Assembly (NCBI GenBank): GCA_948144175.1
Contig: CANXME010000494.1
Location: forward strand, 1 to 64,000
Direction of reading: 5' to 3'
From: Closterium sp. NIES-65
Lineage: Eukaryota > Streptophyta > Zygnematophyceae > Desmidiales > Closteriaceae
Length of the DNA stretch: 64,000 bases
Of the stretch, positions 1 through 64,000 are shown piece by piece; the first letter of the stretch is position 1, and each line of letters opens with the position of its first letter. The position numbers and the translations under genes are program-made. The notes below the pieces were generated by a model. That model saw only the letters and a list, made by a program, of their open reading frames with translations. It did not search any database and had not been told where the DNA came from.

Positions 1-580
1 CGCCACATGACAGTGCCAGCTCGTATTCGAATCTGATGGGGACGGGAGGGGGAAAGAAGCAGTAGCAGCATGATCAGGGGGCCAGGGAGCCCCGAGGGGG
101 ACATGGGTGGCAGTGCATCGCGTTGTCCAACTCAACTCGCCACATGACAGTGCCAGCAAATCGTATTCGATCTGATGGGGAGGGAGGAGGGAAAGAAGCA
201 GTAGCAGCATGAGCAGGGGCCAGGGAGCCCCGAGGGGGACATGGGGTGGGCAGTGCAGCGCGTGGTCCAACTCAACTCGCCACATGACAGTGCCAGCTCG
301 TATTCGAATCTGATGGAGGAGGGAGGGGGAAAGAAGCAGTAGCAGCATGAGCAGGGGCCAGGGAGCCCCGAGGGGGGACATGGGGTGGGCAGTGCAGCGC
401 GTGGTCCAACTCAACTCGCCACATGACAGTGCAGCTCGTATTCGAATCTGATGGGGAGGGAGGGGGAAAGAAGCAGTAGCAGCATGAGCAAGGGCCAGGG
501 AGCCCCGAGGGGTACACAGGGCGGCAGTGCAGAGCGCGGTTTAACTCGCGACATGACAGTGCCAGCTCGTACTCAAACCT
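1..580 (-). repeat. Tandem array of exon 21 fragment, about 135 bp x 5
   Basis: Five near-identical units, each containing CGCCACATGACAGTGCCAGC and a GAGGGAGGGGGAAAGAAGCA purine run. The rightmost unit (about 520-578) keeps an acceptor CAG and an in-frame exon reading [18 protein letters not shown], which fits the TWD40-2 segment after LPGLSKR. The other units keep the ALHC part with altered frames and look non-functional or alternative. Confidence 0.75.
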
Positions 581-3500
581 GCTTGGGGAGGGAGGGGACG
601 GGGGAGGGAGAGGGGATAGGAGCAGTAGCAGCAGCAGTGGCGGTGGTGTCGGTGGCGGCAGCAGCATCATCAGCATGCCACCATGAATTGTGCACGAAGC
701 ATCGCATCCTACCTACCTGCATACACTATACTGCCGTAACTCCAATCCATTTCACTCCACCCATCTCTTGGACAATCCAGGCAGGTGCAGCGCGTCCCTG
801 GCATACCCATGGAACCACGCCCTGCCCTCCATGATTTAAGTGTGAAAGAACTACCCTGCGGCCCTTCCTACGCTCTACTTCATCGCCCCTTCACAAACAC
901 GCTTGCCCACCCACCTCTTGGACAGACCGGGCAGGTGCAGTGCCACTCTCGCGTACCCCATGCCCACCATGAACTGTGTGAGCCAGCCCCCTGCATACAT
1001 ACATGCATGTACCATACTGTAGTCAATACCATACCTCTTGGACAGCCCTGGCAGGTGCAGCGCCCCTCTCGCATACCCCATGCCCATCATGAACTGCGTG
1101 AGTGAACACCCTGTATACATGCCTGCATGTACCATACTGTAGCAGTCATTACCATACCTCTTGGACAAGCCAGGCAGGTGCAGCGCCTCTCTCGCGTACC
1201 CCATGCCCACCATGAACTGCGCCAGGTCGTCATGGTGCTCTCGGCCCAGGCGGGACGCCCTGGTGGTGAGTGGTTACGGGAGGTGGCGAGGGGTTGTGAG
1301 GGATTGGGAGAATTACGGAGACAATAGGGAGAGAAGGGGCATGAGGCTTCAAATGGGTGAGGGGGCCATGAGAGGATAGGATAGGTGAGGGGGTGGCAAG
1401 AAGGAGAGAACGCGGAGAGAGAGCAAGGAGCGCAAGGAATGAGTAGTAAGTGAGGATCATAGTGAGGTGGTGGGGAGGATCAACATGAGCAGTAAGTGAG
1501 GGAATTGAGAGGAAGACAAAAAAAAGGCGCAGACCAGTTAATGGCGGCAATGCGCTTGACATGAGTAGAGAGGTAGAGATGGATAAAGAGAGGTGGAGAG
1601 GGAAGAAGAGATGGAGGGGTAGAGAGGAGGCACGCACCATTTGACAGCACCAACGGGGTCGCCATGAGCAGCGAGGCATCGGCAGCGCACTCCGGGGTGG
1701 GAGAGGGAGATGGCATGCGCTGTCATGTACCTGGTGAGAGGGGTGGGTGAGGGAGGTGAGGGGGGTGAGAGCAATGACACAGTGTAGGGTAAGGGTGGCG
1801 TGGGCGGTGAGGGTTGAAGGGGTCAGGATGGAAGGCGCGTTAAGATCAACGAGGGAAGAGGGGGAAGGGGAGACACTAAAGAGAGGACTATGGGCCTTTC
1901 TACTCAGAGACCACCACAGCAACTTTACTCACCGGTCCACGAGCCACAGGACGCCGTCTCGCACCCCCACCACATACACCTGCCCCACCGGCCGCCGCTG
2001 CTCCATCGGCAGCCGCCCGGCTGCCACCGGCACGCCCCCGCCGCCCACCACCACTTCGGGCGGCTTCACCTCGGGGCCGTCCAGCAGCCCCGGGCCTGAT
2101 GACGTGCCGGGCGGCGCTGACGTGGCGTCGGCTGATAGGCTGCAGGCCCGAGCCATGGCTGAGATTGGAGGGACTGCTGGGGGCGAGGAGAAGGAGGCGA
2201 GGCGGACCACCTGGTGGGGAGGGGGAAGAAGGGAGGGAGAAGGAACAGGGAGCGAGTGAGCTTAGTCCATTCACTCACCTACACACCCAGCTCGCCCTTC
2301 ACAGGCTCACAAGATAACCGGCATCCTGCTGTAACACGCTACACCGCACCGCACCACACTCACCTGCAGCATGGGCGGTCACAGCTGCATTCTCTCAGGT
2401 GCCTCCTCCTCCTCTGTCGTGGGTGGTTCCATCATGGCCAGCAGAGCCAGCTCGCCCTTTCCTGGCTCACAGGTGAACAAAGACACCCTACTGTAACACG
2501 CTGCACTGCACTGCACCGACTCACTTGCAGCATGGGAGGCCGCAGCTGAACCCTCTCCGGTGCCTCATCTGTCCTGGGAGGCGCCATGGCCAGCAGTGCC
2601 AGCTCACCCTTCCCAGGCTCACAGGAGAAGAAGCAACCTACTGTAACATGCTGCACTGGATTGCACCGCAGTGCACCACCACTCACCTGTAGCATGGGCG
2701 GCCGCAGCTGCACCCGTTCAGGCGCCTCCTCCGTCTTGGGAGGCGCCATGGCCAGCAGAGCCAGCTCGCCCTTCTCAGGCTCACAAGCGGGCACACCCTA
2801 CTGTAACATGCTCCACCGCACTGCACCACAGTTCACCGCACTCACCTGCAGCATGGGAGGCCGCAGCTGAACCCTCTCCGGTGCCTCCTCTGTCTTGGGA
2901 GGCGCCATGGCCAGCAGAGCCAGCTCACCCTTCTCTGCCACCACTTTAGCCTCCTCCTCCCTCCTCTTCCTCTCCTCCTTGCGCCTCCTTGTTTCCAGGT
3001 CGATCGCACTCACACCCGCATCCACAAACACACACCTGGATGGAGAGGGGGCAGAAGGGAGAGAGGAGAAGAATGGAGAGGGTAGCATGGACGGTGCCAC
3101 ATGCCCCCCCATGGCGCCCCTGACCGCCAGGTGGGCCAAGCAACGGAACTGCGGAGGCATCGTGGCCACCACAATCTGCGTGGCGTTGGTGCGGCTTTTG
3201 AGGATTCTCAAGAGTCGCACCAATATAGCGTTGTATGGAGAAAGAGTACAACACTAGGCACAGCAGACCTCCTCACACTCATGCACTGCACTCGTAACAT
3301 ATTCCATAACGCCCTTCGATTCGAACCCCCTTAACCCTTCATAACCCCTCAGAAACACTGAATCCCCGAACTAAGCCAAAAGGAACCAGAAAACCCACTC
3401 GACTGAGGTGGGCGTAGCCAGGAAGAGTTGGCGGTGGTGCCATGTGCCTCCTGTCGCCCCTCTGCCTGCCACGTGGCCCAGGCAGCGGAACTGCGGGCGC

Positions 3501-6500
3501 AGCGCACAGCAAACTGATGCACTCCACAAAAACCCCTCAGGACCCCTCCAAACCCCTTAAACCACTCACTCGACAGAGGTGGGGGTAGCCAGAAAGAGCT
3601 GACGCCGGTGCCAGGTTCCTCCCGTTGCCCCCCGCACGGCCACGTGACCCAGGCAGCGGAATTGCGGGCGGAGGGTAGCGACCACGATGTGCGTGGCGTA
3701 GGCAAAGGCGCAGTACTCTACTATGGGGTCCCACGCGGTCCAGTGCGGTTCTGGTAGCATGCCGCTGACCGGCTTGAACGTCTCCCAGCTGAGAAGGGGA
3801 AGTTGGAAGGGGAGAGAAGGGAGTCGATGGTTGAGGGCGAGAGGGAAAGAGGGAGGCAAAGGTGTGATATTCCACTACGGGGTCCCATGCACTCCAGTGC
3901 AGTTCTGGAAGCATGCCGCTGATTGGCTTGAACGTCTCCCAGCTGAGAAAGGGAAGTTGGAAGGGGAGAGAAGGGAGACGATGGTTGAGGGCGAGAGGGA
4001 GGCAAAGGTGCAATATTCCACTACAGGGTCCCATGCAGTCCAGTGCGGTTTTGAGAGCATGCCGCTGATTGGCTTGAATGTCTTCCAGCTGAGAATGGGA
4101 AGGGAGCGGTTGAAGAAAGGAAGAGGTGCGACAGGGACGGGGAGTGGGAAGTGGGAGAAAGGGTGAGGGCAGCCGGAGCAGACAGTTGGTAGAAGGATGG
4201 GGAGGAAGTTAAGGTGAAATACGAGAACGTGAGACACTGATAGAGAGAAGGTTTGAAAGGCTGATGGGCTGACTGATTGTTAGGGAAAGGGAGTACCTTA
4301 TAAGGTGGAAGTTTGGCGGGTGCTCACTGTAGTCAGCCATTGATTCTGAATGGGCGAGAGGATGATGAGGAAATAGGAATTTGGAGCATGAAGAACAAAA
4401 TAACCAAGCTAAAGGGCCTCATAATGCTCAAACTGCCATGACATGTGTGTTTCCACGCAACAGGAGTTTTTTTAGAATTCTCAGGCGTTTTAGCGTTCTA
4501 GCGGGCCCAACCCACCAGCTCGGGAGGAGAGGGCAGCAGAGGGCAGGCTGACCCCCTACGAGGATCCTTGCTGCTCTTCACACCAGTCCTGCCCTTAGCT
4601 TCTCAGGAATCCAGAGGCCCCAGACCCCAACCCACCAGCTCGTGAGGAGAGCGCAGCAGAGGGCAGGCTGACCCCTGGCAGAGATGTCTTCTTGGGCATG
4701 CGATAGGCCACTCCCAGCAGCGCGCCTGGGAAGAGCCCTATGACCTGCAGAGACAGCACCAGAGGTTGGAACGCCTTGTGAGAGCCATGAGAAGACCTGT
4801 GAACTGCAGGGTTGGGACCAGAGGGCGTACGAAATCCTGCTCGCGGCGTCCAGATTCACTGAATCCAGTTTCCAGACGTCTCAATTCTCAGTTTACTTCC
4901 CACACACCTGCTCGCGGCGTCCAGATTCAATGGATGTGCACATGATCTGCACTTTCCCATCCTTCCGGATCTGCCGGACCTCCACAGTCGCCCCGGCCAG
5001 AGCTGCAGCTGCAGCAGCCATGGCAGCCGCAGCTGCCGCCTCTGCCTCTTTGGCATCCTTCTTGCTTCGCCCTCTGAACCCGTGCCTGCCTGAACTGGCA
5101 GAGCTGCTCTGCACCTGAGGGAAGGAGAATACCAGACAGGAGGCGCAAGAGGGAGGGACAGGGAAGAGAGTTGAATTCTGCTGTCTCTGCCTCTTTGGCA
5201 TCCTTCTTGCTTCGCCCTCTGAACCCGTGCCTGCCTGAACTGGCAGAGCTGCTTTGAACCTGGAGGGGGAAATAACACGGGTGGGGTTGGGAAGGGTGGG
5301 AGGCAGAGCGAGATAAGAGTTTCAAGAGTGGTAGCCACTGCCGCCTCCGCCTCTTCGGAATCCTTCTTGCTTTGCCCTCTGAACCCGTGCCTGCCTGAAC
5401 TGGCAGAGCTGCTTTGAACCTGGGTTGGGCGGAACAGGGGTGGGGTGGGAAGGGTGGGAAGCAAACAAAAAAAGGGTTTAGAAAGTGGTAGCCACTGCTG
5501 CCGCCTCTGCCTCCTTTTGAGACGTCTCAAAAGCCATCAGGACGTCTCAAAAGTCAGGAGGCGCAAAAGAAAAGGGTTTTGAAAGTGGTTCGCTGCTGCC
5601 GCCTCTGCCTCCTTGGCACCCCTCTTGCTTTTTATCTAGAATTTGTGCCTGCCTGAACTGGTGGTAAGGTTGCTCTGCACCTGGGGGGACGGTCCGAGGG
5701 CGAGAGGCAAGTCCGAGGTGACAGAGATTGCAGGCACAGGCAGCTCAGAAGAACGCAGAGCCGCAGAGGTGATGGCATCATGGCAGTGGCAGTGGCATTA
5801 CCTTGGGCACCACGGCCCCTCCCAGGATGGCAAAGCGGTCCTGACATGTGTCCCAGGCGAAGTGGCGCGCCGTGCCCGAGTCCACAACTCCCCAGTCCTC
5901 TGTGCTGTACACGCTGTAGAAAGGGACTTCTGGCCACAGCACTGCAAGATATCTGATAAAAAAGGAGTGACGGAAAGTGAGGGACGAAATAAGGGAGGTG
6001 AGGGACCAAGGGAAAGTGGCGACCCGTGCCCGAGTCCACCACTCCCCAGTCCGCTGTGCTGTACACGCTGTAGAACGGCACCTCGGGCCACAGCACTGCC
6101 AGGTACCTGGAGTGGTTGTGGGGTTCAATCCAATGGAAAGGGGCGAGGGATGGAGGGGCGCAGGATCAGGGCCACTCAAACAGTTCGACTCGGTGTGTTG
6201 CTTGAGGTCGGAAGAGCATGAACTGCTCCAACTGCTCAGTGCAGGTGGTAAGCTGGAGGAGCTAAGGGTGCAACAAAATGACACATTCTCAGATGCAGTG
6301 GTAGCGGGAGGCACGCTGGGAAATTTTACACCTGACCACGGTCGAACAAACGAGCAATCACAGCGAGCTTCCGCTACCACTGCGTTTAGAAAGATGTCAC
6401 TCTGTTGCGACCTTAGCCCCTCCAGCTTAGCACATGCACTGAGCAGTTTAAATCGTTCCTGCTCCTCCTACCGTAAGCAGCACACCAAGGTGAGCCGTTC

Positions 6501-9500
6501 AAGCTACCTAGTGCAGTTCTTGTGGAATCAATGAAGCGAAGGGCCAAGGGTAAGGCGTGAAGGGCTGCACTGCAGCACTGCCACGTTCTTGATGACGGGA
6601 GTTGGTCGGTTTGGTTTGTAATCTCGAGATTAGGGCTTGCATAATAGTCAGACATTGTTGCATTGCAAAGCCTGATAGTCATTGTGGCAAGCCTCAGTTG
6701 GTGGGATGTCCATCATGGGTATGACTACTTACTTGCCGGACCTACTTACTTGCCGGACCTACTTACTTGCCGGACCTACTTACTAGCCGGACCTACTTAC
6801 TTGCCGGACTTGCTGACAGAGAGGTGCGAGTAGCTCTCATGTGCAACAGGTACTGCTCTCCGCCTCTCCTGCTTCACCTGCACGTAGGGTGAGCAGGTGG
6901 GGCGAGCGGGTGGAGTGGGGAAGCAACACAAGCAGGAAGGCAAAACAGAAACACCATACAAGAGCTTTGAGCTTTTATAAACTGACAATGAGGTGATTCG
7001 GATATTGTCCGTCCACGTGCACTCTATACCCTTTAAGGACCGACTCACCTCAGGCACAGCAGCTTCACGCGTCCACCCTGGTGACTACTGCAGGAATGAC
7101 GGGCCTCTGGCTGCCACTGTCCCCACCCCCCTCCCGAGCCCCCCTTCGCCCCAGTCACACCCCCTCAAATTCATACCCGTTACAGACTCAACTCACCTCA
7201 GGCACGGCAGCTTCAAGCACATCCACTCTCGTGACTACAGCAGGAATGACGGGCCTCTGGCTGCCACTCTCCCCCCACCCACCACAGTCACACTCACTCG
7301 CTGCATACTCAGCCTAGCTACACCTCTCTCAAGGCAATACTGACTCACGTCAGGCACGGCGGCTTCAAGGGCATCCACCCGTGTGACTCCAGCCGGGGTG
7401 ACGGGCCTCTGACTGCCACTGCGCTGCCCCCTTCCCAACCAGCCACCCTCAAGACAGCGCTAAACTCACCTCAGGCACGGCAGCTTCAAGCGCATCCACC
7501 CGTGTGACTCCAGCGGGAGTGACGGGCCTCTGACTGCCACTGCCCCCGCCCCCCGCCACAGTCACACCCGCCCCAGGCCCAACCTGCCCTGCTGTTAGCA
7601 GCTGGAAGGCGAGCGCGTTCAACCCCCTTCCCAGGCAGAACGCCACCTGAGGGGTTGAGGGGAGGGGACGGGTGGTAGTAGGTTGGGAATATACGCCTCA
7701 CAAACACTACCAGATCAAACAATTTTCTGAGTCTAGTCGAGTCAGCAGCTGGAAGGCGAGCGCGTTCAGCCCCCTGCCCAGGAAGAACGCCACCTGAAAG
7801 GGAGTGAGAGAAGGGGTAAGAGGGAAAGAGTAGCGATGGAGGAGGGCAGGCGAGGGTGAGTCAATGAGTAGCTGGAACGCCAGCGCATTCCGCCCCTTGC
7901 TCAGGCAGCAGAACGCCACCTGGAGGAGAAGAGGAGGGGGAATTGGTGGTAGTAGGCTGGAGCATGGGGCTGCACTGGCAGCCTCTGATCTACCTCACTC
8001 ACTCTTAAACCATGAGAACACTCAGTGTTGGCTGTGGCCACACCAGCAGTTTGGTCCAAGGCGTTCTTGGCTCATCCAAGTTCCAACTCTAGGGGCTAGT
8101 GAGTTCGGTCGGAGGCTACTGGAATTACCCACTCAATCCCTTGTGCACAGCATATCTGGTGTGCCGCCCGTAGTCACCATGTGCATACCATACAATACAA
8201 GGTGTGCTGCCCGTAGTCACCATGTGCATACCATACAATACAAGGCGTGCTGCCCATAGTCATGATGTGCATACCATACAATACAAGGTGTGCCGGCCAT
8301 ATGCACCATGTGCCCACCTGGTGCTGCCTGGAGCCCTGTGGTGTGGGATGGGAAGCGCTGCTGCGGGAGGCACGGTCGAAGCAGATGAGCATCACCCCCG
8401 CGTTGGTGCCACACTCACTCACTCACTCAGGCACTCACTCACACGTGCATCCTGATATCCCTTGCATCCCATTTGCCCACCTGGTGTTGCCGGGAGGCCT
8501 GTGGCGTGGGGAGGGCTGCTGCAGGGGGGACGGCAGTGCGGTCGAAGCAGATGAGCATCACCCCCACGTTGGTACCACACACACTCACTTACTCAGTCCC
8601 TCACTCACATGTGCACTTTAATATCCCTCGCTCCCATCCCAAATCCTCACCTGGTGCTGCCTGGATCCCTGGGTTGTGGGCAGTGCAGCTGCAGGGGGCA
8701 CGGCAGTGCGGTCGAAGCAGATGAGCATCACCCCCACCCACGTTGGTGCCACACACTCATCCGCTCGCTCACTCACTCACTCGCTCACTCACTCACTCAA
8801 TCACATGTGCACTCTAATTCTAATATCCCTCGCTCCCATCCCAAATCCTCACCTGGTGCTGCCTGGATCCCTGGGGTGTGGGGAGAGCGGCTGCAGGGGG
8901 CACGGCAGTGCGGTCGAAGCAGATGAGCATCACCCCCACGTTGGTGCCACACACCACCAGATGAGGCTGTAGGCTGTGCGGCATCATGCAGTAGATCTGA
9001 TGCAGAGAGAGAAGGGGACAATGGGGACGAGGAGTGAGAGGGGGAGAGAAAGAGGAAAGGGTGGAAGCAGATGAGCTTCACCCCCACGTTGGTGCCACAC
9101 ACCACCAGATGAGGCTGTAGGCTGTGCGGCATCATGCAGTAGATCTGATGCAGAGAGAGAAGGGGACAATGGGGACGAGGAGTGAGAGGGGGAGAGAAAG
9201 AGGAAAGGGTGGAAGCAGATGAGCTTCACCCCCACGTTGGTGCCACACACCACCAGATGAGGCTGTAGGCTGTGCGGCATCATGCAGTAGATCTGATGCA
9301 GAGAGAGAAGGGGACAATGGGGACGAGGAGTGAGAGGGGGAGAGAAAGAGGAAAGGGTGGAAGCAGATGAGCTTCACCCCCACGTTGGTGCCACACACCA
9401 CCAGATGAGGCTGTAGGCTGTGCGGCATCATGCAGTAGATCTGATGCAGAGAGAGAAGGGGACAATGGGGACGAGGAGTGAGAGGGGGAGAGAAAGAGGA

Positions 9501-12500
9501 AGGGGTGGAAGCAGATGAGCTTCACCCCCACGTTGGTTCCGCAGACCACCAGATGAGGCTCCAGGCTGTGCGGCTCCAGGCTGTGAGACTGCAGGCTGTG
9601 AGACTGCAGGCTGTGAGACTGCAGGCTGTGAGACTGCAGGCTGTGAGACTGCAGGCTGTGAGACTGCAGGCTGTGAGACTGCAGGCTGTGAGACTGCAGG
9701 CTGTGAGACTGCAGGCTGTGAGATTGTAGGCTGTGAGACTGCAGGCTGTGAGACTGCAGGCTGTGAGACTGCAGGCTGTGAGACTGCAGGCTGTGAGACT
9801 GCAGGCTGTGAGACTGCAGGCTGTGAGACTGCAGGCTGTGAGATTGCAGGCTGTGAGACTGCAGGCTGTGAGACTGCAGGCTGTGAGACTGCAGGCTGTG
9901 AGACTGCAGGCTGTGAGACTGCAGGCTGTGAGACTGCAGGCTGTGAGACTGCAGGCTGTGAGACTGCAGCTGTGAGACTGCAGGCTGTGAGACTGCAGGC
10001 TGTGAGACTGCAGGCTGTGAGACTGCAGGCTGTGAGACTGCAGGCTGTGAGACTGCAGGCTGTGAGACTGCAGGCTGTGAGACTGCAGGCTGTGAGACTG
10101 CAGGCTGTGAGACTGCAGGCTGTGAGACTGCAGGCTGTGGAGACTGCAGGCTGTGAGGACTGCAGGCTGTGTGCTGCAGGCTGTGCGGCTGCAGGCTGTG
10201 TGGCTGCAGGCCTGTGGCGGCTGCAGGCTGTGCGGCTGCAGGCTGTGCGGCTGCAGGCTGTGCGGCTGCAGGCTGTGCGGCTGCAGGCTGTGTGGCTGCA
10301 GGCTGTGCGGCTGCAGGCTGTGTGGCTGCAGGCTGTGCGGCTGCAGGCTGTTGGCTGCAGGGCTGTGTGGCTGCAGGCTGTGCGGCTGCAGGCTGTGTGG
10401 CTGCAGGCTGTGTGGCTGCAGGCTGTGCGGCTGCAGGCTGTGTGGCTGCAGGCTGTGTGGCTGCAGGCTGTGCGGCTGCAGGCTGTGTGGCTGCAGGCTG
10501 TGTGGCTGCAGGCTGTGTGGCTGCAGGCTGTGTGGCTGCAGGCTGTGTGGCTGCAGGCTGTGTGGCTGCAGGCTGTGTGGCTGCAGGCTGTGTGGCTGCA
10601 GGCTGTGTGGCTGCAGGCTGTGTGGCTGCAGGCTGTGTGGCTGCAGGCTGTGTGGCTGCAGGCTGTGTGGCTGCAGGCTGTGTGGCTGCAGGCTGTGTGG
10701 CTGCAGGCTGTGTGGCTGCAGGCTGTGTGGCTGCAGGCTGTGTGGCTGCAGGCTGTGTGGCTGCAGGCTGTGTGGCTGCAGGCTGTGTGGCTGCAGGCTG
10801 TGTGGCTGCAGGCTGTGTGACATCATGCAGCAGATCTGATGCGGAGGGAGGGGCGGAGGGGGAGGGAGGAAAAAAGAGAGCGGGAGGGAGGAGGAAAAGG
10901 GTCGAAGCAGATGAGATGAGAAGCGTAATTCACTCTAGCTTCTTTCTCACATCCAGACTCGCTCTTCTAAGCAACTTCCTGCAAACCCCAGTCACTGCCA
11001 TGAGCTTCTGATTCTCAAAACTGCCTGCCTGCCTGCCTGCCTGCCTGTCTGTCTGTCTGTCTGTCAAAGCTGCCTGCCTGTCCCCACTCACCTTGCGGTT
11101 CTTGCCTGCTGCCAACTGGGGAGTGGGTGGTGCGGTGTGTGGGTGGAGATGTGTTTTTTTTTAATAGTCTCAAAGCGCACCTGCCTGTTACCACTCACTT
11201 AAATTTTCCTCCCTGCTGCCACTCACCTTCAGCTTCTTGCCTGCTGCCAACTGGGGAGTGGGGGGTGCGTGGGTGGAGAGGTCGCAGATAGGCCTGCTGC
11301 CCCCTGATGCCTCCAACGCCCTGAGAAAGAGGGTGGAGGGAAATGGAGGGATGCACCATGGGAAGGTTTGAGCGGGGGAGGGGAGGTGTGTGAGTGGGAG
11401 GTCACAGATAGGTCTGCTGCCCCGTGATGCCTCCAGTGCCATTAGGGTGGGGAAAGTGATGGAAGCGAAGCAGGGGGAGAGGGGCAGGGAAAGAGGAGAA
11501 GACAAGAGTGGGGGGTGCGTGAGTGGAGAGGTCACAGATGGGCCTGCTGCCCCCTGATGCCTCCAACGCCCTGAGGCGAAGATGGGGAAGAGATTGGCCA
11601 CGGGCAGGTGAAGGAAGAGTGAGGGGAAGAGGAGAGGGAGATGGGGGGTGCGTGTGAGTGGCGTGGCGAGGTCATAGATGGGTCTGCTGCCTCCTGCTGC
11701 CTCCATTGCTCTGAAATAAGAAGCATGCCATCTAGCCAGCAACCCATGCACACACCGTTAGTCCACACGTGCATCAAACGCAACATCCCTTCGCTCCGCC
11801 AGTCCCTGCTGCCCACCACAAGCGCCAAAGCACGCCACCCACACAAGAGACAAAGCACGCCACCCACCACACGTGCGAGTCCTTGGCGCAGGCGAGCACC
11901 TCGACAGCTGGCACACGCGGGTGGCGCCAGCTGGCAATGGTGTGGCAGACGGTTTTGGGAATGGCATGCTTCATCCGCCGCACCTCCTGCAGGGAACCGA
12001 GGGGGTAAGGCAAGACAATACATAAGTGGGAAGTAAGAGAAAAGGGCAGATGGTAAGTGGTGAGGTGAGTAGACCCAATTCAAAGTGTGGCAGGCAAGCG
12101 GCCTTGAAATGGCATGCTTCATCTGGCAAACCTCCTGTATCAGATAGTAAACAAGACACGACGAGGCAAGGCAAGAGATGGACCGGGAAGGGAGGGGAAA
12201 AGGCAGATGGTAAGTGAGTGCAGCCAAGTCAAGTGTTGCAGTCGGCCTTGGGAATGGCGTGCTTTATCCGCCGCACCTCCTGCAAAGATTAGACACAAGG
12301 AAAGGCAAGGCGAGGCACAGTGAGGCAAGACATGAAGGGGGAAAGGGCAGAAAATAAGCAGTGAATGAATCGCAACTCAAATACGGGGGAATATCAGCCT
12401 TGGGAATGGCGAAGCAGGGGAGAGAATTGCATCTCTGTGTGCTCCCCTGACAGCATACTCAGTAAGAAGTACAAGAAAGGAGCACACCTCGATACATCCT

Positions 12501-15500
12501 GAACCCCTGACATCCTAGCACCAACCAACGCACCCGGAACAGGGTGGTGTCACGGCCTTGTCAGCACTGCACATCACAAGGTGCACTGCACTGCACCGTA
12601 CCGCACTTCACCGTACCGCACCCTGACTCTGATAACGCACCCGGAACATGGTGGTATCCCAGAATGCCACGGCCTTGTCACCGCCGCACGTGACCAGATG
12701 GGGGGCAGCGCCGTGGATGCGCGCCAGGCTGATCCCCACCACCCCCCCGTCATGCGCCTTGGGGAGAGTGATCTTGGGCGCTTGCATACCTGATCACACC
12801 ACACCACACTACACTGCACCGCACTGCACCGCACCATACTCCAACTCTGAACGCACCCGGAACATGGTGGTATCCCAGAATGCCACGGCCTTGTCACCGC
12901 CGCACGTGACCAGATGGGGGGCAGCGCCGTGGATGCGCGCCAGGCTGATCCCCACCACCCCCCCGTCATGCGCCTTGGGGAGAGTGATCTTGGGCGCCAC
13001 CTCCTTTGCTGCGCTTGCTTGTGAGTCCGCCCCCCACATGACGAGAGTCCCGTCCGCTCCTCCTGATGCCAGCATCATCTGGGAAGCGGGATAGGAGAGC
13101 AAGGAATGGATTTGGGGAGGAAAGGGAGAGCCGTGCTGATGCCCACCAAAATTCCCGCCCTCCACATGACCAGCGTCCCGTCTGCTCCTCCTGATGCCTG
13201 CATCATCTGGGGGGAGAGTGAGGTACGGGAGTGCAGGGGAGGACTTTCAGGCGGGTGCAGCAAGGGAAGTAGTAGCGCTCCAAAAGTCCCGCCCCCACAT
13301 GACAAGAGTCCCGTCCGCTTCTCCTGATGCCAGCATCATCTGGGGGGGGAGTGAGGTATGGGAGCGCAGGGGAGGCAGAGAGAGAGCAAGGAAGGGGTTT
13401 GGTAGGAAAGGTAGAGCAAGGCTGATGCCCACCACCTCCCCGCCGTGCGCCTTGGGGAGAGTGAGCTTGGGCGCCACTTCCCTTGCTGCACTCGCCTGGG
13501 AGTCCGCCCCCCACATGACCAGCACACCATCCGCTCATCCTGATGCTAGCAGCATCTGGAGAAGGGATGGGAGAGCAGGAGCACGGGAGAGGGAGCAGGG
13601 AGGTGAGTATAAGAGGTACTGGGGAGAGTGAGCTTGGGTGCCACCTCCCCGGATGCGCTCGTTTGGGAATCCGCCCCCCACATGACCAGCACTCCATCAG
13701 CACCGCCTGATGCCAGCAGCATCTGAGCAGGGTGACGGATGAGAGAGCATCGAGGGTACAGAGGGCGAGAGCAAAGGAAGGGGTTAGGATAGTTAAGGGA
13801 GAGCCAGGCGAATACCCACCACTCCCCCGTCATGAGCCTTGGGGAGAGTGAGCTTGGGCGCCACTTCCCTTGCTGTGCTCGCCTGAGAGAGTTCGCTCCC
13901 CACATGACCAGCATGCCTGAGAGTTGGAGAGGGAGACCAGGGAGGGTGAGCAGGCAAGAGAGAGGGACAAGATCCGTGTTTGTTGTGTGGCCCACTTGTC
14001 CGCCCATGTGCTGCCCTGCCCTCTTCCCTTACCACGCCCACCTCCCCTTTGCACTCACCTCCCTATTGCCCGCCATGAAGGGCAGCAGGCAGTGCACTGC
14101 GCCCTTGTTCCCTCTTGTGTGTGTGTGTCCCATCCACCCGCACATGTGCAGCTCCGTCCCTCCCGTTCCCATGCCCTTTCTCCTAGCCTCCCACCCGTCC
14201 TCACCTCCCCATTGCCCGCCATAAAGGGCAGCAGGCAGTGCACTGCGCCCTTGTGCCCTCCTGTGAACTTGCGCGATATCTGAGGGGCGAATAGGGAGGC
14301 AAACAGAGAGGCAGGGAGGGGAGGCATGGAGGCAGACAAAAGCAGGCGGAGTCACATAGATTAAACGGACACAGACACAAGGAGGGTCCCGGACAGACAG
14401 AGACAGGCAGGGATGGGCAGAAATACGCACCGGGACAGGAGCAGAGGGATAAGGTTGGGGCCCGAGCAGCAAGAAAGAGCGAGTCAGGAAAGCAAAAGCG
14501 CGTTCAGAAAAAGTGGATCTTCGAGTGGCGAAAATCAGTGCAGGCTTTGTTCACCTGCCAGCCACCTGCCAGCCACCTGCCAGCCACCTGCCAGCACGCT
14601 CGCGGCTCACCTGCCAGGTTGCGAGGGAGAGCACCCGAATGGCTCCATCAGGCCCTCCAAAGCACGCAAAGGGACCGTCGCCCAGCGCACTGGAGCGAGG
14701 TAGAAACTCCACACTGGTGAGGAGAGGGGGTTGTGGGGGGGAGGAGGTGGGGAAGGAGGTGGGGGAGAAAACAAAGAGAAGCATTAGCTCGCAGCCAGTT
14801 TCATTTCAACAAGTTGATGGCGTCACATTGAGCCCATTCTGGATTCTTAGAAGAATGCTCACAATGTCTATCAACTCATCAAAGTGGAAAGAGACTGGCA
14901 GCAATTTGGGAATGACCTTTCAGAGTTCTCAGGAAAATTCTACAGCTCCTCCCATCTCACCAAAGCAAAAATAAACTGTCAAGCAGCAGGGTGGGAGTGT
15001 CCTGTGAGAGTTTTCAGAAGCATGCCACAGCTCAAAACTCCTCTTGGCTTACCAGAGTGAAGAGCGATTGTTATGCAACAAACTCCTCTTAACTCACCAA
15101 AGCGGAGAGCGGTTGTCCAGCAGCAGCTTGGGGATGTCTTTTGTTCTCATCGTCACAAGGTCGGCGACAATCGCCTTGTTGTCACAGCATACAAACAAGA
15201 ACCGCCGCCCGCGCACCGCGGACGGGGCGGCGCCGATGGGCGGCACAAGGAGGCCGGCAGATGTAACGGTGGGGGATTCGGCTACTGCCGCCCGCGCAAT
15301 GGCTCCAGTCCAAAAGCGAACATCGTCGTCATAAAACTTAACGTCCTTCACTCTGGAGGGGTGTAACAGGTAGATGGGCAAATGGGACATGTGAAATGAG
15401 GAGTTCAGCCTGCTCAGCCGCCCTGCTGCTTGCACCACTGTTGCCCGGGCAATGGCTCCGGTCCATCGTCGTCATACAACTTAACGTCCTTCACTCTGGG

Positions 15501-16893
15501 AGGTGGTGGGGGAGCAGGGGATAGAGGGATTGGTGGTGGAATAGAGAGTAGGGCAGAGCATGTTAAACAGCAGGTGGGGGATACGGCCACTGCTGCTTGC
15601 ACCACTGCTGCCCGGGCAATGGCTCCTGTACAAAAGCGAACATCGTCGTCGTCATAGAACTTGACGTCCTTCACTCTGTGTGGGTGGGGGAGAAGGAAGG
15701 GACAGGTGATGGTGGGATGGGATGTGGGAGAAGGGGATAGAGGGAACAAAACGGGGGAAAAGGGGAATCGAAAAATAAGGGATAGGGGGAATAGGGGAGA
15801 GAGAGGCGCAGGAGGAAGCAAGGGGAGCAGGAAATAGGGGAGATATGGGATAGATGGAAGCAGGCACTGCTTGGTTGAGGGGGGAAGGTGGGCGTTGTGG
15901 TGCACAGTGGAACGGAGCAAGAGAAGCAGAAAGGGGTTCACCAAACGGAGCAGTGAAGAACGAGCGGCAGCAGAGGAATGAACACTCAGCCACGGAAAGG
16001 GATCCACCACACAGAGCTTTTGGACAGGGGGGAAGAGGTGCCGGTGTGTACTCACCCTCCTCCTCGTATGGCCTCTGCTCCCACTGCTGACGACCGTGTC
16101 TTGGCATCTGCAGGGAAGGAGAAAGCACGCCGCAGCAACAAGGAGAAAGAAGTGTATGGCGCTCGCACGTGCCTGCGTATCCGATTTGAAACGCGTGCGT
16201 AGTGCCAGCTAACTTCCGATTTGGTCACACAGAGAAAAAAGGGAGCAAGGCTGCAAAGGCACCGATTTCGCTCCTCCTTCCCATCAGCCCACTCACACAA
16301 CTGCTCCCCTACAGGCAACAACGCTAAGATCTAAGGGCACCCTAAGAAGTAATCCACTCACGCTCCTCCCCATCGGCGATGCGCTGCAGCTGCGCGTCCA
16401 CCAAACGGCGCTCGTCCACCCCCCCCGCGTTCACCTCGTATAGCACCTGCCGGGGCCACCAATGGGGTCAACAGTGTCATCAGTGCACCGATGGCAATCA
16501 TTACAAATACATTGGCATCATGAATTCACCTCATGCAGCACCTGCCAGCGCTACTAGTGTTATTGAGGATCATCAGTGCTGTCAGGCGCTGACAGTGCTA
16601 ATAGCTATAGACTATCAGGGCCATTGGTATCAGCACGTGAGCTTGCCAGCTGTCACCTGACAGCTACTCCAGGTGCTTTCCGAGTCGTATCAAACCGCGG
16701 CTCACCTCGAACAGCATTCCTAACTTACCCTCGAATTACAGGGTAAAGTACACACCTGGCGGTGTTCCCAGTCCCATACGACGACGTTATCGTGGCCGTC
16801 CGATGAGACGATCCACGGCAGCGTGGGGTGCACGTCCACGTGGTACACCTTCTCCGCGGTCGGCCGGAAGGCTTGTAACGAAATTGCGGACAT
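1..16893 (-). CDS. TWD40-2: TWD40-2 homologue, TPLATE complex subunit (3' end off window)
   Basis: Spliced gene whose exons, read on the minus strand, follow plant TWD40-2 (AT5G24710 family) in order. TWD40-2 is a twin beta-propeller plus solenoid subunit of the TPLATE/TSET complex, which acts at the plasma membrane in clathrin-mediated endocytosis. Phase-compatible GT-AG exons I can place: 16756-16893 (start ATG at 16893; AFRPT, WDWEHRQ), 16362-16446, 16056-16107, 15098-15352 ([14 protein letters not shown]), 14611-14713 ([13 protein letters not shown]), 14205-14279, 12857-13078 ([10 protein letters not shown]), 11868-11986, 11227-11320, 8853-8996 ([10 protein letters not shown]), 7470-7646, 6801-6877, 5802-5952 ([18 protein letters not shown]), 4908-5114, about 4600-4744, 3570-3788 ([15 protein letters not shown]), 2846-3035, 1933-2210, 1638-1730, 1158-1259, about 520-578. 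That is roughly 980 residues; land-plant relatives have about 1,380. Odd: many exons have tandem partial copies beside them, so the true transcript could use alternatives. Identity is from remembered family sequence, not a search. Confidence 0.9.
770..1259 (-). repeat. Exon 20 plus three tandem copies of its donor half
   Basis: The full exon is 1158-1259 ([20 protein letters not shown]...LPGLSKR, donor GTATGG). Copies of the 3' half plus donor recur at about 1031-1105, 912-985 and 772-830, each reading [15 protein letters not shown] and ending AAGAG|GT. Unit length is about 120-125 bp. Confidence 0.8.
2270..3035 (-). repeat. Exon 17 plus four tandem copies of its donor half
   Basis: Complete exon 2846-3035 ([20 protein letters not shown] then the basic/acidic stretch and [11 protein letters not shown]). 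Downstream at about 2690-2790, 2530-2620, 2370-2480 and a remnant near 2270-2310 the GELALLAM...[12 protein letters not shown] half and its GTGAGT donor are repeated with substitutions; one copy has a stop. Confidence 0.8.
3050..4105 (-). repeat. Exon 16 with tandem copies of both halves
   Basis: Complete exon 3570-3788. Two upstream copies of its acceptor half (SWETFKP.SGMLPE/S.HWTAWDP) lie near 3880-3945 and 4020-4100. Two downstream copies of its donor half (RPQFRCL.H.A.RGA.GG) lie near 3395-3505 and 3085-3195. Both splice sites of one exon have been multiplied independently. Confidence 0.75.
4500..4860 (-). repeat. Exon 15 and partial copies of exons 15 and 14
   Basis: Exon 15 begins at 4744 ([19 protein letters not shown], matching the TWD40-2 VIGL..GALLG motif). 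Its end is unclear because two donors, near 4615-4622, give different phases. A second copy of its 3' half with the same CGAGCTGGTGGGTTGG junction lies at 4500-4560. A copy of the last 20 bases of exon 14 lies at 4840-4860. Confidence 0.55.
4908..5700 (-). repeat. Exon 14 with three tandem upstream copies
   Basis: Exon 14 (4908-5114) encodes [20 protein letters not shown] and an Ala-rich linker. Copies of its acceptor half recur near 5150-5260, 5330-5430 and 5590-5695, each preceded by a purine-rich intron piece. The oldest-looking copy (5590-5695) has an internal stop. Confidence 0.75.
5514..5553. repeat. Perfect 20-bp palindrome plus half copy
   Basis: CTTTTGAGACGTCTCAAAAG at 5514-5533 is its own reverse complement; GACGTCTCAAAAGTC follows at about 5541. 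The same palindrome recurs at 18474-18493. Confidence 0.8.
5802..6115 (-). repeat. Exon 13 and one upstream duplicate
   Basis: Exon 13 is 5802-5952. An upstream copy of about its first 35 codons ([20 protein letters not shown]) spans about 6000-6115 with its own acceptor, then diverges. Confidence 0.8.
6724..6806 (-). repeat. 17-bp minisatellite made of the exon 12 splice donor
   Basis: On the minus strand the exon 12 end CCGGCAAGTAAGTAGGT is repeated about five times head to tail (plus strand ACTTACTTGCCGGACCT). Each unit contains a full consensus donor AA|GTAAGT; only the one at 6801/6800 follows the exon coding sequence. Confidence 0.85.
7050..7926 (-). repeat. Exon 11 with copies of acceptor and donor halves
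   Basis: The complete exon is 7470-7646. Acceptor-half copies (VAF...[10 protein letters not shown]) lie at about 7740-7800 and 7860-7926. Donor-half copies ([21 protein letters not shown]) lie at about 7355-7415, 7200-7265 and 7050-7110; the last has stops. Confidence 0.75.
8158..8310 (-). repeat. Intronic tandem repeat, about 45 bp x 3-4
   Basis: Units of GTGTGC(T/C)G(C/G)CC followed by a TAGTCA and CATGTGCATACCATACAATA core, between exon 10 and exon 11. I see no match to coding exons. Confidence 0.8.
8350..9550 (-). repeat. Exon 10 array: four 148-bp copies plus donor-half copies
   Basis: Full exon 10 is 8853-8996. Almost perfect 148-bp units carrying the acceptor half ([20 protein letters not shown]) and an intron piece repeat at about 9004-9151, 9152-9299, 9300-9447 and 9448-9550. 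Donor-half copies ([13 protein letters not shown]...QHQ|GTGAG) repeat on the other side near 8690-8750, 8520-8570 and 8360-8410. The near identity of the 148-bp copies indicates recent expansion. Confidence 0.85.
9552..10817 (-). repeat. 15-bp minisatellite, about 84 copies, grown from exon 10
   Basis: Plus strand GGCTGTGAGACTGCA (9582-10140) then GGCTGTGTGGCTGCA (10190-10817), with transitional units between. On the minus strand one frame reads SLQPH repeats, exactly the HSLQPH motif of exon 10, and the right end follows an acceptor and [12 protein letters not shown]. The unit length is a multiple of 3 and lacks stops in all frames, so an ORF runs 9522-10826. Small indels near 9970, 10140-10215 and 10350 shift the frame. 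Confidence 0.9.
11086..11730 (-). repeat. Exon 9 array, 4-5 partial or full copies
   Basis: Exon 9 (11227-11320; [20 protein letters not shown], ending KKLK|GTGAGT) is preceded by acceptor-half copies at about 11380-11440, 11500-11575 and 11640-11726, and followed by a donor-half copy at 11086-11125 ([15 protein letters not shown]). A CTGC/CTGT simple repeat lies at 11022-11065. Confidence 0.75.
11868..12410 (-). repeat. Exon 8 and three acceptor-half copies
   Basis: Exon 8 (11868-11986, [20 protein letters not shown]) has upstream copies of its first 10-17 codons near 12075-12135, 12225-12285 and about 12385-12410, each separated by purine-rich intron sequence. Confidence 0.7.
12640..13925 (-). 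repeat. Exon 7 (WD40 blade) array, at least six partial copies
   Basis: Only 12857-13078 is complete (74 codons, [18 protein letters not shown] to FWDTTMFR). Donor half repeated at 12640-12780. Acceptor half repeated at about 13150-13215, 13270-13345, 13420-13560, 13620-13740 and 13810-13920, several with stops or shifts. If spliced in, copies would add partial WD blades. Confidence 0.8.
14063..14279 (-). repeat. Exon 6 and a donor-half copy
   Basis: Exon 6 is 14205-14279 ([20 protein letters not shown]). About 140 bp downstream its 3' half is repeated at 14063-14110 ([21 protein letters not shown]). Confidence 0.8.
15098..15690 (-). repeat. Exon 4 and two acceptor-half copies
   Basis: Exon 4 is 15098-15352. 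Copies of VKDVK(F/L)YDDD and the following TGAIARAAV segment lie at about 15590-15680 and 15420-15500, with their own AG acceptors but no complete exon. Confidence 0.75.
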
Positions 16894-18473
16894 GACGATA
16901 CCGCGGATATGCGAAACGATGGAGATGCGACGCGAACGTCTAACGAGCCGTTAGTGGATACTAGAACACGTAGGCAGTCACGAGCGGAGGCAAGAAGCGT
17001 GAATAGCGGCGCAATAAGCGCGAAAGCACTCCGCGCTTCGAGGTGCCCTCGCTTTCCCTGTCAAGTACCCCCCTAAGATACCACTTATAACTGCGAAACA
17101 CACTACTAGAGCCTCATCAAGTCAGCTCCCTCAAGAGCTTTATGCTGCGAAGTATAATGGGGTAGGGTAAGCTCGCCGCGTGCCGCTACCGTCAAAAACT
17201 TCCTAATTTGCCTTAGAGAGGTCTAGAACATGCGGTTCGCAGGACCACCCTAACCTCATTGCACAGATCACAGCATAAATCCAACACAATGCCTTGCATC
17301 AAAATTAGAAGCATTGGCTGGCATCTAGACTCTAGGTTTGACCCCAGGTTGTTCTGTTCTGCACCAAGTCTGGACGAACTTCCGTGGTTCAACTTCATTG
17401 CGCAACAGAGGTATTTCTCGGCATTCTCGAGGCAAAGGGTATTGGATGAACGACCGAGACCTTTGAATTCAGCTTCAGCTGGGGTTCATTTCCTATCATG
17501 TGCCTTGAATGACCCGCACTTGGAACGCGTTCGTTTTTGTTCGAGCCCATTCCGGCAACAAGCGTGTGCGAAGGCACAATACACTGGTTTCGTCCTCGTT
17601 AATGTTACTACTTTGAACTTGTGATTCTCCAAAACATTACCAAGCGTTCTGGACTCCGTCCTTTTTGTAGCACCAAAACAATGCCTGATTGACATTATGC
17701 TTATGAAGCGTACAATACTGCGTATCTTATCGAGTGTGCAACACAAATACCCAGTCAAACTCTTCAGGTGTACCGTACAGTATGCTCTGCTCCGTGCTTA
17801 CAGCCTCGGAAGCGCCATAATCGGCGGATTTATGACTAGATGCGCAAATTCTAACGAGCCGCAATACCATACTCGGCCAAATCTTGGCGTCGTCGTCCTG
17901 CCGCTTCGATTGTAGTCGTAGACTGCCGCTAGTATGAGGGCGAATGTTACGTTCGAGTTTTGAGACAGCGTAGGGAACGACGGATGCCACGACCGAAACC
18001 TGTCGGCTAAGCGTTGCGGCCATGTATGCAGTTGGTATTATAGGGCGAATGCCGCCAAGAGAAATATGAGCGGTTAGCGGTTACACAGTATTGCAGCACG
18101 CGCACAGACTGTTGACACAGACTGCTCACACTGACTGCTGACTCAGATTCCTGACACTGACTGCTGACTCAGATTCCTGACACTGACTGCTGACAGCGAG
18201 TATCGCATACGCTTGAGAAAGGGGGTGTCGACCGCGTGTGTAAATCGCGGGGTCAATGTTCAGAGTATGCTTCTTCGTGCTCTCTTATTGCTAGGGATGT
18301 AGGCAACGAGACGCCCTTCTGAAGAGTAGGCAATACTATTTCTTCTATAACCAAGGCGCCTTTTCGTACTGATTCACGCAGTCATTGCATTCGTCGACGA
18401 GCTTCGCCACACCGAACGGTAAAAACAGAGTCGTAAGCAACATGTCCATCTCCGCAACCTCACCCCACCTCCA
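16894..18473. other. Intergenic region between divergent genes
   Basis: Holds the upstream sequences of the minus-strand TWD40-2 homologue and the plus-strand gene at 18883. Three to four copies of GACACTGACTGCTGACTCAG lie at about 18110-18195. A 98-codon minus ORF (17727-18023) begins with a basic, Ser/Val-rich N-terminus resembling an organelle presequence, but nothing supports it further. I see no RNA gene here. Confidence 0.5.
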
Positions 18474-18494
18474 CTTTTGAGACGTCTCAAAAGT
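18473..18494. repeat. Second copy of the 20-22 bp palindrome
   Basis: CTTTTGAGACGTCTCAAAAG at 18474-18493, extended by A/T to 22 bp. Identical to 5514-5533. Confidence 0.85.
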
Positions 18495-18539
18495 ATCAAA
18501 GGCGCCTCCACTCGCACAGAACCGCCATCCCCATCCCAC

Positions 18540-18880
18540 CATCGCCGCGCCAGTGCCGTCTTACACTCGCTGCACCTTCCATCTCCTACTCGCCTTTCAT
18601 TCCCACTCCCACTCCTCGCGCCGTGCCTTCCCTACCCACGGCTTAATTTCCATCCCATCCCTTCCCGCCCTTTCCCTCCAATTAGCTTCCTTCCTTTCCC
18701 TTCCCTTCCCTCCCCCTCCCATCCCTTCCCCCCCTTTCCCTCCAATTCACTTCCTTCCTTTCCCTTCCCTTCACCTTCCCCTTCCCCTACTCCTACCCCT
18801 TCGTTCCTTTCCCTTCCCTCCCCTCCCCTCACCCCTCCTCCCCTCCCGTCCCCTTCCGTCCCTTCCCTTCAATCCAACGC
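18540..18880 (+). other. Long polypyrimidine leader tract
   Basis: Almost pure C/T made of CCCTTCC-type units, ending in CAACGCAG immediately before the ATG at 18883. It may be a 5' UTR or the polypyrimidine end of a leader intron whose acceptor is that AG. Confidence 0.5.
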
Positions 18881-18882
18881 AG

Positions 18883-21800
18883 ATGGATCCTTTGTTACCT
18901 GGTAACCATGCAGGTTCTGCCTGCAGTGCACCTCTGGCCTCACGAAATGGATCCCCAGGACGCATCATGGGTGTAGCGTCTCAAGGCTTATATGCGGCTG
19001 GCTCTCCAAGCTTATATGGAGGTTCTCCCACGAATGGGGGATCCACATGGTTTGCCGGTTCCCCTGTATACGCTGGTGCCGGCGGTGCTGGCAGTGGTGC
19101 TGGTGGGACTGCTGGCGGTGGCGGTGGTGCTGATTACGCTACTGGTGCAACCGGTGTTGCTTCTGCTGCTTGTGCTGCTACTACTGCCACAGCTGCTGCT
19201 CCTGCTGCCGCTGCTTCTGCTCCGTGTGTGCTGGGCAGTAGGAAGCGGGGGAGGGTGTTTGCAGAGGATGAGCTGGTGCTGGACAACTTCTTCAGCAGCA
19301 AACGGTACATGAGCGCGGTGGGTATATTAAATTGTGTATAAATAGCTCTATAACGAATAGCACTATAACGGGTACCGAGGGTGTTTGCAGAGGATGAGCT
19401 GGTGCTGGATAACTTCTTCAGCAGCAAACGGTACATGAGCGCGGTGGGTGTACTAAATTGTGATTTATAAGGAGTAGCACTACAGCGAGTAATCCCCTCT
19501 ACAGCAAGTAGCACCAGTCGCAGAGTACCCAGAGGAGGGAGTCACATTAAGCATGAACTCACATGCACATTCCAACCAAATAACATGCACGCCCCAGCTT
19601 ACGCTCATGGCCTCCCTGTCCCCTCGTGCCTTCCTCTCCATGCCTCATCTTCCCCAGCTGATCACCAAGAGCCTCACCAACCTGTGAGAGGGAGACACTC
19701 ACATGCACACCCCACTTCTCAAGTACCACCTCCCCCCATCTCCCGCTCTCCCCTCTCCTTCCTGGCCTTGCCTTGCTCCAGCTGATCGCCAACAGTCTCA
19801 CCAACCTGCGAGTGGAGGACACCCACATGGCTGGAGGAGCAGCAGGCGGAGGAGGAGTAGCAGGCAGCCCAGCAGGAGCAGGCAGAGCAGCAGCAGCGGC
19901 AGCTGCACTGGCAGCAGCAGCAGCAGTGGCAGCAGGGCGAGGAGGATCCATGGCATCGCCGCCTCCTGCTGCAGCAGCTTGGGCGGGAGCAGCAGCAGGA
20001 GGGGCAGGGGGGGCGTCAGCAGCAGCACGGCCAGTATCACCAGCAGCGCTACAATTAGGGGCGCCTACCATTCGAATGGGTGCAAGTGCAGGTGCAAGTG
20101 CAGGTGCAGGTGCAAGTGCAGGTGCAGGTGCAGGTGCAAGTGCAGGTGCAGGTGCAGGTGCAAGTGCAGGTGCAGGTGCAACAGGGTTTCCCGGCCCCCA
20201 CACCAGCTCCTCCCCTGCTTCTGCGGTTTCAGGTGGTTTCTCAGGTGGTTCACCAGGTGCACCCAGCGCTTTTGTGGGGCTGCATTTACCTCCTGAGGCC
20301 CTGTTGCTGTCTCCTGGGGCGACGGAGACCACACAAACTGGCAGCGCTCGATCCGCCTCTCCATTTGCCAGCCACAAGTAAGCATCGCGCCTGGAACATT
20401 CGTATTTTATGTGCTGAAGGTCCTGAATTTTGATGAGGAGGATATTTTCCTTCATTCTGCGCATCAGTATTATGCCACTCTTCAAACTTGTGTTTTTTAC
20501 GTGGTTATTGATTACACCACCTGTAGTGATTTTCCTTTTTATGTTCTATCTATCCTTTTGTGCTTATAGCGAGGGCATGTCCTCCCCTGCAGAGTCCCTC
20601 TCAGAGGACAGCGAGGAGAGTGTTGGGTGGAGGGCTGCTGCTGCTGCTGCAGCCGCTTGTGTCACCTCCCCCTTTTTCATCACATCAGCGTCAGCATCAA
20701 GAGCAGGAGCAGCAACAAGTGTAGCAGCGGCACCAGAAGCAGGAGCTACAGCAGGAGAAATAAGGACAGCAGCACAAGGAGCAGCAGCAGCCGGCTCTAT
20801 TGCACCCAGCTCAGAGCTCACCTACCCAAATCGCCCTCCCGCAGCCAGCACCTCCCCCTCCCGATCCCCCACGCTCACCTTCATCCCCCCCTCAGCCCCA
20901 TTTGTACACGGCAGTGGGGGTGAGAGGAACATCTCTCCAGCCTCTGACCGTCGTTATCGCTCCCCTAGCCCTCGCTCCTCCCCTCGTGCTCCCTTCACTT
21001 ATGCCATCAATAACAGTATTACCGGCAACCATACCACCGGCAGTGGTCTTAATGGTGGTAATACTCCCGCCAGTTTGCGGGCAGGTCAAAGTTTTCCCGC
21101 GCCGCTGCCCGGGCGGGACCCTCCCGCAAATGCTGGTATCTCCAACCTGGTTCGGGTACCGCCGGGTTTTTTGGGCAGGGGTCCGGGCAGTATCATAACC
21201 CGGGCGGCGCAGGGAAGGTTTTTGCATGACCAGCTGGACGGGCGGCTTCCTACGTCTCCTAATGACCCAAGTACTGCCAAGAATCTGCGGCGGGCGGCGC
21301 TGCTGCGATCTCAGATGATTCGAACTCAGAGCTCGTCGGGACTCAGTGACCCTGCTGCTGCTGCTGCTGTTGCTGCGGTTGCTGGAGGTGCTGCTGGTTG
21401 TGCTGGTGGTGCTGCTGCTGTTGCTGTTGGCTCAAATGTCCCTAGTGCTGGGGTTGGTGGTGCTGCTGCTGCTCTTCCTGCTCCTGTTGCTGCTGCTGAT
21501 GCTGGTTGTATGCATGCTGCTGTTAGTGGAATGGTGGAGAACGGTACAAGATGGCAAGCAGGGGTGACTGGTGCGGGGAGTCTGGAGGCGACAAGAGGAG
21601 CAATGGGGGAGAGGGGTGCTAGGGACGAGAGGGAGGAGAGGATGGAGGGAAGTGATGGTGCTGGTCAGTTGGGGTACGGTCGAATGGAGTTTAGTCATCA
21701 CACATGGGTGGACGGTGGTGCTGCTATGCCTGGTTCCTTCCCAACGCAGCAGCAGCAACAAGGGCAGCAGTGGCATCAGTGGCAGGGGCAGCAGCAGCTA

Positions 21801-22070
21801 CAACTAGCGCAGCAACAACAGCAGCAACAGCAGCAGCAGCAGCAGCAAGGGACCGCAGGCAACGATTGCCGAAGAAGCATGGAGGCTTTTGTAATGAGCC
21901 GAATATCGCCGCCCAGTTCACCCACGTCATCTGAGAGTGAGGAACAGGGGGGTTCGTCATGGGGTGTGGAGTGCAGTGGGGGTGGAGGGGAGGAGGAGGC
22001 CGTGCTTGCGAGATCGTGTTCTTCCACCCGCTCCAGCAATCCGTTTGGCCCAATAGATGAAATGAGCTGA
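18883..22070 (+). CDS. Three-exon gene, 843-aa low-complexity nuclear-like protein, unrecognised
   Basis: Model: exon 1 18883-19317 (145 codons, ends MSA|GTGGGT), exon 2 19782-20377 (acceptor TCCAG, donor AA|GTAAGC), exon 3 20570-22070 (acceptor TATAG, stop TGA). Phases 0 and 2 join cleanly to 844 codons including stop. The protein has Gly/Ala runs, a basic SRKRGRVF segment resembling a nuclear localisation signal, then DELVLDNFFSSKRYMSA joined to LIANSLTNLRVEDTHM; these two short blocks look like the conserved core. Later parts are Ala/Ser/Pro-rich with a Q run near 21790-21850 and an acidic C-terminus (SRISPPSSPTSSESEE, PFGPIDEMS). I do not recognise the family. Three coherent junctions across low-complexity DNA support a real gene. 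Upstream non-coding exons may exist. Confidence 0.6.
19250..19810 (+). repeat. Duplicated donor and acceptor halves around intron 1
   Basis: The end of exon 1 (RVFAEDELVLDNFFSSKRYMSA plus GTGGGT) at 19250-19325 is repeated at 19376-19450 (unit about 126 bp). The start of exon 2 (LI.(N/K)SLTNL) at 19782 has a degraded copy at 19655-19685. This is the same pattern as in the TWD40-2 homologue. Confidence 0.85.
20084..20182 (+). repeat. Hexamer-based coding minisatellite GGTGCA/AGTGCA
   Basis: GCAGGTGCAAGTGCAGGTGC repeats inside exon 2, encoding (Ala-Gly/Ser) repeats. Confidence 0.85.
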
Positions 22071-22469
22071 CTTTCGAGAGTGACGAGCATGGAGGGTCAT
22101 CATGGGGAGTGGAGGGGAGTGGGAAGCGGTGCTGGCGAGATCTTGCTTGATCCTATTGGATTTATGATGAGATGTACTTTCTTGTCTGGTTGATTAGCAG
22201 CTAGAGTCATGGATTGATGAACATAAGGGTGCTAAAGAAAGAGATTTCCATTGAAGAACAGCCCACCGAAATGCAAACAGAGTAAAAGAGAAGGGGACTC
22301 AAGAAACAAACGATGCAAGCTAGAAAGCAAAGGCAGGCCCTAATAAGAGCAACACAAAGATGCTCCTTCCTGCAATAGGGCGTGCGTGCGGCAGCCAAAC
22401 ACACGCGAGGCATCTTGCCCCTTCTACGGTCTCCTACCCACCACACCTCCCTCAAACCCTGGAACAGCA

Positions 22470-22535
<66 letters not shown>

Positions 22536-22721
22536 GGCATACACACAGCACTACCACAAGCATGCCACATCACAAGCAACAGACCTTCTCGAACCCTCCC
22601 TTCCCCATGCATGAAAGGGTGATCCAGTTGCCATTCGCAGCATCTCCCTGTGTCCAAGGCCCCTGCCGCCCTGCCACCCTCCTCTGCTCCTCCATTGCAC
22701 GCTTGCTGGTTGGTACTCCAA
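22071..22721. other. Intergenic, no gene seen; (AC)30 microsatellite
   Basis: Contains an uninterrupted (AC)n run of about 60 nt at 22473-22532. No convincing ORF. Confidence 0.8.
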
Positions 22722-23360
22722 TCAAATGGCGGGCGCAGCACTGCTCGCAGAACTGTTGGCAGCACTGCTGGCAGCGGTGGGCTTGGGGGCTGCGGTGGCA
22801 GCGGTGGGCTTGGGGGCTGCGCCCGAGGTGACCTTTGCTCCTGGCGCCTGCGCCTTCAGGACGGCCGCCGCCATGCCAACAGGCAAAACAGCGGGGGTCT
22901 TGGGGGCTGCGCCCGAGGTGAGCTTGCCAGCTCCCGCCTGCTTCTTCGGAACCCCCTTCGCGCCAGCAGCGCCGGGAGCAGCGGGCGCCTTGGGAGCTGC
23001 GCCCGAGTTGCGCTTACCAGCTCCCGCCGGCCTAATTTTCTTCCCCCCGCGGTGGCGGTGGTGGTGGTGCTTCTTCCCGCCGGGGCAGTGGTGCTTCTTC
23101 TTGCCCTTCTTGGGCGGGACTCCCATCATGGACCCGACCGAGTTGCGCACCTTCCTCCCCGCCTGCCCGAGAGCGTTCTTCACGGCGCTGCTGGCGTCGT
23201 CCGACAACTGCTTCAGGTCCGCCGCTGCGTTCCCCATCGTGAGAAGCACCCGCGGGTCCTCCGAGTCAACGGAGTCAATCAAGGCCGCATCGCTGCCGGC
23301 CGCCTCGAGGAGTGCACGCGGCTCGCTTGCAGCAGCGGGGGCCACTGCATGAGCGCCGAC
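22722..23360 (-). CDS. Ala/Lys/His-rich hypothetical protein, N-terminus lost
   Basis: The minus-strand frame is open from the left stop (22722) to about 23360 and beyond into repeat sequence. Order: AHAVAPAAAS (resembles a signal-peptide cleavage region), an acidic DSVDSEDPRVLLTMGNAAAD segment with helical heptads, a KKGKKKHHC/HHHHRHRGGKK basic-histidine block, then SGAAPK.PA repeats to a Ser/Ala C-terminus. The ATG available at 23435 lies in GTCGAC-rich LTR-like DNA, so the native start was probably separated by that insertion. Function unknown; a secreted or wall-associated protein is only a guess. Confidence 0.4.
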   Translation of the reverse strand, partial: VGAHAVAPAAASEPRALLEAAGSDAALIDSVDSEDPRVLLTMGNAAADLKQLSDDASSAVKNALGQAGRKVRNSVGSMMGVPPKKGKKKHHCPGGKKHHHHRHRGGKKIRPAGAGKRNSGAAPKAPAAPGAAGAKGVPKKQAGAGKLTSGAAPKTPAVLPVGMAAAVLKAQAPGAKVTSGAAPKPTAATAAPKPTAASSAANSSASSAAPAI

Positions 23361-23379
23361 TTCATAGTGGCGCCGACTT

Positions 23380-24409
23380 AAGGGAGGTCGACCTAGGAAG
23401 TCGACCTGCGGGGGGCGTCGACTTGGTGACGCCAACTCGGGGCAGCCGACTCGGGTGGTCGGCTGAACGACCTGCTGGTCGACGTGGTGGTTGGTCGGCC
23501 AGGCGCGATGTCGACCTGGTGGTCGGCCTGACCTGGTGGTCGACGGAGGAAAGGCCGACGTCGACCTCGACTCAGGACGCCGAGCAGTTGGGCGTCGAGT
23601 AGCAGGGCGTCAACTTGGTGACGCCGACTTCGGGTTGCCGACTTGGGTGGTCGGCTGACAACTGCACTGGTCGACATGGAGCTGGTCGACCAGGAGTGCT
23701 GGTCTGCGTGGAGCTGGTCGACCAGGAGTGACGTCGACCTGGAGGTGGTCGACCAAGGGTGTGGTCGACCTGGTGAGGCCAACTGGAGGTGGCCGTCGAC
23801 TTGGGGGGTCGACGGGCACGTACGGGAGCAGCTGGTCGACGTGGTTGCCCGGTCGACCAGGTTACCTGGGTGACGAGGTTCTGCGAGGAGTGCGACGGTC
23901 GCCCAGGCGAAGTTGGCGAGTCCGACCTCGGTGGTGGTATCCCGAGATCGACATGGCGGATCAGGTGGAGTCGTCAGCACAAGGATGACTTGGTGTGTGT
24001 GTTGTGCAGGTGACGAGGCTCAGCCCGCCTATCGTCTGCGAGCACATGCGAAGCGGGTGCGCTGCTGTTCTGCGGGAGCAATGCTGGCACGCCGTCAACC
24101 TGCGACGTTGGCACGCCATCGACTTTGCACTGCTGGAGCGCGGTCGACCAAGTTGTGCTGGAACGCGGTCGACCATGCTGCGCTGGCAGTCGACCGACCT
24201 GAATGCTAGCTCTGATGTAGTCTTGCCATGCCAACTTCATTGTACCTTTGTTGAAAACTTTCTCTAGTGAAACTCTTGCCAGATTGCCCCGTGACCTAGC
24301 AAGCAGTGTGTGCACTAAGAAAACGGCTAAGGAACAGAGAACGCATAGATCACACGAGCATCCATGCCTAGCCCGTAGTCTAGCTCCCGTTGTAGTAGTT
24401 ATCTCTGCA
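23380..24409 (+). mobile_element. Diverged solo LTR of the GTCGAC-rich Copia G family (plus orientation)
   Basis: Reverse orientation relative to the LTR at 57785-58877 but the same landmarks in order: dense GTCGAC/GGTCGACC palindromes, ATCCCGAGATCGACATGG, CTGATGTAGTC, a CTAGTGAAACTCTTGCC segment, CCCGTAGTCTAGCTCCCGTT, ending CTCTGCA. The left boundary and a target duplication are not recognisable. Confidence 0.65.
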
Positions 24410-24602
24410 GTTTGCAGAGCAAGGTGGGGTTCCACAATAGTATCGAAACAACTTACCAGTGTTGACATTTTTTGAACGTTTTTTACCTCTTCTGACATCT
24501 GTTCAACTCTATTGATAAAGGTTGACATTTTTACCTCTGTTAACCTCTGTTGACCTCTTTAACCCCTGTTGACTTATTTAATATGTGTTGACCTGTCTTG
24601 AC
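24410..24602. other. TTGACCTCTG-type degenerate repeat, insertion target of N1
   Basis: Short AT-rich tract with repeated GTTGACCTCTGTTAACCTCT-like units. Its last five bases TTGAC (24598-24602) are duplicated after N1 at 26337-26341. Confidence 0.7.
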
Positions 24603-26336
24603 TGTCAGAATGTTGTATTTGTCTAGCCTGCAGTGGGGTACTCTATAGCGAGTACAACCCAACTTAGGGTTTGCTATATGTACTCAAATGCTTGCTAGTG
24701 CAACCCCTCCTCTTTCTTGTTCTAAACTTTCTGCTCTTACCTTTCTAACATGCTATCAGAGCCAGTCCTTCCTTGGCCTGTGGGCCCACCAACCTGCTTC
24801 CGCTGCTACTCGATCTGTCGCACGCCCCGTGGCTTGCGACGTAGGTGCGCGGCGATTTACTCTCTGGGGCGCGCCCCGAGGCGCGCGGCCCCTTTTCTTC
24901 CTGGCGCGCCGGCCCCGCTGGACCTGCGTGCCCACCCCGTCGACCCTCGCGTCGCCTCAGGGGACCCGCGCGCCACCCCCTTCGACCCTCGCGTCGCCTC
25001 AAGGGACCCGCGCGCCACCCCCGTCGACCCTCGCGTCGCCCTCGGGGACCCGCGCGCCACCCCTGGAGCCGTGCGCGACCCCCCCGCTGCCTCGTCGCGG
25101 CGCCCTGGGGAGCCGCGCGCGGCCCCTTGCTGCCCCGTGGTGGCTCCCTAGGGGCCGCGCGCCGTCCCCCTCGCCGTCCCCCGCGCTCCTACCCCGTGTC
25201 ACCCGTTTTAGGGTTTGGGGGGTGGGGAGTGTGGGGGTGGCGGTTGTGGGGGTGGCGGTTGTGGGGGTGGCGGTTGTGGGGGTGCCGGTTGTGTGCGCCG
25301 TCCCCTACTCCTCCTCCTCCTCCTCCTCCTCCGTCTCCCGCTGCTGCAGCTACCGCTCAGGGGGGTGGGTGTGTGGGAGCCGAAGGAGTGGTGCTAGGGG
25401 GGTGTCGTGGGAGTGGAGCTAGGGGTGGAGCAGGGGGTGTGTGATAGGGGCGTGGGGCAGCTGGGGGAGGTTGAGTGGAGGCGGCCGTCGTGTCGCCAGC
25501 AGCGCCAGTAGTCCGGAGGCTACAATCTCCGGTCGTCGCCAGTCGCCTCTGGGTCAGTTGCTCCAGTCAGGAGGCTACAATCTCCGCGGAGCCAGTTACT
25601 CTTGTAGTCCGGGCCCTTGCTTCGGTAGCCACTGAGCCAGCAGCTCCTGTGTGTCTGCAGCTTCAGCAGTCGCCTCCCATCTTCTCGCCCCCACAGTCTC
25701 TCCTCCTCCTCACTTGCCCTCTGTGATAGCCTCTAGCTTTACTTATCATTGTGAACTATTTCTTTGCATGCTTGTTGTGCTGATTACACCCCACTTTGGC
25801 TATGGGGTGTCAGTAGATCTGCACTGTGGAAGCCCGATTGATCCTGGAGAGGGTTACACGCGCGTTCGCCTGGGGGGTTATGGGCGCACTGACCCGCTAC
25901 TTAACAAGCCCTTTTATCCCAATGGTCTAGTGGTTGGGATTCTGATATGGTATCAGAGCGGTCTCGGGTTCGGTTCCCGGTGTATGCACATGTAGGCCGT
26001 TGCCGCTGTGCTTAGTCCTAGGCCTCCCAGTGAGGGGGGGTGTCAGTAGATCTGCACTGTGGATGCCCGATTGATCCTGGAGAGGGTTACAGGCGCATTC
26101 GCTTGGGGGGTTATGGGCGCACTGACCCGCTACTTAACAAGCCTTTTTATCCCAATGGTCTAGTGGTTGGGATTCTGATATGGGGGTGTGTCAGAATGCG
26201 GTATTTGTCTAGCCTGTAGTGGGGTACTCTATAGCGAGTACAACCCATCTTAGGGTTTGCTATATGTACTCAACTGCTTGCTAGTGCAACCCCTCCTCTT
26301 TCTTGTTCTAAACTTTCTGCTCTTACCTTTCTAACA
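24603..26336 (+). mobile_element. N1: non-autonomous LTR retrotransposon, TSD TTGAC
   Basis: Two 148-bp LTRs (24603-24750 and 26189-26336; TGTCAGAATG...TTTCTAACA) flanked by TTGAC (24598-24602, 26337-26341). PBS TGCTATCAGAGCCAG starts at 24751; polypurine tract TGGGGGTG precedes the right LTR. The internal region is GC-rich with repeated CCCCGAGGCGCGC-like and GGTGGCGGTTGTGGGG units and lacks gag or pol. The long GC-driven frame (24688-25422, Arg/Pro/Ala-rich) has no recognisable domain. A TRIM is inserted in its polypurine tract. Confidence 0.9.
25808..26180 (+). mobile_element. TRIM copy A (373 bp), TSD TGGGG
   Basis: LTRs 25808-25947 and 26041-26180 (140 bp each, TGTCAG...CTGATA), internal 93 bp with PBS TGGTATCAGAGC (25948-25959) and a G-rich polypurine tract before 26041. 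TGGGG flanks both sides (25803-25807, 26181-26185). Pol III-like A box TGGTCTAGTGG at 25923-25933 and near-consensus B box GGTTCGGTTCC at 25968-25978 straddle the LTR/PBS junction. No coding capacity. Confidence 0.9.
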
Positions 26337-26389
26337 TTGACCTCCGCAGAGTTTCGCACACCTCCGCAGAGTTTTGCACACCTCTGCGA

Positions 26390-26760
26390 ATTCGGTCGAC
26401 CAGCTCGACGTCGCTCAGTTGAACAGCATTCGCCGATCAGCGCTCCTCGACTTCCCTCGTCGACCAGCACCTCTCGACGGGCTTCGTCGACCAGCGCTGC
26501 CCATCGACGATGTCGACCAAAGATTTTTGGCTAGAACTCTTCAACCAAAGCTCTCGACGGACTTGTTGACCAACGCTGTCGACCACCAATGCCTGTCGAC
26601 GTCGTCTACCAGATCCCGTCGGGCACAGCCTGCTTGAACACAACTTTTGTCGAACAGCAGAAGCCCACTCGACGACCACTCCATCAAGAACTTCTCATCG
26701 ACGGCAAGATCGGCCGCGCCCAAGCGAGGGCGGGGCCTTTCTCTTCGACAACTTCCCTAT
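26390..26760 (-). mobile_element. Fragment of GTCGAC-rich LTR
   Basis: Repeated GTCGACCA motifs, then GCCCAAGCGAGGGCGGGGCC, the same block that precedes the end of the LTR at 58839 and of the solo LTR at 30092. Same orientation as those; boundaries eroded. Confidence 0.6.
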
Positions 26761-27239
26761 CAACATCGAATCGTCCTCCATCGACACCATCCTTCCCGGC
26801 GCCTTAGCAATCCTAGCCACCGCAAACTTCACCTCATCGTGCACCCTAGACGCCTTAGCAATCCTATTTGTGAGGCAGTTGAAGAGATCTGACACACCGG
26901 AGGCGCGTGGAGGTGCCATTGCCACATACACTGTGCTTGTTTGATATTATAGAGCAACTTGAACCTCACGAGTGCGTCGAGAAAGATCTTGCCACGCTGA
27001 TTTGATATAATTTGAGATCGAATGCAGCCGCAATGGCAAGGAGAATGCAAAGCGACGTGTGATGACTCAGAGGTGCAAATAGTCAAAGACATAGTCAAGG
27101 CCAATTCTGAGAATTCTCAAAGGTAATTTTAATATAGGAGTATACAAAACGGCGTGTGATTACTCACATATGCAATTAGTCAAAGCCACCTCCCTTGCTC
27201 TTCTTTTTTTACTGGTCCTCAATACGAGGTGAGAACCCC
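26761..27239. other. No gene seen
   Basis: Lower-GC stretch with a diverged repeat: CG(A)CGTGTGAT(G/T)ACTCA followed by a TGCAA(A)TAGTCAAAG motif at about 27054-27095 and 27150-27188. No ORF worth calling. Confidence 0.6.
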
Positions 27240-27680
27240 ATTGGTCCCGACACCAAAACCAGAGTGCTACACGCTGCACATGCTCGACTCTTCCCAGTGC
27301 CACCAAATGCATTGCATGACCGCCCCTTGCCGTTCACCTTATGTATGATTGCATTAACTCGCGCAAGTGGCATGTGATAGAGAATTGGCTCCGTTCATTG
27401 AGAGGCACAAAAGTGTTGAGGCTTAATCGCGTTCTTTCCTTTCGTCCTACACCACCTCCCCTCTCCTTCCTCTTAAGTATAAGTCCTGATCTAGAACCTC
27501 TTTCTCCTCTGAGAACCAAGGTACGGACACCGATGCACTGCTACAGCGCTACACCCTCTAAATGCCCGACTCCTCTGGGCGCCACCACACTAAACCCATT
27601 GCATGGCTTCCCCTCGCTGCGCACTTTATGGATGGCTGTATGAGCCCCCACGAGTGGATTGTGTGCGAGAATGGCCGTCG
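27240..27680 (+). pseudogene. Diverged tandem copies of an unknown host exon
   Basis: Two segments about 285 bp apart share TGCTACA, CTCGACTCTTCCCA/CCGACTCCTCTGGG, CATTGCATG and then a coding-like core: LMYDCINSRKWHVIENW at about 27339-27390 and FMDGCMSPHEWIVCENG at about 27628-27678. Conservation of the amino-acid pattern (M.DC/GxxS..W.V.EN) suggests exon copies. Family not recognised. Confidence 0.35.
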
Positions 27681-27849
27681 CCATTGATCGATATGGGTGT
27701 GCTGAGGCTGATTCACTTTTGAATCACTAGTACGGGCGTTACCCTGGTATATAAGATGGATGTTATGATGATGGACGAGTATGTGAATAGTGAATGATGA
27801 GCAAGCCAGGGTGAGAGATAAGCTAGCAAGGGGAGGGATGAGCTGGCAC

Positions 27850-29090
27850 TAGGAAGGGATGATGAGCTAGAAATGGGGTGTATTAACAAATGTCTATTCT
27901 CATGCTACACTCCGTGCCTTCATTCCCACTTGCTTCTCCACCGCCCCTCTACATCTCCTCACTCTCCCCTTTCGTCCTCCTCGATTCCATTGCCCTGCCC
28001 TTCCACTCCTCCCCCCCCCCTCTTTCACCCCTCCCCTCTCGCCCCCTACCCCTAACCTCCTCTCCAAATGGGTGTGTTTGGCTGCGGCAGCGCATGCAAG
28101 TGGCATGGGCGGTCATATCAGCACAGCGGAGGTAAGTGAATGTTCTCATGCAATTATATTCCTTGCTTTCTTACCACACCTGCTTGCCTTTTCCTTTCTA
28201 TACGACGCCTAAAAACTCTTCTCTTCCCTATTAACCCTCCTGTCCTCACCATCCCCTAGGAGTGTTGTTGCGGGAGAGCATGCACGTGGCACAGTCATAT
28301 CGGCACAGGCAATGCACAAGGGACTGTCTCATGTACTTACATTCCCTTCTGTCTTATGCAGTTGCTTGACTTCCCCAGGCCCCCCTCTCCCCTTTATCCT
28401 CCTGTCCTCGGAAGTTCATGGGAATGTGCTGTGGCAGAAGATGCAGGTGGCATGGGCGGTCATATCAGCATAGGTCATTCACTTATCCACTTGTCTGCCT
28501 TCATCAAACCCCCCAATCTCCCCTACCCCTCTTGCCCTTCCCGCCCATGGGTGTGTGGCTGCAGCAGCGGATGGAGGTGGCATGGGCGGTCATATCGGCA
28601 CAGACAGTACACTAGGAGAGGGAGCACTCTCATGCTCGTGTAATCCCTGCCTGCTTACCCACTTGCCTCCCGAACATTCCCCTATCTCTCCCCCCAATCT
28701 TCCCTTCCCATGCCCCTCCCCCCATTTCCCTTTCCCTCCTTCCCCTCCTCTCTCCCTACCCCTTGGCAACCCATGGGTGCATGGCAGCAACGCATGCAGG
28801 TGGCATGGCCAGTCACATCAGCACAAGTGGTTCCAAAGGGAGTGTTCACATGCACTTACATTCCTTGCCTTCTTATCCACCCTCACTCCCCCCATCCTCC
28901 AGCCCATAGGTGTATATAATCGGCGGCGCATGCAGGTGGCATGGGCAGTCATATCAGCCCACGCAGTACACATGGAAAGGGGGGTGTTCCCATGAACTTT
29001 CTTGCTTGCCTTCCCCAACCTTTCGGCACCTCCTCCACCCATCTAGCCAATTGGTGCGGCAACGCATGCAGGTAGCAGGGCGGTCATATC
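27850..29090 (+). repeat. Seven tandem copies of a small host exon
   Basis: Copies at about 28064-28132, 28255-28315, 28412-28470, 28546-28612, 28768-28832, 28905-28975 and 29050-29090 share CGCATGCAGGTGGCATGGGC and encode (R)QRMQVAWAVISAQ. The first is followed by a good donor (GGAGGTAAGTG). Intervening sequence is polypyrimidine-rich, as for intron ends. The seventh copy is split by the solo LTR at 29091. Host gene not recognised. Confidence 0.75.
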
Positions 29091-30128
29091 TGCGGAGAGT
29101 CACTTCACAACGGTAGTGAGCTAGACTATGGGGGTTGGCACGAACTACTAGAGGTGATCGTAGCTTCGCTTAGTTCCTTAGTGCTTGCGCATTCACGGGA
29201 GAAATCGGCGAGAGTTTCCACTAGCAAAGTTGGAATTAGAGAATGATTGAACAAGCAATGACATTTTGACTACATCAGGCACCTAGCAACCCTGCAGCTA
29301 GCCTGGTCGACCGCCAGCACAGCTTGGTCGACCGCCTCCCTAGCGTTGCGTAGAGGAGCTGCGCCAACACTGCAGAAGGGCGACCTGCCAACAGAGCAGG
29401 TCGACGGCGTGCCAACACTGCAGCAGAGCGGCTGTCGAGCGTTGCCCCGTAGAACACAGCAGTGCCAACGCTCGCAGGTGCGCGCAGACGATTGGCCCGA
29501 TTTGCCCCGTTGGGCATCCGTCGGCTGTTGTCTGCGCCTGATGAGCCACATTGACTTCGGGATACCAGCCCGCAGTCACCATTGCCATCGCGACCTCGAC
29601 GACGTTCGCGTTCCTCCGCAGAACTCGTCGAGCAGGTTACCCGGTCGACCTGGTCGACCCCAGGTGCTGTGGTCAACCCCCAGGTGCCTCCTGTCGACCA
29701 CCGGGTCCCTCTGGTCGACCACCAGGTGCCTCTGGTCGACCACAACTCCCGTCGAGCTACCCCCTAGTCGACGGACCCCTTCCGTCGACCAGAACCATCA
29801 GCGGTTGTCGCCAAGCTCCCCTCGTCGACCGTTGCTCACTTGTCAGGTCGACGGACTGCTCGTCGACCTCCCGGTCGAACTGCAGGTCGACAGACTGCTC
29901 CCGGTCGAACTGCCCCTCCTGGTCGACGGCCTACCTGTCGCCCAAACCAGTCAGTTGCAGCTGTCGAGCTCCCTGGTCGACAGTAACACCATAGCGGTCC
30001 CCTGCAGCTCGACGAAGCCTGTCGAGCAGCTCTCCCATTGTGAACGATCGGCTGCTACTCCCGTACATCCGACCAAGACGTCGGCGTTGCCCAAGCGAGG
30101 ACGGGGCAGCACTCCACTCCCGTTAACA
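29091..30128 (-). mobile_element. Solo LTR of Copia G family, TSD ATATC
   Basis: 1,038 bp, plus-strand ends TGCGGAGAGT...CGTTAACA, i.e. TGTTAACG...GCA on the minus strand. Flanked by ATATC at 29086-29090 and 30129-30133; removing it restores GCGGTCATATCAGCA, the consensus of the exon array it interrupts. Collinear with the LTR at 57785-58877. Packed with GTCGAC motifs. Confidence 0.92.
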
Positions 30129-30244
30129 ATATCAGCATGATCAGTTCACAAGCAAAGACTCTGTTTTGTGCTCTCAAAATCCCGGCCTTCTTACCCATTT
30201 ATTTCCCTTCATCACGCACCCCTTGCACCCCGTACCCCCTCCAG

Positions 30245-30526
30245 CCCATGAAACATGTGGTTGATGTGAAGACACGTCTCAGGCAGCTAGTGGCTCTCGT
30301 GCCCCAACTGCTGAAGGGAAGAGGAAGCAGGAGACAGAAGAAAGTATGGGGAGAGGGAGGTGGAAGAGGAGGGAAGGTGAAAGGAGGAAAGGGAGGCGAG
30401 GGTGCAGGGGGAGGAGAGGGAGGGGAGGAGCACCAGAATGTAGGGGAGGTGGAGGGTGGGGTGAGCATGGAGGTGAATCGGGTGGCAGGGGATGATGCCA
30501 TGGGGGAGGGTGATAGAGGGGCATGA
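30245..30526 (+). CDS. Host-gene exon, unrecognised (VKTRLRQLVALVPQLLKG)
   Basis: An acceptor CCCTCCAG at 30237-30244 precedes a frame reading PMKHVVDVKTRLRQLVALVP then a basic RGSRRQKK and a long Gly/Glu-rich tail to a stop at 30526. The first 25 codons look like a real amphipathic exon; the Gly/Glu part may be intron or disordered tail. It may belong to the same gene as the exon array upstream. Family unknown. Confidence 0.35.
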   Translation, partial: PMKHVVDVKTRLRQLVALVPQLLKGRGSRRQKKVWGEGGGRGGKVKGGKGGEGAGGGEGGEEHQNVGEVEGGVSMEVNRVAGDDAMGEGDRGA

Positions 30527-30584
30527 GGGAAAGGTGATAGTAATGGTGAGGGTTACATGGTGTTGGGAGGGAATTTTATGATGG

Positions 30585-30896
30585 GTGAGGGAATTTTATG
30601 ATGGGTATCTGGTTTGGGATATTCTCAATGCCACTTATGCTATAGCTGGTGCAAAAGTCAACTCCCGGATAGATTCGACCGCCAGTGCAGATGATACTGT
30701 TGGTGCAAATGTTACTGCCTGTGCAAATGGTGTCGCCGGTGCGAATGTTTCAGCGGTTGTTGATGCCATCAAAGGTGCTGCTGACACCACCAAAGGTGCT
30801 TCTGATGCCACCAAAGGTGCTGCTGATGCCACCAACAGTGTTGCTGATGCAACCATAGGTGTGAACACGAGAGAGGCGAGAAGAACATATTCTTAG
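30585..30896 (+). CDS. Ala/Thr repeat ORF, possibly part of the host gene
   Basis: 104-codon frame ending in repeated GA(A/S)D(T/A)TKGA units (30760-30860; DNA unit ACCAAAGGTGCTGCTGATGC), resembling LEA-like or coiled low-complexity sequence. The first codons YLVWDILNATYAIAGAKVNS look less repetitive. Ends 88 bp before Copia B. Confidence 0.3.
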   Translation: MREFYDGYLVWDILNATYAIAGAKVNSRIDSTASADDTVGANVTACANGVAGANVSAVVDAIKGAADTTKGASDATKGAADATNSVADATIGVNTREARRTYS

Positions 30897-31110
30897 GCTG
30901 CAGTGGTCATGGGACGCCCTGCACTGGTAAGTGCGAACGTGACCGAGAGTTTTGGTGATGCTACCAGATGCGCAAACACAAGAGTGAGAAAAATGAACGA
31001 GAATGAATTGACTTAGGGAAAGCAGGGTACAAGTACAAACCCTAGAAAGTGGTACCCCATATGTGCTACCCAACTATAGCCTACAACAGCTATGTCATAT
31101 AAATCTGACA

Positions 31111-32423
31111 CACCCCCATACGCAAAGTGGGGGAGAACAAGGGGTCACAAGACCAGTCAAGCAAAGCAAAGCAAGCTCAAGGTGGATCACAAAGTCACCA
31201 CACATTCCGAGCACAAGTTCAAGGCCACAAGGCCAGTTCACATGCAGGATTATATATATATATAAGGCTAGACAAGCAAGAGCAGGTGTATATATATATG
31301 TAACAGTACAAACAAGGTCAAGTGGTGAGCAAGTGAGGCAAGGCAGGCACAAGACCCAGCTGAGTACAGAAGCGCTGATGATCACAAGGCGCAAGCGCCT
31401 TGGTGAAGATATCAGCAGTGTTGGCCTCAGAGGCCACGTACGCAAGGCGCAGCTGACCACGCTGCTGTAGCTCACGAGCAAGGAAGTAGCGAAGAGCAAT
31501 GTGCTTCGTTCTGTGCTCCAGTCTCTGCTCCCGACACAAGGCCAGCATGGCCTTGTTGTCTACGTACAGCACTGGAGGAGAACGAGGCGGCTCTTCGAGG
31601 TCAGTCAGCAGGTAGGTGAGCCAGCGAAGCTCCTGTGCAGCCATAGCCCCCGCGTAGATCTCAGCCTCACAACTAGAGCCAAGAACGGAGGACGAGCGGG
31701 TAGCCCGCCACGAAACAGACCCGGAACCAAGGCTGAAGGTGTAACCCTGTGACGACCGCTGCGTAGCCTGGTCGTCAGCCCAAGAAGCGTCTGCGTGCCC
31801 AGTGAGGACCACTGGACTCGGCCCTCCAAGCACAAGCCCCATGCCCGACGTACTGCACAAGTAGTGCAACACCCTCTTTGCTGCAGCCATGTGCTCTGGT
31901 CGGTGTCTCCCAGGAGCAACATAGCGTGCTAAGCTGCTAAGAGGGTATGCAAGGTCAGGTCGTGTGCAGGTCATCAGGTACATGAGGCAGCCAACAAGCT
32001 CTGGGTACGGGCCAATCGGCTCTACGGACTCATCCAAAGGCAGAGCTGAGAGCGAGTGGCGAGTAGGCAGAGGAGTGGCCTGAGGCGAGGAGTACGTGAA
32101 GCCGAAGCGCTGAAGGACCTGCTGCACCTTGTGTGACTGAGTCAGGGTAATGGTGCGGCGTGCTCTGTCCCGGGTAATCTGCAGGCCAAGGTAGCTGCGC
32201 AGTTCACCCAGGTCTGTGCACGTGTGTCTCTTCTGCAGCTCGGACTTCACGTGGGCGAGTCCAGCAGTGTCAGCTGTGGCAAAGACCAAGTCGTCGACGT
32301 ACACGAGGATGTAGAACGGCGGCAAAGAAGTGTCGGTGCGCAGAAACAGCGACGGGTCGGCAGTAGAAGGAGCAAACCCAAGAGCCGCAAGTGTAGTCCT
32401 CAGTGTGTCGTGCCACTCACGCG
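31111..32423 (-). CDS. Copia B reverse transcriptase C-part and RNase H
   Basis: The frame runs from the TRIM junction (EWHDTLRTTLAALGFAPS) through the RT catalytic YVDDLVFA, LGELRSYLGLQI, SYL.GCLMYLMTCTRPD, to RNase H signatures ADASWADD, SSCEAEIYAG, VDNKAMLALC and RTKHIALRYF, stopping at 31318. Catalytic Asp residues are present. It is severed from the RT N-part by the TRIM. Confidence 0.9.
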
Positions 32424-32770
32424 TGTCAGAGGTCCACTGGTGATCCCCGATCGATCCTACGGAAGGGTTACAGGCACATTTGCCTGGGGGGTTATGGGCG
32501 CACTGACCCGCTACTGAAACAAGCCCTTTTATCCCAATGGTCTAGTGGTTGGGATTCTGAGATGGTATCAGAGCGAAGGTCTCGGGTTCGAATCCCGGTG
32601 TATGCATTTCGGGCATCCCAGTGCGGGGGGGTGTCAGAGGTCCACTGGTGATCCCCGATCGATCCTACGGAAGGGTTACAGGCACATTTGCCTGGGGGGT
32701 TATGGGCGCACTGACCCGCTACTGAAACAAGCCCTTTTATCCCAATGGTCTAGTGGTTGGGATTCTGAGA
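32424..32770 (+). mobile_element. TRIM copy B (347 bp), TSD ACGCG
   Basis: LTRs 32424-32562 and 32632-32770 (139 bp each, apparently identical; TGTCAGAGG...CTGAGA), internal 69 bp: PBS TGGTATCAGAGC (32563-32574) and polypurine CGGGGGGG before 32632. ACGCG at 32419-32423 and 32771-32775. A box 32538-32548, perfect B box GGTTCGAATCC 32585-32595. Inserted in the Copia B RT gene. Confidence 0.95.
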
Positions 32771-34720
32771 ACGCGGTGCGTGGCGGAGACCGTAGACTGG
32801 CCGCCGGAGGCTCCACTGGGTGCCAGGAGGAAAAGACCCAGTGAAGCCAGGTGGGCGACGCAGCCAGATCTCCTCGTGCAGGCTGCCCTGCAAGAAAGCA
32901 GTGCTGAAGTCAAGAGAGTGCAGCTCGTAGTCACGGTGAGCAGCTATGTGCAGCAGTACCCGAAGAGTGGTCATCTTCGGGGTGGGAGAGAAGGTCTGAA
33001 AGTAGTCAACTCCCTGCCGCTGACTGAAGCCACGAGCCACGTAACGCGCTTTGAAGACAGGCGGAGAACCCGGCGGTCGCTTCACCCTGAAAATCCACAT
33101 GCCACTGACGATGTTCGCCCCAGGCGGGGGAACCTCGTCAACGTAGGTGCCTGTGGACTTCCAGGAAGCCATCTCTGTGTCCATAGCTGCCTGCCACTGA
33201 GAGGAGTAGGGACCCTCTATCGCCTCCGCGTAAGAGCACGGAGTCGGGATGTCAAGTGCATCCGGGTCTCCCTCAGGGGTAAGCAGTATGGACACGAGAT
33301 GAGGTGAAGCAGTAGCCAAACACTGGAACTCCTCCTGCCTATCCTCAAGGACGTCCGTGCCAAGGGCACACTCACCCCCGACGGACGGAGGACAGACAGA
33401 CTCAGACTCAGCGACAAGACTAGCAGCGTAGTCTAGACGACAGCTAGCAGCAAAGTCGACGAGATCAGCAACTAGGGCAAACGCAGCAGTGGACTCAAAG
33501 GAAGGGTCAGTGACGACAGTAGCAAGGAGACGCGTGACAGTAGGACTGGCAGCACGAAGAGAGTCCGACTCCGGGTCGGAAAGTGCAGGAAGAGAGGACT
33601 CAGGAGGAGAAGGCAAAGGGGCACGCAGAGGAGCAGTGGACGGACGCAGAGACATACGGTGCGTGCTAGGGACTGGAGGAGGACGCTGACGCGAACCACG
33701 ACCACTAGTGCGAGCAGGACGGACAGGCGACGCAGGTCGAGAAGCAGGTTTACGACGCTCAGCAAGACCTCCAGTAGGACCAGTGTAGGGAGAAGGAGCA
33801 GGCAGTGGGGAGGCCGGCTGTAACTGTAACTGTGACGGGACAGGCTGTGGACACCCTAAGGGAGGAAGAGGACCAGTAGAAGGCGGAAGACCAAGAACCT
33901 GCTGAAGGAGCGGAACGAAGTACGGCCGAGGCCGCGCGGCGACTCTAGACACAGCAATGACAGAACCAGTACCCCCAGTGGTAGCACTAGTGCCAGCAGC
34001 ACCTCCAGCTCCAGCACTCCTAGCAGCTCCAGTAGCTCCAGGACCTCCAACAGCACCAGTAGCACCCCCAACAGGACCGCCTCCAGGACCGACAGCAATA
34101 GCCTCAGCGCCAACACCCTCAGCAGCTCCAACTCCAGTCGTACCCGCAGGCCTAGCAGCTCCAGTACTCCCAGTTCGAGCACCTTCGGGACCCGCGACAC
34201 CAGCACCCTCAGTAGCCGAAGAACCTCCAGCTCCAGCAGCACGCCTCCAGCGCCGGGCAAACCACTCGCGCAGCTCCTGTGGAGAGAGTGGCTTTCGCCG
34301 AGACGAAGCACCCGGAGAACCTCCAGGCACAGTACCGCCAGGCTCAGTACCCCCAGGCTCAGCACCCCAAGTAGTAGCACCCTCAGGCTCAGCACCCCCA
34401 GGCATAGCACCCACACGCTCAGCACCCTCAGCAGCACCAGAGTCACCAGCAACCTCGACAAGCTCGACTGCGTATACCTGGGACACACCTGAAGGGGCAG
34501 GACCCTGAGGGGGGAGGGGGTCTACCGGGGGGGGACCTGGCACAAGGAAGAGCGGTGGCGGGGGAAGGGACGGAGTGCGGTAGGGGAAGAGGCGGTAGTA
34601 GGGGACCGACTCGTCAAACGTGACGTCCTGGGAGGACAGAACACGGCGAGAGGTGGGGTGGTAGAACTGCCACCCTGGCGCGTCAGGGGGGAAGCCAAGA
34701 AAGACGAAAAGGAGTAGCAC
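32771..34720 (-). CDS. Copia B linker and reverse transcriptase N-part
   Basis: Starts near 34720 with FVFLGFPPDAPGWQFYHP..., a long Gly/Ala/Pro linker (33700-34480), then the conserved RT N-part: SSQWQAAMDTEMASW, VKARYVARGF-like FKARYVARGFSQRQGVDYF, TFSPTPKMTTLRVLL, LDFSTAFLQGSLHEEIW and YGLR, cut by the TRIM. A frameshift near 34720 separates it from integrase. Confidence 0.88.
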
Positions 34721-35579
34721 GAGGGGACAGTTTGTTGGCAGACAAGTCGCGGACAAACGCCCGAGATCCCCAGACACGGAACGCAGACGCATCGCCAACC
34801 TTCCCGGTCCACAGCAAAGCTGGGGAGGTCTCCGGCTTGGAGACCCTGGGCTGAATGTTGATCTGATGCGCCGCGTACCGAACCGCAAACGGCCACAGAA
34901 AATGGGGGGCAGCCGCATGCATCATGGACGTACGGGCGACGTCCATGACCATGCCAATGCGGCGCTCAGCAATCCCATTTTGCTGTGGAGAGTCCGGAAG
35001 CGTGAAGGTCTGGCGGATGCCTCGTGCCTGACAGTAGGCTCGCAGAAGGCCAGAGGAGAACTCTCCGCCTCTGTCAGAGTGGAGACGCACAATAGGAAAG
35101 TCCGAGTCGAAGCTTTGCCTGAGCTGGAGACGAGCTGCGCGGATCCAGTCGATCAACACCTCAGTGACATCACCCTTGCTGCGCAAGGGAAAGACTGTGG
35201 TGTAACGCGAGTAGTCGTCAACCACCAGCAGGAAGTAGCGCTCGTGACCCTGTCCACGGAGGCAGGCTAGGCCCTACACGTCCATGTGAAGCGTCTGCAG
35301 CGGGGCCTCTGTCGCAGGAAACTGGGAGGAGTGAGGGGCAGCACGCTGCCGCCCCTTTACGAAGGGGACGCAGGCAGGGGCAGGCCCCGGGGGAAGGGGA
35401 GGGAGGGACCGGGGAAGACCAGAGACAAGGACACGGGAGGCCATGCCTCGGAGACGAAGCAGGGAGGGGTGACCAAGGCGGTGGTGCCAGAGGAGAGTCT
35501 CGTGAGACAGGAGGCGACACGAGCAGGGGGCAGACTCAGGACCAGACCTGGACGCCGCAGCAAACACCTGACCTGACGC
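34683..35579 (-). CDS. Copia B integrase (broken)
   Basis: GAG-pre-integrase zinc-binding HH-CC region (LLWHHRLGHPSLLRLRGM, then CVPFVKG), core triad Asp in LHMDV, Asp in LHSDRGGEF and Glu in QQNGIAERRIG. An in-frame TAG follows LHMDV near 35274 and a frameshift lies near 34720-34750. Left of Gypsy A; the protease is on its other side. Confidence 0.88.
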
Positions 35580-35957
35580 TGTGAGGATCTAGGATCAAGC
35601 TCAGAAAAGAGAATTGTAATTCAATTATCACCTGGGTACAGCACGAGGCTATATATAGGCTCGACACAAGGCCCCGTAACCAGGTGTTACGCGAAGGTTC
35701 CGCGGACCGCGTAGCGTCCCGAACGGATCCTTACCGAATTCGGTAGAAGGCAATTCGGTGGCAACCGAAAAGCCAGAATTCGGTGCACGCAGCCTAGCTC
35801 GGTGCTATAACTATAATAAAATATAGGAAAGCACCTAGCCTAGGAAATAAAGCAATTCATGCATGCATATAATTATCCTATGCTAGAAATAGCATGATAA
35901 AGTAAAGGCAAGCAAGCATAGCTGGCATAAGCCGTCGTACTCTCACACGTCCCCCCC

Positions 35958-38911
35958 TCAAAGCTGGGTGGCGTGAGATACACCCTGCTTGACAAGATAG
36001 TCCTTGAGAGCACGGCGTGCGTTGCCCATATCAGCTTCTGCAATCCAACTGTCCTCTGTGGGGTCGTATCCCTTCCAGCGTATCAGGAACTCGAGGGTCT
36101 TGCCGCCGCGGCGCCGATGAGAGAGAACGCGCTCGATCTCGTACTCGGGTTCATCCTGCACAAGAACAGGTGGAGGTGGCGGTAGATGCCGTCCCTTGAA
36201 CTGTTGGTTGGGGTCCTTGTAGGGTTTCAGTAGCTGCACATGGAAAGCATTGTGAAGCTTCCACGTATCTGGTAAGCGCAAGCGGAATGTAACTGGTGTC
36301 ACCTGTGCCGCAACGAGAAAAGGACCACAGAAACCAGGCCGGAGTTTGGATGGGAGGTGAGACAGGTTCAAGTTGCGCGTGTCAAGAAGCACCTGATCTC
36401 CGACTGCTACTGAGTGATCACGTCGCTGACGATCGGCATACTGCTTCTGGAAGGTCTGCATCGTGGTGAGTCGTCGCTGAGTCTTCTCCCATAGCTGCTG
36501 CATGGTGGTGACGAAGTCATGTGCGGCTTGGACGTGTGCCGGTGTAGTTGGCTCCTGTGGTGTGAGTGGTTCCCATCCGTAACACAGGAAGAAAGGAGTT
36601 TTCCCTGTGGCCGCATGTGATGCGTTGTTGTAAGCGAACTCTAGGGTCGGTAACTGTGTGTCCCAGTGGCTGACGTCCTCTTTGCAAGCTGTGCGCAGTA
36701 ACTGTTCAACCACTTGATTGAGTCGCTCTGTCTGTCCGTTAGTCTGGGGGTGGTATGCTGAAGACATTGCAAGCTTTGTCCCCAACAGTCCCATGAGCTC
36801 CTTCCAGAACTTACTGGTGAATTTTGGGTCTCTGTCTGAGATGAGTGTAGCGGGGATGCCGTGGATGGTGATGATGCGGTCGAAGAAGAGGCGAGCAGTT
36901 GCTTCAGCTGTAGCTGTGGCGCTGGTCGGTATGAAGTGACCCATTTTGGAGAACTTATCGATGACTACGAGGATGGAATCGTGCCCCTGTGAGGTCGAAG
37001 GAAGTCCGGTGATGAATTCGAGGCTAACGACCTGCCATGGCTGCTCCGGTACGGGTAGAGGCTGAAGTAACCCTGCATTTTTCTGCTTGCTGCTCTTCAT
37101 CCGCTGGCACGTGTCGCAAGAGGTGACAAACTGCTGCACGTCTGCTGCCATCCCGGGCCAGTAGTAATACTTCGCTATCCCTGCTAACGTCTTGTTGCTC
37201 CCGAAATGTCCCGCGTATGGTACGTTGTGAAACTCCTCCAATAGGATCTGCCGTAGCGGGGCGTAATTCGGTACCCAAATCTTTCCTGAACCTTTCCTTA
37301 CAGCTAAGTCTTTCTCCCACTGTAATAGCTTCTTGGTATGTGCTGTAGCAATCTCTGCGTCCACGGAGTACCCATGTTGGAATAGACCCTTGAGCAGAGG
37401 GTTCATCCCGTCGAGCTGGATGCCTGCTACATGTCCGGGGCGGCTCAACGCGTCTGCCTTGTTGTGTAGCCCGGGCTTGTAGACGATGTCGTAGTGGAAG
37501 TGAGTTTCCAGGAAGTCCACCCACCGCACCTGTCGTCGTGAGAGTGTCGGCTGTGACTTCAGGTATTTGAGACTGCAGTGGTCAGTATAGACTGTAGTCT
37601 TGGCTCCCTCTAGGTAACACCTCCACGCCTTGAAGGCTATGACTATCGCTAAGGCTTCCTTGTCGTGAATGGGGTAGTTTAGTTCTGCTCCGTGTAGCTT
37701 CTTACTGAGGTAGGCGATGGGCTGCAAACCGCGTCCGTGATCCTGCATCAGTACTGCTCCGACTGCTTGGTCACTAGCGTCTGCTTCCACCACGTAGTCC
37801 TTGTCTGGATCCGGCAAGATGAGTACTGGTGCTGTAGTCCGTGCTGTCTGTAGCTGATCCATGGCTTGCTGATGAGGGGTATCCCATTTGTAGGGCGTAT
37901 CCTTTTTCAGTAGGTCGGTCAGTGGCGCTGCTATCTTAGCGTACTGCGGCACGAACCTGTTGTAGTAGTTGGCGAAGCCTAGGAAACGCTGTAACTCCTT
38001 CACGTTCTCCGGTACTTTCCACTTCTTGACAGGTTCGATCTTCCGTGGGTCCACGTGTACGCCCTCGGCACTCACCATGTGCCCGAGAAAGTGCACCTTC
38101 TTCAGGGCGAAGTCGCTCTTCGACAGCTTCACGTAGAACTTGTTTTTCCGCAGGATCTTGAACACCTTCCGTAGATGCTCCACGTGCTCCTTCATGTTCT
38201 TGGAGTAGATGAGAATGTCGTCCAGGTACACCACCACGCACTCGTCCAGCAGGGGTCGTAAGATGTGATTCATCTCCGCCTGAAACGTTGCTGGTGCGTT
38301 GCAGAGTCCGAACGGCATCACCAAGTATTCGTAGGAGCCGTATCTGGTACGGAACACTGTCTTGTGGACGGAGTTGTCTGCCATCTTGATCTGCCAGTAG
38401 CTCGATCGTAGGTCCAGCTTCGAAAATACTGTTGCTCCACGCAGTTGATCGAGTAGGTCGTCTATGCGCGGTATGGGATATTTGTTTTTTACTGTCTGTT
38501 TGTTCAGTGCGCGGTAGTCGATGCACATCCGTAGACTGCCGTATGGTTTTGGAGTGAAGAGAACTGGTGCGTCGTAGGGAGAGGTGGATGGGCGGATCAG
38601 TTGTCTGTTCAGTAGATACTCTATCTGTTTTTTCATGTCTGTCAGTTCAGTCGGACTCAGTCGGTATGGTGCACGTGAGACGGGTTTCGCACCTGGTTCC
38701 TCCACGATCTCGTGCTCGTGGGTGCGTGCTGGAGGTACGCCTGCAGGTAGGTCGTCGGGCATTATATCCTTGTACTGCTCCAAGACCTCCTTCACTGTTG
38801 CAGGTAGCTCGGAACTCGGCTTCTCCTCCTCTGCTGCTGCCATAACCAGTGCTAGGTAACCCGTGTTACTCTCGTTCACCGTCTGTTCGAACCGTGCCAG
38901 TGTCGTTTCAG
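35958..38911 (-). CDS. Gypsy A pol: RT, RNase H, integrase, chromodomain
   Basis: About 970 codons continuous. [38 protein letters not shown] and catalytic YLDDILIYS. RNase [33 protein letters not shown]. Integrase: H2C2 zinc finger (HFGSNKT...CDTCQRMK), core Asp in [20 protein letters not shown], Asp in SDRDPKFTS, Glu after [16 protein letters not shown]-terminal chromodomain ([31 protein letters not shown]) marks a chromovirus. The N-terminal continuation (protease) lies beyond N2. Confidence 0.95.
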
Positions 38912-38916
38912 GTACG

Positions 38917-40454
38917 TGTCAAAATTAGAAGAAAGAAAGAGGATTGAACTAGCAGAAATGGGGATACAAATAGCAAACCCTAGAAGGGTTGTACTCGCTA
39001 TAGAGCACCCCACTACAGGCTAGAACATAAGAATAACATTCTGACACACCCCCATAGCCAAAGTGGGGTGTAATCAGCAGAGCAAGCAAAGCAGTACAAG
39101 CTCAGGGTGGATCACAATGTCACCACACATTCTGAGCACAAGTTCAAGAAGTAAGTTCAAGTGCACAATTATGAGCAAAGCTAGTGGTGGTCACAACGGG
39201 CAAGTGAGGAGGAGGAGTGAGAGCGAGAGGAGTTGGGAGGCGACGGCTGAAGCTGCAGACACTCGGGCAACAGGAGGCACACTGGCACAGCGGCTACCGG
39301 GCGAAGCCCCCGGAATACTGGAGTAATTGGCCCCGCGGCTAAAGTAGCGGCAGACGAGCAACGGACCCACGGGCGGCTGGCACAGCTGGCTACGACTGGG
39401 CTACCGGGCGAAGCCCCCGGAATACAGGTGCTGCTGACGACACGACGGCAACCTCCATGCAGCTTCCCTAACTATCCAACTCCCCCAACACACACCCGCT
39501 GATACGCTCCTAGCTCCACTCCCACGCACCCCCCTTAAACCCTAAACCCGAGTCTCCCACACAACCACCCCCCTCAGCGACAGCTGCAGCAGTGGGAGAC
39601 GAAGGAGGAGGAGAAGGGGACGGCACGCACAACCGACACCCCCACAACCATCACCCCCATACCCGTCACCCCCATACCCTGAGTGTGCGGTAAGCGAGCT
39701 CAGGTGTGCGTGAAGCGTGCACAAGCTTACGGGAAGCGAACTCGGATGTGCGGTAATCGAACTCAGGTGTGCGGGGAGGGGGGCCGCAGGGTGACGCGCG
39801 GGTCGACGGGGACGGGTGCACGGGTCCCCAGGGGCGGCGCGCGGGTCGACGGGGCCGCCACGAAGGGCGACCGGAAGCCGCGCGCGGGTTGACGGGGCCG
39901 CCGCGAAGGGCGACGAGGAGCCGCACGCAGGTCGACGGGGACGGGCGTGCGGGTCGACGGAACGCGAAACCGCCGCGTGCGCCCAAGGTGCGCGGTGGGC
40001 AGAAAACCGCCACGCGTCCCGAGCGCATGGCGTGCAGAATACCGCCGCGCAAAGCAGGTAACCGTCGCGCGCCTCGAGGCGCACGGTGGGCAGAAAACCG
40101 CCGCACGCCCCGAGCGCGCGGTGGGCAGAAAACCGCCGCGCGCCTCGGGGCGCACGGCGGGCAGAAAACCGCCGTGCACCTCGGGGCGCAGGGCGGGAAG
40201 AAAAAATGCCGCACGCCACGGGGCGTGCGGCACAGAGAGTAGCAGTAGCAGTTGCAGCGGAAGCAACGAGGTGGTGAGCCCACCCAGAGGATCGATCCAA
40301 GGGGATCGACCTGCTCTGATACCATGTCAAAATTAGAAGAAAGAAAGAGGATTGAACTAGCAGAAATGGGGATACAAATAGCAAACCCTAGAAGGGTTGT
40401 ACTCGCTATAGAGCACCCCACTACAGGCTAGAACATAAGAATAACATTCTGACA
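38917..40454 (-). mobile_element. N2: non-autonomous LTR element inside Gypsy A, TSD GTACG
   Basis: 130-bp LTRs at 38917-39046 and 40325-40454, essentially identical, flanked by GTACG (38912-38916, 40455-40459). On the minus strand: PBS CATGGTATCAGAGCAGG beside the right LTR, polypurine GGCTATGGGGGTG beside the left LTR. Internal DNA is GC-rich with CGCCCCGAGGCGCGCGGC-like repeats; no gag or pol domains. LTR core GGGTTGTACTCGCTATAGAG is shared with N1 and N3. Confidence 0.93.
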
Positions 40455-40459
40455 GTACG

Positions 40460-40833
40460 TCCCCTGTATCCGTCCAGCTTCGCAGTTCTTTCCGCTTCCC
40501 ATTGTTGTAGATGCACACCTTGCTGTTGACCCTATCGATCTCGGGGTTGAACCGCTTCTGGAAATCTCGCCCCTAGATAAAATCTAATCCTTTGATGTTG
40601 GTGACTGGTAGCTTCGGCTTCCACCTCAACGCACCTATATGCAGTTGCAGTGATGCTTCGCCGTGGATAGGAAGCTTCGTACCGTCCACCATGGTTGCTG
40701 AAAACTGGGTCTCTTCCGCCTTCTCTCCAATTTTCTCCAATGCTCCGCGGTCACACACCGAGTGAGATGCACCGCTGTCCACCAGTGCCTGGAGGCGTCG
40801 CCCATTGCATAACACCTCGAGGAGTAGTGGTTT
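40460..40833 (-). CDS. Gypsy A protease region (broken)
   Basis: LEVLCNGRRLQALVDSGASH is the retropepsin-like DSGA active site. It is continuous with gag apart from a TAG just after GYSAQ at 40834, where the related Gypsy E has a Gln codon, and a second TAG near 40573 (DFI*G against DFILG in Gypsy E). Both look like point-mutation stops. Confidence 0.85.
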
Positions 40834-42474
40834 CTACTGCGCTGAGTAGCCAAAGAGGGTCTCGTTAATAGGATCATAGGGTACATCAAACTTAATACCT
40901 TCCCTTTTTCCTACACCTGACTCAGCGCTTTCCAACTTCACCTGGGGGGTAGGAGGATTTTTCCGAGGCCTGTATAATTCCTCCTGAGCCTGGATGTCTC
41001 CTCTAAGCCTTGGCAGCTGTGTAGGCTTCACTTGTGGGCAACGGGGAGCCTTAACACTGTGCTGCGGGGAGAGAATATTAACTCCACGGAACGCACGACC
41101 CTTTTCTACGCTCCGTAGTACTTTGCCCAACTTCTCAGGTACCTGAATAATTTCTAAAGGCTTTTTCTTGGCCTCTAGACCTCCCCTGAATTTTTTGAAG
41201 GCTTGTAAACCGCGAGAAGCAATATTCTTCGTTAGAGCATCTTTATAGGATACTTTTAACGAATTCTTACTTTCGTGGGTGTTCGGGTGGAGTTTCCCGG
41301 TCGGTGCAGAGTCTTTTTTCGCGGAGCCTCCATTCGCCTCGGCGATTTCCCCTGATGCCGACTGGTCATGACGTTTTAAATTCGCGCCATCTTTTTTTCC
41401 TTTTTTCACCTGATCCGAAGTCGCCACGTCGTCGCCTTTTCCTGCTTTTCGGATATTTACGCGATCGCCAGGTCGATCCGCGGCTACTGGCGATTCCCGT
41501 TTTTTTGACTTCGAGGGTGCTCCACTGTTTCCGTCCCGGAGTGCCGCACGTGCTTTCTTCATTTTGTAGCACGACAAAAATTGATGTCCTGCTGCGCCGC
41601 AAAATTCGCATTTTGTCGGCTGCTGCTTCGCGTTGTATTTGTCGATATCCATCGGTTCGGCGAACGTGGGGTGTGCCAATCGCTCCGTGCCGAATGTACG
41701 GTTTGGCGTGAAGCGTCGTGTTTCGGGTTGACTTCGAGTCAGCGCGTCGTATCGCTCGGCAGCACGCACGATGTCTCTGTAGCTGTTGTAATTCGCCGCA
41801 ATCACCTGCCGCCGAATCTCCATTTTTAACCCTTCGGTGTACGCCTGGATTTTTTCGCCTTCGGTCAGGTCGGTGATGCGGTTGAACAGTAACTCCATCT
41901 GCTGCGTGTACTCTGTTACACTACTGTATTGCTTGTGTCGGTGTATCTGCTGCCGCGCCATGTAGGTTGCATTAATTGGTTCGAAACGCTCGATTAAATC
42001 TGCCCGAAACTGCTGCCACGTTTTCTCCCCGCGGGCTAGGTCGGTGTAGTAAATCCATTCGAGAGCCGATCCACGTAACAGTGTCGCTGCGAGCCGAATC
42101 CTTGCTGCGTCGTGTTGCGGGGTCGAACAGCCAATGGCCTCGAAGTAAATTTCGAGGGTGGCCACGAATCGCCGGACGTCGGATCCCTTCGCGCTTGGAT
42201 CGAACGCCTCCGGGAGCCTCGGTCGTGTTGCTTCGAGGTTCGGCGACAGTGGTGCCATTGGTCCGTGAAATGTCGGTGTCGCCACTGCTGCTGGAGTTTT
42301 CGGTGCTACAGTCGCTGTGGTCGCTGCTGCTGCGGTGGCGAACCCTGGTTGGCTTGTCAGAAAAGCCTCGAGTCGACGAAGCGTCGCCTGCGTCTGCTCC
42401 ATGTCGGTGCGGAGGCTCGCGATGTCGCTCGTAGTCGCGTAGTTGTCGCCTTGGCCCTCCATGCCTGACATCAA
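40834..42474 (-). CDS. Gypsy A gag
   Basis: 546 codons. Retrotransposon-gag domain around residues 130-210 (LRGSALEWIYYTDLARGEKT, WQQFRADLIERFEPI, YTQQMELLFNRI), then a CCHC zinc knuckle CEFCGAAGHQFLSC near residue 295, and a Lys-rich tail. It runs into protease in the same frame, implying a single gag-pol polyprotein in the ancestral element. Confidence 0.92.
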   Translation of the reverse strand: MMSGMEGQGDNYATTSDIASLRTDMEQTQATLRRLEAFLTSQPGFATAAAATTATVAPKTPAAVATPTFHGPMAPLSPNLEATRPRLPEAFDPSAKGSDVRRFVATLEIYFEAIGCSTPQHDAARIRLAATLLRGSALEWIYYTDLARGEKTWQQFRADLIERFEPINATYMARQQIHRHKQYSSVTEYTQQMELLFNRITDLTEGEKIQAYTEGLKMEIRRQVIAANYNSYRDIVRAAERYDALTRSQPETRRFTPNRTFGTERLAHPTFAEPMDIDKYNAKQQPTKCEFCGAAGHQFLSCYKMKKARAALRDGNSGAPSKSKKRESPVAADRPGDRVNIRKAGKGDDVATSDQVKKGKKDGANLKRHDQSASGEIAEANGGSAKKDSAPTGKLHPNTHESKNSLKVSYKDALTKNIASRGLQAFKKFRGGLEAKKKPLEIIQVPEKLGKVLRSVEKGRAFRGVNILSPQHSVKAPRCPQVKPTQLPRLRGDIQAQEELYRPRKNPPTPQVKLESAESGVGKREGIKFDVPYDPINETLFGYSAQ

Positions 42475-43004
42475 CGCGTCCGAAAAAAACCGAATCGAGG
42501 AGGAGCGAAAAACACGGAACCGGTTTTACGTACCCGAAATCGATGTTTGACTGCGTCGCCTCCGCGGTTTTTGAAGACTGGTTTTTAGCGGTCGAAAGAA
42601 CTTCGCGTGTAAACGGGCTCTGATTAGCAAGTGTGAGGATCTAGGATCGAGCTCAGAAAAGAGAATTGTAATTCAATTATCACCTGAGTACAACACGAGG
42701 CTATATATAGGCTCGACACAAGGCCCCGTAACCAGGTGTTACGCGAAGGTTCCGCAGGCCGCGTAGCGTCCCGAACGGATCCTTACCGAATTCGGTAGAA
42801 GGCAATTCGGTGGCAACCGAAAAGCCAGAATTCGGTGCACGCAACCTAGCTCGGTGCTATAACTATAATAAAATATAGGAAAGCACCTAGCCTAGGAAAT
42901 CAAGCAATTCATGCATGCATATAAATATCCTATGCTAGTAATAGCATGATAATGTAAAGGCAAGCAAGCATAGCTGGCATAAGCCGTCGTACTCTCACAG
43001 ACGC

Positions 43005-43800
43005 AGCTACCTGACCAGACGCAGGGACAGGAGGAGACTCAGTGGTCAGTGTGTACAGGCTCGACCCCGGCCGACGTGTAGACGTGGCCAGGTGTCGGCC
43101 TGTCCGAGCGTCTGTGCAGTAGGTCACCCGCTGACTCGCAGGAGTGAACTGGTGAACCCCCGCATCCTGTAGGCCAGCACCACTCACCAAGTTCGTAGAG
43201 AACGAGGGGAGGTAAAGACCAGACAGGGTGCCAGAGGGGGCCGCCGGACACGGGAGGACAGTGGAGAAGTGAGCAAGGACAGGACCCCCAGAGGGGTCTG
43301 CCAGAGAGACTACAACTGGCCGACCAAGTGGCGTGAGTGTGGTGCGGTCTCGAAAGAAGGAGCGAGAAGCCCCCGAGTCAAGGGTGAAGGTGTGGGAGGC
43401 CGAAGCCGACGCGGTACCTGAGAGAGCAGACTCACCAGCATCTGAGGGAGCAGACGCACTGGCACCTAGAGCAACAGCCTCGCTAGCACCTAGAGCAGCA
43501 GCCTCACCAGTACCTAGAGCAGCAGTCTCAATGCCCGGGTCGGGCGGAAAACACCGGTAACAGTCACCCTCATCACTAATAGTCACAGTATACATGGCAG
43601 CAAGAATAGCATCAAAGTCAAGGTCAAAGATAGCTACTCCCGCCCTAGACAGCTCGCCCCAGCGAGGGATCTCAGTGGCCTCAGGGAACTGGTGACGCCA
43701 AGCGTCCGTCAGGCGGCCAAAGCAACGCTGGGTGGAGTGCGCACCCCCGCACTGCTCACCCGCGCGGTCGCCGGTGCGTAGGACGTAGGTGCACGGACCA
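43005..43800 (-). CDS. Copia B gag C-end and protease
   Basis: After a frameshift relative to gag near 43790 the frame reads CGGAHSTQRCFGRLTDAWRH (remnant of a zinc-binding motif), GVAIFDLDFDAILAAMYTV, PPDPGIE plus ALGASEA repeats, then the protease HTFTLDSGASRSFFRD and LADPSGGPVLAHFST. Cut by Gypsy A after QVAASV. Confidence 0.85.
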
Positions 43801-44923
43801 GTACCCCCACCCCGCTGGCGTGCAGCGTACCACTTACGGAGCTGCTGAGGGGGGGGATGTCACGAGTGCGCTGCTGCTGCTGGCGCTGACCACCACCGGA
43901 GCGGACCCTCTGCGCAGCGCCACCCCGACCAGCTCCGCCTCCTCCGCCGCCGCCTCCTCCTCCGCCGCCACCTCCGCCACCTCCGCCCCCACCGCCACCG
44001 CTGCCTCCGCCTCCGCCTCCACCGCCGCCACCGACACCTCCACCCCCGCCACCTCTCCCACCACCACCCCCACCCCCTCCACTACCGCCACCGCCACCTC
44101 CACCGCCCCCGCCAGCCCCTCCAGCGCCCTTGCCCCCCTTGCCCTTGCCGGTGCGGCGTCTCCCGCTCGAAGCAGACGCAGCGCCGACCCCGTAGAAACC
44201 AACGAGGTCGGCAGCAGCAGCAGAAGCAACAGAGGGCAAGAGGGGGGAGGGGGAACACCCCTCAAAGACGGGGGTGCGAGGGTCACCACGAGAGGCTCCT
44301 ACAGCGACTATGCTCTTCTCTGCTGCTAGGAGGGCCTTCTCGAGGAGGTCAACGGTGAGAGTGGTGGGGCAAACTGAGAGGAAGTGGTCCCTGACTACGC
44401 GAAGAGAGTCAGGGAGCCGGGTGACTATGTAGTAGAGGGTGATGTACATGGGGGGGGGGGGGTTCTTGGCGCAGATTTCAGCAGGAAGCGCAGCGCGGTA
44501 GCGAGTGTCACTAGTGCGGAGGTGCGTAATGAGGTCAGCGACTGTGGGAAAGGCAGCAAGGTCAGGGAAGAGGTACGGTAGCATGAGACGGCTCAATGCA
44601 GCAGTGGCAGGGGAGGAGTAGCGTGCAACTACAGCGTCGTACAAGGTCTGAGCACTCTTGTACTGGCTAAAGTGCGCACGCTCAGAGGTAGGCAGGTGGC
44701 GACGCACACCAAGACGTGCAGCAGCATCGCGTGTGGCCCACTGTGAGCGAACAGTGGCGTTAGCATCAGCAGCAGGGGCAGGAGAGGCACCAGAAGTGAG
44801 GTCAAAGAGGGAGAGACCGTCTGCCCTATCGCACTGTAGGAAAAGCTGCAGGTCATCTACCCAGACGTCAAAGTCAATGGCCCGACCCTCAGCGTCAAAA
44901 GCGAGGACACTAGGGGTAGCCAT
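43709..44923 (-). CDS. Copia B gag with extreme poly-Gly tract
   Basis: 404 codons starting MATPSVLAFDAEGRAIDFDV. A typical Copia gag N-domain follows (DDLQLFLQCDRADGLSLFDL, RHLPTSERAHFSQYKSAQTL, YDAVVARYSSPATAALSRL, LPDSLRVVRDHFL). The C-part is about 85 residues of almost pure Gly (43930-44130), then RVRSGGGQRQQQQRTRDIPP. The expected zinc knuckle is in another frame. Confidence 0.88.
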   Translation of the reverse strand: MATPSVLAFDAEGRAIDFDVWVDDLQLFLQCDRADGLSLFDLTSGASPAPAADANATVRSQWATRDAAARLGVRRHLPTSERAHFSQYKSAQTLYDAVVARYSSPATAALSRLMLPYLFPDLAAFPTVADLITHLRTSDTRYRAALPAEICAKNPPPPMYITLYYIVTRLPDSLRVVRDHFLSVCPTTLTVDLLEKALLAAEKSIVAVGASRGDPRTPVFEGCSPSPLLPSVASAAAADLVGFYGVGAASASSGRRRTGKGKGGKGAGGAGGGGGGGGGGSGGGGGGGGRGGGGGGVGGGGGGGGGGSGGGGGGGGGGGGGGGGGGGGGGAGRGGAAQRVRSGGGQRQQQQRTRDIPPLSSSVSGTLHASGVGVLVRAPTSYAPATARVSSAGVRTPPSVALAA

Positions 44924-44999
44924 GACAGCAGTAGACTAGCAGCCCGAACAGTAGGGTAAGGGCAGTGCAGTGATAGAGGCGCTGCTCTTACCGGACAGG

Positions 45000-45950
45000 G
45001 CGGCTCGGGCGGCTCGGCGGCTCGGCAGGAAATGCAGCTCGGCGACTCGGCGGCTCTGGCGGCTCGGGCGACTCGGCGGTACGGCGGCTCGGCAGCAACT
45101 GCGGCTCGGCGACTCGGCGGCTCTGGCGGCTCGGCGGCTCGGCGGTACGGCGGCTCGGCAGCTCGGCGACCCGACGGCTCGGGCGGCTCAGGTGGCGCGG
45201 CGGCTCGGGCGGCTCAGGTGGCTCGGGCGGCTCGGTAGTAGCTTGGCGGCGCCGGCGACTCGGTGGTGACGGCTGGGCCGCGTGGGGACGGCGGCGGGGC
45301 CGGTAGAGGCGGCGCCGGGGCCGGGAAGGGTAGCGCCGGGGCCGCAGGGTAGGCGACGGGGCCAGCAGAGGCGGCGTCGGGGCCGCAGGGTAGGCGACGG
45401 GGCCAGCAGAGGCGGCGCCGAGGCCGCAGGGTAGGCGACGGGGCCAGCAGAGGCGGCGCCGGGGCCCCGCAGGGTAGCACCGGGGCCGCAGGGTAGCACC
45501 GGGGCCGCAGGGTAGGCGACGAGGCCAGCAGGGTAGGCGACGGGGCCAGCACAGGCGGCGCCGGGGCCAGGAAGGGCGGCGCCGGGGCCAGGAAGGGCAG
45601 CGTAGGGGCCGGGAAGGGCGGCGCCGGGGCCAGGAAGGGCGGCGCAGGGGCCGGGAAGGGCGGCGCTGGGGCCGCAGGGGTAGGCGACGGGGCCGCTAGG
45701 GCGGCTAGGAGGGCGGCACGAAAGGGCCGCGATGGCGGCGCGAATGGGCTGCAAGGGCGGCGCGATGCGACGGAGCCGCGAGGGCGGCGGATCGGGGCCG
45801 CAAGGGCGGCGCGACGTGGCCGCTAGGGCGGCGCGACGTGGCCGCTAGGGCGGCGCGACATGACGGGGCCGCGAGGGCGACGCGACGGGGCCGCAAGCGC
45901 GACGCGACGGGGCCGCTAAGGAGGCGCGACAGGGTCGAAAGAGGGGAGCG
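45000..45950 (-). repeat. Copia B 5' leader made of GC-rich minisatellites
   Basis: Between 5' LTR and gag: units of GGCGGCTCGG (45000-45240), CGCCGGGGCC with (G/A)GGAAGGG (45290-45680) and GGGCGGCGCGAC (45690-45950). It has no ORF of note. Similar GGGCGGCGGGGCCGCGA units fill N3 at 49550-49760. Confidence 0.8.
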
Positions 45951-46203
45951 CGACTCGGGCAGAGTAGAGCGCGCTCCGGGCAGGAAAAAAAAAGGTGGTG
46001 GGCCCTAGGAACAGTTCCCACAGGGGAACCTGCTCTATACCATGAGAAAAATGAACGAGAATGAATTGACTAAGGGAAAGTTGGGTACAAGTACAAACCC
46101 TAGAAAGTGGTACCCCATATGTGCTACCCCATTATAGCCTACAATAGCTATGTCATATAAATTTGACAAAGAGAAGCTAGAAGAACCAATTCTCTCCTTG
46201 CAG

Positions 46204-46535
46204 TGGCTATGGCACGTGCGGCACATCTTGCTGATGATGGATCTCACAAAACTTTAATCTCCATGGAATCAGGTGGAATGCGAGATGGTGTGATTAGGAG
46301 TGATGTGAGAGTTGGATTTTTAACAGCAGTAACAATTCAAAGTCAGAATGGGATTGCGAATGGGAAGGTGGGTGTTATGGGGATGTCAGCTGGTCGTGAT
46401 GTTGCAGGCTCGAAGGGTGGTGGTGAGGGAAGAAGATTAGGGGCAATTAAAGCAACGTCTGATGCGGTAGAAATGAAAGTGGGTTTACTTGAGCGATCGT
46501 TTGAAGAACAGGCTAGTAGCAGAAATATTACATAA
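46204..46535 (+). CDS. Host-gene exon right of Copia B, unrecognised
   Basis: Acceptor TCTCCTTGCAG ends at 46203. The open frame continues VAMARAAHLADDGSHKTLIS to a TAA at 46535 and has non-repetitive composition (GVIRSDVRVGFLTAVTIQSQ, NGKVGVMGMSAGRDVAG), unlike its surroundings. Possibly the terminal exon of the gene interrupted by Copia B. Family unknown. Confidence 0.4.
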
Positions 46536-46577
46536 GAATAACGATTGTTATTTTGAACGTGACCTCTTTTCTGGCTT

Positions 46578-48092
46578 TGACAGAATGCTGCCGAGTAGCC
46601 AGTTTACCAATGGCCTAGATATTTGTAAGATATACTCTCTGTTATAATCGAGTGTAAGGAGTTTTCTCGACATTCCTTACTGCGACCGTCAACATCTTGT
46701 ATAGCAGCAGCCGTTGTTCGCCCGTTACTGCTAACGGGGCTTCGCCAACTTCGCGCGCATTGTTTTACCAAACCTCGCACTACTGGAGCAGCCGAGTCGG
46801 CCTACGCTCTGGGAATAGCCCGAACCTCGCGCCAGCATAGCACTAGCTATCTCGCACGCACCGCGTTACCGTTTGCATGTTTCATCTATAAGTAATCGCT
46901 CATGCCTTCGCTCATACTTTGTACTCATTGAACACCTTAGTGCAATCCTCGCTACCTCGAATTCATTGCACCCATAACACTTGGGTATGAGAGCCACTTT
47001 CTTTCGGACCACGCATCTCCGCACCCCAGGAAATCAACTTTGTTTTTTTCACTCGAAGGGACTCACGCCCCTTAGCACCTAGGAGTCGCTGTCCTCGCGC
47101 TCTCTCGTAAACGCGTGCAGCTACGACTGCGCCTAGACTAAGCTGAGCTAACGCCCTTCGTTATGGCTGCGCCGCCCTCCTGGCTTCACTGACACCTTCC
47201 CACCTAGGACCCAGGGGAGCCTGAGGCAACCAGTCTACAGTCTCCGCCAGTCGCCCCGTGAGTGGCATGACACTCTTCGCTCCACGCTTTGTGACCTTGG
47301 GTTTAGTCCGTCGTCCGCCGACTCGCCACTATTTGTTCGGGCTGGTTCCACTCCTTTCTTAATCCTTGTTTACGTTGACGACTTGGTCTTTGCTACAGCA
47401 GATAGAGCAGCCCTGGCTCAGGTGAAGTCCAAACTGCGGAAGAGACACAAGTGCACTGACCTAGGTGAACTGCAGCGCTACCTTGGCCTGCAGATCAACA
47501 AGGACAGAGCCGCTCGCACCATCACACTGACTCAGTCACACATGGTGCAGCAGGTCCTTCGGCGGTTCGACTTCCAGTTCTCCACCACACAGCCCACTCC
47601 TCTTGCTGTTGACCACAGGCTCACTGGCCCCTTTCCCGGCGAGCCTTTTGAGTCCAGAGGTCCCTACGCAGAGCTGGTGGGCTGCACCTGATGACTTCTA
47701 CTCGGCCGGACCTCGCCTTTCTCCTCAGCATACTTTCTCGCTTTGTTGCGACTCGGAGGCACCGTCCTGTCCACTGGACAGCTGCTGTGAGGGTGGCGAA
47801 GTACCAGGCGACTACATCAAGCATGGATCTTGTGCTTGGAGGGACTCAGCCAGTGGCGTTGACCACTCCGACTCTTCATACGCTGACGACGTGGAGACTC
47901 AGCACTCGACTTAGGGTTACTGCTTCAGTCTGGGTGCTGGTGCTGTGTCGTGGAGGTCTACACGGTCGTCGTCTGTGGCTACTTCCAGTGCAGAGGCAGA
48001 GATCTACGCCGGTGCCATGGCGGCACAGGAGCTTCGCTGGTTGACCTTCTTGCTCGCCGACCTTGGTGAGCGGTCTCGCTCTGCACCGATCT
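46578..48092 (+). mobile_element. Copia C: decayed, internally deleted Copia element
   Basis: A probable 5' LTR (about 46578-46979, TGACAG...ATAACA) is followed by TGGGTATGAGAGCC, a mutated initiator-Met PBS. About 280 bp later the sequence is already RT (EWHDTLR.TLCDLGFS), so gag to RT N-part is deleted. No 3' LTR: it stops at a Gypsy LTR at 48093. Confidence 0.7.
47261..48092 (+). pseudogene. Copia C RT/RNase H fragment
   Basis: Close relative of Copia B RT: LVYVDDLVFATADRAALAQV, DLGELQRYLGLQI, YAELVGC, then TSTRPDLAFLLSILSRFVAT in another frame and EIYAGAMAAQELRWLT in a third. Frameshifts near 47310, 47690 and 47860 make it non-functional. Confidence 0.88.
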
Positions 48093-48678
48093 TGTGAGAG
48101 TACGCCGATGTTCGACATTTTTCTCAATTCTATATTTTTACATTATCTTATTCTCCTTTTTTCCTCTTTCATTTGCACTTTATTTCACCTCAATCGGACT
48201 ACTATTCTATTTTCTAGAGCTTTCCGATCATTTCACTGATTTTGTATTTTCGGCACTGACATTTACATTATACGGCACCAACAACACCGACAGTGGTGTA
48301 CAAGGCGTAATCTTGCCATAATCCGAAGTGCCAGTGGGCTTGCGTGCTTATGCGTACTAGTGATTATCTATTCTAGAAGAGCGTGTTCCAAAAGGTCCGG
48401 ATTATTTGTTGTTTCTATGTATTTCTGAGTATAAATACGCCTTGTACTCACCTTTAGTGCAACATTCTCGAGTGGAAATTCAATCCTGTGACACTTGGTA
48501 TCAGAGCCGTTTTCCCTCGCGGAGTTTCAGCTGAGCAGCGCGTTCAAGAAATTCATGCTTCGAATAACCGCCAAGGGCGATGAATTCGGTGCCGACGCTG
48601 GTAAGCACCAGGTTCCGCGCTTTTTTAATAACCCCCCTCACGCGTTTTTTTAACAGGTTCATGTGTTGATTGTGAAAG
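48093..48678 (+). mobile_element. Gypsy D 5' LTR and leader
   Basis: LTR about 48093-48493 beginning TGTGAGAGTACG, as in Gypsy A and E, and ending CCTGTGACA, followed by PBS CTTGGTATCAGAGCCG. Sequence otherwise diverged from the A/E LTRs. The leader runs to N3 at 48679; no Gypsy D coding sequence is visible. Confidence 0.7.
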
Positions 48679-50194
48679 TGTGAAATTTAGAAGAAAGAAG
48701 AGAGTTGAACTAGCAAGAATGAGGATACAAATAGCAAACCCTAGAAGGGTTGTACTCGCTATAGAGCACCCCACTACAGGCTAGAGCATAAGATAACATT
48801 CTGACACACCCCCATAGCCAAAGTGGGGTGTAATCAGCAGAGCAAGCAAGGCAGTACAAGCTCAGGGTGGATCACAATGTCACCACACATTCTGAGCACA
48901 AGTTCAAGAAGCAATAGTTTAGAGTTCACAATTATAAGCAAAGCTAGTGGTAGTCACAACGGGCAAGCGAGGAGGAGGAGAGAGAGTGAGAGGAGAGGAG
49001 ATAGGAGGCGTCGGCTGAAGCTGCAGACACACGGGCAACAGGAGGCAGACTGGCACAGCGGCTTCCGGACGAAGTCCCCGGAATACAGGAGTAACAGGCC
49101 CCGCGGCTAAAGTAGCGGCAGACGAGCAACGGACCCACGGGCGGCTGGCACAGCTGGCTACGACTGGGCTACCGGACGAAGTCCCCGGAATACAGGTGCT
49201 GCTGGCGACACGACGGCAACCTCCATACAGCTTCCCCAAACTATCCCACTCCCCCTGGCACACACCCGCTGCTACACCGCTAGCTCCACTCCCACGCACC
49301 CCCCTTAAACCCTAAACCCCAGTCTCCCACACATCCACCCCCCTCAGCGACAGCTGCAGCAGTGGGAGACGAAAGGAGGAGGAGGAGCAAAGGGAGGAAT
49401 GAAGAAGTGCCACCCCCATACTCGCCACCCCCTACTTGCCACCCCCAAACCCTAACACAGGCAGGGTGGGATGGCGGGTAGGCAGGGTGGGATGGCGGCG
49501 CTCGCCCCCCTCCCCCAGGCGGCCCCCGAGGGAGCCGCGACGGGCGACGGGAAAAGGGGCCGGGGCGCAAGTAGGGCGGCGGGGCCGCGAATTTGGGGCG
49601 GCGGGGCCGCGACAGAAGGGCGGCGGGGCCGCGAAGTGGGGCGGCGGGGCCGCGCATGTAGGGTGGCGGGGCCGCGAAATGGGGCAGCGGGGCCGCAAAG
49701 TGAGGCGGCGGGGCCGCGACATGAGGCGGCGGGGCCGCGAAGTGGGGCGGCGGGGCCGCGACGGGTCCCCGTCGCCCGTCGCGGCGCCTCCAGAGGGCGA
49801 CGCGGCGAACGACGGGGCAGAAGCCCGCCGCGCGCCTCGGGGCGCACAGCGGGCAGAGAACCGCCGCGCGCCTCGGGGCGCACGACGGGCAGAAAACCGC
49901 CGCGCGCCTCGGGGCGCACGGCGGGAAGAAAAAGCGTCGCACGCCAGGGGGCGTGCGGCTCAACGAGTAGTGGAAGATAGTTGCAGCGGAAGCGAGGAGG
50001 TGGTAACCCACCCACAGGATCGATCCAAGGGGATCGACCTGCTCCGATAGCATGTTAAATTTAGAAGAAAGAAGAGAGAAGAGAGAAGGGGATTGCACTA
50101 GCAAGAATGAGGATACAAATAGCAAACCCTAGAAGGGTTGTACTCGCTATAGAGCACCCCACTACAGGCTAGAGCATAAGATAACATTCTGACA
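48679..50194 (-). mobile_element. N3: non-autonomous element without matching TSD
   Basis: LTRs 48679-48806 and 50053-50194; the right one carries about 14 extra bases (a second GAAGAGAGAA unit) and the termini differ (TGTGAAATT against TGTTAAATT). PBS-like TGCTATCGGAGC on the minus strand at the right, polypurine GGCTATGGGGGTG at the left. Internal GC-rich CGGCGGGGCCGCGA repeats. The flanks are GAAAG on the left and ACTTT on the right, so no direct duplication. Confidence 0.85.
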
Positions 50195-53100
50195 ACTTTC
50201 TACGGATACTCGGAGCAGCAGCAACCACTAGTACTCGAGGTGATCTGCAAAGGGCGTCGCCTCCAGACCCTGGTGGACAGTGGTGCGTCCCACTCGTTGT
50301 ACGACCGCGGGACGTTGGAGAAAATTGGAGAATCCTAAGAAGAAACCCAGTTTTCAGCAACCATGGCGGACGGTACGAAGCTTCCCATCCACGGAAAGTC
50401 AACACTGCAGCTGTAGATAGGGGCGTTGAGGTGGAAGCCGACGTTGCCGATCACGAACATCAAGGGATTAGATTTCATCTTGGGGCAAGATTTTCTGAAG
50501 CGGTTCAACCCCAAGATCGACTGGGTCAACCGGAAAACGTGCATCTACAACAACGGGAAACGAGTGGAGCTGCGAAGCTTGACGGATACAGGGAGCGTTC
50601 CTGAAACGACACTGGCACGGTTCGAACGGACAATGAACGAGAGTAAAACGAGTTACTTAGCACTGGTTATAGCAGCAGCAGAGGAGGAGGTCTTGGAGCA
50701 GTACAAGGATATAATGCCCGACGACCTACCCACAGGCGTACCTCCAGCACGCACCCACGAGCACGAGATCGTGGAGGAACCAGGTGCGAAACCCGTCTCA
50801 CGTGCACCATACCGACTGAGTCCGACTGAACTGACAGACATGAAAAAACAGATAGAGTATCTACTGGACACACAACTGATCCGCCCATCCACCTCTCCCT
50901 ACGGCGCACCAGTTCTCTTCACTCCAAAACCAGACGGCAGTCTACGGATGTGCATCGACTACCGCGCACTAAACAAACAGACAGTAAAAAACAAATATCC
51001 CATACCGCGCATAGACGACCTACTCGATCAACTGCGTGGAGCAACAGTATTTTCGAAGCTGGACCTACGATCGAGCTACTGGCAGATCAAGATGGCAGAC
51101 AACTCCGTCCACAAGACAGTGTTCCGTACCAGATACGGCTCCTACGAATACTTGGTGATGCCGTTCAGACTCTGCAACGCACCAGCAACGTTTCAGGCGG
51201 AGATGAATCACATCTTACGACCCCTGCTGGACGAATGCGTGGTGGTGTACCTGGACGACATTCTCATCTACTCCAAGAACATGAAGGAGCACGTGGAGCA
51301 TCTACGGAAGGTGTTCGAGATCCTGCGGAAAAACAAGTTCTACGTGAAGCTGTCAAAGAGCGACTTCGCCCTGAAGAAGGTGCAGTTTCTCGGGCACATG
51401 GTGAGTGCCGAGGGCGTACACGTGGACCCACGGAAGATCGAAGCCGTCAAGAAGTGGAAAGTACCAGAGAACGTGAAGGAGTTACAGCAGTTCCTAGGCT
51501 TCGCCAACTACTATAACAGGTTCGTGCCGCAGTACGCTAAGATAGCAGCGCCACTAACCGGCCTACTGAAAAAGGATACGCCCTACAAATGGGATACCCT
51601 TCATCAGCAAGCCATGGAGCAGCTACAGACAGCACTGACTACAGCGCCAGTACTCATCTTGCCGGATCCAGACAAGGACTACGTGGTGGAAGCAGACGCT
51701 AGTGACCAAGCAGTCGGAGCAGTACTGATGCAGGATCACGGACGCGGTTTGCAGCCCATCGCCTACCTCAGTAAGAAGCTACACGGAGCAGAACTAAACT
51801 ACCCCATTCACGACAAGGAAGCCTTAGCGATAGTCATAGCCTTCAAGGCGTGGAGGTGTTACCTAGAGGGAGCCAAGACTACAGTCTATACTGACCACTG
51901 CAGTCTCAAATACCTGAAGTCACAGCCGACACTCTCACGACGACAGGTGCGGTGGGTGGACTTCCTGGAAACTCACTTCCACTACGACATCGTCTACAAG
52001 CCCGGGCTACACAACAAGGCAGACGCGTTGAGCCGCCCCGGACATGTAGCAGGCATCCAGCTCGACGGGATGAACCCTCTGCTCAAGGGTCTATTCCAAC
52101 ATGGGTACTCCGTGGACGCAGAGATTGCTACAGCACAGACCAAGAAGCTATTACAGTGGGAGAAAGACTTAGCTGTAAGGAAGGGTTCAGGAAAGATTTG
52201 GGTACCGAATTACGCCCCGCTACGGCAGATCCTATTGGAGGAGTTTCACGACGTACCTTACGCGGGACATTTCGGGAGCAACAAGACGTTAGCAGGGATA
52301 GCGAAGTATTACTACTGGCCCGGGATGGCAGCAGACGTGCAGCAGTTCGTCACCTCTTGCGACACGTGCCAGCGGATGAAGAGCAGCAAGCAGAAAAAAG
52401 CAGGGTTACTTCAACCTCTACCCGTACCGGAGCAGCCATGGCAGGTCGTTAGCCTCGACTTCATCACAGGGCTTCCTTCGACCTCACGGGGACATGATTC
52501 CATCCTCGTGGTGATCGATAAGTTCTCCAAAATGGGTCACTTCATACCGACCAACGCCACAGCTACAGCTGAGACAGAGACCCCAAATTCACGAGTAAGT
52601 TCTGGAAGGAGCTCATGGGACTGTTGGGGACAAAGCTTGCAATGTCTTCAGCATACCACCCCCAGACTGACGGACAGACAGAGCGACTCAATCAAGTGGT
52701 TGAACAGTTACTGCGCACAGCTTGCAAGGACGACGTCAGCCACTGGGACACACAGTTACCAACCCTAGAGTTCGCTTACAACAACGCATCACATGCGGCC
52801 ACAGGGAAAACTCCTTTCTTCCTGTGTTACGGACGGGAACCACTCACACCACAGCAGCCAACAACACCGGCACACGTCCAAGCCGCACATGACTTCGTCA
52901 CCACCATGCAGCAGCTATGGGAGAAGACTCAGCGACGTCTCACCAAGATGCAGAACTCCCAGAAGCAGTATGCCGATCGTCAGCGACGTGATCACTCAGT
53001 AGCAGTCGGAGATCAGGTGCTTCTTGACACGCGCAACTTGAACCTGTCTCACCTCCCATCCAAACTCCGGCCTGGTTTCTGTGGTCCTTTTCTCGTTGCG

Positions 53101-53851
53101 GCACAGGTGACACCAGTTACATTCCGCTTGCGCTTACCAGATACGTGGAAGCTTCACAATGCTTTCCATGTGCAGCTACTGAAACCCTACAAGGACCCCA
53201 ACCAACAGTTCAAGGGACGGCATCTACCGCCACCTCCACCTGTTCTTGTGCAGGATGAACCCGAGTACGAGATCGAGCGCGTTCTCTCTCATCGGCGCCG
53301 CGGCGGCAAGACCCTCGAGTTCCTGATACGCTGGAAGGGATACGACCCCACAGAGGACAGTTGGATTGCAGAAGCTGATATGGGCAACGCACGCCGTGCT
53401 CTCAAGGACTATCTTGTCAAGCAGGGTGTATCTCACGCCACCCAGCTTTGAGGGGGGGACGTGTGAGAGTACGACGCCTTATGCCAGCTATGCTTGCTTG
53501 CCTTTACTTTATCATGCTATTTCTAGCATAGGATAATTATATGCATGCATGAATTGCTTGATTTCCTAGGCTAGGTGCTTTCCTATATTTTGTTATAGTT
53601 ATAGCACCGAGCTAGGTTGCGTGCACCGAATTCTGGCTTTTCGGTTGCCACCGAATTGCCTTCTACCGAATTCGGTAAGGATCCGTTCGGGACGCTACGC
53701 GGCCCGCGGAACCTTCGCGTAACACCTGGTTACGGGGCCTTGTGTCGAGCCTATATATAGCCTCGTGTTGTACCCAGGTGAAGACATTCAATTCAATTCA
53801 ATTCGACTCAATTCTCATTCTCTTTTCTGAACTCGATCCTAGATCCTCACA
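50195..53851 (+). mobile_element. Gypsy E: chromovirus, 5' part missing
   Basis: Near-identical sister of Gypsy A. Begins inside the gag/protease junction (YGYSEQQQPLVLEVICKGRR, DSGASHSLYDRG) with a TAA near 50337, and continues to a 3' LTR at 53462-53851 (390 bp, polypurine TTTGAGGGGGGGACG). The LTR has CTATATATAG and an expanded CAATTCAATT segment. The 5' LTR and gag are absent; N3 abuts instead. Confidence 0.9.
50426..53451 (+). pseudogene. Gypsy E pol with integrase deletion
   Basis: The first frame 50426-52768 covers RT (YLDDILIYS at about 51255) and RNase H (DHCSLKYL) to integrase [10 protein letters not shown]. Compared with Gypsy A, about 70 bp is missing near 52567, removing the ARLFFDRII...ATLIS block and shifting the frame. 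The second frame 52615-53451 carries the rest of integrase and the intact chromodomain. Phe to Arg in the [13 protein letters not shown] motif is a further change from Gypsy A (FGLCNAP). Confidence 0.92.
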
Positions 53852-54252
53852 GTCCTGGGCCTCCCAGTGTGGGGGGGTGTCAGTAGATCTGCACTGTGGA
53901 TGCCCGATTGATCCTGGAGAGGGTTACAGGCGCGTTCGCCTTGGGGGTTATGGGCGCACTGACCCGCTACTGAAACAAGCCCTTTTATCCCAATGGTCTA
54001 GTGGTTGGGATTCTGACATGGTATCAGAGCGGTCTCGGGTTCGATTCCCGGTGTATGCACATGTAGGCCGTTGCCGCTGTGCTTAGTCCTGGGCCTCCCA
54101 GTGTGGGGGGGTGTCAGTAGATCTGCACTGTGGATGCCCGATTGATCCTGGAGAGGGTTACAGGTGCGTTCGCCTGGGGGGTTATGGGCGCACTGACCCG
54201 CTACTGAAACAAGCCCTTTTATCCCAATGGTCTAGTGGTTGGGATTCTGACA
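53852..54252 (+). mobile_element. TRIM copy C: tandem array (partial internal, LTR, internal, LTR)
   Basis: LTRs 53878-54018 and 54112-54252 (141 bp, TGTCAGTAG...TTCTGACA). Internal 54019-54111 with PBS TGGTATCAGAGC. Upstream of the first LTR is the 3' part of another internal region (53852-53877), so at least three LTRs once stood in tandem; Gypsy E's LTR abuts it. A box 53994-54004, perfect B box GGTTCGATTCC 54038-54048. Confidence 0.9.
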
Positions 54253-54376
54253 AAACCAACCTTCCGAGCACCATATCGACTTATGCCTATGGAGTTGGTT
54301 GACATGAAGAAGCAGATCGAGTACCTTCTGGACAAAGGACTCATTCGACCATCAACATCACCATATGGTGCACCAG

Positions 54377-56209
54377 TGTTTAGGTACTAGAGTTTAGTAG
54401 GCTTAGGAGCCATGATTTAGGAGTGACTTAGTAGCGAAGTTCGAGGGTGTAAGGAAAATGTCGAGAGATTTTAGAAGGAGGATGTTGTAACTAGAAAGGA
54501 GGGGGATACAAGTAGTAAGCCCTAAAAGGGTTATACTCACTTTTGAGTACCCCACTACAGACTAGACATCCATTATAATCTGACACACCCCCATAGTCAA
54601 AGTGGGGTATAATCAGTACAGCATGCAGGCATAGAGCAAGAGTTCACAATAGGTAAGTAAGGCTAGAGCTAATCACAGAGGGCAAGTGAGGAGGAGGAGA
54701 GACTGTGGGGGAGAGAAGATGGGAGGCGACTGCTGACGCTGCAGACACACAGACGAGCTGCTGGCTCAGTGGCTACCGAAGCAAAGGCCTGGACTACAGG
54801 AGTAACTGGCTCCGCGGCTATAGACGAGCGGCAGGAGCAACTGACCCACAGGCGACTGGCAACTACCGGAGATTGTAGCCTCCGGACTGCTGGTGCTGCT
54901 GACGACAAGATTGCTGCCTCCACTCAACCCTAGCCCTACACCCACAGCACCCCCTTAAACCCTAAACCCTAGACTCCCACACATCCACCCCCCTCAGCGA
55001 TAGCTGCAGCAGTGGGAGACGAAGGAGGAGGAGGAGGAGGAGGAGGGGACGGCACGCACAACCGACACCCCCACAACCATCACCCCCACACCCACCCCCC
55101 CACGGCTGCACCGGGTCCAGGAGCGGCTGCTGCAGGGGCTAGGGGCGGCTGCTCCAGGGGCTGCTGCTGCTGGGGCGGCTGCTGATGTGGCGGCGGCTCC
55201 AGGGGCTGCTGCTGGTGGGGCGGCTGCTCCAGGGGCTGCTGCCGCTGGGGCGGCGGCTCCAGGGGCTGCTGCTGCTGGGGCGGCTGCTCCAGGGGCTGCT
55301 GCTGCTGGGGCGGCTGCTCCAGGGGCTCCTGCTGCTGGGGCGGCTGCTCCAGGGGCTGCTGCTGCTGGGGCGGCTGCTCCAGGGGCTACTGTTGCTGGGG
55401 CGGCTGCTCCAGGGGCTGCTGCTGCTGGGGCGGCTGCTGCAGGGGCTGCTGCCGCTGGGGCGGCTGCTCCAGGGGCTGCTGCTGCTGGGGCGGCTGCTCC
55501 AGGGGCTGCTGCTGCTGGGGCGGCTGCTCCAGGGGCTGCTGCTGCAGCGGAAAGTAGGAGGGAGGGGAGGGGAAGGGCGCGGCCCCCAGGGTGCCCTGAC
55601 GGGCGACGTGCTAGGGAGCCGCGCAGGCCCCCGAAAGTGCCTCGACGGGCGACGGGAGGGGACCGCGCGCAGGCCCCTAAGGCGCCGCGACGAGGCAACG
55701 GGAGGGGCCGGCTCGCGGGCCCCGAAAGTGCCGCGACGAGGCGACGGGAGGGGCCTGCGTGCGGGCCCCCAAAACGCCGCGACGAGGCGACGGTTGGGGC
55801 CAGTGCGCGGGCCCCCAAGACGCCGTGACGAGGTAGGAACCCGCCGCGCGCCTCGGGGCGCACGGCGGGCAGAAAACCGCCACGCGTTCCGAGCGCGTGG
55901 CGGGAAGAAAAATAGGATGTCGCGCGCCACGGGGCGTGCGACACACAGTAGGGCAGCGGAAGCAAGTGGGCCCACAGGCCAGGAGCGTTAAGCTCTGATA
56001 GCATGTTTAGGTACTAGAGTTTAGTAGGCTTAGGAGCCATGGTTTAGGAGTGACTTAGTAGTGAAGTTCGAGGGTGTAAGGAAAATGTCGAGAGATTTTA
56101 GGAGGATGTTGTAACTAGAAAGGAGGGGGTTACAAGTAGTAAGCCCTAAAAGGGTTATACTCACTTTTGAGTACCCCACTACAGACTAGACATGCATTAT
56201 AATCTGACA
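54377..56209 (-). mobile_element. N4: non-autonomous LTR element in Gypsy F, TSD ACCAG
   Basis: LTRs 54377-54585 and 56004-56209 (about 206-209 bp; minus ends TGTCAGATTATAATG...CCTAAACA), flanked by ACCAG (54372-54376, 56210-56214). Minus-strand PBS TGCTATCAGAGC beside the right LTR; polypurine GACTATGGGGGTG beside the left. Internal region GC-rich with a minisatellite and GCGCCCCGAGGCGCGCGGCG-like units; no coding domain. Confidence 0.93.
55110..55550 (-). repeat. 30-bp minisatellite inside N4
   Basis: About 14 units of GGGGCGGCTGCTCCAGGGGC plus a TGCTGCTGCT segment. Open in several frames, giving Ala/Gly/Ser-Pro repeats, but no sign that it is coding. Confidence 0.85.
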
Positions 56210-57784
56210 ACCAGTGCATTTCACACCAAAACCTGACGGAAGCTTACGCATGTGCATCGACTACCGAGCCCTCAACAAGCAGACGATCAAGAACAAGTAT
56301 CCGATTCTACGGATTAACGATCTACTTGACCAGCTTCGTGGAGCCACGGTATTCTCAAAACTCGATTTGAGATCGGGATATTGGCAGATCCGGATGGCGG
56401 ACAACTCCATCTATAAGATGGCGTTTCGGACACGATACGGATCCTACGAGTACCTTGTCATGCCGTTCGGACTCACCAACGCACCCGCTACATTCCAGGC
56501 CGAAATGAACCATATTCTCAGGCCTCTACTCGACGAATGCGTAGTGGTGTACCTCGACGACATCCTGATCTACTCGAGGGACATAGAGCAGCACATCGAA
56601 CACCTACAACGTGTCTTCGTGATACTTCGACGAGAGAAGTTCTACGTCAAGCTATCCAAGAGCGAGTTTACTTTGAAGAAAGTTCTGTTCCTTGGACACA
56701 TGTTGAGTGCTCAAGGAGTCCATGTCAACCCAAAGAAGATCGAAGCCGTACGTACGTGGAAGACACAGGAGAACGTGAAGGAACTTCAGCAATTCCTTGG
56801 CTTTGCGAACTACTACAATCGGTTCGTGTCACAGTATGCGAAGATTGCAACACCTCTCACCAATCTACTGAAGAAGAATACACCGTTCAAGTGGGAGGAT
56901 GTGCACCAGCAAGCCATGGAGCAGTTGAAGACTGCACTTACGTCCGCACCCGTCCTGATCCAGCCAAATCTAGAAAAAGACTACGTCATCGAAGCTGACG
57001 CTAGCGACCAAGCAGTTGGAGCAGTCTTGTTGCAAGACGAAGGGAAAGGACTACAACCAATCGCTTACCTCAGCGAAAAATTGCACAGGGCAGAACTCAA
57101 CTACCTAATTCACGACAAAGAGGCCTTAGCGATCATCACCGCATTCAAGACATGGCGATGCTACCTCGAAGGGAGAAAGACCACGGTCTACACTAACCAT
57201 TGCAGCCTGAAGTACCTAAAGACGCAGCCGACCCTCTCCAGACGACAAGTCATGTGGATTGACTTCCTCGAGACGCACTTCAACAACAACATCGTGTACA
57301 AGCCGGGACACAAGAATAAGGCAGACGCACTGAGCCGGCCTGGACACGTTGCCGCCATACAGATTCAGGGGATGAATCCGCTACTCAAGGGACTCTTCAC
57401 GCACGGATATACCATCGACCCCGAGATTCCCATGGCAGAGAAAATGAAATTGTTGCAGTGGGACCACGACGTCGCACTACGCAAAGGATCAACAAAGATA
57501 TGGGTACCCAACTACTCGCCTCTTTGGCAGTTGCTTCTCGAAGAATTCCATGACGTGCTCTACGCTGGACACTTCGGGAGTAACAAGACTCTTGCCAGGA
57601 TTGCGAAAGTCTACTACTGGCCTCACATGGCAAACGCGTGCAAAAGTACGTCACTTCGTGCGACACGTGCCAGCGGATGAAAAGCAGTAAGCAGAAGAAA
57701 GCAAGACTTCTTCAGCCTTTACCTGTCCCGGAACAGCCTTGGCAAGTGGTCAGCTTGGATTTCATCACCGGTTTACCACCTACC

Positions 57785-58877
57785 TGCGAAGATTCACTCT
57801 ACAACGGTAGTGAGCTAGACTACGGGGGTTGGCACGAACTACTAGAGACGATCGTAGCTTTGCTTGGTTCCTTAGTGCTTGTACATTCACGAGCGAAATC
57901 GGCAAGAGTTTCCACTAGCAAAGTTAGAATTCCAGAATGATACAACAAGCAATGACAACAATGACTACATCAGGCACCTTGCAACCCTGCAGCTAGCCTG
58001 GTCGACCGCCAGCACAGCTTGGTCGACCGCCTGCCAGCGTTGCGTAGAGGAGCCGCGCCAGCACTGCGGAAAGGCGATTTGCCAACAGAGCAGGTCGATA
58101 GCGTGCCAACGCTGCAACAGAGCAGCTGTCCAGCGTTGCCCCCGTAGAACACAGCAGTGCGCACGCTCGTAGATGCGCGCAGACGATTAGCCCGACTTGC
58201 CTCGTTGGGCATCCGTCGGCTGTTGTCTGCGCCTGACGAGCCACATCGACTCCGGGATACCAGCTCGCAGACGCCTGCGCCATCGCAACCTCGACGACGT
58301 TCGCGTGCCTTCGCAGAACTCGTCGAGCAAGTTACCCGGTCGACCCGGTCGACCACCACTGCTTCTGGTCGACCACCAGGTGCCTCTGGTCGACCACAGC
58401 TCCCGTCGAGCTACCCTCTGGTCGACGGACCCCTTCCGTCGACCAGAACCGTCTGCAGTTGTCGCCAAGCTCCCCTCGTCAATCGCAACTCACTTGTCAG
58501 GTCGACGGACTGCTCTGTCGACCTTCCGGTCGAACTGCAGGTCGATAGACTGCTCCCGGTCGAGCTGCAGGTCAACGGGGACCCCCTGGTCGAGCTGCTG
58601 CAGGTCGACGGAGACCTCCCGGTCGAGCTGCAGGTCGACGGAGGCCTCCCGGTCAAACTCCCCCTCCTGGTCGACGGCCCACCCGTCGCCATGACCAGTC
58701 AGTTGCAGCTGTCGAGCTCCCTGGTCGACAGCAGCACTACAGCGGTCCCCTGCAGCTTGACGATGCCCGTCGAGCAGCTCTCCCACTGTGAACGATCAGC
58801 TGCTACTCCCTTACATCCGACCAAGTTGTTAGAGTTGCCCAAGCGAGGGCGGGGCCAACACTCCATTCCTGTTAACA
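57785..58877 (-). repeat. Copia G 3' LTR
   Basis: Collinear with the solo LTR at 29091-30128. About 300 bp of unique sequence at the left is followed by a 600-bp block in which GTCGAC or GGTCGACC recurs every 10-30 bases (58010-58740). Confidence 0.93.
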
Positions 58878-59006
58878 CTCCCCTGTTGCGCTCACGCTTG
58901 GGCCTCCAGCCCACACGTCAGTACTCCACGGAGAAAACTCGTCCTCGGCGTGCACCCCACACACAGCACGCCGTCACCGCACCAGCCGTGCAGAAGAGCA
59001 CGGCAC

Positions 59007-59700
59007 CTACTGCTGCACCTCATCGTCGCCGTCGCTGACGTCGGCCAGACGAACTTGGCCGATGGCGACAGAGCACCGGTTGAAAGCCGGAAAATGCAGC
59101 TCCTTCGTCATGAAGTCTGCCGGCTGCTCGGTGGTCGAGATGTATTTCAGCACGAATTTTCTGTGCCTCACCATGTGCTGCAGCCAGACGTAGCGTCGCT
59201 CCATGTGCTTGAGGTTGCCCGTCAGCCCCAAGCTCTCAGCGACCGTGATTGCCGACTTCTTGTCGACGCGGAGGATGGTCGGCTTCCCGGCGTCGAGCAG
59301 CTTGAATTCCGCAAGGAGGAAGCGAAGTCGACACCCCTCCTTGTCGACGTCCGTGGCCGCCACATACTCTGACTCGGTCGATGACAATGTCGCGCACTTG
59401 ATGCGCGAGCTCGACCAGGAGACGGCGGCCCTACCGTAGACGAACACGTAGCCTCCCATGCTCGTCCGGTTCTAATTGTCGCCCGCGTCGTTGGCATCGA
59501 ATTAGCCGATCAGCTCCAACGATTCTGGTCCACCGCCAAACTCCAGGGCGGTGTCGCGGGTGTCGGCGAGGAAGGCGAGGCAGCGGTCGACCTCGCGCCA
59601 ATGCTGGTCGCTCCTCACCGTGAGGCCGCTCCCCAGCTTGCTGCAGGCGAACGCGATGTCCGGCCTCGTTATCATCGCCGCGAACTGCAGCGAGCCGACC
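59007..59700 (-). pseudogene. Copia G RNase H (stops present)
   Basis: RNase H: SWSSSRIKCATLSSTESEYVA, VDKKSAITVAESLG, KHMERRYVWLQH, TTEQPADFMTKEL. The upstream part to 59700 (the F.ADTRDTALEFGG region) contains TAA/TAG codons near 59475 and 59505, so the frame is not continuous with RT. Confidence 0.85.
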
Positions 59701-59702
59701 TT

Positions 59703-61400
59703 CTACCGGTACTCCTCCTCCTCGTGCTCCTTAGCCTCCTCCTCGTCGAACGTCAGCTGAGCGTAGGCGTCGACCGAGAACGGCGTCTTCGGGACTCGAC
59801 CGCCTTGCTCCTCGTCGATGAAGCGCCTGCGCAGCTTGTCGGCGTAGCCCTGCTGGTGCAGCCATAGCTTCCTGGCCGGCCTGTCGCGCATGATCTCTAG
59901 CCCAAGGTACTTCACCACCGGCGAGATCTCATGCAGCTCGAAGGCGGCCTTCAGTAGCTCCTTCAGCATCGTAGTGCTGCTGCTTGCGGCGAGAAGGTCG
60001 TCAACGTAGACCAGCACCCAGCAGGCCACTCTGTCGTCGCCGGCCTTGAAGTAGAGCGCCTCGTCGACCTGGCTCTTCTTCCAGCCGACGCCCAGCAGCA
60101 CACTGTCGAGAGCCCTGTACCACAGCAGCGGCGACTGCTTCAGCCTGTACAGGTTCTTCAGCAGCTTACACACCCGGCCGGTCCCGTCGTCGAAGTAGTC
60201 CGGCTGGTACATGTAGAGCACCCTGTCGAGCTTGCTCTGCAAGAAAGCGTTCTTCATATTGAGCTGCATCAGGTTGAGGTCGAGGACGGCGACGATGCTG
60301 AGGAAGATCCTCAGCGTGACGTAGCTGCTCACCGGCGAGTACGTCTTGTCGTAGTCGGCACTGTACACCTGCGTGAAGCCCTTCACGACCAGCCTCGCCT
60401 TCTTGCACTCAACGGTGTCGTCGATGCGGTAATTGGTCGTCAGCACCCGCCGGCTCTTCATGATGTTCACCCCGTGTGGGCATTCGACCAGCTCCCAAGT
60501 CCCCATACCGATGAGGTTGTGGATCTCTTCTTCCATGGCGGCCTTCACCGCCTCGCCCTTCCAGCTCGCCAGCGCCTCCTTCACCGTCATCGTGGCGATG
60601 TCCCAGCGGTGTTCGGGGTCGACATGCACGTCAGGGTCGAGCTCCGGCAGGTCTTCATCCTCCTCGGCATCGTCGTACAACAGGTTGTCGTCGACCTCGT
60701 CGAACACCGTCGTGAAGGCAGCTGGCGGAAGGCAGGCGTGGAAGCTCAGCCGCTCCGGTGGCCGTCGAGCTCGACCTGTGCATCGTAGCTCAAGCTTCCA
60801 CCACGTCACTTTCGGTGGACTCCTCACCCGCCAACTGCTCCCCTTCCTCATCGACGTCCCCGTCGTCGACCAGCTGCTTCGACCCGTCGACCGACTGCTC
60901 GTCTGCTGCTGCCTTCGACAGCTCCCCTGTCTACTGCACCGCTGCTGTTGCCTCCTGTTTGACCGGCTCCCCTGTCTGCTGCTCCCCTGTCGTCGACGGC
61001 TTCCCATCCTGGTCAACGAGCTTGACGTCTTATCGACCGCCGGCGATGCCATGGGCCGGCGCCACAGGCGACGCCTCAAGGCTCCCCTCATCGTCGGTGG
61101 TCGACACAGGTGCCGACCCAAGCCGATCTGCGACAGGGAACGGAGGAGCAAGGACAGGGGGAGCGGGAAGAACCTCCACACCATCCTCATCAGCAGGCTC
61201 GTCGACCTCGGTGAGCAACGGAATCGTTGTCGTCGAGGTGTCCGTCGGTGGGTGCGCCTGCATCCGCTCCGACGCCGGCCCATACTTTGCCTTTCACACC
61301 TCAAGCAACAGCGTCTCGTAGAAGATCACCTCGACCGACATGACCACCTTGTTGTCGGTCAGGTCGAGCACCTCCCAGCCCTTGCTCTCCGGCGACACAA
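59703..61400 (-). CDS. Copia G reverse transcriptase (truncated by stops)
   Basis: After an Asp/Glu-rich linker (DDNLLYDDAEEDEDLPELDP) the RT reads WKGEAVKAAMEEEIHNLIGM, RLVVKGFTQVYSADYDKTYSPV, LMQLNMKNAFLQSKLDRVLYMYQP and catalytic VYVDDLLAASS. A stop at 59703 precedes the thumb/RNase H. The N-terminal part, upstream of about 61000, is in a different frame from integrase. Confidence 0.9.
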
Positions 61401-61413
61401 CCAGGTGAAGCCC

Positions 61414-63972
61414 CTATCGAGCCTTCGGCGCCAGCTTCCCACCGCGCTGCTGCTCAGGAACCATGAACTGCACCATGCAGCCCCACACCCGCACCAGCGT
61501 GAGGTCGGGCTTCGTCCTGGTCAGCAGCTGGTACGGAGTCGTCCCCGGCGGCGTCGTCGACCACTCCAAGAAGTTGCGCACCCAGACAGCCTGTTGAAGA
61601 GCGAGGTACCACCACTGGAGCTGCACGCCCATGTGCAAAAGCATTGTCCGCACGGACTAGACGACCGTGCGCATCTCCCGCTCAACCATGCCGTTCTGCT
61701 GTGGAGTATAGGGGCACGTCAGGTCGTGGACGATGCCCTTCCCGTCGACGAAGTCAGTGAATGCCTTCCCGAGGAACTCCCCTCCTCGAACAGAGCGAAG
61801 CGACAGCACCGACGTCTTCGTCTGTCGTTCCACAAGCACCAGCCACTTCTCGAACTCCCGCAGCACGTCGCTCTTCTTAGCGATCGGCATTGCCCACACG
61901 AACCGAGTATGGCGATCCTTCAGCAGCAGGAAGTACAGGCTGCCATCCTTGGCAGCCACCCGAAGTGGCCCGCACAAGTCGATGTGCACGACAGCCAATG
62001 CCTCCTCGGCGTCCGAGCCCTTGTCGGGGAAGGTGTGCCGCGCCAGCTTTCCGCCGACGCACGAGACACACGGTGGGTCTGCCCCGGTCGATGGCATGAT
62101 GTCGAGCCCAATAGCAACTTCATTCTTCGCCGAGCTCTTGATCGTGTCGACGCCGACGTGCGCGAGCCTTGCATGCAACAGGGCAGGGATCGTCTTTGTC
62201 GCCGAGACGATCGTCCGCGGAGCCACCACCTCGGTGGACGGCGAATGCGTCGAGCAGGGGCGAAGGTCGGTGCAGAGAACACGTCCGGTGTAGCGTGCTC
62301 GACCGAGCATCTCCCCGGTCGCATAGACGAGCAGCATCTCGTCGCCGTCGCCCTGCAGCTGCACTCCGCTCTCCTTCAGTTGGCCAGCTGACATTAGGTT
62401 CGCCTGTACGCCCGGAACGTAGAGCACGTCGGGGATGAGGACTTGCTTCCCGGCCTCCCATTGCAGAGCGACGGTTCCGCGACCCTTGACAGGCTGCAAT
62501 GCCCTGTTGAACCCACGCACGTGCTTCATCCCGTCGCTCGGCCCCATGTCGATGAAGACCGACTTCGTCCTCATCAGGTGGTGGGAGCACCCGCTGTCGA
62601 GTAGCACCGCCATCGGGTTGGCCTGCACAGCTGCCGCCACCGCCTGGAAGTCATCGCCAGCCTCCGGCGCCAACAAGACCGTCGGCTCCACCACGCCGAC
62701 CATCGAGCACGACGCCTCCCCGTCGCCTCGACTCTTGCCGCTGGAGCTGTTGATGTCCTTTGTCGACAACGTCTTCTTTGATGCTTGCTTCTCCTTGCGC
62801 GGCTTCTCATTTCGATGGGGGCGACGACTGGCCGATCGACCACGGCCTCCCTTGTTGTCGTCCTTGTCGCTGTCATCGCGGTCGGGGCAGTTGAAGGAGA
62901 GATGGTCGGGGTCGCCGCAGATCCAGCACTCCCGCCGTCGACCACCACCACCTCGTCGACCCTTGTCCCGCATCGACCGCTTCTCGTCGACATCCTTCGT
63001 CGACTGCCCACCTCCGCTACCACCTCCGCCCGGCTTCCCGCACTGCCCTTGCTGCTGATTCAGCTTCGTTGATGCAGCGTAGTTTGCCTGCGGAAGGAGC
63101 TCTGTGGGTTGTTCGGCCTCCTGCATCGCCTCATCTTGAAGAATGTAGCTGGTGATGGAGTCCTCGTCGAGGGACTCACGCGTGCCGGGCACCATCATCA
63201 TCCTCTTCATGAGATTGTAGCTGCACGGCAAGCCCTTGACTATGTGGGTGATGTAGGACGCCGTCGAGTACTCGGCGCCCGCCATCCGCATCTCAGCCAG
63301 GATCCATCGAGCACGGTTGCAATAATCCGTCGCCGACTCCTGCTCGCTCATCCAAATGTGAGTCATCTTCTCCTCCAGCTGCCCGATGTACAGGTCGTCC
63401 CTGACCTGGTACATCGACATGATGAAGTGCCATGTCTGGTGACCAGCATCCAGTCGCTCTCGACAGCTCTTGAGCGCTAGCTGCACCACCGGCGAGCAGC
63501 ACGTCGAGATGACCATGAAGGTGAGCAAGTGAGCCGCTCGAAACTCCGCGCGCAGCTCGACATCGTCCACGGGCGGAATTGGGACTGTGCCGATGGCGAA
63601 GCCCTTCAGCCCGGCAACCTCCAGTTGAGGTTCGATCGACACCCTCCAGGTGATGAGGTCCCGTTGACCTTGCAGCGGTGCGACGGTGATCCGGTCCGAC
63701 GAGAACTTGAAGTAGCCATACGCCGGTGCAATCCCGCCTGCCGTCACATGTGTCGTCGCCGAGAGACCTCCACCGCTCCGTGGAGGAGAGCGACGTCGAA
63801 CTTCGACGTCGACACGCGAGCTGCCTGTAGCCACCGTCGACCGCTCCACTCGCGTGTGGATTCCGTCGACACCACCGTCGACCTTGATCACCCCTCTCTG
63901 CCTAGTGCCTTCGCTGCCGCTGACTCGTGCACCACCGTCGACCTCGTCGTCGACGCCACCCTCGTTGCGCAC
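61414..63972 (-). CDS. Copia G gag-protease-integrase
   Basis: 771 codons from 63972 to a stop at 61657, then an integrase C-part to 61414. Gag about residues 75-300 (FSSDRITVAPLQGQRDLITW, MTHIWMSEQESATDYCNRAR), CCHC knuckle CWICGDPDHLSFNC near 345, protease VLLDSGCSHHLMRT near 455, integrase zinc region (LLHARLAHVGVDT, CVSCVGGKLARH) and core (VVHIDLCGPL, YTPQQNGMVEREM). The second catalytic Asp, expected in an LRSDRGGEF-type motif, is Val here (LRSVRGGEF), so the enzyme is probably dead. The start ATG at 63972 is the first in frame within the window; the true start could lie outside. Confidence 0.9.
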
Positions 63973-64000
63973 CGGTTGAGGAGATGCAGGACGGGAAGGG

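Follow-up and report, generated by a model that had tools for sequence, protein, structure and literature searches.

tRNA-Glu-like A and B boxes flank the LTR/PBS junction of a TRIM family in Closterium and may form a split pol III promoter

We found that a family of TRIM elements in Closterium has an A box and a B box resembling those of tRNA-Glu on either side of the junction between its 5' LTR and its PBS. Sequence comparisons support this arrangement as being beyond chance. The reading that we somewhat favor is that the TRIM is non-autonomous and that the two boxes make up a type 2 pol III promoter, derived from tRNA-Glu and split between the LTR end and the sequence following the PBS.

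The original prediction had placed three copies (A, B and C) in the window, that is, the whole 64-kb stretch of DNA that was analyzed, and had reported perfect 5-bp TSDs for two of them. Both the positions and the TSDs (TGGGG for copy A, ACGCG for copy B) were confirmed. The copies and their parts are as follows.

25808..26180, plus strand: TRIM copy A
25923-25933, plus strand: A box of copy A
25948-25959, plus strand: PBS of copy A
25967-25977, plus strand: B-box-like stretch of copy A (one mismatch)
32424..32770, plus strand: TRIM copy B, which sits in a minus-strand Copia pol
32538-32548, plus strand: A box of copy B
32563-32574, plus strand: PBS of copy B
32585-32595, plus strand: B box of copy B
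53851..53877, plus strand: 27 bp of the element's internal 3' part, ahead of copy C
53878..54252, plus strand: TRIM copy C (5' LTR 53878-54018, 3' LTR 54112-54252)
53942..53959, plus strand: LTR stretch of copy C resembling the complement of the initiator tRNA-Met anticodon arm (a lead only)
53983..53986, plus strand: T-run TTTT of the 5' LTR of copy C; in the 3' LTR, the proposed pol III stop
53987..54011, plus strand: hairpin ATCCCAAT/GTTGGGAT of copy C, with the A box in and around its loop
53994..54013, plus strand: tRNA-Glu-like 5' part at the LTR end of copy C, with the A box at 53994-54004
54012..54028, plus strand: weak TCTGA/TCAGA stem formed by the LTR end and PBS of copy C
54019..54030, plus strand: PBS of copy C
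54036..54052, plus strand: T-arm-like internal stretch of copy C, with the B box at 54038-54048
54105..54111, plus strand: polypurine tract (PPT) GGGGGGG of copy C

The elements are 347-375 bp long, with LTRs of 139-141 bp. In each, the PBS TGGTATCAGAGC sits right behind the 5' LTR and is followed by a brief internal part and a G7 PPT. We take TGGTATCAGAGC to be the complement of the 3' end of plant initiator tRNA-Met. All of the LTRs start with TGTCAG and they end with TCTGACA (C), TCTGATA (A) or TCTGAGA (B). Both LTRs of copy A thus end in TA and both LTRs of copy B in GA, not in CA, despite the perfect TSDs. The two LTRs of a copy differ at 5 of 140 positions in A, 0 of 139 in B and 2 of 141 in C; given its identical LTRs, copy B is probably young. 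No TSD was found at copy C, which, with the 27 bp of internal sequence in front of it, looks as if it had been cut from a tandem array.

The likeness to tRNA-Glu that had been predicted for both sides of the junction was borne out: the LTR 3' end is close to the 5' half of this tRNA, and a T-arm-like stretch with a B box follows the PBS. All six LTRs carry the A box TGGTCTAGTGG without a mismatch. Copies B and C likewise have a perfect B box (GGTTCGANTCC), whereas that of copy A deviates at one position (GGTTCGGTTCC). As the comparison sequence we used what we take to be human tRNA-Glu-CTC; the tRNA of Closterium itself may differ. In copy C, 19 of 20 nt at the LTR 3' end agreed with this sequence, and downstream of the PBS 17 of 17 nt agreed with its T-arm. 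Neither match was equaled in 2000 dinucleotide shuffles, a test that covered copy C of the three copies. The starts of the A and B boxes are 44 (A), 47 (B) and 44 (C) nt apart, compared to 43 nt in the tRNA. A derivation of the T-arm-like piece from antisense initiator tRNA-Met was rejected for copy C, 763 of 2000 shuffles being as good, versus 0 of 2000 for tRNA-Glu.

We scanned the window for pairs of A and B boxes with at most one mismatch per box and 25-100 nt apart. Each of the three 5' junctions had such a pair, and no 3' LTR of the three had one; a single unrelated pair was located at 3378-3405 on the minus strand. Twenty shuffled windows had zero to three pairs each. Runs of four or more T occur once in each LTR, 8-11 nt ahead of the A box, and nowhere else in the elements.

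If the promoter is split in this way, the A box at the LTR 3' end and the B box just past the PBS would act as one type 2 promoter, with TFIIIC binding both boxes across the 5' LTR/PBS junction. The LTR end and the PBS, both replication signals, would occupy the place that the anticodon arm has in a tRNA, between the two boxes. Pol III would begin near CAAGCCCTTTT in the 5' LTR, a short way ahead of the A box, transcribe the PBS, the PPT and U3, and halt at the T-run of the 3' LTR. With a start just upstream of the 5' T-run and a stop at the 3' one, both ends of the RNA would share a repeat of about 10 nt. Primed by initiator tRNA-Met, cDNA would then be made by the proteins of an autonomous element, probably Copia, which the PBS and the 5-bp TSDs fit but do not prove. 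The cDNA would reunite the A box with the B box at the 5' junction only, so that 3' LTRs and solo LTRs would be without a complete promoter. More tentatively, we propose that reverse transcription itself assembles the promoter, one half being present in both LTRs and the other internally, and that only the 5' junction of a full copy is active while 3' and solo LTRs are silent.

Several features speak for a split promoter: the exact boxes (A in six of six LTRs, B in two of three copies) with a spacing of 44-47 against 43 nt, the match of both halves to the same tRNA, the single T-run of four or more in each LTR, and a block conserved between copies B and C (see below). Against it, the T-run is also close to the proposed start, and premature termination of pol III could result. 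According to passages of PMC11700998, flowering plants use CAA triplets within 10 nt of tRNA genes as start sites; the CAA here spans -12 to -10 relative to the tRNA-like part, slightly outside the usual -1 to -10 given there.

The family has many relatives among predicted Closterium proteins. Read in one frame, the TRIM matched 133 of 178 candidate proteins at E <= 0.1, and among the matches listed (120 of 133) all were from Closterium sp. NIES-53 or NIES-54. A search in another frame gave 5 of 18 matches at E <= 0.01. The Copia pol at 59706-61325 (minus strand) matched 679 proteins at E <= 0.001, and the 120 listed were all from Closterium. Because the relatives are proteins predicted by others, their codons had to be deduced, and copies lacking an open frame escape detection. 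In the 242 proteins retrieved, the LTR 3' end was found 108 times, in 103 distinct versions. From there, 35 of the 103 continue into the PBS, 57 pass from the terminal T codon into other sequence and 11 do neither. The 57 that leave the element are followed by 55 different sets of six residues, and this variety fits integration at many sites. In three of the predicted proteins (P0216, P0122 and P0126), several TRIM LTRs or junctions follow one another, which suggests tandem arrays. Many predicted proteins fuse a foreign stretch to the element at the CAG of the PBS (window 32566-32574 and relatives), as if gene prediction had taken this CAG for a 3' splice site.

We also looked for the motifs outside of Closterium. 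The exact A-box pattern was not found in viral contigs. The PBS with a B box was found in one viral stretch, and no LTR element was recognized in the 551 bases read there; with a wider gap, the combination was found in none of the bacterial and archaeal genome contigs. On the minus strand of one viral contig (L001:854-876), TGGTATCAGAGC is joined straight to a B-box-like GGTTCGACTCC, and ARAGORN found no tRNA there.

Conservation bears on the promoter in both directions. Between copies B and C, LTR positions 1-65 have 14 substitutions and 4 gap columns, whereas the stretch from LTR position 66 to the TATGCA past the T-arm has 2 substitutions and one 3-nt gap over 116 positions of C. The distal internal part has 5 substitutions and 27 gap columns. 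The conserved block contains the T-run, the A box, the LTR end, the PBS and the B box, plus 40 nt upstream of the tRNA-like part, an extension that counts against a split promoter. Copy A departs from C at a few places inside the block.

Among 34 relatives, we found no special conservation of the boxes. The consensus codons were present in 122 of 136 cases for the A box, 128 of 136 for the linker, 114 of 136 for the PBS, 126 of 136 for the B box and 228 of 251 for the internal part; the boxes are thus no better kept than internal codons, and these similar levels are as expected of neutral decay after insertion. The count used 34 of the 49 rows that span the region, and the 15 dropped rows had fewer than 16 of 24 consensus residues; many of these were apparent gene-prediction joins at the CAG of the PBS, and the filter favors conserved rows. 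The count is a test of the decay of integrated copies more than of constraint on source elements. The original prediction had named decay of the boxes like that of their surroundings as its refutation, and individual relatives do decay in this way, but the subfamilies of B and C share the conserved block that contains the boxes. In 14 of the 103 distinct copies, a change from V to T would, by the likeliest codons, remove the last G of the A box.

Alternatively, the tRNA-Glu-like sequences could be left over from a SINE or from tRNA capture, in an element that pol II transcribes (TATA-less or by read-through) like ordinary TRIMs. Uniform decay of the boxes and their surroundings, the altered A box in 14 of 103 copies and the mismatch in the B box of copy A all fit such a relic and count against a split promoter, and read-through is possible, since many of the relatives' copies sit inside predicted host or transposon open reading frames. 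However, the boxes, their spacing and the single T-run per LTR have been kept between the subfamilies of B and C while the first half of the LTR diverged, and overall we consider a mere relic unlikely.

The original prediction went further and saw in the junction a tRNA-Glu-like fold, though not a functional tRNA, in which half of the anticodon arm is supplied by the PBS. The boxes and their spacing are tRNA-like, and a TCTGA/TCAGA stem of 5 bp with a 7-nt loop can be drawn and occurs in the predicted junction folds of copies B and C. This stem is weak, however, with a free energy of -1.8 kcal/mol (z -0.58) for the four inner pairs by themselves. Its TGA/TCA core arises because the LTR end TGACA adjoins the PBS TGGTATCA, and a different neighboring element, at 40324 on the minus strand, has the same combination of LTR end and PBS (TTTTGACATGGTATCAGAGC). 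No covariation of the stem was seen among the relatives listed, and the distance from the PBS to the T-arm varies. An arm purpose-built from the PBS thus finds no support.

Nor did the junction behave as a tRNA. ARAGORN at normal settings and Rfam at gathering scores gave no tRNA at the element. Relaxed searches of the kind that had been suggested yielded three sub-threshold Rfam matches in copy C, two of which were the T-arm hairpin alone, and several ARAGORN tRNAs that contradicted one another and came up at one 3' LTR as well. The predicted folds of the 73-76-nt junctions had three separate hairpins in place of a cloverleaf, and their stability did not exceed that of shuffles (C, z -0.62; A, z -1.67; B, z -0.44); nor did the stability of the proposed transcripts (C, z -0.05; B, z -0.57). 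The T-stem is partly mispaired in several relatives of the commoner subfamily. There, Q (96 of 125) replaces the R of copy B (16 of 125), a change that puts A for G in the 3' arm of the stem. In other frames, three of four relatives read with A keep the opposite C (mispaired) and one has T (paired); P0232 was read directly, and P0133, P0224 and P0222 by linkage to neighboring codons. Three relatives read with G have C twice (paired) and T once (wobble), small numbers in all, and one further match, P0123, was assigned to neither group. We conclude that tRNA mimicry is very improbable. In relatives the B-box codons are kept while some have lost a T-stem pair, as would suit a motif in DNA better than a fold in RNA.

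RNA structure could play a different part: the three hairpins around the PBS may serve packaging or help to initiate reverse transcription, and GGGTTATGGGC of the LTR might give the primer tRNA a second contact. The hairpin ATCCCAAT/GTTGGGAT around the A box folds better than 195 of 200 shuffles, the other 5 folding as well. Two changes in the 103 distinct relatives, N38S and V42T (numbered in the frame of copy B), are linked: both occur in 9, S alone in 5, T alone in 5 and neither in 84 (Fisher p 1.2e-6). By the likeliest codons, the two together would turn A-T into G-C and T.G into T-A in the stem of this hairpin, while the A box would lose its last G. However, the copies share ancestry, so that the linkage may be one inherited event, and neither the junctions nor the proposed transcripts fold better than shuffles (z -0.05 to -1.67). 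Of 2000 shuffles, 4 equaled the complementarity of the LTR to initiator tRNA-Met in copy C and 11 did so in copy B, but the gapped score of copy C was reached by 47 of 2718 tiles of the window. Among the 40 of these 47 that were listed, many are in the TRIMs or in antisense initiator tRNA-Met leaders (see below) and several are elsewhere. Passages of PMC5371799 describe initiator tRNA-Met in Ty3 and Ty1 as pairing with the PBS plus further element RNA, which in Ty3 is in U3. In such a bipartite PBS, GGGTTATGGGC could make the extra contact; unlike in Ty3 and Ty1, the extra match here is to the anticodon arm and is statistically weak. We regard the second contact as a lead only, and a function of the junction as an RNA element as doubtful.

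The idea that a TRIM captured a tRNA, contained in the original prediction, fits the tRNA-Glu-like boxes but is not new: in 2024, Kojima described Helenus/TRIMp3, TRIMs with tRNA-derived sequence and boxes A and B in the LTR (PMC10886601). In excerpts of that paper, Selaginella is the only plant listed and the use of pol III is unproven. The Closterium TRIM is like Helenus/TRIMp3 as described there in being a non-coding LTR element of less than 1000 bp (here 347-375 bp) with a PBS and a PPT (here G7), in having tRNA-derived sequence with an A box in the LTR (here the 5' part only, 19/20 nt), in sharing similarity around the pol III boxes without a functional tRNA and, as in fungal and plant Helenus, in having a 5-bp TSD (here in two of three copies). 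It differs in that its B box is internal, beyond the PBS, whereas boxes A and B of Helenus/TRIMp3 are aligned within the LTR, and in that its host is a zygnematophyte alga and not Selaginella. The host lineage and the B box outside the LTR would be new relative to Helenus, judged on the descriptions of Helenus and not on its sequences.

Cassandra, as described in parts of PMC7215508 and PMC10853983, is also a plant TRIM with the PBS TGGTATCAGAGC and tandem arrays, and in ferns this PBS is only 8 nt from the 5S part. The known pol III promoter of Cassandra is derived from 5S rRNA and lies wholly in the LTR, whereas the putative promoter of the Closterium TRIM is tRNA-Glu-like and split; a search of the window with Rfam at gathering scores found no 5S rRNA. 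The proposed repeat of about 10 nt resembles in its logic the short terminal repeat of 18 bp given for Cassandra in a passage of PMC10886601. SMART and other plant TRIMs are likewise very short LTR elements with a PBS, a PPT and tandem arrays, but no mention of a tRNA or of pol III turned up when the two main texts were searched for these words, a comparison made by description (PMC3281118, PMC4717578). Among the open-access papers listed by literature searches, none dealt with this family or with a TRIM whose tRNA promoter is split. With this family, the lineages that have tRNA-bearing TRIMs come to include a streptophyte alga. If true, a split promoter would not fire from 3' or solo LTRs, a layout absent from the descriptions in the excerpts of the TRIMp3 paper (PMC10886601). 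With many copies in culturable strains, the family would let the unproven use of pol III by tRNA-bearing TRIMs be tested.

Other elements in the window have leaders that start with a PBS and continue as antisense initiator tRNA-Met. There are five of these.

24751-24814, plus strand: antisense initiator tRNA-Met leader with PBS
40324-40244, minus strand: antisense initiator tRNA-Met leader with PBS
50052-49983, minus strand: antisense initiator tRNA-Met leader with PBS
56003-55944, minus strand: antisense initiator tRNA-Met leader with PBS
46042-45992, minus strand: antisense initiator tRNA-Met leader with PBS

From the PBS on, each is a long antisense copy of what we take to be plant initiator tRNA-Met, covering about residues 1-57 to 1-75 of its reverse complement, and four of the five are without 3-7 nt at the anticodon loop. 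Their scores were 48-69, compared to 37-45 for the best of 1000 shuffles in each case, and the five loci make up the 13 best of 2718 tiles of the window. With the PBS trimmed off, three leaders still beat 1000, 1000 and 999 of 1000 shuffles; a fourth trimmed stretch missed its leader. At another PBS, at 48496, 163 of 1000 shuffles were as good after trimming. It is possible that the leaders reflect extended annealing of the primer or copying of the primer tRNA into the element.

One of these leaders is flanked by direct repeats of 149 bp (24603-24751 and 26189-26337, 96.6% identical), and TRIM copy A is inserted beside the 3' repeat. Stretches related to this repeat are present on the minus strand near 39, 40, 49-50 and 54-56 kb. 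The window also has a long tandem-repeat stretch at 8912-10821, with open frames on both strands.
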